Assembly (NCBI GenBank): GCA_030646295.1
Contig: JAUSND010000016.1
Span: 1 to 64,000, forward strand
DNA length: 64,000 nt
From: Moraxellaceae bacterium
GTDB lineage: Bacteria > Pseudomonadota > Gammaproteobacteria > Pseudomonadales > Moraxellaceae
Direction: 5' to 3'
Positions within the stretch are counted from its first letter, which is position 1. Each line of letters starts with the position of its first letter. The position numbers and the translations under genes were made by a program. The notes under the pieces are model-generated. The model ran no database searches. It was not told the origin of the DNA and worked only from the letters and a program-made list of their open reading frames with translations. This document shows positions 1-64,000 of this stretch, piece after piece.

Positions 1-1
1 T

Positions 2-322
2 CTGCTGGCCTGGGCGCAATCCATCGGCCCGAACACCTACGAATACGCACAGCGCAATCTGGCAGAGCGAGCACAGTTTGCCAATGGCCTGAAAACAATC
101 CAGAAGCTTCGTCGCTGGTCACGGGAGCTGCCCAGCATGGAACGTCTGGAGTCTGCTTGTGCCTATGCCCTCACGATTAACGCGCTGCCGCTGAACCGGC
201 TCCAGTCCATTGTCCGCCATGAAGCGGATCGTCGTGGAAAACCCTTGGCTACGCCCCAAACCACCCTGCATACCAATTTGCGGGGAGCTGACTATTTTTC
301 GACCTCAGGAGAAGCCATATGA
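2..322 (+). CDS. istA: IS21-family transposase IstA, C-terminal part only (cut by window start)
   Basis: An open frame runs from the first bases of the window to a TGA that overlaps the istB start codon (ATGA). It encodes about 106 residues, beginning LLAWAQSIGP and ending STSGEAI. This arrangement, an IstA tail overlapping an IstB-type ATPase, is the normal istAB organisation of IS21 elements. The catalytic DDE core would lie left of the window, so completeness cannot be judged. The ORF track starts it at an internal ATG (137), which is not the true start. Family assignment rests mainly on the adjacent istB and on the Arg-rich tail. Confidence 0.8.
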   Translation: MLAWAQSIGPNTYEYAQRNLAERAQFANGLKTIQKLRRWSRELPSMERLESACAYALTINALPLNRLQSIVRHEADRRGKPLATPQTTLHTNLRGADYFSTSGEAI

Positions 323-1059
323 TGAACCCGATTACCCAGAATCGTCTGCACGAGTTGGGCCTCACAGGGATGGTGCGTGCACTGGAACTCCAGTTGCAGC
401 AGACGGATATGCAAAGGCTGAGTTTTGAAGAGCGATTAGGCATGTTGTTAGATGCCGAATGCAGTGCCCGCAACACGCACCGGATCGAACGGCACCTCAA
501 GGCGGCGAAGCTGCGTTACGGTCAGGCTTCACTGGAAGAGATCAACTATCTTCCAGCCCGGAAGTTGGAACAGGGCCTTGTCATGTCATTGGCAGACTGC
601 GGTTGGATTGATCGCCGGCAAAACCTGATCATCACCGGGGCAACTGGGACGGGGAAAAGCTGGTTGGCTTGTGCATTTGCTGTTCAGGCCTGCCGACTTG
701 GAAAGGCTGTGTTCTACACCACCTCAACCCAGCTCTTTGAGAGTCTGGCAATGGCCCAGGCAGATAGGTCTTTGCCACGTCTGCGCAGACAGCTTATCCG
801 CAAGGAACTTCTTGTCATTGATGACCTGGGATTGGGCGGCATCGACCCCGCACTAGGGCCAACCTTGCTTGAAATCGTGGATCTCCAAGCCAACCACGGA
901 TCCCTGCTGCTTACGAGCCAGTTCCCAACGGACAACTGGTATCCGCAGTTTGGGGACCCCACGGTAGCCGACGCCATCCTGGATCGGATCGTGCATCGGG
1001 CTCATCACATCAAGTTGCAGGGTGAGTCGATGCGGAAGTTGAAGGGTAAAAAGTCCTGA
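319..1059 (+). CDS. istB: IS21-family helper ATPase IstB
   Basis: This 246-aa AAA+ ATPase resembles DnaC/DnaA-type helicase loaders. IstB helps the IstA transposase assemble on the element ends and choose a target. The Walker A motif GATGTGKS lies near residue 107 and Walker B LLVIDDLGL near 166; an Arg-rich tail follows LDRIVHRAHHI. Length is typical (about 240-260 aa) and nothing looks broken. The start codon overlaps the istA stop, which implies translational coupling. It is the last gene of the element; the right terminal repeats follow within about 45 bp. Confidence 0.95.
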   Translation: MMNPITQNRLHELGLTGMVRALELQLQQTDMQRLSFEERLGMLLDAECSARNTHRIERHLKAAKLRYGQASLEEINYLPARKLEQGLVMSLADCGWIDRRQNLIITGATGTGKSWLACAFAVQACRLGKAVFYTTSTQLFESLAMAQADRSLPRLRRQLIRKELLVIDDLGLGGIDPALGPTLLEIVDLQANHGSLLLTSQFPTDNWYPQFGDPTVADAILDRIVHRAHHIKLQGESMRKLKGKKS

Positions 1060-1104
1060 GTCGGGTTGCGCATTCTGGCAAAGGGCCGGGGTGCGCAAGT
1101 ACCG

Positions 1105-1166
1105 TGCAATTGGGTGGTCACACCCAATGCAATTCAGTGATCAAGTCGAATGCAACTGGGTGTGCA
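1105..1166. repeat. IS21-type right end with spaced 12-bp repeats
   Basis: Three similar 12-mers, TGCAATTGGGTG (1105), TGCAATTCAGTG (1128) and TGCAACTGGGTG (1151), are spaced exactly 23 bp apart. IS21 elements carry multiple internal repeats like this at their ends as IstA binding sites. A terminal CA at about 1165-1166 is the likely last base of the element (inference). A partial fourth copy (TGCAAGTGGG) begins at 1163 and runs into flanking sequence, so the exact boundary is uncertain by a few bases. Confidence 0.7.
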
Positions 1167-1518
1167 AGTGGGATGAAATTTCGCATTTGATTTGCGGGAT
1201 ATTCCAGCGAATGCTCTCCTGCCATGCTTCTTCGGCCAGGATCTGGTCAGCCCTGAAATAGCGAATCTCATCAGCGGTGTAATTGAATACGACGTAGATC
1301 CGCTCTGGATTTACCTTGAGACCTGCCTCACCAAAGCCGCGCTGATTGGCCCAGTTTTCGCCACTCTTGATCTGGATCTCGAAGTACTTGCCTTTGTACC
1401 CCACGATTCCATCGATCCCTTTGTCATCCACCATCGAGGGAAATACATCAAATTCAGCCTGAAGCAGCCGTGCCCAGATGAGGAATTCGTGGCGCTTGCC
1501 AATTGCCAGTTTATGCAT
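1141..1518 (-). CDS. PD-(D/E)XK-like endonuclease domain protein, 3' end replaced by IS21 sequence
   Basis: The frame encodes about 125 aa from the ATG at 1518, chosen over the track start (1611) because CAGGAG lies six bases upstream. The core GIDGIV, a strand, then EIQIKS matches the D...(E/Q)xK arrangement of PD-(D/E)XK-fold nucleases in which Q replaces the acidic residue, as in DUF4365-like families. Substrate and role are unknown. The last eight or so residues (LHTQLHST) and the stop codon are encoded by the IS21 right end, so the natural C-terminus is lost. It lies 77 bp downstream of the WYL regulator on the same strand and may have formed an operon with it. It may no longer be functional. 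Confidence 0.6.
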   Translation of the reverse strand: MHKLAIGKRHEFLIWARLLQAEFDVFPSMVDDKGIDGIVGYKGKYFEIQIKSGENWANQRGFGEAGLKVNPERIYVVFNYTADEIRYFRADQILAEEAWQESIRWNIPQIKCEISSHLHTQLHST

Positions 1519-1595
1519 TGATTTGCTCCTGTCGGTAGCTATGTGGGCTTTGCACGGCACCTTGTAGGTGTGACCCCTCTGCTCCGAGTCTTTGG

Positions 1596-2687
1596 CTACC
1601 AGGTTTTCCATTCGGGTATGGGTAAAAAAGATTTGGGCCCAGATTCAAGTGTTATAACCTCAGGAGGTTCGGTTGGCTGCGCGTATGCCCCATAAAGGGC
1701 TAGTGTCTCCCGAAGGCTGTTGATCATCTGATTGCGTAGCGACTCGGGCTTCAGCACCTCTACCTCCTGTCCCTGTGATTGAATCCACCAGTGCAACTGC
1801 CAGGTATCCGGAACATTGGCACTGACCAGAAAACGTTCTCCGTCCTCGGTGATGGTCATGTCCTCTGCCAGCGGGGATTCGGTCAGGGTGGTCTTCAGTG
1901 ACTCGCTGATACGCAGTGTCAGGGAGATGATGTTGCCGCTGCCAAAGTTCAGGGCGCCTCTGGCAATAAAGTCATCTATGTCAAAGCCTGCGGGAGAGAC
2001 GATGTCATCGTCAGTTTCCATTGCAGCTTCAAAGCGATGCATGGCGTACAGACGAACGTCTTCGTAATCAAATGCCTTGGCGACGAGATAGCTAAGGGGG
2101 CCACGCAAAACAAGCGCCAGCGGATGCAGCGTGAAGTCGTTGGCCGGCTTGCCGTTGCGGCCCTGGTAGCGTGCCACAATCTGCCGTTCGTTGATCAATG
2201 CACTCTGCACCACTGACAGTACAGCCGGCTTGATGGCCGGGGCCTGAAGCGGTTGACCGGGCGTCACCGTCCGGATCTTGTCCGTCCACCTGGTGAGGGG
2301 ATTGTTCACGGACTCCAGACGCTTTTGAGCCAGATTGAAGCGGCCACGAAGGGAATCCAGAATCGCCGTAGGTAATAGCGGAGTCAGGTAGTGTTCCATC
2401 ATCTTGATGCTCAGCGCATCCGATATGGAGAGGTTCGCAATATCCAGCGAAGCCTTCTCTATCCAGAACCAGCCGGAACCGGCACCGTCGTTGTCACAGC
2501 TGATCGGGAAATTGACCGACAGTTTCTGCAGGTCGCGCTGCACCGTGCGTTGGGTAACGGGGTAGCCCAGTGATTCCAGACGCGATACCAGCTCGGCCGA
2601 GGTAATGCGACAGGCGCCTTGCGGGATCAGTCGCAGCATTTCCCACTGCCGCAGCAGGGTGTCGCTACTGTCGTTCTTTCCACTCAT
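1596..2687 (-). CDS. WYL-domain transcriptional regulator
   Basis: This is a 363-aa protein from the ATG at 2687, preceded by AAGGGA; the track start at 2726 lacks a ribosome site. An N-terminal winged helix-turn-helix (about residues 10-65, containing TQRTVQRDLQKL) is followed by a WYL domain around residues 170-230, where the motif reads SYL in place of WYL. A C-terminal extension (WCX-like) completes it. WYL regulators of this build (BrxR, CapW) control phage-defence loci and are thought to sense nucleic-acid ligands. Two palindromes in the adjacent divergent intergenic region are its probable operators. Its job here is inferred from context. Confidence 0.85.
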   Translation of the reverse strand: MSGKNDSSDTLLRQWEMLRLIPQGACRITSAELVSRLESLGYPVTQRTVQRDLQKLSVNFPISCDNDGAGSGWFWIEKASLDIANLSISDALSIKMMEHYLTPLLPTAILDSLRGRFNLAQKRLESVNNPLTRWTDKIRTVTPGQPLQAPAIKPAVLSVVQSALINERQIVARYQGRNGKPANDFTLHPLALVLRGPLSYLVAKAFDYEDVRLYAMHRFEAAMETDDDIVSPAGFDIDDFIARGALNFGSGNIISLTLRISESLKTTLTESPLAEDMTITEDGERFLVSANVPDTWQLHWWIQSQGQEVEVLKPESLRNQMINSLRETLALYGAYAQPTEPPEVITLESGPKSFLPIPEWKTW

Positions 2688-2881
2688 GCCAAAGTCCCTT
2701 GAGGATGGTTTCGTTAACCTCCACACGCAGCATCCGTGTGGAGTTGGTGCGGCATTTCACCGTCGGCTCAGACCGGGTAGCCGGTTGACGGAGGGGGGGT
2801 ATTCCCGAAATCCGCCATCCAGCCTGTCCTGAATGGTGTTCCATGCTGATCGTATCGGCATGCGACAGAGTTAGCCTGAGT

Positions 2882-2904
2882 TTGGCGACAACTTGTGTCG
2901 CCAA
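2882..2904. promoter_or_regulatory. Palindrome 1, probable WYL-regulator operator
   Basis: TTGGCGACA-N5-TGTCGCCAA is a perfect 9-bp inverted repeat with a 5-bp spacer. It shares the core GGCGACA-N5-TGTCGCC with palindrome 2, whose centre is 74 bp away (about seven helical turns). It lies in the divergent region between the WYL gene and the rightward 77-aa/Nudix unit. Confidence 0.75.
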
Positions 2905-2955
2905 GGGGGCGGATGGTAATGCAGGGGGAGGGGTTATTCGGGATGCTTGGCCTTG

Positions 2956-2978
2956 CAGGCGACATATACTGTCGCCTG
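2956..2978. promoter_or_regulatory. Palindrome 2, probable WYL-regulator operator over a -10-like box
   Basis: CAGGCGACA-N5-TGTCGCCTG is a second perfect 9-bp inverted repeat with the same core and spacer length as palindrome 1. Its centre creates TATACT (2965-2970), which could be the -10 of the rightward promoter, although no good -35 lies 17 bp upstream. If so, binding would block transcription of the 77-aa and Nudix genes. Confidence 0.75.
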
Positions 2979-3062
2979 GATGTACTACGGTTCAGTCACG
3001 ACGATGACGTCACCGGTGATGCGAGGCACAGTCGATTGGCCAAAAGAAGAAAGGAGCCCGTC

Positions 3063-3296
3063 ATGCTACTGGGCCTGAAGGTGGAGATTGGGCGCACTGA
3101 CAAGAAAGGCCGTCTGGTGGCGGACATTCATTGGCGCGGATTTCGTATTGCCAAGGTATTCATCAAGGAGGGAGTGCCTGTGGCACGCGTTTACTGCAGT
3201 AAACGCCAGGGCGCGGAGGCCATCCCTCTGGATTCCATGAAGTCAGCCATTGGCCTTGCCGAGAGCCGGTTAAAGGGTTTTACGCAGCTCCGCTAG
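3063..3296 (+). CDS. Small protein of unknown function (77 aa) upstream of the Nudix gene
   Basis: The start at 3063 is chosen because AAAGGAG lies seven bases upstream; the longer track ORF from 2895 would run through both palindromes. The product is basic, begins MLLGLKVEIGRTDKKGR and contains a beta-rich pattern (DIHWRGFRIAKVFI) followed by a helix. I do not recognise the family. It is the first gene after the operator palindromes and ends 47 bp before the Nudix gene on the same strand, so the two are probably co-transcribed and jointly controlled by the WYL regulator. Confidence 0.65.
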   Translation: MLLGLKVEIGRTDKKGRLVADIHWRGFRIAKVFIKEGVPVARVYCSKRQGAEAIPLDSMKSAIGLAESRLKGFTQLR

Positions 3297-3343
3297 CGAA
3301 CGGATTGCCAGACTACCCAACACAACTCATCAGGAGTCACGCC

Positions 3344-4684
3344 ATGTGGTCCATTCCCAAGGCATCCGCCTACGGCGGCATTTTGCTCACCCGGGGCGGG
3401 CGCATTCTGTTGCGTGAGCCCGCGAACCATTACGACGGTTACGTGTGGACGTATGCCAAGGGGCGCCCCGATCCGGGCGAAACGCCTGAACAGGGGGGCT
3501 TGCGCGAAGTGCGCGAGGAGACGGGCTATGAGGCTGAAGTCGTCGATGTCTTGCCCGGGGTGTTCAAGGGCGGGACTACGACTAACGCCTTCTTTGTGAT
3601 GCGGCATATTGGCCCGCCGGGCCGATTTGATGAGCGGGAAACGGCCTCCGTTCGATGGGTGGATTTCCGTCAGGCCGAGGCATTGATAGGGCGGACGACT
3701 AACGTGATTGGTCGCGCCCGTGACCTCGCGATCCTGGTGGCGGCCAAGGCATGGTTTGAGGCCAATCAGACGGTGGTGCTACCCGACGACGAGTCATTGC
3801 CATTCCCGGCTCGATCGTACGACTGGAAAGCTGAGCCTCTGCCGCCCCGCCATGTCGTCCTACGGCTGGATTTTGTGCTGTCGAAGGCCGAGGCGGAGCG
3901 CATTCGCTGGGGCTTCATCCCGGAGGCTATGGAGGACAAGTGGTTCTCTTACTTAGAGGGCAATACGCTCTTCCAACACCGGAGCTGGACCGGCCACTGC
4001 ATCGACCGGATTCACTTCATCCCCGAGGGTGAAGGTCTGCGGGCCACTCATGCCGAGGTCAACCGTGACCCGGAGCAGTATCAGGGCATAGACGACCAGG
4101 AGGACATCCGCAGGATCGAAAGCATGGTGCGCGACCTGGTGCAGGTGCCGGAGTCGCCTGAGGCGTCCACCTCTCTGATAGAGGCGATTGAGCTGGCCAG
4201 TCAACCCAACTATCTGGGCAGCCCCGAAACGGTTGCGGCCTTGATCCAGGAGTTCTTCACGGCCCATGAGCCTGGCCCATCGGGCTTGCCTGTCTGGTCC
4301 GCCAAGCAGGCAGCCAATCAGCGGCTCACTCGCATCATGTGCGAGGACGGTATGGGGTATACGCGTATGCCGGGCTGGCACACCGAAACCGCACTTGGGC
4401 AGAATCTGATCACGGCCTTCAACCTGGACCCGGGCTACTGTGCAGGCGAGGACCTGACCTTCCTCGTCAGTGAGGCGCTTGCCGCGTTGAGCATGGCCGT
4501 TGGTGCCGCCGTCAAGGCAATAGGGGAGGCAGTTGCTGAGTCGGAGAATCCCGAGGACCACGAGGAGGCTGAAGAGGCGCTGCAAGCGCTGTTCAACTTT
4601 GCCGTATGGAGCTTTCTGGGGACGCAGATGGTCATGGCGCCGGAGAAGTCGCTGAAGGACCTTCTGTCGCGTCACTGGGCCTGA
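3344..4684 (+). CDS. Nudix hydrolase domain fused to two unassigned C-terminal regions
   Basis: A 446-aa protein from the ATG at 3344 (CAGGAG eight bases upstream). Residues about 8-130 form a Nudix domain with an exact Nudix box, G-x5-E-x7-REVREETG (from GRPDPGE); such domains hydrolyse nucleoside diphosphates linked to another moiety. A middle region (about 165-270) carries KWFSYLE and HRSWTG, a conserved-looking domain I cannot name with confidence. The last 150 residues include a Gly/Ala-rich helical stretch, an acidic run (ESENPEDHEEAEEA) and a hydrophobic end. The length far exceeds a stand-alone Nudix enzyme. The WYL-controlled context beside Gabija suggests a defence or stress role acting on a nucleotide signal or ADP-ribose-type substrate; this is inference. 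Confidence 0.8.
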   Translation: MWSIPKASAYGGILLTRGGRILLREPANHYDGYVWTYAKGRPDPGETPEQGGLREVREETGYEAEVVDVLPGVFKGGTTTNAFFVMRHIGPPGRFDERETASVRWVDFRQAEALIGRTTNVIGRARDLAILVAAKAWFEANQTVVLPDDESLPFPARSYDWKAEPLPPRHVVLRLDFVLSKAEAERIRWGFIPEAMEDKWFSYLEGNTLFQHRSWTGHCIDRIHFIPEGEGLRATHAEVNRDPEQYQGIDDQEDIRRIESMVRDLVQVPESPEASTSLIEAIELASQPNYLGSPETVAALIQEFFTAHEPGPSGLPVWSAKQAANQRLTRIMCEDGMGYTRMPGWHTETALGQNLITAFNLDPGYCAGEDLTFLVSEALAALSMAVGAAVKAIGEAVAESENPEDHEEAEEALQALFNFAVWSFLGTQMVMAPEKSLKDLLSRHWA

Positions 4685-5175
4685 TCGTATCTGATCGTGG
4701 GGCCGGCGGTGGTGGGGTAGTTCCCGCAATAGTCTTGCGATGGGAGTATGCCTCCATGGTCGCCATACCTTGGAATGCTGTCCTATTCGTCGTAAGTCTC
4801 AGGGTAATCTTGCTGATTTAGATAAGAATGGTTTGTGCTGGAAAACATTTAAGATTCAATGGGTTGTGTTAGGCTCAATAGGTCTGGAGAGTGGGGCCGT
4901 ATGTTTAAGAGTCTCGGGATATAACAAAGGACTAGGTTCTTGAAGCAACAGCTAACCACATAGGACTTCAATTCGAAGGGCTGGCGTAGACACATCACGG
5001 ATTTGGCGAGCTGAGAAATATGGGGATGTGGAAATATTATCCTCTTAAGATGTTTGGATAGGGGTTGCAGAGCGGTCTATTTAACTGCGGGCTCAAGAGA
5101 GAGGGTTCGTGAGCTTATAAAAGAGAAGAAAATTGGCGCTTATTGCGTTAAGCCCACTTGGAGAGGCTGCCTGGA
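4685..5175. other. Non-coding, AT-rich leader region upstream of Gabija
   Basis: About 490 bp with no convincing gene; the track ORFs here lack ribosome sites and family features. Composition is more AT-rich than the flanking genes. A TATAAA box at 5116-5121 could be a -10 for gajA, but no clear -35 precedes it. A small RNA cannot be excluded by eye. Confidence 0.4.
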
Positions 5176-7032
5176 ATGGCTGAGGCGAACAGCGGTATAA
5201 AAATAACGGATGTCCGTGTTTCAAACTTCAGGGCCCTCAAGAATGTTGAGGTTCCTCTGGGGGATTTGACGATCCTTCTCGGGGCTAATAATGCGGGTAA
5301 GACAAGTTTTCTCGACGCTCTTTATGCCGCGATTGGGGCTGGTCGGAAACTTCTTGGCCAAGATGACGTGCGTTTGGAGGAGGCCGAGGCTCTTCCGCCA
5401 AAGGAGCGTACTGTAACGGTGGATGTCCGAATTAGGCCGCTCGATGATGATGGGGAAATCGCCTCTGCATTTCCAGGGGGAAGTTTCTGGACGAATCTTT
5501 GGGGGACTGGCATCAAGCAGGAAATGGACGGCGAGTTTGACGAGTTTGTAGGCGTTCGAACAACCCTCATGTGGAGTCCTTCGAAAGGGGACTATGTCGT
5601 CGAGCGTCGCTTTCTAAAGGAGTGGAGGGCGTTCGAAAACTGGCTCACATCCCCAGTGGACGAGACGTCTAGAGTGAATGCAGCTCAGATTGAGCCGTTA
5701 GCTCTTCACTATATTGACGCCAAACGAGATCTGGATGAAGACATACGCAGGCAGGGGTCTTTTTGGCGTCGAATGACGGAGGATCTCGGGCTTTCGGATG
5801 CAGAAGTACAGTCATTTGAAAAGGCGCTCTCTGACCTGAACCAGGAGCTCGTTGGCAAGAGCGGCATCCTCAAGCACCTAAAGGAGAACTTGGCGGACAT
5901 CCGTCCAGTATTGTCAGCAGGTGGGGGTGAAATCGACATCTCCCCGGTCGCCCGTAAATTGCGTGACCTTTCGAAAGGCGTGGACGTTTCCTTCATTGCG
6001 GCGGGCTCCCAGGCGTTTCCGCTAGCGCGGCACGGTATGGGAACACGCAGTTTGGCTTCCCTGTTGGTGTTCAGGGCTTTCGCGTCATGGAAAGGAAAGC
6101 AGGCGGAAGACGCCGGCGATCACGTTCACTCCATTCTTGCTCTCGAGGAACCGGAGGCTCACCTGCATCCCCAGGCCCAGAGATCTTTCTTCTCCCAAGT
6201 GAAGTCAATCCCCGGGCAGCGCGTCGTGAGTACCCATTCCCCATACTTCGCCGGCCAGGCAGGCTTGTCAGATTTACGTCTCTTCATTCGCACTGGGGGC
6301 GAGACGACTGTCTCGCGGCTGGATCTTTCAGCGCTGAGCGCAGATGAAATTAGGAAGCTTCGCCACGGAGTCGTGAACACGAGAGGGGATTTGCTATTTG
6401 CTCGCGCTGTGGTTTTCTTCGAGGGTGAGACAGAAGAGCAGGCTCTCCCGATACTCGCTGAAGCTTACTGGGGGTGCAGCATCAGTGAGCTTGGTTTTAG
6501 CTTCGTCCGTGTTGGAAGCAATACGAACTACTTCCCATTCATTTGGCTTGCGGAATGTCTCGATATTCCCTGGTATGTATTCTCTGACGGTGAGCCTAGA
6601 ACAATCACACATTTGGATGCTGCCCTCAAAAAATCGGGCGTGCCAGGATCGGATGCATGCTCGAATGTATTCGTAATTCCAGGCGGTAGAAATTTTGAGA
6701 CACAGTTGGTAGAGGAGGGCTATCTTCCTGAAATTGAGTCTGCATTCAATCAGCTAGATGGGCGGTCTGACTTTCTCGACGACTACATTAATCGCATGAA
6801 TGGAAAGGATGGGAAGGGTGGAACAAAACGTGATTATACGGCTACCGATAGTCGTCAGAAGGCCGCTTGCGACGCAATGTCAGAGAAAAAGACACGCATG
6901 GCTGAGCCGATTGCATTGAAACTTTGTGACATCACAGACGAAGAAAGAAGGTTTCCACCTTATATAAGAGTGCTGTTCGACAAGATGTCCGCTGATCATG
7001 GGCTAGTGCAGATTGGCAAGGAGAAGAAATGA
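5176..7032 (+). CDS. gajA: Gabija anti-phage protein GajA (OLD-family ATPase-TOPRIM nuclease)
   Basis: A 618-aa protein from the ATG at 5176, with GGAGAGG nine bases upstream; the track begins six codons earlier at a TTG. An ABC-type ATPase domain has Walker A GANNAGKTS (residues 36-44) and the signature/Walker B region LEEPEAHLHP near 325. A TOPRIM nuclease domain follows, with the acidic motif FFEGETEEQ near 415 and SDGEP near 469. This is the OLD/GajA layout. GajA nicks or cuts DNA when nucleotide levels fall and forms a complex with GajB. The stop overlaps the gajB start (ATGA), so the pair is translationally coupled. Length is close to known GajA proteins. Confidence 0.92.
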   Translation: MAEANSGIKITDVRVSNFRALKNVEVPLGDLTILLGANNAGKTSFLDALYAAIGAGRKLLGQDDVRLEEAEALPPKERTVTVDVRIRPLDDDGEIASAFPGGSFWTNLWGTGIKQEMDGEFDEFVGVRTTLMWSPSKGDYVVERRFLKEWRAFENWLTSPVDETSRVNAAQIEPLALHYIDAKRDLDEDIRRQGSFWRRMTEDLGLSDAEVQSFEKALSDLNQELVGKSGILKHLKENLADIRPVLSAGGGEIDISPVARKLRDLSKGVDVSFIAAGSQAFPLARHGMGTRSLASLLVFRAFASWKGKQAEDAGDHVHSILALEEPEAHLHPQAQRSFFSQVKSIPGQRVVSTHSPYFAGQAGLSDLRLFIRTGGETTVSRLDLSALSADEIRKLRHGVVNTRGDLLFARAVVFFEGETEEQALPILAEAYWGCSISELGFSFVRVGSNTNYFPFIWLAECLDIPWYVFSDGEPRTITHLDAALKKSGVPGSDACSNVFVIPGGRNFETQLVEEGYLPEIESAFNQLDGRSDFLDDYINRMNGKDGKGGTKRDYTATDSRQKAACDAMSEKKTRMAEPIALKLCDITDEERRFPPYIRVLFDKMSADHGLVQIGKEKK

Positions 7033-8876
7033 TTAAGGCCAGGCTTTCACCAACCCAATCACGAGTAGTAGGGCACGAGGAGGGTGCTCTTCTTGTGGTG
7101 GCTGGTCCGGGATCGGGCAAGACGCGAGTCCTTACGGAGCGCGTACGGAAGCTTCTGGCAGAGGTGCCAGGACACTTCAGGATACTTGCCCTTACCTTTA
7201 CCAACAAAGCTGCCAATGAGATGAGGGAGCGACTTGCTGATCTGGGCAACGAGAGCCAACGGGCCTTCATCGGGACGATGCACAGTTTCTGCCTGGAAAT
7301 GCTTTCGGAGCGCGGCAAACCTGTCGGTGTTGAAGGGCTGCCCCACGTGTTTGAGCAGCACAAGGACAGGAAGGAGATACTCATTGAGGCAGTCAAGCAG
7401 GATCCGCTATTGTCGGAAGAGCTGGCATCCGAGCCTGACTCAAAGGCCGTCGCCAAGCGGCTCGATCAATGGCTAGCCTCTATCTCTTGGTTAAAGGCTC
7501 ATCCGTCCGAGATTGAGAGCTCTGAGGATGAAATTGGCATAAGGGCGCTGGAGGCTTACGACGCTGGTCTCCGAGCGTGCGGAGCCTATGACTTCGATGA
7601 CCTTCTCCTTCTTTCTTATCGGCTACTGAGTGAATATCCGAAGATTGCTGACTTTTACAGGCGGCTCTATCGCTTCGTTTGCATCGACGAAGCGCAGGAT
7701 CTCAACGAGGCTCAGTATTCTGTTTTGACCGCGCTTTGCGGAGACTCTTTTCGTAACGTAATGATGGTGGGTGATCCCAAGCAGTCGATATACGGCTTCA
7801 ACACCTCTAGCCCCGAATACATGTGGCGATTTCAGGAGGAGTTTGGTGCCGAAAAGGTCGAGTTGACTGAGAACTTCCGTTCATCTAGGGCGGTGGTGAG
7901 TCTGGCCAAGGCGTTGGATCCGAATTATATCGTTGAGGGGCAGTTGCCGATAACGGGGTTGGTCGAGGTGCTTCCGGGGGGAGACGAAGAGTCGGAAGCA
8001 AAACTGGTCGCTGACAAAATTCAGATGCTGATCGCCAGTGGGCATCCGGATGTCGAAGGGCCAGTTACTTGGGAGAGATGTGCGGTACTTGGACGCACTC
8101 GCTTCGCCTTGATGGCTGTTGAGGCTGAATTTAGGAGGCGTGAGATGCCTTTCTATAAGCGGTTGACAGCTAATCATGAGAATGAGTCTGACGTGATGGA
8201 GGACTTCGTTTTGTCGCTGCGCGTGATGGCCAATCCCAAGGATAGGCTGCACCTTTCTGCACTAGCGAAGCGATGGAAAATGACTGCGCCGTTGGTTTCC
8301 GGTGAGGCTACGGCCGTCAATGTCATTGGTTCACTTGCACTTTCTGTGGGAACTCCCAGAGCTCGTGCCGTGTCGGATGCATTGGCTGCTATTGAGGCTC
8401 GGGCGCAACGTCTGGATATGCTTTGCGGCCTTACTGCTATTAGAGCCTACGCTGACACCCTTGATGAGGAAGAAAAAAGGGCAGTTTACGAAGACGTTGC
8501 GGTATTTGCACAGGAGTGGGATCAGTATCTTCGAGCAGGGGGGGGCAGCAGGAGTATTGGCGGTTTCATGAGCAGTAAGGCACTTGGTGCAACACAGCAG
8601 GCGGCGCGAGCTGGAGTGGCCTTGCTAACGGTACATTCCTCAAAAGGCCTGGAGTTCGACGTTGTGTTCGTCGTCGGCATGGCCGATGGCGTTTTTCCCG
8701 ACTACCGAGCGAAAACAAGGAAGGAGCAGGATGAGGAGGCTAGAAATGCTTTTGTAGCTGTCACGCGCTCGAAGCGTCTCCTGTATCTCACCTGGCCAAC
8801 AACAAGGCTGATGCCGTGGGGGGATCGAAGGAGCCAAAATCCATCGAGATTTCTCTCGGCTGCAAGGAATAAATAG
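7029..8876 (+). CDS. gajB: Gabija anti-phage protein GajB (UvrD-like helicase)
   Basis: A 615-aa superfamily 1A helicase. The motifs seen in order are motif I GPGSGKT (about 26), Ia TFTNKAANEM, II CIDEAQD (about 218), III GDPKQSIYGF, IV LTENFRSS, V TVHSSKGLEFD (about 535) and VI VAVTRSKRLLY. It starts inside the gajA stop codon. In Gabija systems GajB senses DNA termini and activates GajA. It is somewhat longer than the roughly 500-aa reference GajB. An eight-G run (8538-8545) within the coding sequence could be prone to slippage. A 46-aa ORF starts four bases after its stop. Confidence 0.92.
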   Translation: MIKARLSPTQSRVVGHEEGALLVVAGPGSGKTRVLTERVRKLLAEVPGHFRILALTFTNKAANEMRERLADLGNESQRAFIGTMHSFCLEMLSERGKPVGVEGLPHVFEQHKDRKEILIEAVKQDPLLSEELASEPDSKAVAKRLDQWLASISWLKAHPSEIESSEDEIGIRALEAYDAGLRACGAYDFDDLLLLSYRLLSEYPKIADFYRRLYRFVCIDEAQDLNEAQYSVLTALCGDSFRNVMMVGDPKQSIYGFNTSSPEYMWRFQEEFGAEKVELTENFRSSRAVVSLAKALDPNYIVEGQLPITGLVEVLPGGDEESEAKLVADKIQMLIASGHPDVEGPVTWERCAVLGRTRFALMAVEAEFRRREMPFYKRLTANHENESDVMEDFVLSLRVMANPKDRLHLSALAKRWKMTAPLVSGEATAVNVIGSLALSVGTPRARAVSDALAAIEARAQRLDMLCGLTAIRAYADTLDEEEKRAVYEDVAVFAQEWDQYLRAGGGSRSIGGFMSSKALGATQQAARAGVALLTVHSSKGLEFDVVFVVGMADGVFPDYRAKTRKEQDEEARNAFVAVTRSKRLLYLTWPTTRLMPWGDRRSQNPSRFLSAARNK

Positions 8877-8880
8877 TCGA

Positions 8881-9021
8881 ATGTCAAATGACTGGGTCAT
8901 CGAAACGATGGATAACCCCAAGTACCCACTTGAGCTGTTCTTGCGCATGATTACTGTCAGCATGGAGACAATGAGGATAGTTAAATCACTGCCGCCGCTA
9001 GTCGTCATGGATGAAAAATGA
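8881..9021 (+). CDS. 46-aa ORF between gajB and the GHKL gene
   Basis: This ORF is below the length cut-off of the track. It runs from the ATG at 8881 to a TGA at 9021 and fills the gap between gajB (4 bp away) and the GHKL gene (21 bp away). The product begins MSNDWVIETMDN and contains an amphipathic stretch PLELFLRMITVSMETMR. An AAGGA sits about 12 bases upstream, a little far for a strong ribosome site, but coupling to gajB could help. No family is recognised. The tight spacing argues for a real small gene; without comparative data it could be chance. Confidence 0.5.
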   Translation: MSNDWVIETMDNPKYPLELFLRMITVSMETMRIVKSLPPLVVMDEK

Positions 9022-9042
9022 GTAGATCTCTGGAGTCATGCA

Positions 9043-10911
9043 ATGGAAATTGAAACCGCAACAGCTGTTCAATTTTTCTTTCCAAGTCCATCTTTGCCGA
9101 TGGTCTACTTTGAGGCTATAGCCAATTCGCTTGATGCCCATGCCACTGAGATCGACATAAAGATCTCAATTGCTGCGTTCGGTGCTGCTAAGACGCTTGA
9201 AGTTATGATCTCTGATAATGGAGATGGTTTTACTGATGAAAACTTCAGTCGATTCTCGTTTCTGATGCGGTCGCGCGATGAGCAGCATAAAGGATTGGGG
9301 CGGCTAGTATATTTGAAGTACTTTGATCGTATTCAGGTTGATAGTGAATGGGTTGGCGGGCGCCGAAACTTTATCTTTGATTCCAGGTTTAAGGGTGATT
9401 CAAATCTGGCTGCTGATGCTTATCAGGGTGATAGAAGAACGACTCTTGCTTTTGGCGGCTTCAAGAACGAGAAGGTCAAATCTTACGATGACCTTAATCC
9501 GACCGCAATCAAGGCAAGAATAATTGAGCACTTCTTCCCGCGTCTAAATGAGGTGGTTGATAAAGGAGGAAGCTTTGTTATCAGGGTTGAGCTTGAAACA
9601 TCGGCCGACAACATGGAAAAGGACTTCTTTTCAAAGACTGAAGTAATTGGTCCAGAGGATCTGCCGAGAATGACTTGGGAGGAAATACAGGATCATGGAC
9701 TAGATGCCATATCAAGCATAAAAATGGGATTCCACGTTCAGTCAACGGGCGCAAAGGGCGGAATTCTTACGGCGGTGAGTGTTGATGGAAGAACCATTCC
9801 GATCGACTTGGTGAAACCATCAGCCATTCCCTTCGGCTATTCGGTTATCGTATTGGTGTCTTCTGACTTTCTTGCAGGAAGCGCCGATAGTTCGCGACAG
9901 AATTTGATCGTTCCAGAGCATATCCCCGAGCAGCAGTTCTTTGGTTTCGTTAGAAGAAAAGTGGGGGAGTATCTCTCTCGCGAAATTCCGAAGATTAAGG
10001 ACGATAATCGCAAGATAAAAGAAAAATTCGAAGAGAAATTTCCTCACTTGCTTGGTTTGTTTGAAGAAGAAACGGTCGGGCTGATTGATCGGGATGATGC
10101 GCTTAATGTCGCTCAAGCTAGATTTTTCAAGGTGCAGAAGGAAGTTTTACAATGCGAGCATTTGAGCGACAGAGCATATGAGAAGTCTCTAGAGCTGTCG
10201 TCTCGTACTCTTACGGAGTACATTCTTTACCGTGAGAAGATAATCGACAAAATGAAGGAATTCACGGCGGATAACCTGGAGTCGGAAATTCACAAGCTGA
10301 TTTCGCCGAGGTACGAGAAATTTTCGCAAGAGGAGTTGGTTGGTGGCGTTTACAGAAACAACGCTTGGCTTCTTGATGATAAATTCATGTCATTTCAAAC
10401 GATTCTCAGTGAGAGTCGGATGGATTCCATAATTTCAGAAATAACACTCGATGAGTCCCCAATAGTTGATGACGGTCGTCCGGATATCACAATGATATTC
10501 TCTGGAGATCCTGGCGCTTCTGCATCAGTAGATGTGGTGGTTGTTGAGCTAAAGAAGAAGACAGACGCAGAAAAGGAAAATCAGTACGCGATCAGCCAAC
10601 TATTGAAGCGGGCAAGGCGGCTCGTGGCTCACTGCCCGAATATTGGCAGGATTTGGTACTTCGCCGTGGTGGATGTTGATGACGAGTTTGATGCGTCGCT
10701 TAAGCAGCAGAAGTTTTTTCCGCTGTACTCCGCAGGTAAGGTTTACTACCAGGAGTACGCAACTGAAGGACCGAGAGGTATGGTGCCAACGCCAGTTTAT
10801 GTCCTCTCTTACGATGCGATTGTTGAGGACGCACGTAGCCGAAACCACACATTCCTGGAGATTTTGCGCGATGGCATGCGCAGATATGCTGCCGCCAAGG
10901 TGTTGAACTGA
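9043..10911 (+). CDS. GHKL-type ATPase fused to a PD-(D/E)XK-like nuclease domain
   Basis: A 622-aa protein with GGAG seven bases before the ATG. The N-terminal third is a GHKL (Hsp90/MutL/MORC-like) ATP-binding domain: N-box EAIANSLDAHATEIDI (24-39), G1 box SDNGDGF (58-64) and a glycine motif KGLGRL near 85. A charged helical middle (about 310-440) may be coiled. The C-terminus has PDITMIF (about 480) and VVELKKK (about 503), the D...ExK spacing of PD-(D/E)XK nucleases. It follows gajAB and a small ORF on the same strand, so it looks like a third effector of the same defence operon or a second system behind it. It is not a canonical Gabija component. Confidence 0.8.
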   Translation: MEIETATAVQFFFPSPSLPMVYFEAIANSLDAHATEIDIKISIAAFGAAKTLEVMISDNGDGFTDENFSRFSFLMRSRDEQHKGLGRLVYLKYFDRIQVDSEWVGGRRNFIFDSRFKGDSNLAADAYQGDRRTTLAFGGFKNEKVKSYDDLNPTAIKARIIEHFFPRLNEVVDKGGSFVIRVELETSADNMEKDFFSKTEVIGPEDLPRMTWEEIQDHGLDAISSIKMGFHVQSTGAKGGILTAVSVDGRTIPIDLVKPSAIPFGYSVIVLVSSDFLAGSADSSRQNLIVPEHIPEQQFFGFVRRKVGEYLSREIPKIKDDNRKIKEKFEEKFPHLLGLFEEETVGLIDRDDALNVAQARFFKVQKEVLQCEHLSDRAYEKSLELSSRTLTEYILYREKIIDKMKEFTADNLESEIHKLISPRYEKFSQEELVGGVYRNNAWLLDDKFMSFQTILSESRMDSIISEITLDESPIVDDGRPDITMIFSGDPGASASVDVVVVELKKKTDAEKENQYAISQLLKRARRLVAHCPNIGRIWYFAVVDVDDEFDASLKQQKFFPLYSAGKVYYQEYATEGPRGMVPTPVYVLSYDAIVEDARSRNHTFLEILRDGMRRYAAAKVLN

Positions 10912-10933
10912 GACGCTTTTGTGTTATCAGGAC

Positions 10934-10957
10934 AAAAAAAGAGGCTCAAATGAGCCC
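10934..10957 (-). terminator. Rho-independent terminator at the end of radC
   Basis: GGCT-CAAATG-AGCC hairpin followed on the minus strand by a run of seven T. It overlaps the radC stop codon and lies 22 bp from the end of the convergent GHKL gene, so it may also slow transcripts from that side. Confidence 0.65.
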
Positions 10958-11464
10958 CTTTTCCACCATCGACACCGTAGCGGTGCCGGTGGCGATAAAG
11001 TGATCCGTTACACGGATCTCCAGTAGTCCTAAAGCCTCCCTCACCCGCTGTGTAATCTGAATGTCCGCCTGGCTAGGCTCCAGCGTCCCGGAGGGATGAT
11101 TGTGAGCAAGGATCACCGAGGCGGCGTTGTGGCCAAGTGCTGCCTTCACGATCTCCCGGGGGTACACCACGGTAGACGTTAGGGTTCCCCGGAACATTTC
11201 TTCATAAGCAATCAGTCGGTTCTGGCTGTCCAGGAACAACACCCCGAAGCGCTCGTGGTTGTAGCTCCCCAGTAGGGCCGGTAGACACTCCCTAACTTCG
11301 CTAGGCGAGTTCAAAGGGGTGCCCCGCGCCAACCGTCTGGTCGCCAGTTCCCGGGCCGCCTCAAGTAGTTGTTCCGCCGTCACAGGCTTAAAGCCACCGA
11401 GTCCATCCGCCACCAGGAAGCCGGTCGCTTCGAGCTCCTTCGTCAGGATCTTCTTTCTGCTCAT
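10946..11464 (-). CDS. radC: RadC-like JAB-domain protein
   Basis: A 172-aa protein of the RadC/JAB (MPN) family. The JAMM-type metal site is visible as HNHPSGTLEPSQAD with a later DHFIATG. The N-terminal helix-hairpin-helix of chromosomal RadC is absent, which is the usual form on plasmids and integrative elements. The role is uncertain; these proteins are linked to DNA repair or anti-restriction cargo. Its start overlaps the stop of the preceding gene (ATGA), placing it last in the leftward operon. Confidence 0.88.
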   Translation of the reverse strand: MSRKKILTKELEATGFLVADGLGGFKPVTAEQLLEAARELATRRLARGTPLNSPSEVRECLPALLGSYNHERFGVLFLDSQNRLIAYEEMFRGTLTSTVVYPREIVKAALGHNAASVILAHNHPSGTLEPSQADIQITQRVREALGLLEIRVTDHFIATGTATVSMVEKGLI

Positions 11465-12372
11465 GCGGCACCCGCGACAGGCGCTGCCTGCCCATTTGCC
11501 TTCTGCCCCAGCTTTCCCCTTAACCCGGCAGGTGGCGTAGCAGTAGTTTCTTCCTCAGAATCGGTTCCCGCATCCTCCGCAAAGAACTCCTCCACCAGGG
11601 CAGGTGTGTCCTCGACAGATTCCTCGCTGATGCCGTTCCCGAAACCCTCTCGGGCTGCCGCATCCAGTGCGTCCTGGCAGATGCCGGCCTGCTGATGTTG
11701 CGCCTCTTGCTCCTTTGCTTGAACAACGGCGTCCGCCAGTGTCATCCCGTCGCGCAAGGTCAGGTCGACGTAGTAGATTGGTGCTCGATGGCTCTGGGTC
11801 GTGCTCTTGCCTCGCAGGCGAAGCTCCAGCGGCAAATACGCGAGCCGATTGCCAGAGACCGCGCTGAAATAGCTCAGGCGGGCGGCCAGTACACGGATGC
11901 TGTTGAAGCCAGTGGTGCGGAAGATGAACGAGCCCAGCTCGTCGTCTCCCGGAAGCTTCACGTTGAGACGACCGAAGGGCTTACATGCCCCACGTCCGAC
12001 TTCGCAAACATCCGGGGACGGGCAGGGCAGTGTTTCCACACTGCCGTTCTGGGTGCGACGACAGGTTTCTCCATCGCCCACACAGAGCTGGCGACCCTTG
12101 CTGCGATCAAACAGCGTGTAGGCCGCGCGCAGGTTCAGGTCAGGATCATTGAACAGCATGCGCACGGGAATGCTGCGCAGCTTGCCGTTGGGGGCATCCT
12201 TGCGAAGTTGCTCATCCAGCGGATGTAGCAGCCAGCCGTCCTTGTTTTGCAGCTGAGTTGTAATGGTGAACTGGTCGTCTTTCTCCGGCAGGCGTTTGCC
12301 GGCCTTCTCGACAACCTTGCCGATGCTGATACGCCCGAGAATGGGTGGGGTAATGGCGAGCCCTTTAATCAT
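11461..12372 (-). CDS. Cys-rich metal-binding protein of plasmid/ICE recombination modules (Gp3-like)
   Basis: A 303-aa protein from the ATG at 12372, which has GGAGA upstream; the track start seven codons earlier has none. It opens MIKGLAITPPILGRISIGK and has a cysteine cluster (CVGDGETC, then CPSPDVC and GAC) that probably holds a metal ion, followed by SFIFRTTGFNSIR and LPLELRLRGKSTT. From memory this matches proteins annotated as hydrolase or metal-binding protein, some assigned to the Gp3-like family that includes phage recombination-directionality factors. The C-terminal 70 residues are low-complexity and acidic. It sits between a small ORF and radC, with overlaps on both sides. Confidence 0.7.
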   Translation of the reverse strand: MIKGLAITPPILGRISIGKVVEKAGKRLPEKDDQFTITTQLQNKDGWLLHPLDEQLRKDAPNGKLRSIPVRMLFNDPDLNLRAAYTLFDRSKGRQLCVGDGETCRRTQNGSVETLPCPSPDVCEVGRGACKPFGRLNVKLPGDDELGSFIFRTTGFNSIRVLAARLSYFSAVSGNRLAYLPLELRLRGKSTTQSHRAPIYYVDLTLRDGMTLADAVVQAKEQEAQHQQAGICQDALDAAAREGFGNGISEESVEDTPALVEEFFAEDAGTDSEEETTATPPAGLRGKLGQKANGQAAPVAGAA

Positions 12373-12574
12373 GGCGATGTGTCTCCGTGGCATTGTGCTG
12401 AATGATCTGGTCGGCGGTATGCCGGGCGGTCTGGCCCGACTGCCAGGCCTTGGTCACGAGCAGGCGCTGCGCATCCAGGATGCCCAGGGCATCGCTGCGG
12501 CAGACCTCCAGTTCGTGTTCGAGGAGGGAGGTGATTTCTTCCTCCCATTTCAGGAATTGCAGAAGTGGTTGCAT
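12365..12574 (-). CDS. Small acidic protein of the recombination operon (69 aa)
   Basis: The ATG at 12574 is preceded by AAGGA at six bases, so it is preferred to the track start at 12649. The product MQPLLQFLKWEEEIT... is helical and ends in a His-rich tail. It overlaps the next gene by 8 bp, which indicates coupling. I do not recognise a family. Confidence 0.65.
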   Translation of the reverse strand: MQPLLQFLKWEEEITSLLEHELEVCRSDALGILDAQRLLVTKAWQSGQTARHTADQIIQHNATETHRHD

Positions 12575-12632
12575 GGGGTGTCCTTGAAGTGCGTGAGCCC
12601 CGGTCGACCGGTAAGGGTCGCCAGGGTGAGGG

Positions 12633-13625
12633 TCAGGTCGAGATGACAAAGCGGCGGACGCCGGGACGGATCAGGGGGTAGGCGTCGATCAGCTCCGGCC
12701 GCTCGCGAGCGAGCAGCCCCAGATCCACGGACCGGACATCCTTGGTCCGTTTCCAAGTAATCTCGCCATCCAGAAAGCAGGCCCGGCTGGCATCGCCCAT
12801 CCGCTGCTGCAGGGTCTGTTTCAGCAGGGCTTCCTGCTTCTCCTTCTCTGCAAGCTCGCTACGCAGGGCGACTAGGCGGGTAAAGGCCTCGGTCATGGCC
12901 GGATCTTCACTTAGGTCAATCGAGACGCCGAGATCCCGGGGGTAGAGGGCCTGTAGAGCCTGTGCTGCCGAGTCCGAACCATCCGCCGGGGGCGGGGTGT
13001 CGGTCTCGACGTAATGCCAGAAGCGTCGCTCCAGCTCGATCAGGTGGGCAATCAGCTCGTCGTCGCGCTCGATGCGGTGGATGCGGGCTTCCTGCCCGCC
13101 GAGCACCACGCATACATCTGCCGCCTGCCGACCGGTCACAGCCAACTGGTGCTGTACCTGCACCTGCACATACTCAGGCACGCCATCCTTCCAGAGGCGT
13201 GTTCCAAAGCCACCGGAGGTTTTGCATTCCAGAATCTGCACGTCGGGGGCGCCGACGATCTCCCGGTCAATGTTGGCCAGCATCCAGGGGTATTCCGGAT
13301 GCTGCAGCACTGCGTTCACTTTCCGGACGCGGTGGCCGGTGTGGCGCGTGTAGTACTCGGCCACGAACGGCTCCAGCAGCGTGCCCCAGTAGGTGGGGTG
13401 GCTGTCGTCGGTCGGGTCGATCTTGGGAAGGTCGGCGTCCCGCCCGGTTTTGATGAGCCAGAGCTCCAGCATGGACTGGTAGGGGTTGAGGCCGACAGCG
13501 GCGGCGGCATCGCTGCTGCCAATGCCGTTCTTGCGGACGCGTAACCAGTCCTCGCGACCCATGCCCTTGGTGGACACGAGACGCAGCGGCTGGCGGGAGG
13601 GTGAGGGTTTGGGGGATGCACCCAT
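12633..13625 (-). CDS. YqaJ-type (lambda exonuclease-like) viral recombinase nuclease
   Basis: A 330-aa protein from the ATG at 13625 (AGGAG eight bases upstream). The N-terminal half is a YqaJ domain with the PD-(D/E)XK core: KNGIGSSDAAAAVGLNPY, then LEPFVAEYY, NIDREI, and APDVQILECKTS. It should digest one strand of linear double-stranded DNA to give 3' overhangs for single-strand annealing. The C-terminal half (about 225-300) is helical, including a likely coiled coil (ELAEKEKQEALLKQTLQQR). No RecT/Beta annealase is seen beside it. It belongs to the radC block of a mobile element. Confidence 0.88.
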   Translation of the reverse strand: MGASPKPSPSRQPLRLVSTKGMGREDWLRVRKNGIGSSDAAAAVGLNPYQSMLELWLIKTGRDADLPKIDPTDDSHPTYWGTLLEPFVAEYYTRHTGHRVRKVNAVLQHPEYPWMLANIDREIVGAPDVQILECKTSGGFGTRLWKDGVPEYVQVQVQHQLAVTGRQAADVCVVLGGQEARIHRIERDDELIAHLIELERRFWHYVETDTPPPADGSDSAAQALQALYPRDLGVSIDLSEDPAMTEAFTRLVALRSELAEKEKQEALLKQTLQQRMGDASRACFLDGEITWKRTKDVRSVDLGLLARERPELIDAYPLIRPGVRRFVIST

Positions 13626-13654
13626 GGTGGTTTCTCCTGAAGGCAAAAAACAAA

Positions 13655-13682
13655 GCGCCCGGCAGGAAGACCTGCCGGGCGC
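13655..13682 (-). terminator. Terminator-like hairpin upstream of the exonuclease gene
   Basis: Perfect 12-bp stem GCGCCCGGCAGG with an AAGA/TCTT loop, followed on the minus strand by TTTGTTTTTT and, about 20 bases later, the ribosome site of the exonuclease gene. It can stop transcripts from the upstream gene or act as an attenuator. Confidence 0.75.
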
Positions 13683-13717
13683 ATATGTCGTTTAGGGTGA
13701 TGTGAAGAGGTGGGCGA

Positions 13718-14137
13718 TCAGCTCGCCTTGCTCATGGGGACGACGACAAGTGGCTTCTCGCCAAAAAAGGCATCGATCAGCCGGGCGATTTCCGTCGCAA
13801 CCGCTTCCTTGGTTGGAAGCTTGCCCTGATGGCTCAGCAAGTAGTCCGCGAAGTACTCGCCCAAAGGAGAGACAACTTCGTACTCGAATACCCCGGGAAA
13901 ATCCGTGTCCTCGGCTTCCCACTTGTGCGAGATCTGTTCCCAGAGCTCCGGCAGGTGCAGGGTGGTCGCAATCACGAGCTCAATACAGCCTTGGCCCCAG
14001 GCATCCAGAACGGCCTGGACGCGCTGGTGATCGGGGATATGGGCCAGCAAGCCCTCATACAGGAATGCCCCCCAGATCGCCGCCACCTCAATCGGGAGCG
14101 GGATGCCGGGCGGCGTTTTCGGTGCAGCAGACATCAT
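13718..14137 (-). CDS. Hypothetical protein (139 aa) of the recombination operon
   Basis: The start is the first of two adjacent ATGs at 14137, six bases after AAGGAG. The protein begins MMSAAPKTPPGIPLPIE and is mostly helical and acidic (HKWEAEDTDFPGVFEYE). No motif allows a function to be named. It is bounded by terminator-like hairpins on both sides, so it may be transcribed as its own unit. Confidence 0.6.
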   Translation of the reverse strand: MMSAAPKTPPGIPLPIEVAAIWGAFLYEGLLAHIPDHQRVQAVLDAWGQGCIELVIATTLHLPELWEQISHKWEAEDTDFPGVFEYEVVSPLGEYFADYLLSHQGKLPTKEAVATEIARLIDAFFGEKPLVVVPMSKAS

Positions 14138-14158
14138 GGTGTTCTCCTTGAAATGCAA

Positions 14159-14178
14159 AGCCCGCCAGAAGGCGGGCT
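14159..14178 (-). terminator. Terminator-like hairpin before the 139-aa gene
   Basis: AGCCCGCC-N4-GGCGGGCT, a perfect 8-bp stem with a short T run (TTTG) on the minus strand. It sits between the stop of the 141-aa gene and the ribosome site of the 139-aa gene. Confidence 0.6.
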
Positions 14179-14223
14179 GTATGCGGTTGGATCGTCTGAG
14201 GTGGAGTTACTGTTGGAGCAGAG

Positions 14224-14649
14224 TCACTCCGTCAGCGTGGTGTGGAACTGCTCGGTGTGGATGGCGTCGTGGTCCAGCGTTGCCTGGTTGGATGCCACGT
14301 CGATTCGCATCACCCCGTGCCCGCCATCGCCCCGTTGCCAGTGGCCATGCTCCAGGCTGGCCCAGTGCAGGACAAAGCGCTGCAGCCCTTCAGCAAGCCC
14401 GACTTCATCATCCATTAGGGCGACGGGCACTTGACCGGCATCGGCAGCAGCTCTCTGAAGTACGACGCGGGTTGCAAGGGTTGAAGTACCGCGAGGGGTC
14501 ACGTTCACTTGGCAAGGTTGGCAACGCCCTCTCGCTCCCGCATACCGGACCTCCACGAGGGAGATCTGCAATGAGCGTAGGGAGCGCATCAGGACAGTCA
14601 GGTTGTGCCGGAGCAGTACAACGTCGGGAGCATCACGGTTCAGTGGCAT
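14224..14649 (-). CDS. Hypothetical protein (141 aa) downstream of the DUF932 gene
   Basis: The ATG at 14649 is preceded by GAGGA at six bases and lies only 9 bp after the DUF932 gene stop, so the two are probably co-transcribed. The product starts MPLNRDAPDVVLLRHNLTV and has a CQPC pair that could bind metal, but no family is recognised. Confidence 0.6.
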   Translation of the reverse strand: MPLNRDAPDVVLLRHNLTVLMRSLRSLQISLVEVRYAGARGRCQPCQVNVTPRGTSTLATRVVLQRAAADAGQVPVALMDDEVGLAEGLQRFVLHWASLEHGHWQRGDGGHGVMRIDVASNQATLDHDAIHTEQFHTTLTE

Positions 14650-14658
14650 GGACGGTCC

Positions 14659-15615
14659 TCACGCCAGCGCGAGGGCCTGTTCCAGCGCCTTCTGCTTGAG
14701 GGATGCCCCCTGACCAAACCAGGCTGAGTCCAGACGATGGTCCGTACTGCGTGCGCGGCGCTCGTGATCCACGAACTCCGTGACCGCATTCAGCAGGCCA
14801 TATGCTGTCGCCCTGGCAGACGGCAGCTCTGCCCCACGACCAGCACCCTCGTACAGCGAGAGCGCCTTGGCTATGGCCCGGTCGCTGGTGACACCCGGCC
14901 CCTTGTGCGAGAACTCCGTGAAGACATTCAGGAAGTAGCGCTGCACTTCCGAGTGCTTCATCTTTCGTTCGCTAAGCGCCTTCATGCGGTACATGAAGTC
15001 ATCCCAGGTCGACACTGAAATGCCGAGCTGTTGCTTCACGGCCTTGGGATCAAAGGTGGTGCTGTGCGGCACTTTTACTGCTCCGTTATTGGACCCAAGG
15101 GCAATGGCCAAGGTGTTATTGCAGACCACGCGTATGTTGGTGAACTGCGCCGTGGTAGCGAGCGTACCGTCACACCCTGTCGCTAACAGCACATAGCCAT
15201 GACTGACATCCTTTCCCTTGAGCGATCCTGTCTGGCCCGTCCGGGCGAGAGCCCAGAACTTGCGACCGCCTTTGAGCACGCCCGCTGTCTCCAACTCGAA
15301 GCCGGAGACTTCGGTGAGGTCGCGGTAGAACTCCAGGATCTCGCGGGGCTGCACGACCTTGTAACGGGCGCTGACCACGGAGAGCGGGGCATGGGTATCC
15401 GAGCGGAACAGCACCTTGCTGTCTTCGAAGGACATGATGGCGCCAAGGTTGCCAGCAGACTCGGTGACATAGCGGACCGGGGTCTCGCGAATGTCCCAGT
15501 CCATGCCGGCCTGCTTGGCCCAGACCTGCAGTGGTTGATGAGTGGTGAGTTGGTTGCCCAGGCCGTGCCACGGGGTGGCGCCGACATAGGCCATGGTTTC
15601 GACGAGATGAGCCAT
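14659..15615 (-). CDS. DUF932 (phage/plasmid-like) protein
   Basis: A 318-aa protein from the ATG at 15615, which has AAGGA seven bases upstream; the extra 41 residues in the track are unlikely. MAHLVETMAYVGATPWHGLG is the characteristic opening of the DUF932 family (TIGR03299), found on phages, plasmids and ICEs, often in several copies. The body contains YKVVQPREILEF and RVVCNNTLAIAL, also typical. Biochemical function is unknown; it may help DNA maintenance or recombination. Confidence 0.88.
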   Translation of the reverse strand: MAHLVETMAYVGATPWHGLGNQLTTHQPLQVWAKQAGMDWDIRETPVRYVTESAGNLGAIMSFEDSKVLFRSDTHAPLSVVSARYKVVQPREILEFYRDLTEVSGFELETAGVLKGGRKFWALARTGQTGSLKGKDVSHGYVLLATGCDGTLATTAQFTNIRVVCNNTLAIALGSNNGAVKVPHSTTFDPKAVKQQLGISVSTWDDFMYRMKALSERKMKHSEVQRYFLNVFTEFSHKGPGVTSDRAIAKALSLYEGAGRGAELPSARATAYGLLNAVTEFVDHERRARSTDHRLDSAWFGQGASLKQKALEQALALA

Positions 15616-15698
15616 GAGAGTGTCCTTTGAAAATGAGAGGAAGAAGGTGAGGCGAATGTCGTGCCGTGAAGGAAAAAGAGCAGAGCGACGGTGGGGGA

Positions 15699-16010
15699 TC
15701 AGGATTCGCCGGTGAATTCCTGACGGCAGCGAAGGCACTGGTAGTCATTGAAGATGTGTTTATCAATAGCATCGCCAACAGCTGCACCAGTAGCACAGCC
15801 AGCAGCAGCGCCGACGAGCCCGCCGAGAATGGCCCCAGCCAAGGTGCCGGCCGGCCCGACAATGGAGCCGACTACAGCGCCGAGACGAGCGCCGACCATG
15901 GCCTCGGTGGCACCACCGGCAGCCCCGGCCAAGGCGCCAAGCGCGCCGCCGACCTTGCGGCCGTAGTGTTTGCAGAAGACGGCGTCAGAGCCGCAAAACG
16001 GACAATGCAT
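15699..16010 (-). CDS. Split zinc-ribbon protein with a central glycine-zipper membrane segment
   Basis: A 103-aa protein from the ATG at 16010 (GGAGA six bases upstream). CPFCGS at the N-terminus and CLRCRQ at the C-terminus can form one zinc ribbon. Between them is a roughly 60-residue Gly/Ala-rich run with GxxxG spacing (GALGALAGAAGG, GAILGGLVGAAAG), a glycine zipper that could insert in membranes as two helices. Two ends that meet at one zinc suggest a hairpin topology. No function is known to me. It is the first gene of the leftward block. Confidence 0.7.
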   Translation of the reverse strand: MHCPFCGSDAVFCKHYGRKVGGALGALAGAAGGATEAMVGARLGAVVGSIVGPAGTLAGAILGGLVGAAAGCATGAAVGDAIDKHIFNDYQCLRCRQEFTGES

Positions 16011-16040
16011 GTGAAATCTCCAGTTTGAGGGCATAAAAAA

Positions 16041-16067
16041 GCCCGCGACCGAGTGAGCGGTGCGGGC
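16041..16067 (-). terminator. Terminator-like hairpin upstream of the zinc-ribbon gene
   Basis: GCCCGC...GCGGGC stem extended by inner ACCG/CGGT pairs, followed on the minus strand by six T. Like the hairpins at 13655 and 14159, it sits shortly before a gene start rather than after the last gene. Confidence 0.65.
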
Positions 16068-16451
16068 TTTGTAGAGGAGCTTTTAAGCGACCCTGTGGGG
16101 TGGGTAGCTATCTCATTTAGGTGATATGTATCTGAAAAAAAGTGGGGTATCTCCTGTCGTCAAGAGATACTAATTTTCCATTATGTTCATCTCTGCCTCT
16201 GTCACTCCACTATAGGGGAGCGGTGATCAGTTCTGCAAAGGACGAATCAGTTTCCCATCCCACTCCATGAGCTTGTACGAGACATTGAATGTTGTCCTAG
16301 CTCATCGAGTAGCAATAGCTTTGGATGATTTCTAGGGAAGTTGGGGTGAGATGAAGTCTGATATAGAGCGATTCCCCTTGTGGCCAGTACAAACCGCAGT
16401 GGTTGGTGAGACTGCGGAATGGCTTGAATGTTTGCGTCTAGGCGAGACAGA
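16068..16451. other. Non-coding stretch between the mobile block and the catabolic island
   Basis: No supportable gene; the leftward track ORFs here lack ribosome sites. It holds a perfect 7-bp inverted repeat GTATCTC-N10-GAGATAC (16147-16170). This may be the junction of two independently acquired segments, but I see no attachment-site repeat. Confidence 0.4.
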
Positions 16452-16481
16452 TTGACATTTGGTTGGTCAACCAATTATGAT
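16452..16481 (+). promoter_or_regulatory. Promoter of operon A with embedded TetR-type operator
   Basis: TTGACA (16452-16457), an 18-bp spacer and TATGAT (16476-16481). The spacer contains the palindrome TTGGTTG-GT-CAACCAA (16459-16474). The same TTGACA plus palindrome occurs at 40214-40243, and the palindrome alone at 29848-29863. Binding here would directly exclude RNA polymerase. Confidence 0.85.
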
Positions 16482-16539
16482 CTGGAGATCAGACTGGTGA
16501 AAAGCTCTTTCAGGGCCCGAATCCATAATGGAGAGACTT

Positions 16540-17409
16540 ATGAATATGACGCCTATCCAGCCTCGCAAGGTTGTTTTTGATGTTACGGCCGTTCCCCGCC
16601 ACTGGAACGGTGGCGATCCGGTTCTGACCCGCTTTTTTGATGCGCTCTCGGTACATTTTCCTGAGGGCGAGAGATTCTTTATCCAGTCGGTTCGCAACTT
16701 TCAGGATCAGGTAACGGATGAGCGTTTGCGTGACGATATTCGCCACTTTATCCGTCAGGAAGGCCAGCACGGCATAGTTCATGACAGATTCAACCAGGTG
16801 ATGGCCGGGCAGGGCGTTGATGTCGAGAAGGCCACGGCCAATTTGCGCCGTTTCATTCGTGTCTCACAGAAATACCTTCCGAAAAAATATCAGCTGGCGA
16901 TGACTGCGGCCTTTGAGCACTTCACCGCGACCTTGGGCGAGGCCATGCTAAAGGAAGATTCCGATATGTTTCGGGACGCAGATCCGGTAATGCGTGCCTT
17001 GTTCCTGTGGCATGGGGTGGAGGAAGTGGAACACAAAGCGGTGGCTTACGATCTTTATCAGACGGTGGCTGGCGGTGGGTATGTGACGCGCGTATCGGCT
17101 CTGGTAGTCGGCACCCTGATGATTCATCTGGTGGTAGCGCCAGTGTTCTGGAATATGCTGAAGATGGATGGCGTGACCCGCCAGCCCAGAGTGATACTGC
17201 GCGGTTTGAATCGCCTTTATGGTCGCCGAGGTATTCTTGTCCGCATGATGCCGGAGTTTCTTGACTGGTTCCGCCCTGGGTTTCACCCGTGGGAAACCGG
17301 GATGCCTGAGAAAGTGTCTGCCTGGCTTGACGAGTATGGTCGTCACGAGGATCCGATGCGAGCCTCTGCCGCTGTTTACGGCGGCGTGCATCTGGAGGAG
17401 GCGGCCTGA
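16540..17409 (+). CDS. PF10118 ferritin-like metal-dependent protein, copy 1
   Basis: A 289-aa protein. Of the ATGs at 16528, 16540 and 16546, 16540 best follows the GGAGAG. Annotated generally as predicted metal-dependent hydrolase (PF10118). The visible metal ligands look like a ferritin-type di-iron site: QEGQHGIVH (E74, H77, H81), FEHF near 123 and WHGVEEVEHKAVAYD near 150, giving two ExxH motifs; FPEGERFF near 40 is shared with copies 2 and 3. This argues for an oxidative or oxygen-activating role rather than hydrolysis. A hydrophobic segment (about 185-205) may attach it to membrane. First gene of operon A. Confidence 0.8.
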   Translation: MNMTPIQPRKVVFDVTAVPRHWNGGDPVLTRFFDALSVHFPEGERFFIQSVRNFQDQVTDERLRDDIRHFIRQEGQHGIVHDRFNQVMAGQGVDVEKATANLRRFIRVSQKYLPKKYQLAMTAAFEHFTATLGEAMLKEDSDMFRDADPVMRALFLWHGVEEVEHKAVAYDLYQTVAGGGYVTRVSALVVGTLMIHLVVAPVFWNMLKMDGVTRQPRVILRGLNRLYGRRGILVRMMPEFLDWFRPGFHPWETGMPEKVSAWLDEYGRHEDPMRASAAVYGGVHLEEAA

Positions 17410-18428
17410 TGAAGGTGACCCATGCAGAGATGGAGTCTGAAGTCAGCAGTGTTGCGCTGCTCAGGCAGCACTGCCACAGGACAGGTGTCCACTGCGGCAG
17501 CTCGGCGATACGTGATCTGCTGGAGTTTCACGGACTTGAAATGACCGAGGCGTTTTGCTTCGGTCTGGGTGCAGGGCTGGGTATCACCTATGTGGAGATT
17601 CCTGATTCCGCCACTCCTATAATTGTTCACGTGCGTTCAATGGGCTTTGAGGAAAAAGTCTTTCACACACTGGGTGTGCCGTTTGCATGGTCAAGCTATC
17701 CGGATAAGGGCGCGGCAACAAATGACTTGCATCAAGCGTTGCGTGATGGCGTGCCTGCATTGCTGCTCACCGACATTTACCACTTGCCCTATTTCGGCAG
17801 TAAAACCCATTTTCCGGGTCATGCCATTGTCGCATGGCAGCTGGATGAAGCACGTGACGAAGTATTGGTCAGTGATACTGAGCGTCCCGGATTGATCCCT
17901 GTGCCGGCAACCAATCTTGCTGATGCGCGCTTTTCAACCTCGCCGCCATTTATTCATTACGGAAGCCTGTTTGCCCCGCAGTCGTTGAAGGTGGAAGTCA
18001 GTGCGGAGCGGGTGGGAAACGCCATTATTGATAATGCCAGTGCACTGGCAAACGGCGGGCCGTATAGCGGTCTGGCCGCACTGGATACCTGGATCGCCTC
18101 GTTGCCTCAGTGGCAAGCAAATGACAACTGGCGCTGGTTGTTGCGCTTTGCTTATCAGGTGATTGAAAAGCGAGGTACCGGTGGTGGTGGTTTCAGGACG
18201 ATGTATGCCGAGTTTCTGCTCGAGGCTGGCGAGATGCTGCCAGCCGTGCGGGCTGCGAAACTGGTGGAGCTGATGCAGCGCTCAGCTGCGGCCTGGTCAG
18301 GTCTGGCAGCATTACTCAAGATGGCGTCGGAGTCGGATTTGTTTCCCATTCGTGAAATTGAGGATGCCATTCGTCATGTCAGGACACTGGAGTCGCAGTA
18401 TGTTCACCAGGTAATAAGCAGGCTGTAA
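17409..18428 (+). CDS. BtrH N-terminal/DUF4872 domain protein
   Basis: A 339-aa protein beginning one base inside the preceding stop. HCHRTGVHCGSSAIRDLL is the start of a BtrH-like domain; BtrH in butirosin biosynthesis transfers an acyl chain, through a papain-like Cys, from a carrier protein to an amine. Cys29 and a later His (PGHAIVAW) could be the catalytic pair. The C-terminal half matches the accompanying DUF4872 helical domain. In this setting it may handle acyl thioesters produced by the pathway, for example transfer or release; that is inference. Family assignment is from recalled sequence pattern. Confidence 0.75.
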   Translation: MKVTHAEMESEVSSVALLRQHCHRTGVHCGSSAIRDLLEFHGLEMTEAFCFGLGAGLGITYVEIPDSATPIIVHVRSMGFEEKVFHTLGVPFAWSSYPDKGAATNDLHQALRDGVPALLLTDIYHLPYFGSKTHFPGHAIVAWQLDEARDEVLVSDTERPGLIPVPATNLADARFSTSPPFIHYGSLFAPQSLKVEVSAERVGNAIIDNASALANGGPYSGLAALDTWIASLPQWQANDNWRWLLRFAYQVIEKRGTGGGGFRTMYAEFLLEAGEMLPAVRAAKLVELMQRSAAAWSGLAALLKMASESDLFPIREIEDAIRHVRTLESQYVHQVISRL

Positions 18429-18499
18429 CGCGTATGCTTCAGTTAGCCACCATGTTGGCGGTCTGGGCTATTGGTTTTTGCATTTGATGAGGGGGAGAA

Positions 18500-18976
18500 A
18501 TGATTGCCCAATCCGAGGCCGCAAACCGCTACTTGACCATGGCTAAAACGTTCTTTGGTACCTCACATCCGTTATTCAACGCGTTCGGAATTGAAGTTGA
18601 AGAGATTGGCAAGGGTCGCGCCGTTATGAGGATGCCTTGTCGTGTAGCGTTATCTGATCGCAACGGGGGGCTACATCGTGGCGTTGTGGTTACCTTGCTC
18701 GATACCACTTGCGGTCTTGCCATATTTTCTCGTCTGGGCGATATGCGACCGATTGCAACGATTGATCTGCGTGTGGATTTCATCAGGGAAGCACTTCCGG
18801 GTGAGGATGTGCGTGCCGAAGTGGAGTGTTATGCGGTGCAGGGCGATATTGCCTATGTAAAGGGGAAGGCGGTTGATTGTTCAGATGATTCGCTGTTGGC
18901 TTCAGTATCGGGGTCTTTCGCTGTCGGGACACGTGGCCCGGCGTTTGATACGGCTGTGACGCATGGAGCTGAATAA
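18500..18976 (+). CDS. PaaI-type hotdog thioesterase 1 of operon A
   Basis: A 158-aa hotdog-fold protein with GGGGGAG before the ATG. The active-site helix region reads NGGLHRGVVVTLLDTTCG, the PaaI/YbgC-like pattern in which an Asp or Glu in the helix activates water to cleave acyl-CoA. ATIDLRVDFIREA is the conserved following strand. It is followed one base later by a second hotdog gene, so the two may form a heteromer. Confidence 0.85.
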   Translation: MIAQSEAANRYLTMAKTFFGTSHPLFNAFGIEVEEIGKGRAVMRMPCRVALSDRNGGLHRGVVVTLLDTTCGLAIFSRLGDMRPIATIDLRVDFIREALPGEDVRAEVECYAVQGDIAYVKGKAVDCSDDSLLASVSGSFAVGTRGPAFDTAVTHGAE

Positions 18977-18977
18977 A

Positions 18978-19415
18978 GTGACCGCGTATGGAGCCGAGCC
19001 ACGAGCAACCGAATGTACCGGGTTGAGTGAACTGCAGAAGCAAGTTCTTGAAGGTACACCCTATTTGCATTTCCTAGGTCTTGGGGTCAGCCGCGAAGAT
19101 GACGGCACTGTCTGTTATCAATTGTGTTTCCGCGAAGAGCATATTGGCAACCCGCTTCTACGCACTTTTCATGGCGGCATTCTTGCGAGTTTTGGCGAAG
19201 TCGCTGCCTCCTTGCATGTGGTGGAAGAGACCGGGATGCAGAAGCAGCCATTGTGTACCAGTTTGACGTTTGATTACTTGCGACCGGCCTTTGCCGGAAC
19301 GATTCGTGCTGTGCCTCTAATCGTGCGTGCGGGCCGGCGTTTTATTGTCGTCTCTGTCGATATTTTTCTGGATAAGACTCATGTCTCGATGGGGCGTTTT
19401 ATCTACGCACGCTGA
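18978..19415 (+). CDS. Hotdog-fold thioesterase 2 of operon A
   Basis: A 145-aa protein from the GTG at 18978, one base after the previous stop and nine bases after GGAG; the track ATG at 18963 is possible but has no ribosome site. The active-site region is LLRTFHGGILASFGEVAA, with the GG and an acidic residue in the helix as in PaaI-like enzymes. TSLTFDYLRPA is the matching central strand. Substrate unknown; probably a pathway acyl-CoA. Confidence 0.8.
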   Translation: MTAYGAEPRATECTGLSELQKQVLEGTPYLHFLGLGVSREDDGTVCYQLCFREEHIGNPLLRTFHGGILASFGEVAASLHVVEETGMQKQPLCTSLTFDYLRPAFAGTIRAVPLIVRAGRRFIVVSVDIFLDKTHVSMGRFIYAR

Positions 19416-19461
19416 TGACGTTTTATTCATCTGGCATGTTTAGGCTGTCAAGGAGGTTGAT

Positions 19462-21012
19462 ATGTTCATTTCCCAGACACTTCGTCGGGCGGCCCAGCTG
19501 AACCCGAATGGTGTGGCCACAGTCTACGCTAATAGGAAGCAAAGCTGGTGTGAATTTGAGAAACGGGTAGCTTGTCTGGCAGCCGGCGTTCGCTCACTGC
19601 GAGTTGCTAATGGCGATCGTATAGCAATTCTTTCACTCAATAGCGATCGTTACCTGGAATATTTCTTTGCCATACCTTGGGCAGGGATGGTGCTCAACCC
19701 AATTAATATCAGACTGGCACCGCCTGAGATTGCCTATGCGATAAATGACTCCCAGTCATCGGTTCTGTTCGTTGATGATGCGTTCAGTGCGATGCTGCCG
19801 ATCCTGCGACCATTGATGGAAAGCGTCAGTCATGTGGTGTTCATGGGTGAAGGTGACTTGCCGGAGGGTTGTATCGCTTATGAGTCGCTGATCGACCAGA
19901 ACAAACCCATGGCCGATAAGAGCGAAGGTGGTGCGCAGCTTGCCGGCCTGTTCTATACCGGCGGCACGACCGGGCGATCAAAGGGCGTTATGCTGAGCCA
20001 CGACAATCTTGTGTTTAATGCCCTGAACGTTGTCCCGGAAATGGGTTACGGATCTGACACCATCTATATGCATGCAGCGCCGATGTTCCATCTGGCCGAC
20101 ATGGCAAGTACCTTTGCCGTAACCATGGCTGGTGGCACCCACGGTATTGTGCCGCGTTTCGATGTGGGTGATGTGCTGTCGTTCATTGAGCGTGAAAAAA
20201 TCACCCATACATTGCTAGTGCCAACCATGATCAACCTGCTGGTGTCTTCTGGAAAGATAAGCAATTTTGATGTCAGCAGCGTCAGGCGAATGCTTTATGG
20301 TGCATCGCCGATGCCTGAAGCAGTGTTGATCAGTGCCATGGAGCAGATGCCAGATGCTCATTTTGCTCAAGGGTATGGGCAGACAGAGGCGTCGCCGATT
20401 ATTACTGCGCTGGCGCCAGAGTTTCATGTACCGGGCGGCGCCAAGCTACGCAGTGCTGGCAGGGCAGCACTGGGCGTCGAAGTTGCCATTATGGACAAGG
20501 ATGATGTCGAGCTACCGCGTGGTGAGGTAGGTGAGATATGCGCCAGAGGTCCGAACGTAATGCTGGGCTATTGGGGGATGGAACAGGCGTCTGCCGAGAC
20601 GTTGCGCAATGGCTGGCTGCATACCGGTGATCTCGGCTATATGGATAAAGACGGGTTTGTTTTTATCGTTGATCGTGCCAAGGACATGATCATCAGTGGC
20701 GGAGAGAATATTTTCTCGGTTGAGGTAGAGGGTGCGATCTACAGCCATCCCGCGGTGCAGGAATGTGCGGTTGTGGGGATTCCCCACAACGAGTGGGGTG
20801 AAATGGTTCATGCGATTGTCGTTCTAAAGGAAGGGCATGGTCTCAATCAAGGCGAGCTTCTGGCCCATTGCCGTGCGCTGATTGCCGGGTACAAGTTGCC
20901 GCGAAGCATCGAGTTTCGTCGCGAGCCGCTGCCGGTAAGTGGTGCCGGCAAGATTCTCAAGAACGAACTGAGGTGGCCTTATTGGGAAAACAAAGACCGT
21001 GGGGTCAACTGA
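19462..21012 (+). CDS. Acyl-CoA synthetase (AMP-forming)
   Basis: A 516-aa ANL-superfamily enzyme with a perfect AGGAGGT upstream. Motifs: A3 YTGGTTGRSKGVML (about 172), A5 GYGQTEASP, A7 HTGDLGYMDKDG, A8 DRAKDMIISGGENIFSVEVE and the A10 lysine in SGAGKILKNELR. It ligates a carboxylic acid to CoA through an acyl-adenylate. It lacks the N-terminal extension of acetyl-CoA synthetases and fits medium/long-chain or cyclic acid ligases. It would activate the acid released by the Baeyer-Villiger and esterase steps for the two dehydrogenases that follow. Confidence 0.92.
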   Translation: MFISQTLRRAAQLNPNGVATVYANRKQSWCEFEKRVACLAAGVRSLRVANGDRIAILSLNSDRYLEYFFAIPWAGMVLNPINIRLAPPEIAYAINDSQSSVLFVDDAFSAMLPILRPLMESVSHVVFMGEGDLPEGCIAYESLIDQNKPMADKSEGGAQLAGLFYTGGTTGRSKGVMLSHDNLVFNALNVVPEMGYGSDTIYMHAAPMFHLADMASTFAVTMAGGTHGIVPRFDVGDVLSFIEREKITHTLLVPTMINLLVSSGKISNFDVSSVRRMLYGASPMPEAVLISAMEQMPDAHFAQGYGQTEASPIITALAPEFHVPGGAKLRSAGRAALGVEVAIMDKDDVELPRGEVGEICARGPNVMLGYWGMEQASAETLRNGWLHTGDLGYMDKDGFVFIVDRAKDMIISGGENIFSVEVEGAIYSHPAVQECAVVGIPHNEWGEMVHAIVVLKEGHGLNQGELLAHCRALIAGYKLPRSIEFRREPLPVSGAGKILKNELRWPYWENKDRGVN

Positions 21013-21059
21013 ATGACTTTTGAAAACGGCGCTCGATGGCAAGCAAGAGGTGATAAACC

Positions 21060-22220
21060 GTGAATCTGGATTTCACTCGGGAAGAGCGGGAGTTTCAGCA
21101 ATCAATTCGCAGCTGGATGCGGGAAAATGTTCAGGATGATATCAAGCGTTCCTCGGCGCTTGGTGAAATGCTCGCTAAAGAACAACAGCAGAAGTGGGAA
21201 CGTTTGCTCGGTAAACAGGGCTGGCTGGCACTGACGTGGCCGAAACAGTATGGCGGGCCAGGCTGGACGGCGACACAGCGTTATATTTTTGATCTGGAGC
21301 GAGCCATGGCAGGCGCCCCCCCGACAAGTCCGTTCGGCGTGTCGATGGTCGGGCCGGTGCTTTATAACTTTGGCTTTCAGGAGCAAAAAGATCGCTGGCT
21401 GCCAGGTATCGTCAGTGGTGAAACCCTCTGGTGTCAGGGTTACTCCGAGCCCAATGCCGGTTCGGATCTGGCGTCCCTGAAGACTCGTGCAGAGCGCAAG
21501 GATGACCATTATCTAGTGAATGGCCAGAAGATATGGACGACGCAGGCCCACTGGTCGGACATGATGTTTTGTCTGGTCAGAACCGATCCGACGGTCAAGC
21601 AGCAGAACGGGATTTCTTTTCTGCTGATTGATATGAAAACACCTGGCATCGAGGTGCGGCCGATCTACTCGATTGACGGCCATCATCATCTTAACGAGGT
21701 TTATTTCACCGATGTGCGGGTGCCGCTCGAAAATCTTGTGGGTCAGGAGGGCATGGGATGGACTATTGCCAAGTTCCTGCTGACGCACGAGCGTACCACC
21801 ATCGCCGGCGTGGCGGATAGTCATCACGAGATATCACGACTGAAGAACGCTGTGGAGGAATCGCCGGGCTTTCTGGACAAAAGTCAGGCTCGGCTTCGTA
21901 TCGCCGAGCTTGAAATCGAATTGATGGCGCTGGAGTACACTAACTTCCGTACCGTTGCCGCGACTGATGAGGGCAGGCCCTTAGGGCCGGAATCATCCGG
22001 GTTGAAAATAAAAGGGACCGAGCTTCAGCAAAAAGTGTCGCAGGCTATGGTGGAGTTGGGCGGCATGATGTCGTTAACCTGGGACAACCCGGAAACAATT
22101 GGCAGTGATATTTTCAATCGCGCCACGCGACGTTACAACTTTCTCCGTGCCTGCACCATTTACGGTGGATCCAACGAGATCCAGAAGAATGTGCTGGCCA
22201 AAATGCTGCTTGGCCTTTGA
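21060..22220 (+). CDS. Acyl-CoA dehydrogenase, subunit or isozyme 1
   Basis: A 386-aa FAD-dependent acyl-CoA dehydrogenase starting at a GTG after AGAGGTG. WCQGYSEPNAGSDLASLKT is the FAD/substrate motif, and IYGGSNEIQKNVLAK is the C-terminal nucleotide-binding motif. It introduces the alpha-beta double bond in an acyl-CoA. The adjacent second ACAD gene is only 6 bp away, an arrangement seen for heterotetrameric alpha2beta2 ACADs that act on bulky (for example sterol side-chain or cyclic) substrates. The IYGGS version lacks the Glu of the IYEG motif, so its catalytic base would have to be elsewhere. Confidence 0.9.
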   Translation: MNLDFTREEREFQQSIRSWMRENVQDDIKRSSALGEMLAKEQQQKWERLLGKQGWLALTWPKQYGGPGWTATQRYIFDLERAMAGAPPTSPFGVSMVGPVLYNFGFQEQKDRWLPGIVSGETLWCQGYSEPNAGSDLASLKTRAERKDDHYLVNGQKIWTTQAHWSDMMFCLVRTDPTVKQQNGISFLLIDMKTPGIEVRPIYSIDGHHHLNEVYFTDVRVPLENLVGQEGMGWTIAKFLLTHERTTIAGVADSHHEISRLKNAVEESPGFLDKSQARLRIAELEIELMALEYTNFRTVAATDEGRPLGPESSGLKIKGTELQQKVSQAMVELGGMMSLTWDNPETIGSDIFNRATRRYNFLRACTIYGGSNEIQKNVLAKMLLGL

Positions 22221-22226
22221 GGCGAG

Positions 22227-23342
22227 ATGATGGAATTCAACCTCCCGGAAAATACAACCCTTATCGCGGATACCGCCAGCCGGTATCTTAAGGATAACTA
22301 CAGCTTTGATATCTATAGGAAGCAAATCGAGCAACAGGACCCTTTCGGCGCGTCACGCTGGTCAGCAATGCAGGAGCTGGGCTGGTTCGGTCTGCCCTTC
22401 GCTGAATCCGGCGGTGGGTTCGGTGGTACGCTCCTTGATGTGGCGATGGTTGTCAGGGAACTGGGCGCCGCGTTATGTCTGGATCCCTACGTTGATACGG
22501 TGGTAGCTCCTGGCAAGCTGCTCGAATACGTCGGCTCCGATGCGACCTTGGCCATGTTGAGCGACGTCATCGAGGGACGGGTGAAGCTTGCCTGTGCACT
22601 GTACGACTTTCACGCCGGTTATCAGGTGTTAACGCCTTCCATGAAGCTTAATGGAAGACGCCTGTCAGGTCAGAAAAACTTTGTTCCGGATGGTGGTTTT
22701 GCCGATACGCTACTGGCGACTGCACTTGCCGATGGCGAGCTTGTTGTGCTCGCTGTGCCGCTTGGTATTTGCGAGACGATTCGTTATCGGGCTCTGGATG
22801 GAGGTCGTATCGCTAACGTCCTGTTTGATGATGTCGATATTACAGACGGGATGATACTCGCCTGTGGCGAGAAAGCCGAGCAAGCGCTGAGCAGGTTGCT
22901 GGCTTATCTGCGCGTGCTCGACTGCGCGCGGATGTATGGCGCCGCTGGCGCGCTGTACCGGCGCACCCTGGAATATGCCAAAACGCGAAAGCAGTTTGGT
23001 GTAGCCATCGGTAGCTTTCAGATAATTCAGCACTACCTGGTGGATATGTTCATCGATCTCCAGCAGCTCGAGTCAATGCTGTTTATGGCGGCCGTTAAGG
23101 CGGAGTCCGAAGATGTCTCCCAGCGTGAGCGCGCCAGTACGGCCGCGAAAGCCTATTATGCGGACAAGGCGGTACGCATCGCGCAGCAGGCGATCCAGAT
23201 TCATGGCGGGATTGGCGTTACCGAAGAGCTTGATATCGGCCACTACTTTCGTCTGATCACCCACTGCTCATTGACCCATGGTGACCGTGCTCACCATATA
23301 AAGAGTTTTTCCCGGCTTGACGAGGTGCATCAGGGTGAATAA
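22227..23342 (+). CDS. Acyl-CoA dehydrogenase, subunit or isozyme 2
   Basis: A 371-aa ACAD-family protein. [19 protein letters not shown] is the typical C-terminal motif, and [21 protein letters not shown] marks the FAD-binding helix region. The middle beta domain is divergent and lacks the SEPNAGSD-type motif of its neighbour, as in the non-FAD-contacting partner of heteromeric ACADs. It probably works with the preceding gene product as an alpha2beta2 enzyme. Its stop overlaps the next gene by 8 bp. Confidence 0.88.
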
Positions 23343-24939
23343 TCGTGAATTTGACTTCATCATTGTAGGTGCTGGCTCGGCGGGCTGTGTGCTGGCAAAC
23401 AGGCTTAGTGAAGGTGGCCGTTATACCGTTTGCGTGATTGAAGCCGGGCCCCATGATAACAGTGGCTTTGTCAATATCCCGTTCGGGCTGATCGGGCTAA
23501 TCAAGGAGGGTAAGCGTAACTGGGGCTATAATACCGCTCCTCAGAAAGCCCTGCTTGAGCGACGACTTTACTGGCCAAGAGGGAAAACCCTCGGCGGTAG
23601 CAGTTCGATCAATGCCATGGTGTATATCCGCGGGCAACATCACGATTACGAAAGCTGGGAAGATGCGGGGGCAAAGGGCTGGGGCTGGGAGGATGTGCGG
23701 CCGATATTTACTGCCCATGAAAATAACGAGCAGTATCCGGTAGATGCCTGGCATGGTCGGGGCGGTCCACTGAACGTTACTCGAGTACAGGACCCCAACC
23801 CGTTGACCGAGCTTTTCATTCGTGCTGGTCAGGAGCTAGGTGAGCCGCGGAATGATGATTTCAATGGTGAAAATCAGCGCGGGTTTGGCCGTTTTCAGGT
23901 AACACAGAAGGAAGGACGGCGCTGGAGTGCGGCGCGAGCGTTTCTCGATCCTGCGAAGGGCCGGGGAAACCTCTGCATCATGACTGATACGCTGGTCACC
24001 CGGGTTCTGCTAAGTGGCGACCGGGCCAAGGGAGTCGAGTACATTGATCAGCAGGGTATAACCTGTGTACTAACTGCCAATCGTGAAGTGATTCTTTGCG
24101 GTGGCGCGATCAATTCACCCCAGTTGCTGATGCTCTCCGGTATAGGAGATCGTGATCATTTGAAAAGCGTCGGGGTTGCTTGCCATATCCACCTTCCGGC
24201 GGTTGGTCAAAACCTTCAGGATCACCTGGATATGACGGTTTCGATTCATGACAGTAGCAGACAGGCTATTGGTTTCTCGCCATACTTTCTGCCGCGGTTG
24301 ATACGTGCCTTCTATGATTACTTTCGCCATCGGCGGGGGCTTCTTGCCAGCAATGCCGCTGAAGCCGGGGCTTTTTTCAATGTCGGGGGAGGTGATCGCC
24401 CGGACGTTCAACTGCATTTCCTGCCGACTTTCCTGCGTGATCATGGCAGGGAGTTGACGTCGGGTTTCGGTTGTACCATCCATGTGTGTCAGTTGCGGCC
24501 GAAGAGCAGGGGCTTCGTCCGCCTGTCCGATAGTGATCCGCGCAGTGCGCCCTTGATTGACCCCTGTTATTTTTCCGATAGTGATGACATCCGGGTGTTA
24601 CGGGAGGGTGTGAAGTTGGCTCGCAGAGTGTTCCGTACCGAGGCTTTTGCTTCTATCTTTGGCGGCGATGACCTGCCTGCCACGGAAGTGGTGACCGATG
24701 AGCAGATTGACGCGGATATACGCCAGCGTGCGGAATCCATCTACCATCCGGTGGGAACCTGCCGCATGGGCGAGGACGAGCTGGCTGTGGTGGACAGCCG
24801 GTTGCGGGTCAGAGGAGTATCCGGGTTGCGCGTCGCCGATGCGTCCGTCATGCCGCTGTTGATCAGTGGCAATACCAACGCTGCCTGCATGATGATTGGC
24901 GAGAAAGCTGCCACCTATGTGCTTGAGGATAATGCCTGA
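23335..24939 (+). CDS. GMC-family FAD-dependent alcohol dehydrogenase
   Basis: A 534-aa GMC oxidoreductase related to choline dehydrogenase and AlkJ. Start taken at GTG 23335 ([12 protein letters not shown]), overlapping the preceding stop; the track begins six codons earlier. The FAD-binding [15 protein letters not shown] is at about residues 12-26, the GMC signature [20 protein letters not shown] at about 79 and the catalytic His region [10 protein letters not shown] near 472. It should oxidise a non-activated alcohol to aldehyde or ketone, passing electrons to the respiratory chain. It is the last gene of operon A; a hairpin follows. Confidence 0.9.
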
Positions 24940-24942
24940 GTC

Positions 24943-24974
24943 GATGCCGGCAGTTCGAGTGTGCTGTCGGCATC
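24943..24974. terminator. Hairpin between convergent operon A and thioesterase gene
   Basis: GATGCCGGCAG-N10-CTGTCGGCATC forms an 11-bp stem with one G-U pair. There is no strong T run, but its position between two converging genes fits a terminator. Confidence 0.5.
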
Positions 24975-25001
24975 GGCCATAATCTTTGTTCCACGTTCCG
25001 G

Positions 25002-25415
25002 TCAGGCAATGCGATAGATCATTGTGCCATTGGCGATCAGCTTGCCTGAAGCTTTCTCCCGAATCGAGACCTCCGAGAAAATCAGCTCTCGCCCGCGTTT
25101 TACCGCATTCGCAGTAGCTATGATGTCCTTGCCCAGCGCTGCGGCAAGATAATTCACGGTCATGGATACGGTAGCTGCCTTCATGCCGTTTTTCGGGTCA
25201 TGGCCGGACCAGGCCGCTAGGGCGCCGGTCAGATCCAGCAGGCTGCTGATCGCGCCGCCGTGGAAGGCGTTGCCGCCACCAGCCAGATCATCGCGGTATG
25301 GCAGGCAAACAACGGCCCGGTCGGTGACGACATCGACGATTTCGATGCCAAGCAGCTTCTGAAAAGGGACATTGGGAAACATCTGGATAAGCGAGTCAAC
25401 CAGCGATTCGGTCAT
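25002..25415 (-). CDS. PaaI-family acyl-CoA thioesterase
   Basis: A 137-aa hotdog protein with AGGAG before the ATG. GGGNAFHGGAISSLLDLTGALAAW is the PaaI active-site helix (HGG and Asp), and ATVSMTVNYLAAA is the conserved strand. It is the third thioesterase in the island and the last gene of leftward operon B, separated from the PF10118 gene by 129 bp with a long inverted repeat, so its expression may be uncoupled from the rest. Confidence 0.88.
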   Translation of the reverse strand: MTESLVDSLIQMFPNVPFQKLLGIEIVDVVTDRAVVCLPYRDDLAGGGNAFHGGAISSLLDLTGALAAWSGHDPKNGMKAATVSMTVNYLAAALGKDIIATANAVKRGRELIFSEVSIREKASGKLIANGTMIYRIA

Positions 25416-25480
25416 GCGTTACTCCTTGATGGTCGAGAGTAATATGGCTCTCGAGCAGCATATAAGTGCTGGCGATACCG

Positions 25481-25527
25481 GGGCTTTGCCAGAAACATCA
25501 ATATACAGGATGAATGTGGCAAAGCCC
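25481..25527. repeat. 11-bp inverted repeat between PF10118 copy 2 and the thioesterase gene
   Basis: GGGCTTTGCCA (25481-25491) and its exact complement TGGCAAAGCCC (25517-25527) enclose 25 bp. It could form a long hairpin in the operon B transcript, acting as a partial terminator or RNA-stability element. Confidence 0.55.
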
Positions 25528-25544
25528 GGGGTTTGCATTACAAG

Positions 25545-26423
25545 TCAGGCTACTCGGTTCTTGTAAACGTCAAACAACTCACCGCCTTCCGCAAAAAGCC
25601 GCTCACGCCATGTCTGCTCCAGGTGACGGGTGTCATGATTGCCAGGGTGAAAGTGTCGCTGAGTGAACTCTGGCAGACGAGGCAGGATCTTTGAGACAAA
25701 CCCTTTGCGGCCAAATAACATGTTCAGGCCCTTGGCGTTGTCCCTGATATTCCCGAGCTTGCCATCTCGTGCCAGCATCCATGCCCAGGTGACACCCAGC
25801 ATGGGCAGCAGCACGACAAGTGAGGCCGCAGCGGCGGCGACCCGTTCACTGTGCCGGTTCCCGACTAGTTCATAGACGTCATAAGCGACAGACTTGTGTT
25901 CTAGCTCTTCCAATGCATGCCATTGCCATATCTTGATCATTTCAGGGTCCGCCAAACCCTGAAAATCCTTATCCTCGAGCAGCTGCTCTGCCAACAGGGC
26001 AGTAAAGTGCTCCATGAAGGTGGTGGCCGCGAGTTTGGTGCTCGGAGGAAGCATTTCCAGTACCTTCAGGCCAAGCTTCACGAAACGGTCTGGCGTACCC
26101 ATGTCAAAGCCGCGCTCGGCAAGCAGCTCGTTCAGACGATCATGTTCGCGCCCGTGGATGGCCTCTTGGCCCATAAATCCGGAGACGGCAGCACGCTGTG
26201 CTTTGTCGGTGACATGGCTTCGGAAGTGACGTACCGAATCCATGAAGTAGCGCTCGCCCGGCGGGAAAAACCCTGACAGCATGGCGAAGAAAGTGGTCGC
26301 CGTGGCATTCCCGGCATAAAAGTACGTCGGGATGCTTTGCGGGAAATTAAAATCGATATGACGCGGTGGGATGCCCACCGAGGCACCGTTGAGGCTGTTG
26401 CTTGTTTTCGCGACTGTCGTCAT
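25545..26423 (-). CDS. PF10118 ferritin-like metal-dependent protein, copy 2
   Basis: A 292-aa paralogue of the gene at 16540, with AAGGAG before the ATG. It keeps all candidate metal ligands: FPPGERYF, QEAIHGREH, MEHFTALLAE and WHALEELEHKSVAYDVYE, that is, two ExxH motifs plus extra Glu and His. A hydrophobic stretch (about 205-225) is also shared. In operon B it follows the SDR. See copy 1 for why a di-iron oxygen-activating role seems likelier than hydrolysis. Confidence 0.8.
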   Translation of the reverse strand: MTTVAKTSNSLNGASVGIPPRHIDFNFPQSIPTYFYAGNATATTFFAMLSGFFPPGERYFMDSVRHFRSHVTDKAQRAAVSGFMGQEAIHGREHDRLNELLAERGFDMGTPDRFVKLGLKVLEMLPPSTKLAATTFMEHFTALLAEQLLEDKDFQGLADPEMIKIWQWHALEELEHKSVAYDVYELVGNRHSERVAAAAASLVVLLPMLGVTWAWMLARDGKLGNIRDNAKGLNMLFGRKGFVSKILPRLPEFTQRHFHPGNHDTRHLEQTWRERLFAEGGELFDVYKNRVA

Positions 26424-26460
26424 TGCGATACTCCTTGAAGTTCATAGCCGGAATGAATAG

Positions 26461-27318
26461 TTAGACGGTGGTCGATTTTGCGCTGCGACCTCTGTTTATC
26501 CGAAAAAGAGTTTCCAGAACCCGCTGATATGCGGTGGGCATGAGCCGCTGGGTGGTGTCCATCAGCACCGCGTCAGCGCCAATCAACACGCGCCTTTGAT
26601 TCTTTTGCACCCCCCGGAGGATCGCTTTTGCGGCCTGTTCGGGGGTAGACATGGCAATGCGATCAAACAGGTCGGCAATTTCTTCCTGGTCACCAATACT
26701 CATGTTTCCCATCTCACCCATCCGGCTATTACGGGCAATGTTGGTTTTGACTCCGCCGGGATGGACACAGGTGGCGCTGACGCAGCCGCCCTCGATATCA
26801 AGTTCTTCGCGCAACGCTTCGGTGAAGCCTCTGACTGCAAACTTGGACGCATTGTAGGCAGCCTGGGTTGGTACACCGATGATGCCGAATATGCTGGAGA
26901 TGTTGACAACATGACCGTCGCTGGACTGCTTCAGGTGCGGAAGAAAAGCCTTGGTGCCATACACTACACCCCAGAAGTTGATATTCATGAGCCATTCAAA
27001 GTTTTCATAGCTCATGGCCTCTACCGTTTCCCCCAGACCAACGCCGGCATTGTTGATGATCAGGTTAACCTTACCGTGCTCTTTGACGCTGTCCTCGGCG
27101 TACTGATAAACCGCAGCACGATCACCGACATCAACATGATGCACTGTTACCTTCACTGGATAGGGCCGGAGCTTGTCCAGAGTTCGCGCCAATCCTTTGT
27201 CGTTGACGTCGGAAAGTGACAAGTGACAGCCCTTTCCCGCCAGGGCAATCGCGGTGGCCTGACCGATACCCGATCCGGCCCCCGTGATAGCGGCAACTTT
27301 TCCAGAAAAATTTTTCAT
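26461..27318 (-). CDS. Short-chain dehydrogenase/reductase of operon B
   Basis: A 285-aa classical SDR with AGGAGG before the ATG. Cofactor motif TGAGSGIGQ (13-21), NNAG near 90, catalytic Ser in NISSIFG and YNASK near 155. Asp in the position after the second strand (LSDVN) suggests NAD(H). In this operon it could oxidise a secondary alcohol to the ketone used by the adjacent Baeyer-Villiger enzyme. Confidence 0.9.
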   Translation of the reverse strand: MKNFSGKVAAITGAGSGIGQATAIALAGKGCHLSLSDVNDKGLARTLDKLRPYPVKVTVHHVDVGDRAAVYQYAEDSVKEHGKVNLIINNAGVGLGETVEAMSYENFEWLMNINFWGVVYGTKAFLPHLKQSSDGHVVNISSIFGIIGVPTQAAYNASKFAVRGFTEALREELDIEGGCVSATCVHPGGVKTNIARNSRMGEMGNMSIGDQEEIADLFDRIAMSTPEQAAKAILRGVQKNQRRVLIGADAVLMDTTQRLMPTAYQRVLETLFRINRGRSAKSTTV

Positions 27319-27345
27319 GGTACTCCTCCTTGTTAAGGCTATCGT

Positions 27346-28848
27346 TCAGGCGCCGAGCAGAGCACCGAGTATTCCCTGCTTTTTTTTCCTGAGGTTTTTA
27401 CCCTCGAAACTAAGATAACCATCTTCGAGATTTCCATATCGCAAGGCAGGAAGATCCCTCAGGTAATCATCCAGATTCTGCCAGGGCACCTTGCTTCCCT
27501 GACGCGGCAGGCGGTCATTGGCTCGTTGAACATAGCCGGAGCGTAGATTGAGGAAGTTGAGATCGGTACTACAACCTTGCTCATCGATGGGAGTGACCCG
27601 GGTGGCACCAATGTCGCGCATATGGTTGAGCAAGCGGCAGACAAATTCGCAGGCAATGTCGGCTTTCAGGGTCCAGGAGGAATTGGTATAGCCGAATACC
27701 AGCGCCATGTTTGGCACACCTTCAAGCATCAGTCCCTTGTACAGCAATTTGTCTGATACGTTAACTTCGCGGCCATCGACACGCAGCGTAGCACCACCAA
27801 AAAGCTGAAGGTTGAGGCCGGTCGCGGTGATCAGTACATCCGCGTCCAGGTGATTGCCGGACTTGAGTTGAACGCCGGTTTCCGTAAGCGTGTCGATATG
27901 GTCCGTGACGACGGATGCTTTACCTTCCCGGATAACCTTGAAGAGGTCTCCTTTGGGTACCGCACACATCCGCTCTTCCCAGGGGTTGTAACTTGGCTGG
28001 AAGTGGCGCATGTCAACCTTTGGACCTAGCTGCCTGCGCGTTGCTGCCAGTAGCAGTCTGCGTATTGCTTTCGGATTGCTGAGAGACAGCCGGTAAACAG
28101 CGCGTTGAAGCAAGATGTTACGTGTGCGGGCCATTCGGTAGACCGTCATTTCCGGCAGAAAACGGCGCAAGTTCTTGGAGATCAGATCCTCTTCGGGGAC
28201 GGTTGCAACGTAGGTCGGCGAACGTTGCAGCATCACTACGTGGGCGGCCTTGTCTGTCATGGCCGGCACCAGCGTCACTGCTGTTGCTCCACTACCCATA
28301 ATGACTACACGCTTGCCGCTGTAGTCATAGTTCTCGGGCCATTGCTGTGGGTGAATGACATCACCCTTGAATTTGCTCAAACCTGGTATTTCCGGCGTAT
28401 AGCCCGCGTCGTACGTGTAGTATCCGGTACAGTTGAAGACGAAGCCGGCACTGAAGGTTTCTTCTTTTCCTGTTTTTTCATTAAGGGCTGTGACAGTCCA
28501 GTGATACTTCTTGCTGTCCCACTCCTCTGAAATGACTTTCAAGCCGAAATGAATGTATCGTTTGACGTCATGGTCGCGTGCGGTGTCTTCAATATAGGTT
28601 CGAATTGACGGGCCGTCGGCAAGCATTTTGGTTTGCGTCCAGGGGCGAAAATTGTAGCCGAGTGTGAACATATCGGAGTCTGATCGAATGCCGGGATAGC
28701 GAAACAGGTCCCAGGTTCCGCCGATTCTTTCGCGCCGCTCGATAATGCCGAAACGCACGTTCGGGCACTTCTTCTGCAAGTGGCAGGCTGCACCAATTCC
28801 GGACAGGCCGGCGCCGATGATCAGTACATCCAGATGGCGATGTTTCAT
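27346..28848 (-). CDS. Type I Baeyer-Villiger monooxygenase of operon B
   Basis: A 500-aa FAD/NADPH monooxygenase. Rossmann motifs GAGLSG (12-17) and GSGATA (185-190) flank the Baeyer-Villiger fingerprint FKGDVIHPQQWP (F160-P171, FxGxxxHxxxWP). Size and pattern resemble the EtaA/EthA branch. It inserts oxygen next to a ketone to give an ester or lactone. It starts four bases inside the stop of the alpha/beta hydrolase gene, so the ester-forming and ester-cleaving enzymes are made together. Ribosome site GGAG at seven bases. Confidence 0.9.
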   Translation of the reverse strand: MKHRHLDVLIIGAGLSGIGAACHLQKKCPNVRFGIIERRERIGGTWDLFRYPGIRSDSDMFTLGYNFRPWTQTKMLADGPSIRTYIEDTARDHDVKRYIHFGLKVISEEWDSKKYHWTVTALNEKTGKEETFSAGFVFNCTGYYTYDAGYTPEIPGLSKFKGDVIHPQQWPENYDYSGKRVVIMGSGATAVTLVPAMTDKAAHVVMLQRSPTYVATVPEEDLISKNLRRFLPEMTVYRMARTRNILLQRAVYRLSLSNPKAIRRLLLAATRRQLGPKVDMRHFQPSYNPWEERMCAVPKGDLFKVIREGKASVVTDHIDTLTETGVQLKSGNHLDADVLITATGLNLQLFGGATLRVDGREVNVSDKLLYKGLMLEGVPNMALVFGYTNSSWTLKADIACEFVCRLLNHMRDIGATRVTPIDEQGCSTDLNFLNLRSGYVQRANDRLPRQGSKVPWQNLDDYLRDLPALRYGNLEDGYLSFEGKNLRKKKQGILGALLGA

Positions 28849-29810
28849 GTCAATGCTCCATGGTCGAAAGTCGATGAGGCATGGCGTCTAAGCGCGGCGT
28901 TAGACCCTTGCAGAAAGTCCAGCACTGCCTCTGTGAAGATTGTGTTCCTGTCCCCGGCTACCATATGGCCAGCCTGCTTTAGCACGACATAGTGCGCATG
29001 GGGGGCTAGGTCGAGCAGCTCTCGCGCACCCTGGTCGCTGAGCACGTCGCTCTGGTATCCGCGAATAAGTAGTAGAGGCATGGACAGCTTGCGGGCGGCA
29101 CGCTCCAGCCTGACTTGTTCGAACATCCCGTTGTTGGTTTCCGTAGGCAGGCGTGCGTGGTCCAGAAAGGCAGGATCCCAGTGCCAGTAAAGACGGCCGT
29201 CATCCCGTTGGCGCAAATTCTTGCGCAATCCTGACAGGTCGCTCGGGGGAGGGCGTTGCGGATTGTAGGCGGCGATTGCATCGCGCACCTGTTCAAGGCT
29301 GTCGAATCCGTCCTGATGGCGGCGCATGAACTCGATGATGCGGCGCACGCCTTGTTGCTCCAGTCGCGGGGCCACGTCTACCAATATCAGCGCGGAACAG
29401 GGCAGCGAGGCGTTTTCGCCAAGCGCCAGCATGCTGGTAAGGCCCCCCATGGAAGCACCGACAATGATCGGCGCCGTGGGCAGCGAGTGAATCACAGCAT
29501 TGAGGTCCGCTACCAAGCTTTCGGTGCTGTAGTCACCATGCGCACACCAATCGCTTTCGCCGTGCCCGCGCGCATCCAAAGTGATTGCACAGTATCCCGC
29601 TCCGGCGAGAGTGCGAGCCGTATCGGCCCAGGCATGGCGCGTCTGGCCTCCGCCGTGAAGCAGCAGCACGATAGGGGCCGTGATTTCACCGTATTGACTG
29701 GCCTGTAGCATCAGATCATTGGCACCGACAAACAGTGTCGGCACCGCTGACGAAGTTGACCAATCCTTTTGCCCGGACGAACCGGTGTACAGGGTGTAAC
29801 TGGATGTCAT
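28845..29810 (-). CDS. Alpha/beta hydrolase (probable ester or lactone hydrolase) of operon B
   Basis: A 321-aa protein from the ATG at 29810 after GAGGTG; the track adds ten codons from a TTG. Oxyanion motif LLHGGGQTRHAW, DARGHGESDW, nucleophile elbow GASMGG, and the catalytic His in AGHMVAGDRN. It is likely to hydrolyse the ester produced by the coupled Baeyer-Villiger enzyme. It is the first gene after the operator palindrome at 29848. Confidence 0.88.
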   Translation of the reverse strand: MTSSYTLYTGSSGQKDWSTSSAVPTLFVGANDLMLQASQYGEITAPIVLLLHGGGQTRHAWADTARTLAGAGYCAITLDARGHGESDWCAHGDYSTESLVADLNAVIHSLPTAPIIVGASMGGLTSMLALGENASLPCSALILVDVAPRLEQQGVRRIIEFMRRHQDGFDSLEQVRDAIAAYNPQRPPPSDLSGLRKNLRQRDDGRLYWHWDPAFLDHARLPTETNNGMFEQVRLERAARKLSMPLLLIRGYQSDVLSDQGARELLDLAPHAHYVVLKQAGHMVAGDRNTIFTEAVLDFLQGSNAALRRHASSTFDHGALT

Positions 29811-29847
29811 GGCCACCTCTATTTTGTTTGAGCACAACAATTAATGA

Positions 29848-29863
29848 TTGGTTGACCAACCAA
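29848..29863 (-). promoter_or_regulatory. TetR-type operator of operon B
   Basis: TTGGTTG-AC-CAACCAA (its complement reads GT in the centre, identical to the site at 16459). It lies 37 bp upstream of the hydrolase start. Aligned with the other two sites, the -35 and -10 positions here read TTATTA and CATTAA, so this promoter is probably weaker. Confidence 0.8.
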
Positions 29864-29933
29864 ATAATAATCCAAGGCATGTCAGATGGCAAAGCGTTTC
29901 TACCGGTCAGGCTGGGAGTTATTCAGAGCATTC

Positions 29934-30998
29934 TCAGGGGCCAGGTTGCAGGGTGTCTCGTGAACTGAAACGCTGCCTGTACTGCTCGGGCGGATGGCCG
30001 AACCAGCGTTTGAAGGCACGCCTGAAATTGGCGCTGTCGTGATAGTTCATCAACGCGGCGATGGCCTCGACGGACAGTTTGCTGTCACACAGGTAGCTCG
30101 CTGCCTGCTGGGACAGGATGTCGTCACGAATTTGACGAAAACTGCTGTGCTCCTGTTTCAGCTTGCGTGCCAGGGTGCGTTTGTTCATGAACAGGGTGGC
30201 CGCAGCTTCTTCTTCACTGAGCGTGCCGGGGGGGCGGGACAACATCATCTTCTTGAGCCGGGTCTGATAGCTCGGTTTCTGGGTTTGAAGTTGCGCAAGC
30301 ATGGCTTCGCACTGCTGCAGGGCCAGACGATAGTTTTCATGATTGGCGGAGGCGTTCGGCTCCTGGCACAACGTCATCGGCAGTTTGAGCGTCAACTGAT
30401 TACAACCAAAGCGAATCCGCCCGGACAAATACTCGGAATAGATCGCGTGGTATTCGGGCGCCGGATGGGTAAAGCATATTTCAGCCTCATACAGAGGACG
30501 GCCGACAATGAATTCGCCGAATTCGAGCAGTACCTTGATCATCGTGTCAGCCAGGCAGCGCTGGAGGTCGGCGTCTAGCGGTACCTGGAAATCCAGCCTG
30601 CATTCCAGGTGCTCTTCAACCTGCCGTAAATGCAACTGGATAACGCTGGCGCGGGTGGGCAGGAAGGTTTGTATCGCCCGTAGCGCGCTGAGCAGATCCG
30701 GGCTGCTGGAGGCGGCAAAGCCCATCGCACCGTGGGTTGCCGGGGTCAGTCGCTTGCCAAGCATTAGTCCGAATGCCGGCTGGCCTGACAGCAACAGCGC
30801 ATTACGCAGGATCCGTACCTGCTGAGCCGGCGTGAGCAGGCCGTCCTCACTCAGGAACTGTTCGACGTCAAGACCGGTGCCACGCAGTAAAACGGGCAAT
30901 TGCCTGGTCGTCATGTCCAGCTCACGGGCGATAAGCCGCGAATAGTTCGACGGAATATCGGCTGCCAGATTTTGCCAACCCTCTGCCTTTTGTTTCAT
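29934..30998 (-). CDS. AraC-family regulator of the CYP153 cassette
   Basis: A 354-aa protein from the ATG at 30998. The longer track start (31073) lies upstream of a good minus-strand promoter, so it cannot be used from that promoter. The N-terminal 200 residues resemble the AraC-type ligand-binding (PF12625) domain. The C-terminal double helix-turn-helix contains TLSEEEAAATLFMNKRTLARKL and YHDSANFRRAFKRWFGHPPEQYR. It is divergent from the ferredoxin-P450 genes, the usual position for an activator of an alkane-hydroxylase operon responding to the hydrocarbon or its product. Confidence 0.88.
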   Translation of the reverse strand: MKQKAEGWQNLAADIPSNYSRLIARELDMTTRQLPVLLRGTGLDVEQFLSEDGLLTPAQQVRILRNALLLSGQPAFGLMLGKRLTPATHGAMGFAASSSPDLLSALRAIQTFLPTRASVIQLHLRQVEEHLECRLDFQVPLDADLQRCLADTMIKVLLEFGEFIVGRPLYEAEICFTHPAPEYHAIYSEYLSGRIRFGCNQLTLKLPMTLCQEPNASANHENYRLALQQCEAMLAQLQTQKPSYQTRLKKMMLSRPPGTLSEEEAAATLFMNKRTLARKLKQEHSSFRQIRDDILSQQAASYLCDSKLSVEAIAALMNYHDSANFRRAFKRWFGHPPEQYRQRFSSRDTLQPGP

Positions 30999-31025
30999 CG
31001 GCGCGGCCCATTGCACAGAGGATAT

Positions 31026-31054
31026 ATTGTCTTTAAATGACCCGTGAATGTCAA
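31026..31054 (-). promoter_or_regulatory. Promoter of the AraC-family gene
   Basis: On the minus strand TTGACA (31054-31049), a 17-bp spacer and GACAAT (31031-31026). It places the transcript start about 20 bp before the ATG at 30998 and decides that start. The rightward promoter for the ferredoxin gene must lie in the same intergenic region but is not obvious. Confidence 0.65.
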
Positions 31055-31123
31055 GAAATGACCTCGCCGTCATACCGGCGTGGAATCACTATCCGAGCAT
31101 AAGTTATTCGCAGGAGAGAGAAA

Positions 31124-31444
31124 TTGGGCAAGATCACGTTTATTGAGCATGACAACACTGAACATGTCACAGAGTTTGAGGCTGGCGCCACGCTGATGCA
31201 GATTGCCGCCGATAACGCCATTCCAGGCGTCGACGGGGATTGTGGCGGGGAGTGCGCCTGCGGCACCTGCCACATGATCGTTGCGGATGAGTGGTTCGGC
31301 AAGACCGGATCGATCGGCGACGCTGAAGAACAGATGCTGTCCATGACCCCGGAGCGGGCGAAAACCTCGCGCCTTGGCTGCCAGGTCAAAGCCACCGAGG
31401 CGATGGACGGCATGACCGTGCATTTGCCCGAATTCCAGATGTAA
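31124..31444 (+). CDS. [2Fe-2S] ferredoxin, P450 electron donor
   Basis: A 106-aa adrenodoxin/putidaredoxin-type ferredoxin beginning at TTG after CAGGAGAG. The cluster ligands are in DCGGECACGTCH (C-x5-C-x2-C, with one additional Cys) and RLGCQV. It carries electrons from the FAD reductase at 34648 to the P450 encoded 14 bp downstream. Confidence 0.93.
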   Translation: MGKITFIEHDNTEHVTEFEAGATLMQIAADNAIPGVDGDCGGECACGTCHMIVADEWFGKTGSIGDAEEQMLSMTPERAKTSRLGCQVKATEAMDGMTVHLPEFQM

Positions 31445-31458
31445 GCAGAGAGAACGCC

Positions 31459-32871
31459 ATGTCAACGAAATCAAGCGCAACTGGTGCGATCCAGACAAAA
31501 TTGATCAACACCACATCCAGAGTGGTGCCTATGCACTTGCAGATCAAGGCACTAAAGGTGCTGATGAAGGCAAAGAGAAAGGCCGTCGGAACGAAGATAC
31601 CCCAGATCAACTTTGTCGAAGTCCCTTTGCCTGACGTCAACACTCTGGCGCTCGAGAAGATCGATATCAGCAACCCTTTTTTGTATCGGCAGGGCCAGTG
31701 GGGCGCCTACTTCAAGCGGCTGCGTGATGAGGCGCCGGTGCACTATCAGAAGAACAGCCCCTTTGGGCCATTCTGGTCGGTGACGCGCTATGAGGACATT
31801 TTGTTCGTTGACAAGAATCATGAGCTTTTTTCCTCCGAGCCGCAAATTATCCTGGGTGATCCCCCGGAAGGGCTATCGGTCGAAATGTTCATTGCCATGG
31901 ATCCGCCCAAGCATGACGTGCAGCGCCGAGCGGTCCAGGGGGTGGTGGCACCGCAGAATCTGAAGGAAATGGAAGGGCTGATTCGGGAGCGCACCGGTGA
32001 AGTGCTTGACAGCCTGCCTCTGGGCAAGCCCTTCAACTGGGTGCCGACGGTCTCGAAAGAACTGACAGGCCGCATGTTGGCGACGCTGCTGGATTTCCCT
32101 TACGATGAACGTCACGAGTTGATTGGCTGGTCGGATCGATTGTCCGGCGCATCATCGGCGACTGGCGGCGAGTTTACCAGTGAAGATGTGTTTTTTGACG
32201 ACGCCGCAGATATGGCTTGGGCTTTCTCCAGGCTTTGGCGCGACAAGGAGGCACGCCGCAAGGCAGGCGAAGCGCCCGGTTTCGACTTGATCAGCATGCT
32301 ACAGAGCAGTGAAGACACGCAGGATTTGATTAATCGTCCGTTGGAGTTTATCGGGAATCTGGCGCTGCTTATCGTTGGTGGCAATGACACTACGCGCAAC
32401 TCTATGAGCGGCGGTGTACTGGCTTTAAATCAGTTCCCGGAGCAATTCGCTAAGCTAAAGGTGAATCCGGAGCTGATTCCCAACATGGTCTCTGAAATCA
32501 TCCGTTGGCAAACCCCGCTGGCGTATATGCGCCGGGTCGCCACGCAGGATGTGGAATTGCATGGCCAGACCATCAGGAAGGGAGATCGCGTGGTGATGTG
32601 GTATGCCTCGGGCAACCGGGACGAGCGCAAATTCGAAAACCCAGATCAATTCATCATTGATCGCAAGGACGCGCGAAATCATATGTCGTTTGGCTACGGC
32701 GTTCACCGTTGCATGGGCAACCGTCTGGCTGAATTGCAACTACGCATCCTCTGGGAAGAATTGCTCAAGCGCTTTGACGACATCAAAGTTGTCGGCGAGC
32801 CTGAGCGAGTGCAGTCCAACTTCGTGCGGGGCTATTCTAAGCTGATGGTTAAACTGACGCCTAAGAGTTAA
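31459..32871 (+). CDS. Cytochrome P450, CYP153-type alkane hydroxylase
   Basis: A 470-aa soluble class I P450. I-helix GGNDTTRNS, ExxR in SEIIRWQTP and the haem-binding FGYGVHRCMG (Cys near 418). The sequence, including the N-terminal MHLQIKALKVLMKAKRK and LGDPPEGLSVEMFIAMDPPKHD, closely matches Alcanivorax CYP153 proteins from memory. CYP153 enzymes hydroxylate medium-chain n-alkanes at the terminal carbon, and some act on cycloalkanes and limonene. It is co-transcribed with the ferredoxin and overlaps the AlkJ-like gene start by one base. Confidence 0.95.
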   Translation: MSTKSSATGAIQTKLINTTSRVVPMHLQIKALKVLMKAKRKAVGTKIPQINFVEVPLPDVNTLALEKIDISNPFLYRQGQWGAYFKRLRDEAPVHYQKNSPFGPFWSVTRYEDILFVDKNHELFSSEPQIILGDPPEGLSVEMFIAMDPPKHDVQRRAVQGVVAPQNLKEMEGLIRERTGEVLDSLPLGKPFNWVPTVSKELTGRMLATLLDFPYDERHELIGWSDRLSGASSATGGEFTSEDVFFDDAADMAWAFSRLWRDKEARRKAGEAPGFDLISMLQSSEDTQDLINRPLEFIGNLALLIVGGNDTTRNSMSGGVLALNQFPEQFAKLKVNPELIPNMVSEIIRWQTPLAYMRRVATQDVELHGQTIRKGDRVVMWYASGNRDERKFENPDQFIIDRKDARNHMSFGYGVHRCMGNRLAELQLRILWEELLKRFDDIKVVGEPERVQSNFVRGYSKLMVKLTPKS

Positions 32872-34526
32872 TGAACCGGCTGACCAAGATGGCGTCTGAA
32901 CAATTCGATTATGTAGTGGTCGGCGCGGGCTCGGCCGGATGTGCCGTCGCCAACCGCCTGTCCGAGAGCGGCCGCTATTCGGTACTGCTGCTCGAAGCCG
33001 GTCCTGAGAGCCGCCGCAATCCTTTCGTGAACATGCCGCTGGGTTTCCTGCAATTGATGTTCAGCCGCCGCTACAACTGGCAGTTCAATACCGAACCACA
33101 GCGTAACATGTACGACCGCGCGCTGTTCCAGCCGCGGGGCAAGATGCTCGGCGGTTCCAGCGGCATGAACGCGCAGGTCTATATCCGCGGGCATGCTTGG
33201 GACTACGACGAGTGGGCGCGGCTGGGTTGCGACGGGTGGTCGTACGCCGAGGTGCTGCCGTACTTTCGCAGGTCCGAACATTTCGAGCCGAAGTTGACCC
33301 CGGCCGAAGCAGTATTTCATGGCCAGGGTGGTCCGCTCAATGTTGCCGAGCGCCGCTATACCAATTCGCTGAGCGAGGTGTTCGTCGAGGCGGCGACACA
33401 GGCGGGGTACCGGCGCAATACGGATTTCAACGGCAGTGAGCAGGAGGGCGTGGGTTTCTACTATGCCTACCAGAAGGACGGCGCGCGCTGCAGCAATGCG
33501 CGCGCCTATCTTGAGCCCGCAGCGGGGCGTTCCAACCTGACTGTCCGCAGCGGTGCGCAAGTTACCCGTGTGCTGCTCGAAGGCACCCGCGCCACTGGTG
33601 TCGAGTACCGCAGCGCGACCGGGCTGGTGCAGGTCCGTGCCGGGCGCGAGGTTGTGCTCTGCGGCGGCGCGTTCAACTCGCCGCAACTGCTGATGCTATC
33701 CGGGATCGGTCCGCGGGAGGAGCTGTCCCGGCACGGCATCAAACTGCATCATGCGCTGGAGGGTGTTGGGCAGAATCTCCAGGACCATATCGACGTGTTC
33801 GTGCGCGTCAGAGCGCGCAGTCGCCAGAGCATCTCGATGCATCCGAGCTACTGGCTCAAGGGCCTGCGGGCCCTGCTGCAATACCTGAGTAGTAGACGCG
33901 GAGTGCTGTCGAGCAACGGCGCCGAGGCCGGCGGGTTCATCCGCTCCCGGCCGGAGGAGCCGATACCCGACCTGCAACTGCACTTCGGGCCAATGCTGTA
34001 CGCCGATCACGGGCGGGACATGAAGACCGCGATGAGCGGTTATGGCTACATTGTCATGATCTACGGGCTCAGGCCATTGTCGCGTGGCCGCGTCGGTCTG
34101 CACAGTGCCGACCCATTTACGGCGCCGCTGATAGACCCCAACTACATGGCCGAGTCCGCCGACGTTGAGCAACTCGTTCGCGGCGTTCACCTGTTGCGCA
34201 GGATTCTGGCGCAGTCGGCCTTCGCCCCGCACCACGAGGTCGAGATGTCGCCCGGGCTGGCGCTACAGAATGACGACGACCTCGCCGAATGGGTGCGGCG
34301 CAGCGGTGAGTCGGCATATCACCCTGTCGGCACCTGCAAGATGGGTGTGGATCCGTTGGCGGTGGTCGATTCGCGTCTGCGCGTGCATGGACTGCAATGT
34401 CTGCGGGTGATTGATGCCTCCATCATGCCAACGCTGGTCGGCGGTAACACCAATCAGCCGGCGACCATGATCGGCGAGAAGGGCGCCGCGATGATGCTTG
34501 AGGATGCCGAGACCTCCGGCGGCTGA
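32871..34526 (+). CDS. alkJ: AlkJ-like GMC alcohol dehydrogenase
   Basis: A 551-aa GMC oxidoreductase: GAGSAGCAVANRLSE near residue 18, PRGKMLGGSSGMNAQVYIRG near 85 and YHPVGTCKMG near 484. AlkJ-type enzymes oxidise the alcohol made by the hydroxylase to an aldehyde, donating electrons to quinone. The start overlaps the P450 stop; a second ATG at 32889 is possible and neither has a strong ribosome site. Base composition is clearly higher in GC than the P450 (41/60 in 33121-33180 and 45/60 in 33901-33960 versus 28/60 in 32281-32340), suggesting separate origin. Related to the GMC gene at 23335. Confidence 0.9.
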   Translation: MNRLTKMASEQFDYVVVGAGSAGCAVANRLSESGRYSVLLLEAGPESRRNPFVNMPLGFLQLMFSRRYNWQFNTEPQRNMYDRALFQPRGKMLGGSSGMNAQVYIRGHAWDYDEWARLGCDGWSYAEVLPYFRRSEHFEPKLTPAEAVFHGQGGPLNVAERRYTNSLSEVFVEAATQAGYRRNTDFNGSEQEGVGFYYAYQKDGARCSNARAYLEPAAGRSNLTVRSGAQVTRVLLEGTRATGVEYRSATGLVQVRAGREVVLCGGAFNSPQLLMLSGIGPREELSRHGIKLHHALEGVGQNLQDHIDVFVRVRARSRQSISMHPSYWLKGLRALLQYLSSRRGVLSSNGAEAGGFIRSRPEEPIPDLQLHFGPMLYADHGRDMKTAMSGYGYIVMIYGLRPLSRGRVGLHSADPFTAPLIDPNYMAESADVEQLVRGVHLLRRILAQSAFAPHHEVEMSPGLALQNDDDLAEWVRRSGESAYHPVGTCKMGVDPLAVVDSRLRVHGLQCLRVIDASIMPTLVGGNTNQPATMIGEKGAAMMLEDAETSGG

Positions 34527-34567
34527 GAGCCGCGTGCGGGGTGTCGCGGGGCGCGGTTGACATCACC

Positions 34568-34636
34568 GTGCCAGCCGACCTTGTGCTCGTCTCGGTTGGC
34601 ATTTTCCTGAACAATCCGATCCCAAGGCACAGCTAA
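34568..34636 (+). pseudogene. Relic of a ferredoxin reductase gene
   Basis: The 110-bp gap after alkJ contains a frame reading VPADLVLVSVGIFLNN then a stop. It matches the segment LPADIVLVSIGVIP inside the intact reductase 780 bp downstream. No start or domain remains. It looks like the scar of an older reductase gene replaced or deleted by recombination. Confidence 0.55.
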
Positions 34637-34647
34637 AGAGAGAGGCT

Positions 34648-35880
34648 ATGGTAAACAAACGGAAAGAGACCACAGTCATCGTTGGCGGCGGGCACGCAGC
34701 AGGTGCGCTCCTGACAACCTTGCTGCAAAAAAAATATCAACATGAGGTGGTTCTGGTGGGCGAAGAACCCCATCCACCATATCAGCGGCCGCCTTTGTCC
34801 AAGAATTACCTGGCAGGAGATGTTGATCAGGAGTCGCTTTACCTGAAGCCGCGCTCGGTGTACGAGAAGGCAGGCCATCAGTTGCGGCTCGGTGTGCGCG
34901 TTGAACAAATTGATCGAGACAACAAGACCATCAGCTTGTCGGACCAGAGCACGTTGAAATACGATCGACTGGTCTTGGCCACGGGCTCACACGTCCGACG
35001 TCTGAAAGCGCCCGGGGCTGACTTGAAAGGCATTCATTATCTGCATGACATAGCTGACACAGATGCCCTGCGTGAACAATTAGTCCCGGGGAAGAGTCTG
35101 GTCATTGTGGGTGGCGGTTTTATCGGCCTTGAGGTGGCAGCCAGCGCTATCAAAAAAGGCGTTAATGTCACGGTGCTGGAAGCCGCAGAGCGTCTTATGC
35201 AGCGCGTTACGGGCCCGGAGATGTCGGCGTTCTTTTACGCCAAACACAGTGGCGCCGGCGTGGATGTACGCCTGAACACAGCGGTAACCGGCTTTGAAGC
35301 GGATGATCAGGGTCGTGTGGCTGGCGTGATGTTGGCGAATGGAGGCACTTTGCCGGCCGATATCGTGCTCGTCTCGATCGGCGTCATACCGGAAACCACT
35401 TTGGCTGAGGTCGCCAGCCTGCCCTGTGATGACGGTATTGTTGTCGACGAGTTTACCCGCACCGGCGATCCCGCCATCCTGGCGATTGGCGACTGTACCC
35501 GTCACCGGAATCTTTTCTTCGAGAAGATGCAACGGCTTGAGTCTGTCGCCAACGCTGTCGATCAAGCTCGTACTGCGGCGGCGACTCTGATGGGAGAGGA
35601 GAAACCTTACGATAGCGTCCCATGGTTCTGGTCGAACCAGTATGACGTACGCCTGCAGATGGTGGGGTTGTCGCAAAATCATGATCAGCGTGTGATGCGC
35701 GGCAGCCCCGAGGATAAGGAATTTGCGGTGTTCTATCTCCGCGAGGGCTGTGTCATTGCTGTTGACGCGGTCAATCTGCCCATTGCTTTCATGGTCGGCA
35801 AGCAGCTGGTCCAGCACCGCAAGAGCGTCAGCGCTGAAGCATTGAGTGATTCGGGTACCGATTTGAAGTCTCTGGTCTGA
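34648..35880 (+). CDS. FAD-dependent ferredoxin (rubredoxin) reductase
   Basis: A 410-aa NAD(P)H:ferredoxin reductase with GAGAGG before the ATG. FAD-binding GGGHAAG (14-20), PPYQRPPLSK, NAD-binding GGGFIGLEVA near 156, and the second FAD motif AIGDCTRH near 280. It reduces the [2Fe-2S] ferredoxin at 31124 for the CYP153. The final 53 bp overlap, tail to tail, the end of the leftward Baeyer-Villiger gene. Confidence 0.93.
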   Translation: MVNKRKETTVIVGGGHAAGALLTTLLQKKYQHEVVLVGEEPHPPYQRPPLSKNYLAGDVDQESLYLKPRSVYEKAGHQLRLGVRVEQIDRDNKTISLSDQSTLKYDRLVLATGSHVRRLKAPGADLKGIHYLHDIADTDALREQLVPGKSLVIVGGGFIGLEVAASAIKKGVNVTVLEAAERLMQRVTGPEMSAFFYAKHSGAGVDVRLNTAVTGFEADDQGRVAGVMLANGGTLPADIVLVSIGVIPETTLAEVASLPCDDGIVVDEFTRTGDPAILAIGDCTRHRNLFFEKMQRLESVANAVDQARTAAATLMGEEKPYDSVPWFWSNQYDVRLQMVGLSQNHDQRVMRGSPEDKEFAVFYLREGCVIAVDAVNLPIAFMVGKQLVQHRKSVSAEALSDSGTDLKSLV

Positions 35881-37438
35881 AATATGCTCCCGTATCTTTG
35901 CTCTTCAGGAACAAGTAATTGTCCATTGGCAGGTGCTTCGCCCGCCACAGCATCTCCACCGAGGTCGAGGGGCGAAGCATGGGCGCGTCGCCATGGTGGT
36001 CGAAATAATAGCTGTTGGAGAGTGCGCAGTTGTGGTTGAGAAACACGGTGTTCTGCTGACGTTGCTGAATGTTCTGAAAGTAGCGGTCATGCACGATCTG
36101 CCGGATTTCCACCCGGGTTGCCTTGCGCCGGTGGGCCTCGCGGATGCAGCGTGAAAGATGAATGGCATTTCCCTCTACCATCTTGAAGTAGGAGGTACCA
36201 ATCAGTGCATAGGGGCCGAGCATGATGTAGAAGTTCGGGTACCCCGGAATGGTCAAGCCTTCGTAGGCCTGATAGCGGTTATCGTGCCAGAACTGGCCGA
36301 GATCAACACCATTGCTTCCGATCAGCTCGAATGAGGGGATATTGCCCTTTTCGAAGGTCTTGTAGCCGGTGGCAAGCACCAGTACATCAATGCGTCGCGA
36401 CTTGCCGTCACTGGTGGTGATGCCCTGTCGGGTGATGCGACGGATGGGCGTGGTGACCAGCTCGACACTGTCACGAGCGAACGTTGTGAAGTACTCGTTG
36501 GAAAAGGTGGGCCGTTTGCAACCAAAGCCATAGGCCGGGCTGAGTTTTTCCCAGAGATCCTGTCTGCCGGGGAGTTGTTTTCGCATATTGTCGAGTGCGG
36601 CCTTCTCGCAGGCGCGCACTATCCAGGGGGCCTGACGGTAGTAGATCGCTGACAGTACCATCAGGGTTTCGCTGGCCACGTCGGTTATGCCGCGAACACC
36701 ACCTTGCAGGGCGGGTAAGGCACGAAACAGGCTTTTCAGCCAGCCGGGCAATATCCGGTCCGGTTTTTTCAGAACCCAGATCGGGGTGCGCTGATAGACA
36801 TCAAGCTGTTTCGCTTGACGGGCGATCTCCGGAACCAGTTGTACGGCGGTGGCGCCGGTGCCGATGACGGCAACACGCTTGCCCGTCAGGTCCAAGCCTT
36901 CAGGCCAGCGGGCAGTGTGGATAACTTCTCCCTCGAAGGCGTCAAGACCTTCGATGTCAGGCAGCTTGGGTGAGATCAGCCCGCCGCAGGCGGAGATCAG
37001 ATGTCGGCCGCGCAATGTCTCGCCACTCGCCAGGCTGACTACCCAGAGATTGTTTTCCGTGTCGAATTGCGCCCGTTCCACCTCAACGCCGAAGCGGATA
37101 TGGCGGTAGATGCCATATTTGGATGACACCCGCCGGGTGTATTGATACAGCTCGTTGCCCGGAGCGAACACTCGTGACCAGTTAGCATTCTGCTCGAACG
37201 AAAAAGAGTAGGTAACCGAGGTGATGTCCACGGCAATGCCGGGATAGCGATTGTCACGCCAGGTGCCACCGACATCATTGTCACGCTCAAGAATCAGGAT
37301 GTCGTTGACGCCGTCTGCTTTGAGCTGGATGGCGGCACCGATGCCGGAGATGCCGGCGCCGACAATAATCACCTCGTGATCAGGACGAACAGGAGGATGG
37401 TGCCGGGTCTGATCGGCAGTGAAAGCAGTCATGTTCAT
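35828..37438 (-). CDS. Type I Baeyer-Villiger monooxygenase of operon C
   Basis: A 536-aa paralogue of the operon B enzyme. GAGISG (27-32), fingerprint FEGEVIHTARWP (F168-P179) and GTGATA (193-198). AGGAGG lies seven bases before the ATG. It is the last gene of operon C; its start overlaps the hydrolase stop. The last 17 codons run antisense into the ferredoxin reductase gene, so its C-terminal tail (ending PNHSMLQR) may be a read-through extension acquired when the P450 cassette arrived. Substrate is unknown. Confidence 0.9.
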   Translation of the reverse strand: MNMTAFTADQTRHHPPVRPDHEVIIVGAGISGIGAAIQLKADGVNDILILERDNDVGGTWRDNRYPGIAVDITSVTYSFSFEQNANWSRVFAPGNELYQYTRRVSSKYGIYRHIRFGVEVERAQFDTENNLWVVSLASGETLRGRHLISACGGLISPKLPDIEGLDAFEGEVIHTARWPEGLDLTGKRVAVIGTGATAVQLVPEIARQAKQLDVYQRTPIWVLKKPDRILPGWLKSLFRALPALQGGVRGITDVASETLMVLSAIYYRQAPWIVRACEKAALDNMRKQLPGRQDLWEKLSPAYGFGCKRPTFSNEYFTTFARDSVELVTTPIRRITRQGITTSDGKSRRIDVLVLATGYKTFEKGNIPSFELIGSNGVDLGQFWHDNRYQAYEGLTIPGYPNFYIMLGPYALIGTSYFKMVEGNAIHLSRCIREAHRRKATRVEIRQIVHDRYFQNIQQRQQNTVFLNHNCALSNSYYFDHHGDAPMLRPSTSVEMLWRAKHLPMDNYLFLKSKDTGAYFRPETSNRYPNHSMLQR

Positions 37439-38403
37439 GCAACAGCCTCCTGCGTGGTCGATGGTGTGTGCAAGTCACCGGATCCGGCACGGTGGTTGGG
37501 TAGATCGTTATGCCGTCGATTATCCAGACGGGACTGCATAAAGCGGATTATTTTGCGTGTATCCTGACGGGCTTCTGGCAGCAGCAGGAAAATTGGCCAG
37601 ATGTGGGGCATGTCCTGTCGCGATAGCAGCGTGACCGGCACCCCCGCATGACGCGCTTGTTCGGCAACGACATAGGCATCATCGCGCAGGCATTCCTCTT
37701 CACTTACCGTCAGCATCAATGGTGGCAGACCCCGATAGTCTCCCCGCGTCGGGGATGCGTAGGGATGGAACGGATCGGCACCTTGCAGGTAGATCCTGAC
37801 GGCGCCATCGATCATCACCCGTGACAGCATCGGGTCGCTCTCATTATTGGCATCCCGGGACATCAACTCGCCGGTAGCGTCAGCGCCTGGTGAAATGGCT
37901 ACGGCACACACCGGCATGGACAGTTGCTCGTCGCGGGCACGCAGTAACGTTGCCAGGGTCAGGTTGCCGCCGGCGGAATCGCCGGCCACGATCAGCGGCA
38001 GGGATTCTTCGATCAGCTCGCTGTACGCGGCAAAGGCATCATCGGTTGCCGCCGGGAAAGGGTGCTCCGGTGCCAGTCGGTAATCGGCGAGAAAAATGCG
38101 GGCGTTGAGTGCCTTCGTCAGCGTGCCGCAGAAGTGGTGATAGGTATCCAGACGACCGCCCACGAAAGCCCCTCCATGGAGGAACAGTATGGTCGCCGCA
38201 GGATGGGCGGTACTCAACCACTGGCCGGGTACATCGGCCACGCGGCCATGGCGCAGACTGACGCCGCGGGGGATCACCGAAGGCATCAGCGGGGCATTCA
38301 TGACCATGCGTAAATGACGGACCAGATGATCGGGGTCCTGAATGTCGCGCTTCATGATCGCGCGGAACAGGGGCTTGATGATTCTTGCAGGGAGTGATGC
38401 CAT
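37435..38403 (-). CDS. Alpha/beta hydrolase, HSL-type esterase, of operon C
   Basis: A 322-aa protein from the ATG at 38403 (AAGGAG upstream). The hormone-sensitive-lipase oxyanion motif is LFLHGGAFVGG, with the nucleophile elbow GDSAGGN near 145 and a His in PHIWP. ADYRLAPEHPFPAA is the standard conserved block. It should hydrolyse esters made by the co-translated Baeyer-Villiger enzyme (ATGA overlap). Confidence 0.9.
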   Translation of the reverse strand: MASLPARIIKPLFRAIMKRDIQDPDHLVRHLRMVMNAPLMPSVIPRGVSLRHGRVADVPGQWLSTAHPAATILFLHGGAFVGGRLDTYHHFCGTLTKALNARIFLADYRLAPEHPFPAATDDAFAAYSELIEESLPLIVAGDSAGGNLTLATLLRARDEQLSMPVCAVAISPGADATGELMSRDANNESDPMLSRVMIDGAVRIYLQGADPFHPYASPTRGDYRGLPPLMLTVSEEECLRDDAYVVAEQARHAGVPVTLLSRQDMPHIWPIFLLLPEARQDTRKIIRFMQSRLDNRRHNDLPNHRAGSGDLHTPSTTQEAVA

Positions 38404-38417
38404 GAGAGTCTCCTTGA

Positions 38418-39245
38418 TCAATTGGCCAGCAGGCGATAGGCCTCGCCAACGGTACGGGCATACAGGCGCGGCATCAGTCGTTTGAAACGCCAGGCGAGGC
38501 GCCCATCGATTTGCGGCAGCATGTAAAGCTCACCACGATCCAGCGCATCAAGTGTTTGTCGGGCTACCTTGTCGGCGGTGGTCAGGGCGAAGCGCGTCAT
38601 GGCGGACCGCGCAAACTCGCGGCGCTTTTCCGGTAGCTTGCCGTCGTTGACGATGTTGGTGGGTACCACGGTTGGGCACAGTGCCGTGACTCTCACGCCG
38701 GTGCCGGTAAGCTCAGCAGCCAGGGTTTCCGAGAGCGCCAGTACACCGGCCTTGGTGACGTTGTAGGTGCTCATTTCCGGCGCTGCACCGAAAGCAGCGG
38801 CGGAAGCGACATTAATGATGCCGCCATAGCCAAGATCCCGAAGTTTCGGCGCGAAGAAATGGCAGCCGTGGATCACGCCCCAGAGGTTGACGTTCATACA
38901 CCATTGCCAGTCTTCCAGTGACACCGCGCCGATTGGCCCGCCGAGACCCACGCCTGCATTGTTGATCACCAGAGTCACCGGACGGCCGAGCAGTTTCTCG
39001 GCCTCATCGCTGAGGGCTTCCATCTGCTTCGCATCGCCCACGTCACAGCGATAGGCAATTGCCTGGCTGCCGAGGGCCTGCAGGCTTGCGACGACCTGCT
39101 CGGCTCTCTCTTCATTGATGTCGACGCAGATCACCGCACCGCCACGACGAGCCAGCTCGTAGGCAAAGCTGCGGCCAATGCCGCTGCCAGCTCCGGTGAC
39201 GACAGCGGCTGCATTGCGAGAAGGTGGTAAGGGTTGTTTTTTCAT
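38418..39245 (-). CDS. Short-chain dehydrogenase/reductase of operon C
   Basis: A 275-aa classical SDR: TGAGSGIGRS near 17, NNAG near 92, catalytic Ser in VASAAAFG and YNVTK near 160. CVDIN after the second strand suggests NAD preference. It overlaps the PF10118 gene stop by four bases. Parallel to the SDR of operon B. Confidence 0.9.
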   Translation of the reverse strand: MKKQPLPPSRNAAAVVTGAGSGIGRSFAYELARRGGAVICVDINEERAEQVVASLQALGSQAIAYRCDVGDAKQMEALSDEAEKLLGRPVTLVINNAGVGLGGPIGAVSLEDWQWCMNVNLWGVIHGCHFFAPKLRDLGYGGIINVASAAAFGAAPEMSTYNVTKAGVLALSETLAAELTGTGVRVTALCPTVVPTNIVNDGKLPEKRREFARSAMTRFALTTADKVARQTLDALDRGELYMLPQIDGRLAWRFKRLMPRLYARTVGEAYRLLAN

Positions 39246-40180
39246 GAGAGTCCCTCAGGCGGGTGCGCAACTGTACGGAGACCTGTCCGGATACCGGGCT
39301 GGTGTTTGACCAGTGCCTCGAATGCCTTGTGGGTGTCGCCGGTCTGCTCGTAGGCGCGCTTCCAGATCCTGATGGTCTCCCGATTGTCATCGTCCCAAGG
39401 ATGGAAGGTTGGCGAGAAATAAGGGAAGACACCTGCCAGCACTTTGGAAAGAATGCCGGGCTTGACGAACAGCACCTTGAGCATATGCGTCGCCGAACGC
39501 AGATTGAGGAGCTGTTTGTCTCTATAGAGCAAAAACGCCTGATTTCCGATCATGATTGGAAAACCGAGCGAGATGGCCAGCATCATGCCACTGATGCGCA
39601 ACCGGTAACTGCGCAGACCGCCGCCGCTTGCGTCGACGAACACATCGAAACTGACACTCTTGTGCTCGGTTTCCTCGACGAAGTGCCAGTACAACATGGC
39701 ACGTAATTCAGGATGTGTTTCGTCGAAAAGTTCCGCGTGCTCCAGCAGCACCGAGGAAATGATGGCGGTGAAATGCTCGAACGCCGCAGCGATGGAGCTT
39801 TGCATGTCATCGCTCAGGCGATGCTGGAGTTCCTTGCGAATGAGCTTGAAGGTGGTTTCGACCTTGTCAATAGGGACGCCTTGCTGTACGCAAATGGCAT
39901 TCATCTCGTCATGCTCGCGGGCATGAGTGCGTTCTTGGCGTATGAACTCGCCAGCAGCCTTGCGCACCTCCGGGTCGCGCAATTTGTCGAGTTGTCGGCG
40001 GGCCGAGTTCATCACCCAGCGCTCTCCATCCGGCACGGCCGCCAGAATGGCGTTCATCCAGTGCGTGCACCAGGGGTCGTTGTTGAACCAGTGGCGGGTG
40101 ACCGTCTCACGGTTCATCGAAAAGTGGAGGTCACGCGTTACAACCTCGCCGTAACCGATCTTACGATTTGCCAGGGCCAT
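39242..40180 (-). CDS. PF10118 ferritin-like metal-dependent protein, copy 3
   Basis: A 312-aa protein, first gene of operon C, with GGAG seven bases before the ATG. Candidate ligands match copies 1 and 2: VPDGERWVMNSARR, RQERTHAREHDEMN, FEHFTAIISS and WHFVEETEHKSVSFDVF. Every one of the three operator-controlled operons therefore contains one PF10118 gene, at the first position in A and C. Confidence 0.8.
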   Translation of the reverse strand: MALANRKIGYGEVVTRDLHFSMNRETVTRHWFNNDPWCTHWMNAILAAVPDGERWVMNSARRQLDKLRDPEVRKAAGEFIRQERTHAREHDEMNAICVQQGVPIDKVETTFKLIRKELQHRLSDDMQSSIAAAFEHFTAIISSVLLEHAELFDETHPELRAMLYWHFVEETEHKSVSFDVFVDASGGGLRSYRLRISGMMLAISLGFPIMIGNQAFLLYRDKQLLNLRSATHMLKVLFVKPGILSKVLAGVFPYFSPTFHPWDDDNRETIRIWKRAYEQTGDTHKAFEALVKHQPGIRTGLRTVAHPPEGLS

Positions 40181-40213
40181 TTGGATTCTCCCGCTGTAGC
40201 GACCATGGCAATC

Positions 40214-40243
40214 AACGTAATTGGTTGGTCAACCAAATGTCAA
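40214..40243 (-). promoter_or_regulatory. Promoter of operon C with embedded TetR-type operator
   Basis: On the minus strand TTGACA (40243-40238), 18-bp spacer, TACGTT (40219-40214). The spacer contains TTGGTTG-AC-CAACCAA (40236-40221). The arrangement is the same as at 16452. The TetR-family gene lies on the other side, so the site may also affect that gene. Confidence 0.85.
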
Positions 40244-40413
40244 TCCTGCCATATAAACATAGACCTGAAATTTGTATCAGGCGCCGTCGGCGCCTGAGCA
40301 GGCAGCGGCGACAAGGTTGTAAAGACGCTGATCGTGGGCGTGACGGGATCGAATATAGGCGTGCCGAGCGGTACTCAGGCTAGAATAGCGTTTCCGTTGC
40401 TCGGGAGGATGCC

Positions 40414-41037
40414 GTGAAGAAAAGTCGTCAAGTCAGGCCGGTTGCCCAGTCTGATCGTGATTTCGTGTTGAGTTCTGCCGCGCGCCTGTTCCGGGAGCAA
40501 GGTTATGACCGGACCACGGTCAAGGAGATTGCTGAGGCGTGCAACATGCTGCCCGGCAGCCTTCATTACCGTTATCAGGCCAAAGAAGACATTCTCGTCG
40601 ATTTGATGCGGCTGGGTCTGGAGCAGGCCTCGATAGCCGTCACCCAGGCTGTGGCGGGTGCGACAGAGCCTGCCGAGCAGTTGCGCCGCGGCATCAATGC
40701 ACACCTGCAATTGCTGGTCAGTGGTTCGGATATGGTCTATGTGCTGTTGTTCGAGTGGCGCTCCCTGCGTGGCGAGGCGCGCAGGGAAATGATAAAGCTG
40801 CGTGACCGCTATGAGTCGTTGTGGGCCGCGATGCTTAAACTGCTGGCTGAACAGGGAGTGATTCGGAAGGATATGGATCTGGAGCTGCTGCGTTTGATCG
40901 GCCTCGGGGCGCTCAATTGGGTGGCAACCTGGTTTCGTGAGGAAGGTCGCTATTCGCTCGAAGATATCGGAGATTTTGTTTGGCGAATGATCCGCAGTGC
41001 GGTGCTTGAAGAGCGCGAACAGCGTCGTACCAGCTGA
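40414..41037 (+). CDS. TetR-family regulator, probable repressor of the island
   Basis: A 207-aa protein beginning at GTG after GGGAGG. The N-terminal HTH is typical (AARLFREQGYDRTTVKEIAEACNM then SLHYRYQAKEDIL). The C-terminal ligand domain is helical with a tail of charged residues. It is the only TetR-type gene in the island and is divergent from operon C, whose promoter holds one of three copies of the TTGGTTG-N2-CAACCAA palindrome. It is therefore the best candidate to bind them and to release on a pathway acid or acyl-CoA. The pairing is inferred, not shown. Confidence 0.88.
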   Translation: MKKSRQVRPVAQSDRDFVLSSAARLFREQGYDRTTVKEIAEACNMLPGSLHYRYQAKEDILVDLMRLGLEQASIAVTQAVAGATEPAEQLRRGINAHLQLLVSGSDMVYVLLFEWRSLRGEARREMIKLRDRYESLWAAMLKLLAEQGVIRKDMDLELLRLIGLGALNWVATWFREEGRYSLEDIGDFVWRMIRSAVLEEREQRRTS

Positions 41038-41210
41038 TCTGCAATGTTTCGAACTAGTTGCGTAGAATGCAGTGTTGCTCGAGGCGAGCCGATTCGGCTG
41101 GCCGTGCAAGGTGAATCGGTGCTACGGGACACGCTGTGCAGGATACGTCGACGCTTGGCACGCCGGAGGACCAGGCTTTTTCCTGATCATTGATTTACAC
41201 AGTGGTCGAT

Positions 41211-41608
41211 GTGGATGGCAATGCCTTCATTTCTCCGGGCACTGGCGCGGCCAATACGGTGGGGATGAAACTGGACGGTCTCGTCAAGGTCGCCTCAAAC
41301 AGCAGTGCCTGGAACAGCGGTAGTTACTTCATGATTGCCGAGTCCGGTCGTTAGGATGTGAACATTGGCCTGACACAGATTACCGGCAATCTGGTTATGC
41401 AGATTGGCCGTGTCGATGTGCTGTCAGAGGTTGAAACCACACGGAGAACTGCCCAGCTCATGATTGGGTCTGCATCGTGTTTGGACGCACGAAAAGTGGA
41501 GGGGCGCCTATGCTTGTTAACGCGTTAAAGCTTGGTGCGGATAGTCTGGGCAGTGTGGTCATGCCTTCAGATCAATGGTATACGTTTTCGCTGATGAAGC
41601 AGCGCTGA
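41211..41608 (+). pseudogene. Decayed surface-protein-like gene
   Basis: Conceptual translation reads FISPGTGAANTVGMKLDG and SYFMIAESGR, meets an in-frame TAG (41352-41354), continues DVNIGLTQITGNLVMQIGR, then shifts frame and ends LGADSLGSVVMPSDQWYTF before a TGA. The pattern resembles the C-terminal half of Alcanivorax outer-surface proteins of the DUF6160/FilA kind (from memory, uncertain). There is no start and at least two disruptions. Confidence 0.55.
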
Positions 41609-41862
41609 AGATGCGTCAGGTGACCGCCTTGGCCATGAGGCTGTTTGGGCAAGAGGCGTTCTGCTCATCGTGACAGTACCAAGTATGGAATCGTCATCTG
41701 CGGTGAGAAAATGTCTTCTCTGCTGAGGTGCATGCATTCGCTTGCATCTGTACGTATGAAAATGTCCCGTTTCCGCGGTCGTCGTGGAGGAAGCGGTGTG
41801 GAAGGCTTCTTAGGCAATCCTGACAGTGTAGCAAGGCCTCCACGGGGACTATTGCGGTCGTG

Positions 41863-44562
41863 CTAACGTAGCGGTAGGCAGCTCTCCACAAGCTGGCCCA
41901 GTTGCTGAAGGCGCAAAGGTTTTGATATGAAGTCATCCATGCCCGCAGCCAAACACTTCTCGCGATCGCCCTGCAGGGCCGAGGCGGTCATGGCGATGAT
42001 GGGCACGTGGCGGCGGTCGCCTTCCAGCCGACGGATTTGCCGCGTGGCATCGAAGCCGTCCATCACCGGCATGTTGCAGTCCATGAAGATGAGGTCGTAG
42101 GGCAACTGCTGATATGCCGTGACGGCTTCGCTGCCGTTGCCCACTACATCGACCTGACAACCCATGCGCTTTAGTACCTCAGCGGCCAGCAGCTGGCTGA
42201 CGGAATTGTCCTCCGCTACCAGCACGCGGCCACGAAATCTGCCATCTGCCGTACTGTGAAAGACAGCCTTGCTACTGTCCGGCAAGGGGGTGTTTTCCGA
42301 AGGCAGTCGTTCAAAAGGCAGCTCTACCCAGAAGACTGTGCCCTCGCTTGGTCGGGGGCGATAGCCGATTTTACCGCCCATGGCCTCGGCCAGGCGCCGG
42401 CAGATGGCTAGTCCCAGCCCGGTGCCGCCAAAGCGGTGGGTAATGGACGCCGCCTGCACGAAGGGCTTGAAAAGATTGGGACGAATCTCCTGGTTTAAGC
42501 CAATGCCGGTATCGCAGACCTCGAAACAAAGGCGCACTGAGTTATCTTGCCGCCCCAACTCCGTACAGCGGAGCAGGATGTGCCCCTCTGGGGTGAACTT
42601 CACCGCATTGGAGAGCAGGTTCAGCAGAATCTGGCGCAGGCGGGCCGCATCGCCCCGCAACCGATGCGGCGCGGCCAGGATACGGCGGAGTTCCAGACCT
42701 TTGGCCTCGGCGCTGGGCCGTACGAGCGCCAGCACCTGGTCCACCTCCAGATGCAGGTCGAACGCCACCGGCTCCAATTCCAGGCGGCCAGCCTCAATCT
42801 TGGAGAAATCCAGAAAATCGTTAAGCAGGTGCAGCAGGGATTCGCCGGATTGACGTGCGAGTTCGGCAAAATGACGCTTACTCTCGTCCAGCGGGCCGTC
42901 AAGCAGCAGCCCCGTGAAGCCGATGAGTCCGTTCAACGGGGTGCGAATCTCATGGCTCATGGTGGCTAGGAATTCGGTCTTGGCGTGGTCGGCCGATTCT
43001 GCCTGTATGCGTTCGGTGACGTCCTCCGCCACCGCTAGGCTATACAGGTAGCTGTCCGCCTCGTCGTGCACTGCGCTGAGGCTGACCCGCAACCATACAG
43101 CATGGCCGAGCTTGTGTGGAAACTGCCGCTCGATTTTTACCCATGGCACTTCCCGTTGCAGCAACCGCTCATGCTCGATCAGGTCCTGCTCACGGTCTTC
43201 GGGATAGGTGAGCCGGCTGAAGGGCTGCCCGAGGAGCTCATCCGCCGTATAGCCCAGGAGTTCGCAAAGTTTGCGATTGATGCGCAGCAGGTGGCCATCA
43301 GGCGATAGATGCGCAAACCCCACCGCGGCCTGCTCGAACGCGGCCGTCAGCGCGCTCTCGCTGCGGCGCAGGGCAAGCTCCGCCCGCTTGCGCTTGCTGA
43401 TGTCCGAGAAGAGCATCGTGACGTCACGGTGCTGATGGCTGTATACGAAGACGTCGAACCATTGGTCGGTATGCGGCAGCCAGACCTCAAGTTGATCCTC
43501 GCCTCCTTGCAGCGCCACCCGGCCGTAGCGCTGGATCAGGTCGGGCTTCAGGTGCTCGGCCTCGGGCCAGACCTCGGTCAAGCGCTTTCCGGCGATCTCA
43601 GCCTGAGGAAACCCTAGCATCTTTTCATAGGCCACGTTGACGGAGACATGGCTGAAATCCACGGGAACGCCGGCCGTGTCCGTAATGAGGCGGCAGTGCG
43701 CGACGGCGTTGAGCTTGTTGTTGAACAGCGAGGTATAACGCTGCTCGCTCTCGGCCAGCGCTGCCTGGACACGCTTCAGGTCGTCGATATCGGTGCAGAT
43801 TCCGAACCAGCGCATGACCGTGCCGACCTCATCACGTAGGGGCAGGCCACGGGCATGAAACCAGTGATAGCTGCCGTCGTGGCGGCGGATGCGGAGTTCG
43901 ATCTCGTAGTTGTGTTGCGTGGTATGGGCGGCGTGCCAGACGGCGGCCGCGCGCGGCCGGTCCTCGGGGTGCAGCACGGACAGCCAGTCGTCGCCGCGCA
44001 AGGTAGCCGGATCCACGCCGGTGTAGGTCAGCCATTGGATGCTGTGAAAATCCGGGAACCCGTCGGCCCGCGCTGTCCACACCAGGCCGGGCAGGCCCGC
44101 GATCATCTGGCTCAGCTCATGTTCGCGCTTGCCCAGTTGCTGCTCCAGCCGCAGGCGGTCGCTGATGTCGCGAAAGACAACGGCAAAACGCCCGGGCTGG
44201 GGGGAATAGCAGTACAACTCAAAGTGCCGGCCCGTATCGATGCTGAAGCTTATGAAGTGCTTCGGTTGGCCGCTCAGGGCGACGCCACAGTAATTCTCCC
44301 GCCAGATGCTTTCCTGCCGGGCCGCCCATTGCAGGGAGGGCCGGCCGAGGCAGTCGCGGGGGAAGCCGGTCTGGGTGAAGAAGGCCTCGTTGACATCGAG
44401 GAGTTGGAAGTCTGTGGCCTTGCCGCGCTCGTCCAGCAGGGCCTCACCCAAGGCAAAGCCCTCCGTCATGTTGGCGAAGAGGTTGCGGTATTTCTCGAGC
44501 TCATCCTCTCGCTTCAAGGGAGGCCGTTTCGCGTTGGCCATCGGATGCCTGTGCGTTTTCAT
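41863..44562 (-). CDS. Hybrid sensor histidine kinase with multiple PAS domains and a receiver
   Basis: About 899 aa from the ATG at 44562; a TATACT box just upstream makes the track start at 44625 unlikely, and 44541 is an alternative. Four PAS/PAC-type domains occupy about residues 20-500 (for example [32 protein letters not shown]). HisKA follows with the phosphorylated His in [11 protein letters not shown], then an HATPase with [15 protein letters not shown] and GGTGLGLAI. The C-terminal receiver has the phospho-Asp in [11 protein letters not shown]. No membrane segment is seen, so it is probably cytoplasmic. No response regulator or output gene is adjacent. Confidence 0.92.
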
Positions 44563-44739
44563 GACAAGTAGTATAGTCGCTATATGCGGTGAGGCACTCC
44601 GGGATGGAAGTAGGCAGCACCGCATCCTGGGTTTGGTCAGCGCTCCGATGGAGCAGGTCGCGGACTCAACGAAGGCTTTCGGTCAGGCGGCCGCACAACA
44701 TGTGCGTGGCGTCATTGGCGTCAAACTGAAGCCGTCACA

Positions 44740-45345
44740 CGCAGGTGCCAATTCGTCGTTGTACTGATGTGGCCGGAGCCAATTGTATCGGTGCATCATA
44801 ATGACCAATGTCGCGATGTGCTTCTTGCGCCGTCATATACCCCGTACGTGGCACCCATTCAGACTTCAAGTTCCTGAAAAACCTTTCCATGAGGGCGTTG
44901 TCTCAGCAGTTGCCACACTGCACATGGGCCATGTTCAACGCCTTGATCACCAGGGCAGTGTCCGGTCTGGTAGCGAGTGTCCAACCAACAATACGGCGCT
45001 TGTATAAATTCAGTACATCGGCCAAGTAGTGCCACTAGCCATGTGTCCAGATGCAGGTGATGTCACCACACCAGACCTGATTCGATCATGTGACCTCAAA
45101 CTCCCGATTCAGCAAGTTAGGGGGATGTCTGGCCTCCCAACGGTTGCCTGTTAATAGGCATGCGAGCCCGGTTATTTGCTGACCAGACCTAACTCCTGCA
45201 TCAGGCGACTGACCTTGAAGCGGCCAATCTAAGTGCCATCCACCAGCATCATACCCATGATGCTGCGGTTGCCCTCCGAGCTACGGCTTTTGGTAAAGAT
45301 TTCGTTAACCCTGTTTCGTAACTCCAGGCGTGGTACCTCAAGCAT
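44740..45345 (-). pseudogene. IS3-family transposase (OrfB) remnant
   Basis: The minus strand, read in pieces across frames, gives recognisable IS3 OrfB segments: NEIFTKSRSSEGNRSIMGM, IGRFKVSRLMQELGL, and at the end NWLRPHQYND. Many stops and frameshifts separate them. No terminal repeats were identified. It is dead sequence. Confidence 0.75.
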
Positions 45346-45793
45346 GGTGCATGGGTAGCTCAACAGGCTCTTGTGTACTCAACTGGACTATCAATGCATG
45401 CGATCGAGATCGTCCGACATCAAGAGCGCTGTATCACCGGGGGGGGGGCTGGAGGGCACGGTTTCAAGACATGGTGTACTACTTGCTGGTGGCACCCGGG
45501 CCACGTCAATGCCGGCCGATACAGGCCAATTCTTTGGTCAGGCGATCATGGAGGGGGTTGACAGAGGGTTTGGTTGGGTGACCAAATGGCTGGCAAGTGG
45601 TTTCACTACACACTTTTTGCCACTGCATTGAAACCGGCGTCCACAGGAGTACTGCATGAGTGTCCCCCACGCCAGCGCCCAACGCTGGACGCGTTTCGGG
45701 CGCGCCGACCACACCGCAATGCCCGGCTCGTGGAGGCGATCCGGGAAACCGTCGACGCCCGCACCATGGTGAATGACGTAGTTCCGCAACATC
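45346..45793. other. Degraded non-coding stretch
   Basis: No supportable gene. It contains a run of ten G (45439-45448) and a poor copy of the TetR operator (TTGGTTGGGTGACCAA, near 45570) with no gene behind it. Probably more mobile-element debris. Confidence 0.4.
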
Positions 45794-45973
45794 ATGTTTC
45801 AGCGCTTGGTGCCCAACCTAGAAGACATCGGACTGCTGTCCGACCGTATGCGCAGCTACTACGACGAGGCAGGTCTTCTGGTCTATGCCGGTGCCAAGAA
45901 TGCGAGCCAGCTGTCGGAGCAGAACCTGCTTTGCAACAACGACGAGATGGCCGCCAAGGCACTCGCGCAGTAA
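45794..45973 (+). pseudogene. C-terminal fragment of an unidentified gene
   Basis: A 59-codon frame, MFQRLVPNLEDIGLLSDRMR..., ending AAKALAQ. Upstream, another frame (RNARLVEAIRETVDARTM) looks like its continuation, so there is at least one frameshift. The helical, Leu/Tyr-rich pattern could come from a ferritin-like or oxygenase gene, but I cannot name it. Confidence 0.45.
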
Positions 45974-46028
45974 AAGGCAGCTGCCTGAGAAAAAATGTCC
46001 CTTTCGTCTCACTCATGGAAACTACATT

Positions 46029-46820
46029 ATGAAAACATTAATGCTTCGAATATTCCGGATTCGCTATTCCTGTTTAGCATCGACAGCTCTTGTATTATCA
46101 TTCATTTCAGCCACCTCTGTGGCAGAATCCACATACCCCACTACCTGTGCAATTGCACAGTATGAGCTATTGTCTGCCTATCACGAGCTTAGTAATTCAC
46201 CTAAAGATAAAAAACTCAAACAGAATGTGAGTACAATCAAAAAAACACTGTCGGAGTGCATTCAGTCGATTGGCGGGCGACTGAATACTGATATAGCCAA
46301 CAACCTCAAAGCCGCTAATGCTGGCATGAATAGTGAACTTGACTTCAATCTGAATGCAATTGAGAAAACAGGGGCGGGCCAAGGACAGTCCGTCAGCAAC
46401 ATGGTAAATCATGCACTTGAGACAACCAGAATCTTGGGTAAACAAAAATCAGGTCTGAATTCATCCGCAATTTCCATCAGAATGCTTGCCGTTCAAGCCG
46501 CCTACCTTAAAAACCGTTATCTCGAGCGCATATACTCATTAGGAGGAGAAGCCAATCGAGAGACCAGTGCAGAACCCTCTATTGAAAAAATAGTTGTCGA
46601 TTTTTCGGAAAATCTGGATGTTCTGCGCAAGGACCAGTCCCTGATAGCCAAGCCAGAAATAAAAAATAAATTGAATGGCGTTTATGTCCGGTTCAACTTT
46701 CTGCGAAAATCGATTCTGAATTATAATAATACGGCCGTACCATTTGTGGTGGCTCATCACTCTTCGCTCATTATAAAATCCCTACTGGAGATCGCTGAAG
46801 CTGCCGAAATTAATATGTAG
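46029..46820 (+). CDS. Secreted or periplasmic helical protein, possibly PilJ/NarX sensor-domain-like
   Basis: A 263-aa protein from the ATG at 46029; the track prefix is spurious. A signal peptide is clear (basic start, hydrophobic SCLASTALVLSFISATSVA, then cleavage before ES). The rest is alpha-helical and includes LKNRYLERIYSLGG and FNFLRKSILNYNNTAVPF, which recall the PilJ-type ligand domain; this is tentative. The gene is much more AT-rich than its neighbours and stands alone among IS remnants, suggesting transfer. Without a kinase or chemoreceptor part its role is unclear. Confidence 0.65.
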   Translation: MKTLMLRIFRIRYSCLASTALVLSFISATSVAESTYPTTCAIAQYELLSAYHELSNSPKDKKLKQNVSTIKKTLSECIQSIGGRLNTDIANNLKAANAGMNSELDFNLNAIEKTGAGQGQSVSNMVNHALETTRILGKQKSGLNSSAISIRMLAVQAAYLKNRYLERIYSLGGEANRETSAEPSIEKIVVDFSENLDVLRKDQSLIAKPEIKNKLNGVYVRFNFLRKSILNYNNTAVPFVVAHHSSLIIKSLLEIAEAAEINM

Positions 46821-46923
46821 TAGGGCGGATTCATATACTAATCGCAACACACCCAACTGATGATCTGTGGGTGATCTTGGATAATGCTGTTTTCTCTTCT
46901 CCGTCAAGATTAGGGACCACAGC

Positions 46924-47040
46924 ATGACGTACCACCAGATCACCGTAGCCGAAAGGATAGCCAGTTCTACCCTTCGTACTAAATTCCAGCGAGATAGCCC
47001 CGTCGTTACAGTCTCTCGCGAGGTCAAGCGCACCCGTAAG
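46924..47040 (+). pseudogene. IS30-family transposase N-terminal remnant, rightward
   Basis: MTYHQITVAERIASSTLRTK matches the start of IS30 transposases (MTYHQLT..ER..I..L), followed by VSREVKRTR, then degenerates. A second IS30 remnant faces it at 47440. Confidence 0.65.
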
Positions 47041-47070
47041 CCAGGGATCATGGTTGCCGCCGGTGAAGGC

Positions 47071-47440
47071 TCATGGCCGCGCAGTGTCACTGCAGGCGCA
47101 TGGCGCACAGTCAAAGCCCTTTTCATGAAGGGCATTGACGCAGAGAGAAAGAGCTTCTGGCTCAGCGCTCAACCTCTTTGCCAGCAGGCCTTCTACGCAC
47201 CAGTATTGCGCTGACGTATGCTGTAACCCCCGCCGTGTGCGCCAGCGCCGCCCATTAGTACGGCGCTGTGCCTTGGTAAACCGGTAGGCCCCGTCATAGG
47301 CACAGATGTTACGCTGCAGCACCCGACTGATTGCTGCGGTGGCGGCCCAGTCGCCGGGCAATCGCCGCAGCACAAAGGCTCTCCTTCCGCAGGGTGCTTA
47401 TCGCTATTCTTTCGTCCAATGTAATCTGGTGATATCTCAT
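47071..47440 (-). pseudogene. IS30-family transposase N-terminal remnant, leftward
   Basis: Begins at an ATG with MRYHQITLDERIAISTLRK and AIARRLGRHRS. After a frameshift it continues ISRVLQRN, DGAYRFTKAQRRTNGRRW. The catalytic DDE region is missing. It is convergent with the fragment at 46924, so two copies have decayed against each other. Confidence 0.7.
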
Positions 47441-47551
47441 GGCTGCTTCTCCATTCTTGCCGGGACAGAGAAGCACCAGTATTCCAGATCACTCCCTAAT
47501 TCTGGGAGCTGGCGTGTTGCACTTAGTTTATGAATTCGCCCCGCGTGATAC

Positions 47552-47782
47552 TCAAAAGTGGGGGGGGGGAGTCGAGTACGCACCCACCCTGAACAGTTCC
47601 TGAATTTCGGGAAATGGCATGAACAGGAGCAGCGGACTTTCAGGAGCTGGCTGGAAGCCGAAGGCGGCGTAGAAGTTGGCAGCCTCAGAGTCTTTCGCAT
47701 CCGCGATCAGTCCCACGCAACCGGAAGATTCTGCGACGGAAAGCACCCTGCTCATGGCTTCGATGAGGAGCAGTCTACCCAA
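47552..47782 (-). pseudogene. GNAT-toxin (TacT-like) C-terminal fragment
   Basis: 76 codons: MGRLLLIEAMSRVLSVAE, GLIADAKDSEAANFYAAFGF and SPLLLFMPFPEIQEL. This is the acetyl-CoA-binding and C-terminal half of the toxin-type GNAT acetyltransferases that pair with a DUF1778 antitoxin and modify aminoacyl-tRNA. The N-terminal half and any antitoxin gene are missing, and the preceding bases are low-complexity, so it is a broken toxin gene. Confidence 0.7.
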
Positions 47783-47891
47783 TGTGAGGCAAGAAGAGGG
47801 GGAGGGTAGCAGACAACCGACAATTTAATGTGGGTTTTTATGTGGGGTAGAGTTCATTATTTGTCGTAGCTTATTGATTTTATTGGTGTGG

Positions 47892-47980
47892 TGGCGGAAG
47901 CGGTGAGATTCGAACTCACGGAGGGCGGAACCCTCGGCGGTTTTCAAGACCGCTGCCTTCAACCACTCGGCCACGCTTCC
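47892..47980 (-). tRNA. serX: tRNA-Ser (anticodon TGA)
   Basis: The complement reads GGAAGCGTGGCCGAGTGGTT at the 5' end, with anticodon loop CTTGAAAAC (TGA), a long variable arm, T-arm GTTCGAATC, and acceptor end CGCTTCCG followed by an encoded CCA. The 7-bp acceptor stem GGAAGCG/CGCTTCC is perfect. Its 3' end faces the accessory region to the left, the usual side for island integration. The symbol serX is a general label. Confidence 0.96.
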
Positions 47981-48015
47981 ACAGGCCGGCAAGGATACTT
48001 GATGAGCCGATCCAG

Positions 48016-49506
48016 TCAACTGTCAGGGGAGCCGTCACCCGGTTTTTTTGCGGGTATTGACGGCGGCCGGTGACGCTGCCGCAGACGCCAGGCGCGCGCC
48101 AGCAGCCATACAGCCAGCCAGAGGCTGATCATCGCCATGGGTATTGCCAGCACACGCGGCCAGTACAGGCCGATGGCGGCAAAAACCAGCAAGATCATTC
48201 CCAGCATTGCCATCAGGCCTGCTTCGGCAGCGCCCAGAACCCGCTGTTGGCGCAGCGCGGTAGCAACGGTATTCCCCAGTCGCATCGCAGTAGTCATGCC
48301 GGAGCCTTTTTCACGGAAGGCTCGGGGCGTGGGGCGCCTGTGCATTGGTTCCACAGGTTTTACCGTGTGGCCTGCCAGCATGATCTCGGTGGCATTGTCG
48401 AGATCGGCCAGGTACATGGCCTCCATCGTCTCGGCAAACTCATGGTCTTCGACCGCGATGTCCAGTTCGTAGTTACTGATCCAGCTTGCCAGGTTCAGGT
48501 TGCTGGAGCCAACCCGTGCCCAGCGGCCATCGGCGACGGCGGTTTTGGCATGGATCATCGATCCGTTCCATTCAAAGACGCGAACGCCTGCCTCCAGCAG
48601 GGGGCGGTAACTGGCGCGCGACAGGGGTGAAATAAACGCGATATCACTGGTGCTGGGTACCAGCAAACGTACATCCACGCCGTCCTGGGCGGCGGCACAA
48701 AGTGCCTGCACATACACGGGCGTCGCCACAAAATAGGCATCGGTCAGCCAGAGCGTTTCATGGGCAACAGCCGCAATCAGCTGATCCAGACGGTACATGC
48801 CGCTGGTACTGGGTGTGCTGGCAATGACGCGCAGGTTGATGTTGCCTGTTGGCTCGCATGTTTCGGGGGGTATTTCATTGTCGGGCAGTGCGGTACCGCA
48901 GGTGGACCATGCCTGGGCAAAGGCCGCCACGATGTCGGCGACGGCGGGTCCCGTGACTTCTATGCCGGTATCGCGCCAGGGAGCGATGCCGCGGGACGGG
49001 TCGCCCAGCCAGCGTGCACTGATGCAAACGCCGGTGACGTAGCCGGTGTGGCCATCAATCGTGAGTGACTTGCGGTGGTCTCTTGTGAGCCAGGACAGCG
49101 GGTTGTCAAAACGCACGGGGTTGAAGGTACGAACCTCGCCACCGGCCTGCTCAAGGGGGCGGAACAGGGCGGCGGAGTTCAGGGAAAATCCGCCCATCCA
49201 GTCGTGCAGTACCCGCACTTTTACACCGGCACGGGCGCGCTCGGTGAGGGCAGCCATGAACTCTCGGCCGATGTGGTCATTCTCGATGATGTAGTTTTCG
49301 AGATGGATGCAGTGTGTGGCGTTGCGGATGGCGTTTAGCCAGGCGGGGTAGTGGCCGTCGGCATCACGTAGGAGACGTAAACGGTTTCCGGACAGCAGCG
49401 GTGCGCCGGCAGCACGAGAAAAAGCCTGTTCTGCCAGCAGACGAGGGCGCTGAGTACCGTAAGGCGTACTGGTCAGGCGGTCGAGAGGGTTCGCTTCCCG
49501 TGACAT
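48016..49506 (-). CDS. cls: Phospholipase D-family cardiolipin synthase
   Basis: A 496-aa protein from the ATG at 49506 (GGAAAAG upstream). Two HKD motifs are intact: HRKSLTIDG near 158 and HAKTAVADG near 337, each followed by the GSxN-like segment (VTGVCIS, VGSSNLN). Two hydrophobic helices close the C-terminus (about 435-480). Unlike ClsA the membrane helices are at the C-terminal end, nearer the ClsB layout. It would condense phosphatidyl groups to cardiolipin at the inner membrane. Confidence 0.88.
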   Translation of the reverse strand: MSREANPLDRLTSTPYGTQRPRLLAEQAFSRAAGAPLLSGNRLRLLRDADGHYPAWLNAIRNATHCIHLENYIIENDHIGREFMAALTERARAGVKVRVLHDWMGGFSLNSAALFRPLEQAGGEVRTFNPVRFDNPLSWLTRDHRKSLTIDGHTGYVTGVCISARWLGDPSRGIAPWRDTGIEVTGPAVADIVAAFAQAWSTCGTALPDNEIPPETCEPTGNINLRVIASTPSTSGMYRLDQLIAAVAHETLWLTDAYFVATPVYVQALCAAAQDGVDVRLLVPSTSDIAFISPLSRASYRPLLEAGVRVFEWNGSMIHAKTAVADGRWARVGSSNLNLASWISNYELDIAVEDHEFAETMEAMYLADLDNATEIMLAGHTVKPVEPMHRRPTPRAFREKGSGMTTAMRLGNTVATALRQQRVLGAAEAGLMAMLGMILLVFAAIGLYWPRVLAIPMAMISLWLAVWLLARAWRLRQRHRPPSIPAKKPGDGSPDS

Positions 49507-49541
49507 TGGTCTTTTCCATGGACTCTCGATCCATGGTAGCA

Positions 49542-49571
49542 CCCCGACCGTGCCAAAGGCACAGGTCGGGG
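49542..49571 (-). terminator. Hairpin between prc and cls
   Basis: CCCCGACC-GTGCC-N3-GGCAC-A-GGTCGGGG, a long stem with one bulged base, located 11 bp after the prc stop on the minus strand. There is no T run, so termination may be partial. Confidence 0.55.
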
Positions 49572-49581
49572 AGTGGGGCTT

Positions 49582-51684
49582 TTAGCGCTTGCTGACCTGT
49601 GGGGTGAGGCTGTCAATCAGGATGCGGCCTGCCTCAAGGGCAAAGGCCTCGTCTTCAGGCTTGTCCTTGGCCGGGTCGACAGCGTCGGCACCTTCTTCCT
49701 CTTCTGCCTGTTCGGCTTCACGCCAGTTTTTCAGGGGTTCCTGACCCTTGGCGGCACGACGGCGGTTTTCCATGGCCAGTCGCTTTTCATCAAGTTCCTG
49801 CTTCTCTGATTTTCGTGTCGACTCTTTCAGCGAAAGCGTTTTCTGCTTCTTGAGTTCACGCGCCAGAACAATGTTTTCATTGAGGTAACGGAAGTCGGGG
49901 TCTGCTGCCTGGCGTGTCTGTGATGCCTGGCGCAGCGTGGTGAGCTGTTTGCTGAAGTCCTGGTACGGGAAGTAGCGTGCCGATGGAATGGTGTCCCATG
50001 GCATGGCGTTCGGCAGTGCCGACTCGCCGACATCGGCTTCATCAAAAATATTCGGGAATGTGACATCCGGCACTACGCCACGATGCTGTGTGCTGGCACC
50101 GGAAATGCGATAGAACTTGGCTTCGGTCAGCTTGAGCTGGCCATGTTCCAGATCACGCAGTGACTGCACGGTGCCTTTGCCGAACGTGGTGCTGCCCACC
50201 ACGAGCCCGCGGCCGTAATCCTGGATGGCGCCGGCGGCGATTTCAGCCGCAGAAGCGGACAGGCGATTGACCATGACCACCAGCGGACCGGCATACGTTA
50301 CGGATGGGTCCGGATCACCCATCAGCTCGATACGATCACTGGCATTCTTGACCTGAACGGTGGGGCCGGTGCCGATGAAAAGACCGATCAGCGAGTTGGC
50401 TTCCGACAGCGAGCCGCCGCCGTTGTTGCGCAAGTCCAGCACAAGACCGTTGATCTTTTCTGCCTTCAGTTCATTGATCAGTTTTTTTACATCGCGGGTA
50501 GTGCTGCGGTAATTCGGGTCGCCCGCCTGCATGGCCTGGAAATCGGCATAGAAGGTCGGCAGCTTGATGACACCGATCCGCAGTTCCTCTTCACCACGCT
50601 TGATGGTCAGGATTTTTTTCTGGGCGGCCTGGTCTTCCAGCTTGACCGTGTTGCGCACGATGCTGACGGTACGGGTCTGGGTTTCATCCACTGCGCCGGC
50701 CGGGATGACCTGCAGACGCACGGTGGTGCCTTTCGGGCCACGAATCAGTTCAACGACTTCATCAATGCGCCAGCCGACCACGTCAACAAATTCCTTGTCG
50801 CCCTGTGCCACTGACACAATGCGATCACCGGTCTTGAGCTGCTTGGCCTTGTCGGCGGGGCCGGCGGGGACCAGTCGGACGATCTTGGTGTATTCGTCTT
50901 CACCCTGCAGGACGGCACCAATGCCTTCCAGGGACAGACTCATGTTGATGTTGAAGTTTTCCTGCGTGCGCGGCGAAAAATATTCGGTGTGCGGATCGTA
51001 GGTTTCGCTGAAGGAGTTCATGAAAACCTGAAAGGCATCATCGCTTTTTGTGCGTGTCAGGTTGTTGAGCTGGCTGCGGTAACGCTTGCCCAGTGTCTTC
51101 TGGATTTCTGCATCGGTCTTGCCGGCCAGTCGCAAGCTGAGGGCAGCAGCCTTCAGGCGCTTGCGCCAGAGATCATCAAGCTCGGCACGGGTGGTGGCCC
51201 ACGGTGCCTGTTCACGATCGATTTCCATGGTGTCTTCGGTGGCGAAGTCCATGCGGGCAACGCCCTTGTCGATTTCGCCGATGACAAAGTCGAGACGTTC
51301 AACGGCGCGTTGCTGGTAGCGATTGAATATGGTGAACGGGCCCTTGACGTCGCTACGCTTGAGCGCGTTGTCAAAGCTGTTGCGCCAGGGTTCGAAACCC
51401 TGGATGTCGCTGGCGAGGAAATACAGGCGTTGTCCATCCAGATCTTTCAGGTAGCGATCAAAGATCTGTGCGGACAGGGCGTCGTCCAGCTTGCGGTGTT
51501 CGTAGTGAAGCTCGTCGAGCAGGTCGACCACGGTGCGTGATGTTTGCGCCTGCATGCGGGTGGGCTGCAGTTCGCTGCGACTGGTCGGGGCGGTTGCCTG
51601 TTTGGCAAACACAGCTGAAAAAACTACTAATCCACCAACAGCTACGGTGGCAACAAGGCGTTTGCGCGTAAACAGGCCAGACAT
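49582..51684 (-). CDS. prc: Tail-specific C-terminal processing protease Prc
   Basis: A 700-aa periplasmic S41 protease from the ATG at 51684. N-terminal hydrophobic signal/anchor (LVATVAVGGLVVFSAVFA), an N-terminal helical domain with DPHTEYFSP, a PDZ domain (about 230-320, containing IGAVLQGED and LKTGDRIVSV) and the catalytic core with DLRNNGGG, Ser in RLSASAAEIAAG and Lys in TTFGKGTVQS. The C-terminal DUF3340-like region is charged. Prc degrades periplasmic proteins with non-polar tails and trims cell-wall enzymes. Length is typical. Confidence 0.94.
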   Translation of the reverse strand: MSGLFTRKRLVATVAVGGLVVFSAVFAKQATAPTSRSELQPTRMQAQTSRTVVDLLDELHYEHRKLDDALSAQIFDRYLKDLDGQRLYFLASDIQGFEPWRNSFDNALKRSDVKGPFTIFNRYQQRAVERLDFVIGEIDKGVARMDFATEDTMEIDREQAPWATTRAELDDLWRKRLKAAALSLRLAGKTDAEIQKTLGKRYRSQLNNLTRTKSDDAFQVFMNSFSETYDPHTEYFSPRTQENFNINMSLSLEGIGAVLQGEDEYTKIVRLVPAGPADKAKQLKTGDRIVSVAQGDKEFVDVVGWRIDEVVELIRGPKGTTVRLQVIPAGAVDETQTRTVSIVRNTVKLEDQAAQKKILTIKRGEEELRIGVIKLPTFYADFQAMQAGDPNYRSTTRDVKKLINELKAEKINGLVLDLRNNGGGSLSEANSLIGLFIGTGPTVQVKNASDRIELMGDPDPSVTYAGPLVVMVNRLSASAAEIAAGAIQDYGRGLVVGSTTFGKGTVQSLRDLEHGQLKLTEAKFYRISGASTQHRGVVPDVTFPNIFDEADVGESALPNAMPWDTIPSARYFPYQDFSKQLTTLRQASQTRQAADPDFRYLNENIVLARELKKQKTLSLKESTRKSEKQELDEKRLAMENRRRAAKGQEPLKNWREAEQAEEEEGADAVDPAKDKPEDEAFALEAGRILIDSLTPQVSKR

Positions 51685-52001
51685 GGTCAACCATCACAGG
51701 GAGAGGCCGGCACTACGCCGGTTGCGAGGCAGAGTGTAGCAAAGTCGGCCAGCCCCTTGCAGATCAATGCTTTGTCTTTTCGTTGCCGTGTATTGCAAGG
51801 CGACCAACGGGGGCTGGATCGGGATGGATGTCCTGATCAGGCAGGCGGACCGGATTGACCAGGCTCAAATGGCTTTGCTACTGTGGTAATCACAATATAC
51901 ATTGTGTATACAATTTGAATGATTGCTGGCTGTGAGCCCCGGTACGATTCCGGGGACGTGCCAGATGAGCCCTTTGTCGTCACAGGAAACAGGTAGTTGC
52001 C
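51685..52001. promoter_or_regulatory. Divergent promoter region of prc and the MpaB-type gene
   Basis: Holds CACAAT-ATAC-ATTGTG (51891-51906), two TATACA boxes 11 bp apart (51896 and 51907), the 8-bp palindrome TGTATACA and a hairpin CCCCGG-N7-CCGGGG (51937-51955) just before the rightward gene. These could form an operator and a leader hairpin for the oxygenase gene. No regulator is identified. Confidence 0.4.
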
Positions 52002-53147
52002 ATGGCCCGCCCGGAAGAGCTTGCACGTATTGCCAGAGGCCCGAAAACACCCCAGGAGCGCATCTGGTGGGACAAGTATTCGCATGAAAAGCTCGATGCC
52101 TGGCGGTTTGTCTGTGATGAGCCGGCCGATGCCTGTGCACGTGAAATTGCCCGCCAGAAGCCGTCAGGCTTGCTGGAGGAGGTAGAGCTGCGGGCAAAAA
52201 CAGAAGGTGGTGTGTTCCGGGCGTTCATGGATCAGGCGTATGCCGTGCCGGCCTGGGTGGATTTTGAGTCCATGGAGCTGGGGCGTCGTGTGCTGATGCG
52301 GCACGGTACCTTGCAGGGGCTGGTCTTGCTGTGCAGTTCGCTGGTGGAGGGTTATGCCTTTGCCAAGCCGAGCCAGGTGCTGGTGCAGACGGGGCGCCTG
52401 CAGAGGGATGTGTCGCGCCGCATCTACGAGACGGGCCAGTTCCTGCACAACATGGTGGGACCGGACGGTTTGCGCCCGGGCGGGGTAGGGCACCGCACCA
52501 TTCTGGAGGTGCGTCTGCTGCACGCGTCGGTGCGCCATTATCTGGACATGCACCCGGGGCGTTACCCGGAGGAAAAGTACCAGCGCCCGATCAATCAGGA
52601 GGACATGGCCGGCACCATTCTTGAGTTTGATTTCATGGTGGTGCGTGGCCTGAAGTTGCTGGGACTGGAGCTGACGGAGGCGGAGCGCGTGTCGATCCAT
52701 TACTTCTGGCGCTACGCTGGCTGGCTGCTGGGGGTAAAGGAGGAATTGTTGTCGACGTCGTACCAGGAGCAGGAAATCATGGCGTTGCAGTTGCATACGC
52801 ATGGCTACAGCCCGAGCCCTGAAGGGGCGCAACTGGCGCGGGCCCTGCTTCGGGACATGAGCAACAAGCCGCCGTTCATGATGCCGGAGAAAGTGTTGCA
52901 CACGATCAGCCGCTACCTGATCGGTGATGATCTGGCGGATGAGTTCGGCATCCAGGCCTGGATGCCGGTGGAAGTGGCCATTCATCTGGCCCGTACGGGG
53001 GTTCGTGTCGGCAACATGGGGCTGCGTCTGCTCCCGGATGCGGGCCGTCGCCGGCTGGAAAAGGCGGCTCATGCCCTCAGTAGCCGGACGCTGCGCCGGG
53101 GGCTGGGTGATGATCCGGCGACATGGGGATTCCGCTCCATGGCGTGA
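52002..53147 (+). CDS. Oxygenase MpaB family protein (DUF2236)
   Basis: A 381-aa protein of the MpaB/latex-clearing-protein family (PF09995), which includes haem b oxygenases such as fungal MpaB and rubber oxygenase Lcp. Seen: MRHGTLQGLVLL, YETGQFLHNMV, GHRTILEVRLLHASVRHYL and NQEDMAGTILEF, the conserved core helices with candidate haem-binding His. The physiological substrate in bacteria is mostly unknown. A strong terminator follows, so it is transcribed singly. Confidence 0.82.
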   Translation: MARPEELARIARGPKTPQERIWWDKYSHEKLDAWRFVCDEPADACAREIARQKPSGLLEEVELRAKTEGGVFRAFMDQAYAVPAWVDFESMELGRRVLMRHGTLQGLVLLCSSLVEGYAFAKPSQVLVQTGRLQRDVSRRIYETGQFLHNMVGPDGLRPGGVGHRTILEVRLLHASVRHYLDMHPGRYPEEKYQRPINQEDMAGTILEFDFMVVRGLKLLGLELTEAERVSIHYFWRYAGWLLGVKEELLSTSYQEQEIMALQLHTHGYSPSPEGAQLARALLRDMSNKPPFMMPEKVLHTISRYLIGDDLADEFGIQAWMPVEVAIHLARTGVRVGNMGLRLLPDAGRRRLEKAAHALSSRTLRRGLGDDPATWGFRSMA

Positions 53148-53166
53148 GCACGACTGCTATCAGAAA

Positions 53167-53189
53167 AGCCCGGAATTTCCGGGCTTTTT
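53167..53189 (+). terminator. Rho-independent terminator after the MpaB-type gene
   Basis: AGCCCGG-N5-CCGGGCT stem followed by TTTT, 20 bp after the stop codon; the A run on the other side makes it potentially bidirectional. Confidence 0.88.
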
Positions 53190-53274
53190 CATGTGTATGG
53201 CCGCTTTGACTTGGGCATGCAAACGGTGTTTAGTGTCGCGCATTCAGGGACCCCCGCCTGCCTGGGATGATGTT

Positions 53275-55818
53275 ATGCGCCGTGTTCTTCTTCGCTGGTC
53301 ATTGCCGTTTTTACTGGTTTGTCTGCCTGGCTGTGATGCCATGGACCTGTTGCTGCGCAACACCGTGGAGAGCGAGGAGGGAGAGGTTCGTCTGGCCGGC
53401 CTGACGGCACCGGTGACGATCCAGCGTGACGAGCTGGGCGTGCCACGCATAGAGGCCGCCAGTGAAGGTGATCTGGCCTTTGGCATGGGGTATGTCATGG
53501 CGTCGGACCGTCTGGCACAAATGGTGTCGTATTCCCTGGTTGCGCAGGGACGCATGTCGGAGATGGCCGGACCGGTTACCCGCGATCTGGATGTCTATAT
53601 GCGCACGCTCGGGGTGCGCAAGAATGCCGAGCAGCAGATGGCGCAGGTGTCGCCTGCCTTGCAAAAAAACCTGCAGCGGTTTGCCGACGGAGTGAATGCC
53701 TGGGTGCAGGCTCACAAGGATCGCTTGCCGCTGGATTTCAGGCTGAACGGCTACACGCCCGAGCCATGGACACCCGTCAACTCGATGGATGTGTTTGCCA
53801 TGCTCAATCTGGGCTTGTCCCTGAACCTGCCGGAAGAAATTGCCTTTCTGGATCTGGCTGCTGCGGTGGGCCCGGAAAAGGCCGCCTGGCTGGTTCCCTC
53901 CGGGCCGGGTGAGGCGCTGCCGCTGGAAGAGGCCGGCAAGCTGAAAGACTTTCCGTTCAGCAAACTGATGACGGTGACTACTGCGCAGGCAGCCATGCAG
54001 AAACAGCTTGGCGAATTTTTTGTGCCACTGCGTCAGGCGGCATCCAACAACTGGGCGGTGTCACCACAAAATACCCTCGGCAAAGCCAGCATCCTGGCCA
54101 ATGACACCCACCTGATGCTGGAGCACCCACCCGTCTGGATGCTGATGCAACTGGCGGCTCCGGGCTATCGCGCCGGGGGCGTGGCGATTGCCGGTATTCC
54201 CGGAATAGTGGCGGGTTACAACGGTCATGTTGCCTGGGGCATGACCATGGTGATGGCGGACTCGCAGGATGTATTTGTCGAAAGGCTCCGGCAGCAGGAC
54301 GGGAAAACCCTGTATCAGTACAGGGATGAGTGGCGGCCGGTGCAGCAGCGCGAGGAAATCATCCGTATCAAGGGCGAACCTGATCACAAGGTCGTGGTGC
54401 AGGAGACTGTGCATGGCCCGTTGCTGAACACGGCGCTGCGGGGCAAGCAGGTTAACGAGATCATGCTGCCAACGTTCACGGTGGCTGACGGCTATGGGCT
54501 GGCGGTGCAGACCACGGCATCTGTTGCTGACAAGAGCATGGAGCGGTTTTTCATGCTGGGACAGGCGCAGGACTTCAAGGCAGCGCAGGCGGCACTCGAG
54601 GGGATTGGCTTTATTCACCTGAACCTGCTGTTTGCGGATGCCGGCAATATTGGCTGGCAGGTGACGGGTCATTATCCGCAACGTCGCAAGGGCAGGGGCT
54701 ATCTGCCTTCGCCGGGCTGGACCGGGGAGTATGACTGGGAGGGCGTGGTGCCGTTTGCCAGCCTGCCACGCGAGGTCAATCCGGCCGGCGGGTTTCTGGC
54801 AACGGCCAATCACCGCACGGTTGCGCCAGATCACGCGCCACACCTGACGGATTCCTGGTATGCACCGGAACGTCATGAACGCATTGTGGAAAGCCTGCAG
54901 GAGAGCCGTGAGCAGACACTGGCCACAACGATCAGCCTGCAGAATGACATCAAGGATCTTGCTGCCCTGAAGCTGGTGCGGCTGCTCAGGGAGAAGGATG
55001 GCCTGCTGCGCGAACGCTTGGGCAAGATGCCGGAGGCGGCCCGGGAGTCGGCAGAAAAATCATTGCTGATGCTGCAGCAGTTCGATGGCCAGATGGGTAT
55101 TTCGGCACCGGGTGCTGCACTGTATGGCATTTTTCTGGATGACCTGACACGGCAGGTCTTTGCCGATGAGCTGGGTCCCCGGGACGGCAGTGCCTGGCAA
55201 TCCTTCCTGCTGGCCAATCTCATTACCTATTCGGCCCAGCAGGATCACATGCTGGGCCGGGAAGACAGTCCGTTCTGGGATGATGTGAACACGGCAGGAC
55301 TCAGGGAGGACAAATGGGATATTGTAGTGCGCACCTTGGCCATGAGCTGGCAGGAGTCCTTGCTGAGGCTGGGTTCTGATCCCCGGCAATGGCGCTGGGG
55401 CAAGGTGCATACCTATGCCTGGGAGTCCGGTTCCACCAGAATGAAGCCGCATCTGCCTGCTGTTCCGGCGATGGTGGTAGGGCTGCTGGGGCGCTATCTG
55501 GACCGTGGGCCTTATCCGGCTCCCGGCTCTACCAATACCGTTAATGTTGCCGGCTATACCATTGGCGAGGGCTTCAAGGTGTGGAATGTCCCGGCCATGA
55601 GGCTGATTGTGGATTTCAGCCAGAAAGAGCCGCTGCACCTGATCAATGCGGGCGGGCAGAGTGGCAACCCGGCCAGCAGGCATTATGATGACGGGATTCC
55701 CCTGTATCTTTCGGGCAGTAATCGTGTGATGGCGTCTCACGATCCTGTGCTGGTTAACCAGCAGTTCAGCAGGAAGCTGGTGTTGCAGCCGGCCGAAAAG
55801 AATTTTGACAAGAATTGA
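53275..55818 (+). CDS. Penicillin-acylase-family lipoprotein (Ntn hydrolase)
   Basis: An 847-aa protein from the ATG at 53275; the 117 residues before it in the track are a shadow. Lipoprotein signal RWSLPFLLVCLPGC gives a lipobox Cys. The alpha chain follows (RDELGVPRIEA, GYVMASDRL), then a spacer and the beta chain beginning at Ser257 in ASNNWAVS, the nucleophile exposed by self-cleavage. Family members cleave amides such as penicillins or acyl-homoserine lactones (PvdQ-like); the substrate here cannot be told. Membrane-anchored and periplasmic. Confidence 0.9.
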   Translation: MRRVLLRWSLPFLLVCLPGCDAMDLLLRNTVESEEGEVRLAGLTAPVTIQRDELGVPRIEAASEGDLAFGMGYVMASDRLAQMVSYSLVAQGRMSEMAGPVTRDLDVYMRTLGVRKNAEQQMAQVSPALQKNLQRFADGVNAWVQAHKDRLPLDFRLNGYTPEPWTPVNSMDVFAMLNLGLSLNLPEEIAFLDLAAAVGPEKAAWLVPSGPGEALPLEEAGKLKDFPFSKLMTVTTAQAAMQKQLGEFFVPLRQAASNNWAVSPQNTLGKASILANDTHLMLEHPPVWMLMQLAAPGYRAGGVAIAGIPGIVAGYNGHVAWGMTMVMADSQDVFVERLRQQDGKTLYQYRDEWRPVQQREEIIRIKGEPDHKVVVQETVHGPLLNTALRGKQVNEIMLPTFTVADGYGLAVQTTASVADKSMERFFMLGQAQDFKAAQAALEGIGFIHLNLLFADAGNIGWQVTGHYPQRRKGRGYLPSPGWTGEYDWEGVVPFASLPREVNPAGGFLATANHRTVAPDHAPHLTDSWYAPERHERIVESLQESREQTLATTISLQNDIKDLAALKLVRLLREKDGLLRERLGKMPEAARESAEKSLLMLQQFDGQMGISAPGAALYGIFLDDLTRQVFADELGPRDGSAWQSFLLANLITYSAQQDHMLGREDSPFWDDVNTAGLREDKWDIVVRTLAMSWQESLLRLGSDPRQWRWGKVHTYAWESGSTRMKPHLPAVPAMVVGLLGRYLDRGPYPAPGSTNTVNVAGYTIGEGFKVWNVPAMRLIVDFSQKEPLHLINAGGQSGNPASRHYDDGIPLYLSGSNRVMASHDPVLVNQQFSRKLVLQPAEKNFDKN

Positions 55819-55833
55819 TGTGAGGAGCGGTTC

Positions 55834-56853
55834 ATGGCGATTGGCGCCCTGATGCTGGATGTTGAGGGACTGACCCTCACGGCAGAAGAAAAAGTATTGC
55901 TGGCTCACCCGCACGTGGGTGGGCTGATCCTGTTTGCACGCAACTTCCAGAGCGTGGCGCAGGTAACGGCGCTGGTGCAGGAGATCCGCGCGGTGCGTCC
56001 GGAAATCCTGATTGCGGTTGATCAGGAAGGCGGGCGGGTACAGCGCTTCCGTGACGGCTTTGTGCGTCTGCCGTCGATGAAGGTGTTTGGCGACCTCTAT
56101 GCAGAAAATCCGGGCGAAGCGCGTCAGCAAGCCTTCCAGTGTGGCTGGCTGATGGCAAGCGAAGTGCTGGCGGTGGGCGTGGACATCAGCTTTGCACCGA
56201 TTCTGGATGTGGACTGCGGTATTTCGCAGGTGATTGGTGATCGTGCGTTCCATGCAGACCCCCGGATTGCAGTGACGCTGCTGCGCGAGTTCATTCGTGG
56301 CATGCACGAGGCCGGCATGGCCGCCACGGGCAAGCATTTCCCGGGGCATGGCTCGGTTGCGGCCGACTCGCATGTTGCGTTGCCGGTGGACGACCGTCCG
56401 TGGGCCGACATCGAGGCGCACGATCTGGTGCCGTTTGCAGCACTGTCGCGTGAGCTGCAGGGCATCATGCCGGCGCACGTGATCTACTCGAAGGTTGATC
56501 CGGATCCTGCCGGGTTCTCCAGCTTCTGGCTGCAGGACATCCTGCGTGAGCGCCTTGGTTTTGATGGCGTGATTTTCTCGGACGACCTCAGCATGGAAGG
56601 TGCCGTGGCAACCGGCTCCTTCAGTGATCGTGCCAATGCGGCACTGGATGCCGGTTGCGACATGGTGCTGGTGTGCAATCACCGTGCGGGCGCCCTGGAA
56701 GTGCTGGCCGCCCTGGAAAAACGTGGTCAGTTTCCCGAGCAGCGCCGCTTTGAGGCAATGAAGGGAAAGTTCCGTCAGGACTGGCAGTCGTTGCACAATG
56801 ACGATAACTGGAAAATGGTTGCTGCCCGTGTGGGTGTGAGCGCCACCGCGTGA
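55834..56853 (+). CDS. nagZ: Beta-N-acetylhexosaminidase NagZ
   Basis: A 339-aa GH3 enzyme with GAGGAG before the ATG. Characteristic DQEGGRVQRF, KHFPGHGSVAADSH (general acid-base His/Asp loop) and the nucleophile Asp in FSDDLSMEGA. It removes GlcNAc from 1,6-anhydro-muropeptides in cytoplasmic cell-wall recycling. It follows the acylase by 15 bp and may share its transcript. Confidence 0.95.
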   Translation: MAIGALMLDVEGLTLTAEEKVLLAHPHVGGLILFARNFQSVAQVTALVQEIRAVRPEILIAVDQEGGRVQRFRDGFVRLPSMKVFGDLYAENPGEARQQAFQCGWLMASEVLAVGVDISFAPILDVDCGISQVIGDRAFHADPRIAVTLLREFIRGMHEAGMAATGKHFPGHGSVAADSHVALPVDDRPWADIEAHDLVPFAALSRELQGIMPAHVIYSKVDPDPAGFSSFWLQDILRERLGFDGVIFSDDLSMEGAVATGSFSDRANAALDAGCDMVLVCNHRAGALEVLAALEKRGQFPEQRRFEAMKGKFRQDWQSLHNDDNWKMVAARVGVSATA

Positions 56854-56886
56854 TGTCGGCTATATGATGATGGTGAATTTGCGCGG

Positions 56887-57750
56887 ATGAAAACCCCGAA
56901 ACGACTTGAACCACTGCTGGAAGACGGACTGATTGACGAGGTGATTGCCCAGCTCAAGAGCGGCAAGGAAGCCACGGTTTATCTGGTGCGTTGTGCCGGT
57001 GAATTGCGCTGCGCCAAGGTGTACAAGGATGCGCATCACCGCAGCTTCAAGCAGGCATCCACCTATCGTGAAGGCCGCAAGGTCAAAAGTTCGCGCGCGG
57101 CGCGTGCCATGGAAAAGGGCTCGCGCTTCGGCAAGCAGGAGCTGGAAGAGGCCTGGCAGAACTCGGAGGTAAATGCCCTGTACCGTCTGGCCGATGCCGG
57201 TGTGCGCGTGCCGACACCGCATGGCTGCTTTGATGGCGTGCTGATCATGGACATGGTCTCGGATGGTCATGGCCGTCCGGCGCCACGTCTGAGCGAGGTG
57301 GCCTTTACCCCGGAAGAGGCGGTGGCCTGTCATGACCAGCTGATTCGCGAGGTGGTGCGCATGCTGTGTGCCGGCCTCGTGCATGGTGACCTCTCCGAAT
57401 ACAACATCCTGATCGACCCCAAAGGCCCGGTAATCATTGATTTGCCGCAGGCGGTGGATGCTGCCGGCAACAACAATGCCTTCACCATGCTGGAGCGCGA
57501 CGTACAGAATCTGGCGGAGTACTTTGGCCAGTTTGCGCCGGAGTTGCTTGATACGCGCTACGCCAAGGAGATCTGGGCGCTTTATGAAAGCGGGGAGCTG
57601 GTGCCTGACAGCCACCTGACAGGGGAGTTCGAGGAGGACGAGGAGCCTGCCGATCTGGACGACCTGCTGCGCGAAATCATGGATGCCAAGGACGAGGAAG
57701 AGCGGCGCAAGGCCGCTGCAGCGGCAGAGGAAGAGGGCGACGACTACTGA
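56887..57750 (+). CDS. RIO-type serine protein kinase
   Basis: A 287-aa kinase of the RIO1-like group. KSGKEATVYLV (nucleotide loop), the Lys in CAKVYKD, catalytic HGDLSEYN near 166 and metal-binding IDLPQAVD are all present. The C-terminal 50 residues are strongly acidic (FEEDEEPADLDD, EEEGDDY). Bacterial RIO kinases are widespread in gammaproteobacteria, with unclear targets. Confidence 0.9.
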   Translation: MKTPKRLEPLLEDGLIDEVIAQLKSGKEATVYLVRCAGELRCAKVYKDAHHRSFKQASTYREGRKVKSSRAARAMEKGSRFGKQELEEAWQNSEVNALYRLADAGVRVPTPHGCFDGVLIMDMVSDGHGRPAPRLSEVAFTPEEAVACHDQLIREVVRMLCAGLVHGDLSEYNILIDPKGPVIIDLPQAVDAAGNNNAFTMLERDVQNLAEYFGQFAPELLDTRYAKEIWALYESGELVPDSHLTGEFEEDEEPADLDDLLREIMDAKDEEERRKAAAAAEEEGDDY

Positions 57751-57753
57751 TGT

Positions 57754-57814
57754 CCTTCCCCGTCACGGGAAGGTACGTAAGGTAATGCACGGAATCCGCT
57801 GGCCGGATTCCGTG
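57754..57814 (+). repeat. Two consecutive hairpins upstream of dbpA
   Basis: CCTTCCC-N6-GGGAAGG (57754-57773) and CACGGAATCCG-N5-CGGATTCCGTG (57788-57814), both perfect stems, lie between the RIO kinase stop and the dbpA start. No T run follows either, so they look like leader structures rather than a plain terminator. Confidence 0.6.
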
Positions 57815-57871
57815 TGGTTGGCCGGGGAGTGTTACCATGCCCGTCCTGCCTCCTGTTCCCAGGTCTTTCCC

Positions 57872-59254
57872 GTGACGTCTGCTTCTGAATCCCCCGCATT
57901 TTCCACACTGTCCCTGCCATCTGCCCTGCTCGATACCCTGAGTGATCTGGGTTATCACGCCATGACCCCCATTCAGGCGCAGAGTCTGCCTTCCCTGCTG
58001 GCCGGTCGCGATGTGATTGCCCAATCCAAGACCGGTAGCGGCAAGACGGCTGCATTCGGCATTGGTGTCCTGAGTTCGCTTAACCCCCGCGATTTTAATG
58101 TGCAGGCGCTGGTGCTGTGCCCGACGCGTGAGCTGGCAGACCAGGTGCTCAAGGAAATGCGCCGGCTGGCGCGCTTTGCCGGCAACATCAAGATGCTGAG
58201 CCTGTGCGGTGGCGTACCAATGGGACCGCAGCTTGATTCGCTGGAGCATGGTGCACATGTGATCGTGGGAACGCCGGGTCGTGTACTGAAACATCTGGCC
58301 AAGGGCTCACTTAATCTTGGCGGCCTCAAGGTGCTGGTACTCGATGAAGCCGACCGCATGCTGGACATGGGTTTTCACGACAGCATCATGGATGTCGTCA
58401 ACCAGATGCCGGCTCGTCGCCAGACCCTGTTGTTCTCTGCGACATTCTCGCCGGAAATCCGTTCGCTCAGTTCACGTTTCCAGCGTGATCCGGTGACCGT
58501 CACGGTGGCGGATGCACCGGAGACTGTGAAAATCACCCAGATATTTCATGAAGTGGACAATCGCGAGCGCGTGAATGTGCTGGCGACGGTATTGCGTCAT
58601 CACAAGCCTGAATCTGCCGTGCTGTTCTGCAACACCAAGGTGCGTTGCGAGGAAGTTGTCACGGCGTTGTCGGCCAAGGGTTTTCAGGTGGCGTCATTGC
58701 ATGGCGATCTGGAGCAGCGCGAGCGTGATCTCGTGCTGGTCAAGTTTTCCAACCGCAGCTGCCCCGTGCTGGTGGCCACTGACGTGGCAGCACGTGGTCT
58801 TGATATCAAGGACCTGTCGATGGTGGTCAATGTCGAGATGGCATTTGATCCGGAAGTGCATGTGCACCGCATCGGTCGTACCGGCCGTGCCGGGCAGAGT
58901 GGGCTGGCTGTGAGCCTGTGCGCGCCTGCCGAAGGGCATCGTGTTACGGCGATCGAGGAATACCAGTCGATCAAGGCCGACTGGCAGCCGGTGCCGGCAG
59001 TGTCGGATCGTGGGCCGGCTGCACCACCGCGCATGGTGACAATCAATATTGCCGGTGGTCGCAAGGACAAGCTGCGTCCCGGCGATATTCTGGGTGCGCT
59101 GACCGGTGATGCCGGCATTCCGGGGGCGCAGGTTGGCAAGATCGATATTTTTGATATCCAGGCCTATGTCGCCGTGGATCGTGACGTGGCGAGTCAGGCC
59201 ATGCAGGGTCTCAGCAAGATCAAGGGCCGTGTGTTCAAGGTAAGAAAGGTTTAA
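57872..59254 (+). CDS. dbpA: ATP-dependent RNA helicase DbpA
   Basis: A 460-aa DEAD-box helicase from the GTG at 57872 (CCAGG upstream); the longer track frame would read through the leader hairpins. Q motif GYHAMTPIQAQ, Walker A SKTGSGKT, DEAD in VLVLDEADRM, SATF and HRIGRTGRAG. The C-terminal 75 residues (MVTINIAGGRKDKLRPGDILGAL) are the DbpA RNA-binding domain that recognises hairpin 92 of 23S rRNA. It acts in 50S subunit assembly. Confidence 0.95.
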   Translation: MTSASESPAFSTLSLPSALLDTLSDLGYHAMTPIQAQSLPSLLAGRDVIAQSKTGSGKTAAFGIGVLSSLNPRDFNVQALVLCPTRELADQVLKEMRRLARFAGNIKMLSLCGGVPMGPQLDSLEHGAHVIVGTPGRVLKHLAKGSLNLGGLKVLVLDEADRMLDMGFHDSIMDVVNQMPARRQTLLFSATFSPEIRSLSSRFQRDPVTVTVADAPETVKITQIFHEVDNRERVNVLATVLRHHKPESAVLFCNTKVRCEEVVTALSAKGFQVASLHGDLEQRERDLVLVKFSNRSCPVLVATDVAARGLDIKDLSMVVNVEMAFDPEVHVHRIGRTGRAGQSGLAVSLCAPAEGHRVTAIEEYQSIKADWQPVPAVSDRGPAAPPRMVTINIAGGRKDKLRPGDILGALTGDAGIPGAQVGKIDIFDIQAYVAVDRDVASQAMQGLSKIKGRVFKVRKV

Positions 59255-59263
59255 GGGAGCTTC

Positions 59264-60463
59264 ATGACCACTGTCGCACTCACGCCGGCGTTCGAGAAAA
59301 AACTGGTCTGGCTGCTGGCCGGCATCCAGTTTTGTCACATCATGGATTTCATGGTGCTGATGCCGCTGGGGCCTCAGCTCATGCGTGTGCTGGGGATTAC
59401 CACGGCCGAATTCGGCTGGCTGGTGTCGACGTACACCGTGAGTGCGGGCATTGCCGGTATTGCCAGTGTATTCATGATTGATCGCTTTGACCGGCGTCAT
59501 GCCCTGACGGGACTGTTTGCCGGATTCATTCTGGCGACAGTGGCTTGCGGTCTGGCATGGGACTTTCACAGCCTGCTGCTGGCACGATCAATGGCGGGTG
59601 TGTTTGGTGGTGTACTGACCGCTGTCATCATGGCGCTGTTGTCGGACTGCATTCCGGAAGAGCGCCGTGGCGCTGCCACCGGAAAGGTCATGACCGGTTT
59701 TGCCCTGGCTGCCGTGGCGGGTGTGCCGCTGGGTATTTATCTGGCCAATCATTTTGACTGGCGTATGCCGTTTTTCTTTATTTCGGCCCTCAGCGCGCCA
59801 ATGCTGTTGCTGGCACCAAAGCTGTTGCCGTCCGTACCCGCACGGGAAAGCGGTCCGGTCCAGATTGTCGGCACTTTGCGCATGGTGATGTGGGACCGCA
59901 ATCACCTGTTTGCCTTTGCGCTGGTGTCGTCACTGATGCTGGCAGGCTTCAGCGTGATTGCCTATATCAGTCCCTACATGGTGCAGAACGTGGGACTGAC
60001 GGAAGCGCAGTTGCCGCTGATTTACCTGTACGGCGGTATCGGCACGCTGCTGACGGCACCCTTGATCGGACGTCTCAGTGATCGCATCGGCAAGGCCAGA
60101 ACTTTTCGTATTGCCTGTCTGACGAGCGTGCCACCCCTGCTGGTGCTGACACATTTGCCGGCGGTGCCGGTACCCGTTGTGCTGGTGGTGACAACGCTGT
60201 TCATGATCCTCATTGGCGGTCGTGTGATTGCCGCGATTTCATTGCTGTCGTCCGTGAGTCATGCGCATGTACGCGGACGCTTTCTCAGCTTCAACTCGGC
60301 CATGCAGCAACTGGCTTCCGGGATTGCCGCCTTTCTGCCGACACTGGTGCTCACCCAGGATGCGCAGGGCCGTCTCATGCACTATGACTGGGTTGGCTAC
60401 GGTGCCGTGACGATGACCCTGGTTGCCTTCTGGCTGGCCGGACGTGTCGAGATTCGCGGTTGA
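59264..60463 (+). CDS. MFS transporter
   Basis: A 399-aa protein with about 12 hydrophobic segments. The motif after helix 2 reads DRFDRRHALTG, and GIYLANHFDWRMPFFF lies at the end of the first half, close to the AraJ/YdhP-type (DHA1) exporters. AAGGGAG precedes the ATG, 9 bp after dbpA. Substrate unknown; probably efflux of a small molecule. Confidence 0.88.
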   Translation: MTTVALTPAFEKKLVWLLAGIQFCHIMDFMVLMPLGPQLMRVLGITTAEFGWLVSTYTVSAGIAGIASVFMIDRFDRRHALTGLFAGFILATVACGLAWDFHSLLLARSMAGVFGGVLTAVIMALLSDCIPEERRGAATGKVMTGFALAAVAGVPLGIYLANHFDWRMPFFFISALSAPMLLLAPKLLPSVPARESGPVQIVGTLRMVMWDRNHLFAFALVSSLMLAGFSVIAYISPYMVQNVGLTEAQLPLIYLYGGIGTLLTAPLIGRLSDRIGKARTFRIACLTSVPPLLVLTHLPAVPVPVVLVVTTLFMILIGGRVIAAISLLSSVSHAHVRGRFLSFNSAMQQLASGIAAFLPTLVLTQDAQGRLMHYDWVGYGAVTMTLVAFWLAGRVEIRG

Positions 60464-60502
60464 GTCTGGTGTTGGTTTGACGGGCTCAATCCTGCCTGTG
60501 GC

Positions 60503-60529
60503 TCACTCAGTTCACTCGGTTCACTCAGC
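60503..60529. repeat. Three tandem 9-bp repeats at the end of mfd
   Basis: TCACTCAGT, TCACTCGGT, TCACTCAGC in direct succession, overlapping the mfd stop codon in the convergent gap with the MFS gene. Function unlikely; possible slippage array. Confidence 0.6.
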
Positions 60530-63500
60530 TCTGCAATGCCTGCAGGACCTCGTGCACTACCTGCAGGCGTTGCGTGGCGTCTTCACTCTTCAGCATGAAC
60601 TTCAGCCGGTCACCGCCTTCCAGCTTGTAGCGTCGTGGCTGGGTCTGGATGAGCTTGATCAGACGCATCGGATCAATCTTCGTTTCTGACGAGAACTCGA
60701 GTCGACCGCCCTCGGCACCTGCGTCAATCTTGCGAATGCCCAGTCGTTCGGCTTCCAGCTTGAGTGCCGTCACGGCAAAGAGGTTTTTCGTCGGGTCCGG
60801 CAGCAGGCCAAAGCGGTCGATCATTTCCACCTGCAGCTCGTTCAGTTCATCCGTGGTCTTTGCATTGCTGATGCGTTTGTAGAGCATCAGGCGGTTGTGC
60901 ACATCCGGCAGGTATTCATCCGGGATAAGGGCACTGATGCGCAGATTGATTTCGGTGCTCAGCTCCAGTGGCTGGTCCAGATTCGGCGTCTTGCCGGAAC
61001 GGATGGCCTTCACGGCGCGGTCCAGCATTTCCATGTACAGGGTAAAGCCGACGGTATTGATGTTGCCGCTCTGTTCCTCGCCGAGCAGTTCACCGGCTCC
61101 ACGGATTTCAAGGTCGTGGCTGGCCAGTGCAAAGCCGGCACCAAGATCGTCGGCCTGGGTAATGGCCTCCAGACGTTTTTCCGCATCGCCGGTCATGGCT
61201 TTCTTGTTTGGCGTCAGCAGGTAGGCATAGGCCTGGTGATGTGAGCGACCGACACGTCCGCGCAACTGGTGCATCTGTGCGAGACCGAGCTTGTCGGCAC
61301 GATCCATGATGATGGTGTTGGCGCTTGGCACATCAATACCGGTTTCGATAATCGTGGTGCACACCAGCACATTGAACTGTTTGTGATAGAACTGCTGCAT
61401 CACCTGTTCAAGTTCGCGCTCACGCATCTGGCCGTGGGCAATGCCGATGCGCGCTTCCGGCACCAGTGCCTGCAGTTCCTGTGCGCACTTCTCGATGCTG
61501 TCGACTTCGTTGTGCAGGTAATACAGCTGCCCGCCACGCAGCAGTTCGCGCAGCATGGCCTCTTTCACCACTTCTTCGCTGGATTCGCGCACGAAGGTCT
61601 TTACGGCCAGACGCTTTGCCGGTGGCGTGGCAATGATGGAGAGATCACGCATGCCGGCAAAGGCCATGTTCAGTGTGCGCGGAATCGGGGTGGCGGTTAG
61701 TGTCAGCATGTCCACTTCGGCGCGCAGATTCTTCAGCGCTTCCTTGTGACGAACACCAAAACGGTGTTCTTCATCGACAATGATCAGGCCAAGATTCCGG
61801 AATTTCACATCATCCTGCAGCAGCTTGTGGGTGCCGATGATGATGTCGACCTTGCCTTCTTCAAGCTGCTTGAGGGCGGCGTTCTGCTCCTTGGTGGACT
61901 TGAAGCGCGACAGCACCTCTATTTTCACCGGCCAGTCGGCAAAGCGGTCACGAAAGTTCTCGTAGTGCTGCTGGGCAAGCAGCGTGGTCGGCACCAGTAC
62001 GGCGACCTGATGGCCATCCTGCACGGCAACATAGGCAGCGCGCATGGCCACTTCGGTCTTGCCAAAGCCCACATCGCCGCACACCAGTCGATCCATAGGA
62101 CGCGGTGCACGCAGATCGGTAATGGTCGCAATAATGGCTGCGGCCTGGTCGGCGGTTTCCTCAAACGGAAAACCGGCAGAAAAGTGCTGGTAATCCAGTT
62201 CGTTGAACGCAAAGGCATAGCCGGGGCGTGCGGCACGCCGGGCATAGATATTGAGCAGTTCTGCGGCCGTGTCACGCACCTGCTCGGCGGCCTTGCGCCG
62301 GGCCTTGGTCCATTGTTCCGTACCCAGCCGGTGAAGCGGGGCCATGGCATCGTCGGCGCCGGAGTAGCGGGCAATCATGTGCAGGCTGGAGACCGGCACG
62401 TATAGTCTGGCCTTGTCGGCATATTCCAGCAGCAGGAATTCCTGGGGCTGGTTGTCGATATCCAGGGTGACCAGTCCCTGATAGCGGCCGACACCATGAT
62501 CGATATGTACCACCGGCGCGCCAGGATGCAGTTCGCTCAGGTTCTTGATGATCATTTCGCCAGAAACGTCCTGGCTGCTGGCCTTGCGCCGACGGCGCTG
62601 CATGACGCGCTGGCCGAACAGTTGCGACTCGGCAATCACCACCAGTTCGGGTTGCTGCAACCACAGGCCCTGTTCCAGCGGCGCAATGGTGATGGCAGGT
62701 CCGGCATCGGTGCTGTGCAGGAAGTCCTGCCAGCTTTCCACCGTGCGCGGCTTCAGCCCGGAACGACCGAACAGCTCCAGCAGGCTTTCACGGCGGCCGG
62801 CACTTTCGGCACTGAACAGGATGCGGGCCCTGGCATGCTGCTGCATGAAGGTCGTGAGCGCGGTGAGGGGTGTATCGCTGCGGCCATCGACCGGTAATGC
62901 CGGTGATGCTGCAAAGGGCAGATTAAGGCTGCCGGCACGTTCCTCGACCGTACCCGATTGCCACTCGATACGCGGAAAGCGGTTAAGGGCCTCGAGCAGC
63001 TCGTTGTCACGCAGAAAAAGTTTTTCCGGCGGCAGCAGGGGGCGAGTGGTGTCGTGATGCCGGCTTTCATAACGGTTCTGGATTTCCTGCCAGAAATGAT
63101 CAATCTGGTTTTTGGCATTGGTATCAAAAAAGCAGAGTGCATTGCCCGGCAGGTAATCAAACAGTGTGCTGGTCTGCTCAAAAAACAGTGGCAGATAATA
63201 TTCGATGCCACCTGCGGCCAGGCCGTTGATCACATCCTGATACACAGGGCAGCGTTTCGGGTCGCCGTCAAAGGCATTGGCCCATGCATCACGGAAACGA
63301 CGGATGGCACCTTTGTCGAGCGGGAACTCTTTCGCGGGCAGCAGTTCAACGCTGGGAATGTTTTCCACCGTGCGTTGCGTGTCCACATCAAAGCGGCGCA
63401 GGGTGTCGATCTCGTCGTCAAACAGTTCGATACGCAGCGGGTATTCCGTGCCCATGGGGAACAGGTCGATCAGGCTGCCGCGCACGGCAAATTCGCCATG

Positions 63501-63992
63501 TTCGAACACGGTATCGACAGCGGTATAGCCGGCGGCTTCCAGCTGGCGGCGGAACTCGGTGCCATCCAGTTTCTGTTTCACTGCCAGTGACAGGGAGTGC
63601 CCGCCAAGCCAGCCCCGTGGAGCGATGCGCTGGGCCAGTGTGCTGACCGGCACCACCAGAATGCCGCGCTGCAGGCCGGGCAGGGTCGCCAGTGTGCGCA
63701 GGCGAGCCGAGATGATGTCCTGATGCGGCGAGAACTGGTCGTAGGGCAGGGTTTCCCAGTCGCTGAAATGCAGCACCGGCAGGGCGCCGGCCAGAAAGAA
63801 GCCGAGTTCGTCCTCCAGACGGGTGGCGGACTGAGTATCCGCGGTCACAACGATCACCACGCCGGCATGCTGTTGCGCCGTCTCCGCCAGCGTCAGCGCC
63901 AGCGACGACCCCGTCAATGCGCCCCAATGCCTGCGGTCACCAGCTTTGACGGGCAGGTCGGGAAGGAGGGGCAGTGGCGTGGGCAGGCTCAT
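60525..63992 (-). CDS. mfd: Transcription-repair coupling factor Mfd
   Basis: A complete 1155-aa protein; the start codon lies 8 bp from the window edge. UvrB-homology region at the N-terminus (for example DWETLPYDQFSPHQD), RNA-polymerase-interacting domain (VVHIDHGVGRYQGL), translocase motifs GDVGFGKTEVA, DEEHRFGVRHKE and TATPIPRTL, and RGRVGRSHHQAYAYLL, then the C-terminal domain (EINLRISALIPDEYL). Mfd removes stalled RNA polymerase and recruits UvrA for strand-specific repair. Nothing unusual. Confidence 0.97.
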   Translation of the reverse strand: MSLPTPLPLLPDLPVKAGDRRHWGALTGSSLALTLAETAQQHAGVVIVVTADTQSATRLEDELGFFLAGALPVLHFSDWETLPYDQFSPHQDIISARLRTLATLPGLQRGILVVPVSTLAQRIAPRGWLGGHSLSLAVKQKLDGTEFRRQLEAAGYTAVDTVFEHGEFAVRGSLIDLFPMGTEYPLRIELFDDEIDTLRRFDVDTQRTVENIPSVELLPAKEFPLDKGAIRRFRDAWANAFDGDPKRCPVYQDVINGLAAGGIEYYLPLFFEQTSTLFDYLPGNALCFFDTNAKNQIDHFWQEIQNRYESRHHDTTRPLLPPEKLFLRDNELLEALNRFPRIEWQSGTVEERAGSLNLPFAASPALPVDGRSDTPLTALTTFMQQHARARILFSAESAGRRESLLELFGRSGLKPRTVESWQDFLHSTDAGPAITIAPLEQGLWLQQPELVVIAESQLFGQRVMQRRRRKASSQDVSGEMIIKNLSELHPGAPVVHIDHGVGRYQGLVTLDIDNQPQEFLLLEYADKARLYVPVSSLHMIARYSGADDAMAPLHRLGTEQWTKARRKAAEQVRDTAAELLNIYARRAARPGYAFAFNELDYQHFSAGFPFEETADQAAAIIATITDLRAPRPMDRLVCGDVGFGKTEVAMRAAYVAVQDGHQVAVLVPTTLLAQQHYENFRDRFADWPVKIEVLSRFKSTKEQNAALKQLEEGKVDIIIGTHKLLQDDVKFRNLGLIIVDEEHRFGVRHKEALKNLRAEVDMLTLTATPIPRTLNMAFAGMRDLSIIATPPAKRLAVKTFVRESSEEVVKEAMLRELLRGGQLYYLHNEVDSIEKCAQELQALVPEARIGIAHGQMRERELEQVMQQFYHKQFNVLVCTTIIETGIDVPSANTIIMDRADKLGLAQMHQLRGRVGRSHHQAYAYLLTPNKKAMTGDAEKRLEAITQADDLGAGFALASHDLEIRGAGELLGEEQSGNINTVGFTLYMEMLDRAVKAIRSGKTPNLDQPLELSTEINLRISALIPDEYLPDVHNRLMLYKRISNAKTTDELNELQVEMIDRFGLLPDPTKNLFAVTALKLEAERLGIRKIDAGAEGGRLEFSSETKIDPMRLIKLIQTQPRRYKLEGGDRLKFMLKSEDATQRLQVVHEVLQALQS

Positions 63993-64000
63993 CAGGCAAT

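Follow-up and report, generated by a model that had tools for sequence, protein, structure and literature searches.

In the defence island of a Moraxellaceae bacterium, we have identified two palindromes which, judged by sequence comparison, almost certainly serve as operators for the neighbouring wHTH-WYL-WCX protein. The reading that fits best gives each of two divergent promoters, on the WYL side and on the Nudix side, an operator of its own. From the anatomy of these promoters we infer activation as the better-supported sign of control, about twice as probable as repression, since the operator core, its spacer and the -35/-10 geometry match those of DriD, which is also the nearest solved relative of the protein. 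Little is settled about what turns phage-defence islands on, and BrxR and CapW, the WYL regulators linked to them to date, are repressors; the sign of control predicted here is the opposite. For another WYL group, the present analysis provides a well-defined operator (TGCGACA-N5-TGTCGCA), a constant promoter geometry and a set of candidate target genes, and the operator motif can be used for finding new defence genes.

Two palindromes in a divergent intergenic region

Inside the window, the whole stretch of 64,000 nucleotides that was analysed, predicted operator 1 (2882..2904, no strand) lies on the WYL side and reads TTGGCGACA-ACTTG-TGTCGCCAA, and predicted operator 2 (2956..2978, no strand) lies on the Nudix side and reads CAGGCGACA-TATAC-TGTCGCCTG; the core of both is kept beside homologues. 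As the earlier note had described, they are perfect 9-bp inverted repeats with a shared core and a 5-bp spacer, their centres at 2893 and 2967 being 74 bp apart. Its placing of them in a divergent region was also correct, the WYL gene starting at 2687 on the minus strand and opposing a 77-aa ORF (3063) and the Nudix gene (3344) on the plus strand. Chance as their origin is ruled out by three counts: shuffling the 376-bp intergenic region 20,000 times gave one such repeat in 31 cases and two in none; the 3.14-Mb genome contains no copies of GGCGACAN5TGTCGCC other than the two in this intergenic region; and the core is enriched at homologue loci, as given below.

The letters TATACT are indeed present at 2965-2970, spanning the spacer and the right arm of operator 2, but the promoter box that had been seen in them is probably not one, because the conserved -10 sits 19 bp from the operator centre. 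As a -10 this candidate was rejected, most other spacers of the family having no such box and no -35 fitting it. Between 2600 and 3400, no pair of hexamers making up a sigma-70 promoter was found.

Conservation of the operator beside WYL homologues

The assignment of the palindromes to the adjacent WYL regulator is supported by their conservation beside homologous WYL genes, the point at which the earlier note had exposed the idea to refutation and at which it survived. Across 781 kb of sequence from 66 neighbourhoods, each around a WYL homologue (31-82% identity), the core CGACA-N5-TGTCG was found in 40 copies at 30 loci, the exact core being absent from the other 36. It was the most enriched of all 1024 5+5 palindromes in these 66 loci (the runner-up reached 9 loci), and the enrichment was confined to a spacer of 5, the same core giving 0-4 copies at each of the spacers 0-4 and 6-15. 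Moreover, in an independent set of 12 plasmid loci, obtained later by a separate search, the core was present in 6, again ranked first of the 1024 and, among spacers 0-7, occurred only at 5. Pooling the sites gave the consensus TGCGACA-N5-TGTCGCA. A search for relatives in viral contigs found none, and a literature search for the motif plus WYL returned DriD alone among the relevant papers.

Binding of the palindromes by some other regulator, such as LexA in the SOS response, or a role as RNA hairpins, in either case unrelated to the WYL protein, is very improbable. SOS-related genes do lie near some relatives, and binding by the WYL protein is a prediction; yet the enrichment came from a search anchored solely on the WYL gene and extends over many genera, and the core is also that of the DriD site, DriD being a WYL protein. 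Known LexA boxes differ from the palindromes, and RNA hairpins would leave the fixed position of the -10 unexplained.

The closest relative of the window WYL protein (82% identical, locus L003) has two sites as well, one of them with a single core mismatch, between a Nudix gene and an operon ending in the WYL gene. The distance between sites is not conserved, being 74 bp in the window, 84 bp in this relative and 98 bp at a further locus (L007), and many relatives have a single site. Helical phasing or looping was rejected on these grounds as the reason for having two sites. Thus the same-face dimers or DNA loop proposed before are not needed, though they may still occur, as each site can serve its own promoter.

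Operator-to-promoter geometry

The sites of the family stand at a fixed distance from a -10-like hexamer. An xAxxxT hexamer (A2, T6) starting at +19 from the operator centre was found in 29 of 85 orientations, the maximum at any offset in 5000 flank rotations being 17, and at 39 of 49 sites an xAxxxT stands at +18/+19 on one side or both, where the background gave 7.8 on average and 15 at most. In these operator promoters the -35 consensus is matched at no more than 3/6 positions, because the operator occupies the -35 position, and start codons bunch at +49 to +62 bp from the operator centre. All this points to promoters that need a bound regulator, as those of DriD and PafBC do.

In the window, the predicted -10 of the Nudix-side promoter, TACGGT (2986..2991, plus strand), begins 19 bp beyond the midpoint of operator 2, and the closest relative has CACGCT at the same offset. 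On the WYL side, the conserved GGCTAACT (2869..2876, minus strand), is presumed to be a weak -10 region, its distance to the operator 1 centre being about 18-20 bp; it forms an identical block in the closest relative within an otherwise diverged region, and it is atypical, misfitting the A2/T6 rule.

This asymmetry bears on a form of dual control, in which the protein would activate the targets with an operator at their -35 site in the manner of DriD and, from operator 1, repress its own promoter. The +19 rule holds on the Nudix side and fails for the WYL-side -10, and 206 bp separate operator 1 from the start of the WYL gene, both of which would suit such an arrangement; we nevertheless consider it improbable, as in several relatives, L005, L140 and L148 among them, the activator-like geometry is seen at the WYL gene itself.

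Somewhat more weight, though still on the unlikely side, is given to a BrxR/CapW-type repressor, a WYL dimer that would keep RNA polymerase off both promoters and be released by a ligand from the phage. Every defence-linked WYL regulator tested represses, TATACT within operator 2 recalls the CapW sites that overlap -10 boxes, CapW has been solved with ssDNA bound (9c5g), and a homodimer on a palindrome fits repressor and activator alike. Against this, there would be little for a repressor to block, because the operator promoters have no usable -35 (at most 3/6) and no sigma-70 promoter was found in the intergenic region of the window. In addition, the spacing from operator to -10 is strict, fold and sequence are closer to DriD and PafBC, the BrxR operator is unlike that of the window and BLASTP to BrxR was negative. 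The promoter anatomy as a whole argues against BrxR/CapW-style repression relieved on infection.

The WYL protein and its putative ligand

The WYL regulator (1596..2687, minus strand, 363 aa) is composed of a wHTH, a three-helix bundle, a WYL domain and a WCX domain (Pfam WYL 3e-13, WCX 2e-13). In an AlphaFold2 model of medium quality (pTM 0.47), helices at 88-137 lie between the wHTH and the WYL domain, and the top fold match of this medium-confidence model was DriD (8tp8, E 1e-15 over 342 columns). In sequence comparisons by phmmer and by profile, DriD or its WYL-WCX part ranked first as well. By sequence and fold together, the nearest solved relatives are DriD, then PafBC, then CapW and BrxR.

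Since DriD, PafBC and CapW bind ssDNA, ssDNA is a plausible ligand of the WYL domain by analogy, and another nucleic acid is possible. PafBC requires two WYL arginines for ssDNA, R201 and R204 of PafC (PMC11804915). In the alignment, PafC R204 corresponds to R218 of the window protein and PafC R201 to alanine 215, the motif of the WYL family being mostly xALHR.

The defence island and a possible scattered regulon

The first gene on the Nudix side is the 77-aa ORF (3063..3296, plus strand), which has a Shine-Dalgarno AAAGGAG and no family. It is followed by a Nudix hydrolase (3344..4684, plus strand, Pfam NUDIX 9e-15) which is extended at its C-terminus by about 300 aa of unassigned family and whose N-terminal 268 aa are 60% identical to the gene downstream of the operators in the closest relative. 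There, SspF (E 1e-250) comes after the Nudix gene, in the place that Gabija takes in the window. The claim of a defence locus was borne out by GajA, the Gabija ATPase/TOPRIM nuclease (5176..7032, plus strand, PADLOC GajA 1e-225), and GajB, the Gabija UvrD-like helicase (7029..8876, plus strand, PADLOC GajB 3e-234), which as adjacent gajA and gajB genes with these domains belong to Gabija.

A dedicated operator ahead of GajA was rejected, the 491-bp gap from Nudix to GajA (4685-5175) holding no site with 3 or fewer mismatches. Because of this, control of Gabija by the operators is only a candidate effect. The gap contains a weak promoter-like match only, at 5011-5040, which together with its length points to Gabija as a unit inserted on its own.

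Other features of the neighbourhood are worth recording. After GajB lies a GHKL-type ATPase (9043-10911), AT-rich at 45-47% GC, which close to its C-terminus has what may be a PD-(D/E)xK motif (D..VELKKK) and which could be an unlisted defence gene. Mobile-element genes stand beside the island, namely a RadC-like JAB protein and a Gp3-like recombination directionality factor at 10946-13646 of the window, and an IS21 IstB gene is found at the left edge of the window. Among relatives that have a name, a Moraxellaceae MAG is the nearest.

A third operator with a perfect core is located on another contig of the same genome (C13:657707-657725; locus L151, about 2008-2026). It has CATCCT at +19 and, at +54, an ATG with a Shine-Dalgarno that opens a tandem-AAA ATPase gene, and an IS21 end adjoins it. 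This ATPase is a probable distant target of the window WYL protein. A tandem-AAA ATPase also follows the operator at L105, L112 and L143, and probably at L127, and in the annotated plasmid loci an ATP-binding protein follows the operator near Sir2, DUF2779 or BREX-2 genes. The tandem-AAA ATPase is labelled only as an ATP-binding protein in the plasmid records. The pairing of the WYL family with an operator-preceded tandem-AAA ATPase of about 700 aa is recurrent (L105, L112, L143, L151, L158, L160, L164).

A further site with the core in the same genome, AGCGACA-ATTCG-TGTCGCC with TACTCT at +19, was observed near the far end of its contig (C8:578627; locus L153, 2037), neighboured by XRE-like and possible antitoxin genes. 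Additional cores on contigs C6 and C26 were rejected, being intragenic and devoid of promoter geometry.

Proposed mode of control

We propose that a WYL dimer would bind both palindromes, operator 1 serving the WYL promoter and operator 2 the promoter of the 77-aa ORF and Nudix gene. At each promoter the operator centre would take the place of the -35 element, with the -10 starting about 19 bp away and no usable -35 hexamer. The inducer, ssDNA or another nucleic acid arising from phage attack or DNA damage, would bind the WYL domain, and the inducer-bound dimer would then bind or re-orient on the operator and recruit RNA polymerase. The output would be more WYL protein and increased expression of the Nudix unit and of the remote tandem-AAA ATPase. 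Taken as a whole, this model of an operator-bound dimer activating two divergent -35-less promoters on a nucleic-acid signal is moderately probable; within it, the sites, their conservation and their fixed distance to the -10 are observed, and we infer that the WYL protein binds them, that it activates, what induces it, and a possible influence on Gabija. Against it stand the misfit of the WYL-side -10, the alanine at the residue equivalent to R201, the medium quality of the structure model, the 36 of 66 loci that have no exact core, and the repressor role of the characterised defence-linked WYL regulators. An operator placed over the -35 might equally keep RNA polymerase out, and Acinetobacter BrxR represses in this way (PMC9122589).

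Perhaps a large and undescribed class of defence-island WYL regulators acts as DriD-type activators of -35-less promoters with TGCGACA-N5-TGTCGCA, governing one scattered regulon of Nudix, tandem-AAA ATPase, Sir2, nucleases and the WYL gene itself upon a nucleic-acid signal of infection or DNA damage; to this wider reading we give slightly less than an even chance.

Comparison with known WYL regulators

The characterised defence-linked WYL regulators, BrxR and CapW, are repressors (PMC9122601, PMC9122588). BrxR of pEFER and Acinetobacter resembles the window protein in its wHTH-WYL-WCX architecture, in its 5-bp-spaced inverted repeats and in its defence-island setting; it differs in being a repressor. 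The BrxR family was defined by Picton et al. as proteins with a BLASTP E < 1e-5 to pEFER BrxR, and in a single BLASTP comparison with that protein the best E of the window protein was 2.4, which places it outside the family. In an operator comparison that covered pEFER BrxR only, the half-sites of R-BOX1, CCTACTG-N5-CAGTAGG, were not present in the window, which has GGCGACA-N5-TGTCGCC. CapW, of CBASS systems, likewise binds as a WYL homodimer to a palindromic site in a defence promoter; however, its site overlaps the -10, it represses, and its profile and fold similarity to the window protein is weaker. Nor does the window have the CapW setting, as the neighbours are Nudix and Gabija rather than CBASS and the conserved -10 lies outside the operator. 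The BrxR/CapW kind to which the locus had been assigned is not supported, given the BLASTP result, the different half-sites and the activator DriD as the nearest solved relative.

PafBC, which acts in mycobacteria at RecA-NDp promoters, shares WYL-WCX similarity, and its TGTC half-site stands at about the same distance from TAnnnT as in the window family. It activates without a normal -35, by sigma adaptation. PafBC is a heterodimer on a non-palindromic site, whereas the window has a palindrome and presumably a homodimer.

DriD of Caulobacter is an ssDNA-binding WYL activator with the consensus ATACGAC(N7)GTCGTAT, and its probe ATACGACAGTAACTGTCGTAT can be written ATACGACA-GTAAC-TGTCGTAT (PMC12340889). 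Its sites overlie a poor -35 and keep one and the same distance to the -10, and the didA and driD promoters as printed have xAxxxT at +19. The core CGACA-N5-TGTCG with its 5-bp spacer is identical in the DriD probe and in the window, the degenerate -35 under the operator and the fixed -10 distance recur in 39 of 49 family sites, and the order of wHTH, three-helix bundle, WYL and WCX is the same, DriD being the best full-length fold match of a medium-confidence model. Differences lie in the flanks (TA/TA in DriD, TG/CA in the WYL family and GG/CC in the window), in one arginine of the WYL ssDNA pair, which is alanine in the window family, in an identity of about 20% to the window protein, and in function, as DriD runs a DNA-damage regulon (didA, driD and bapE promoters) and not a defence island. 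Because the anatomical features of DriD-like regulators are found in it, the window protein is named here a DriD-like WYL regulator of a defence island, for which activation is predicted and ssDNA binding is plausible.
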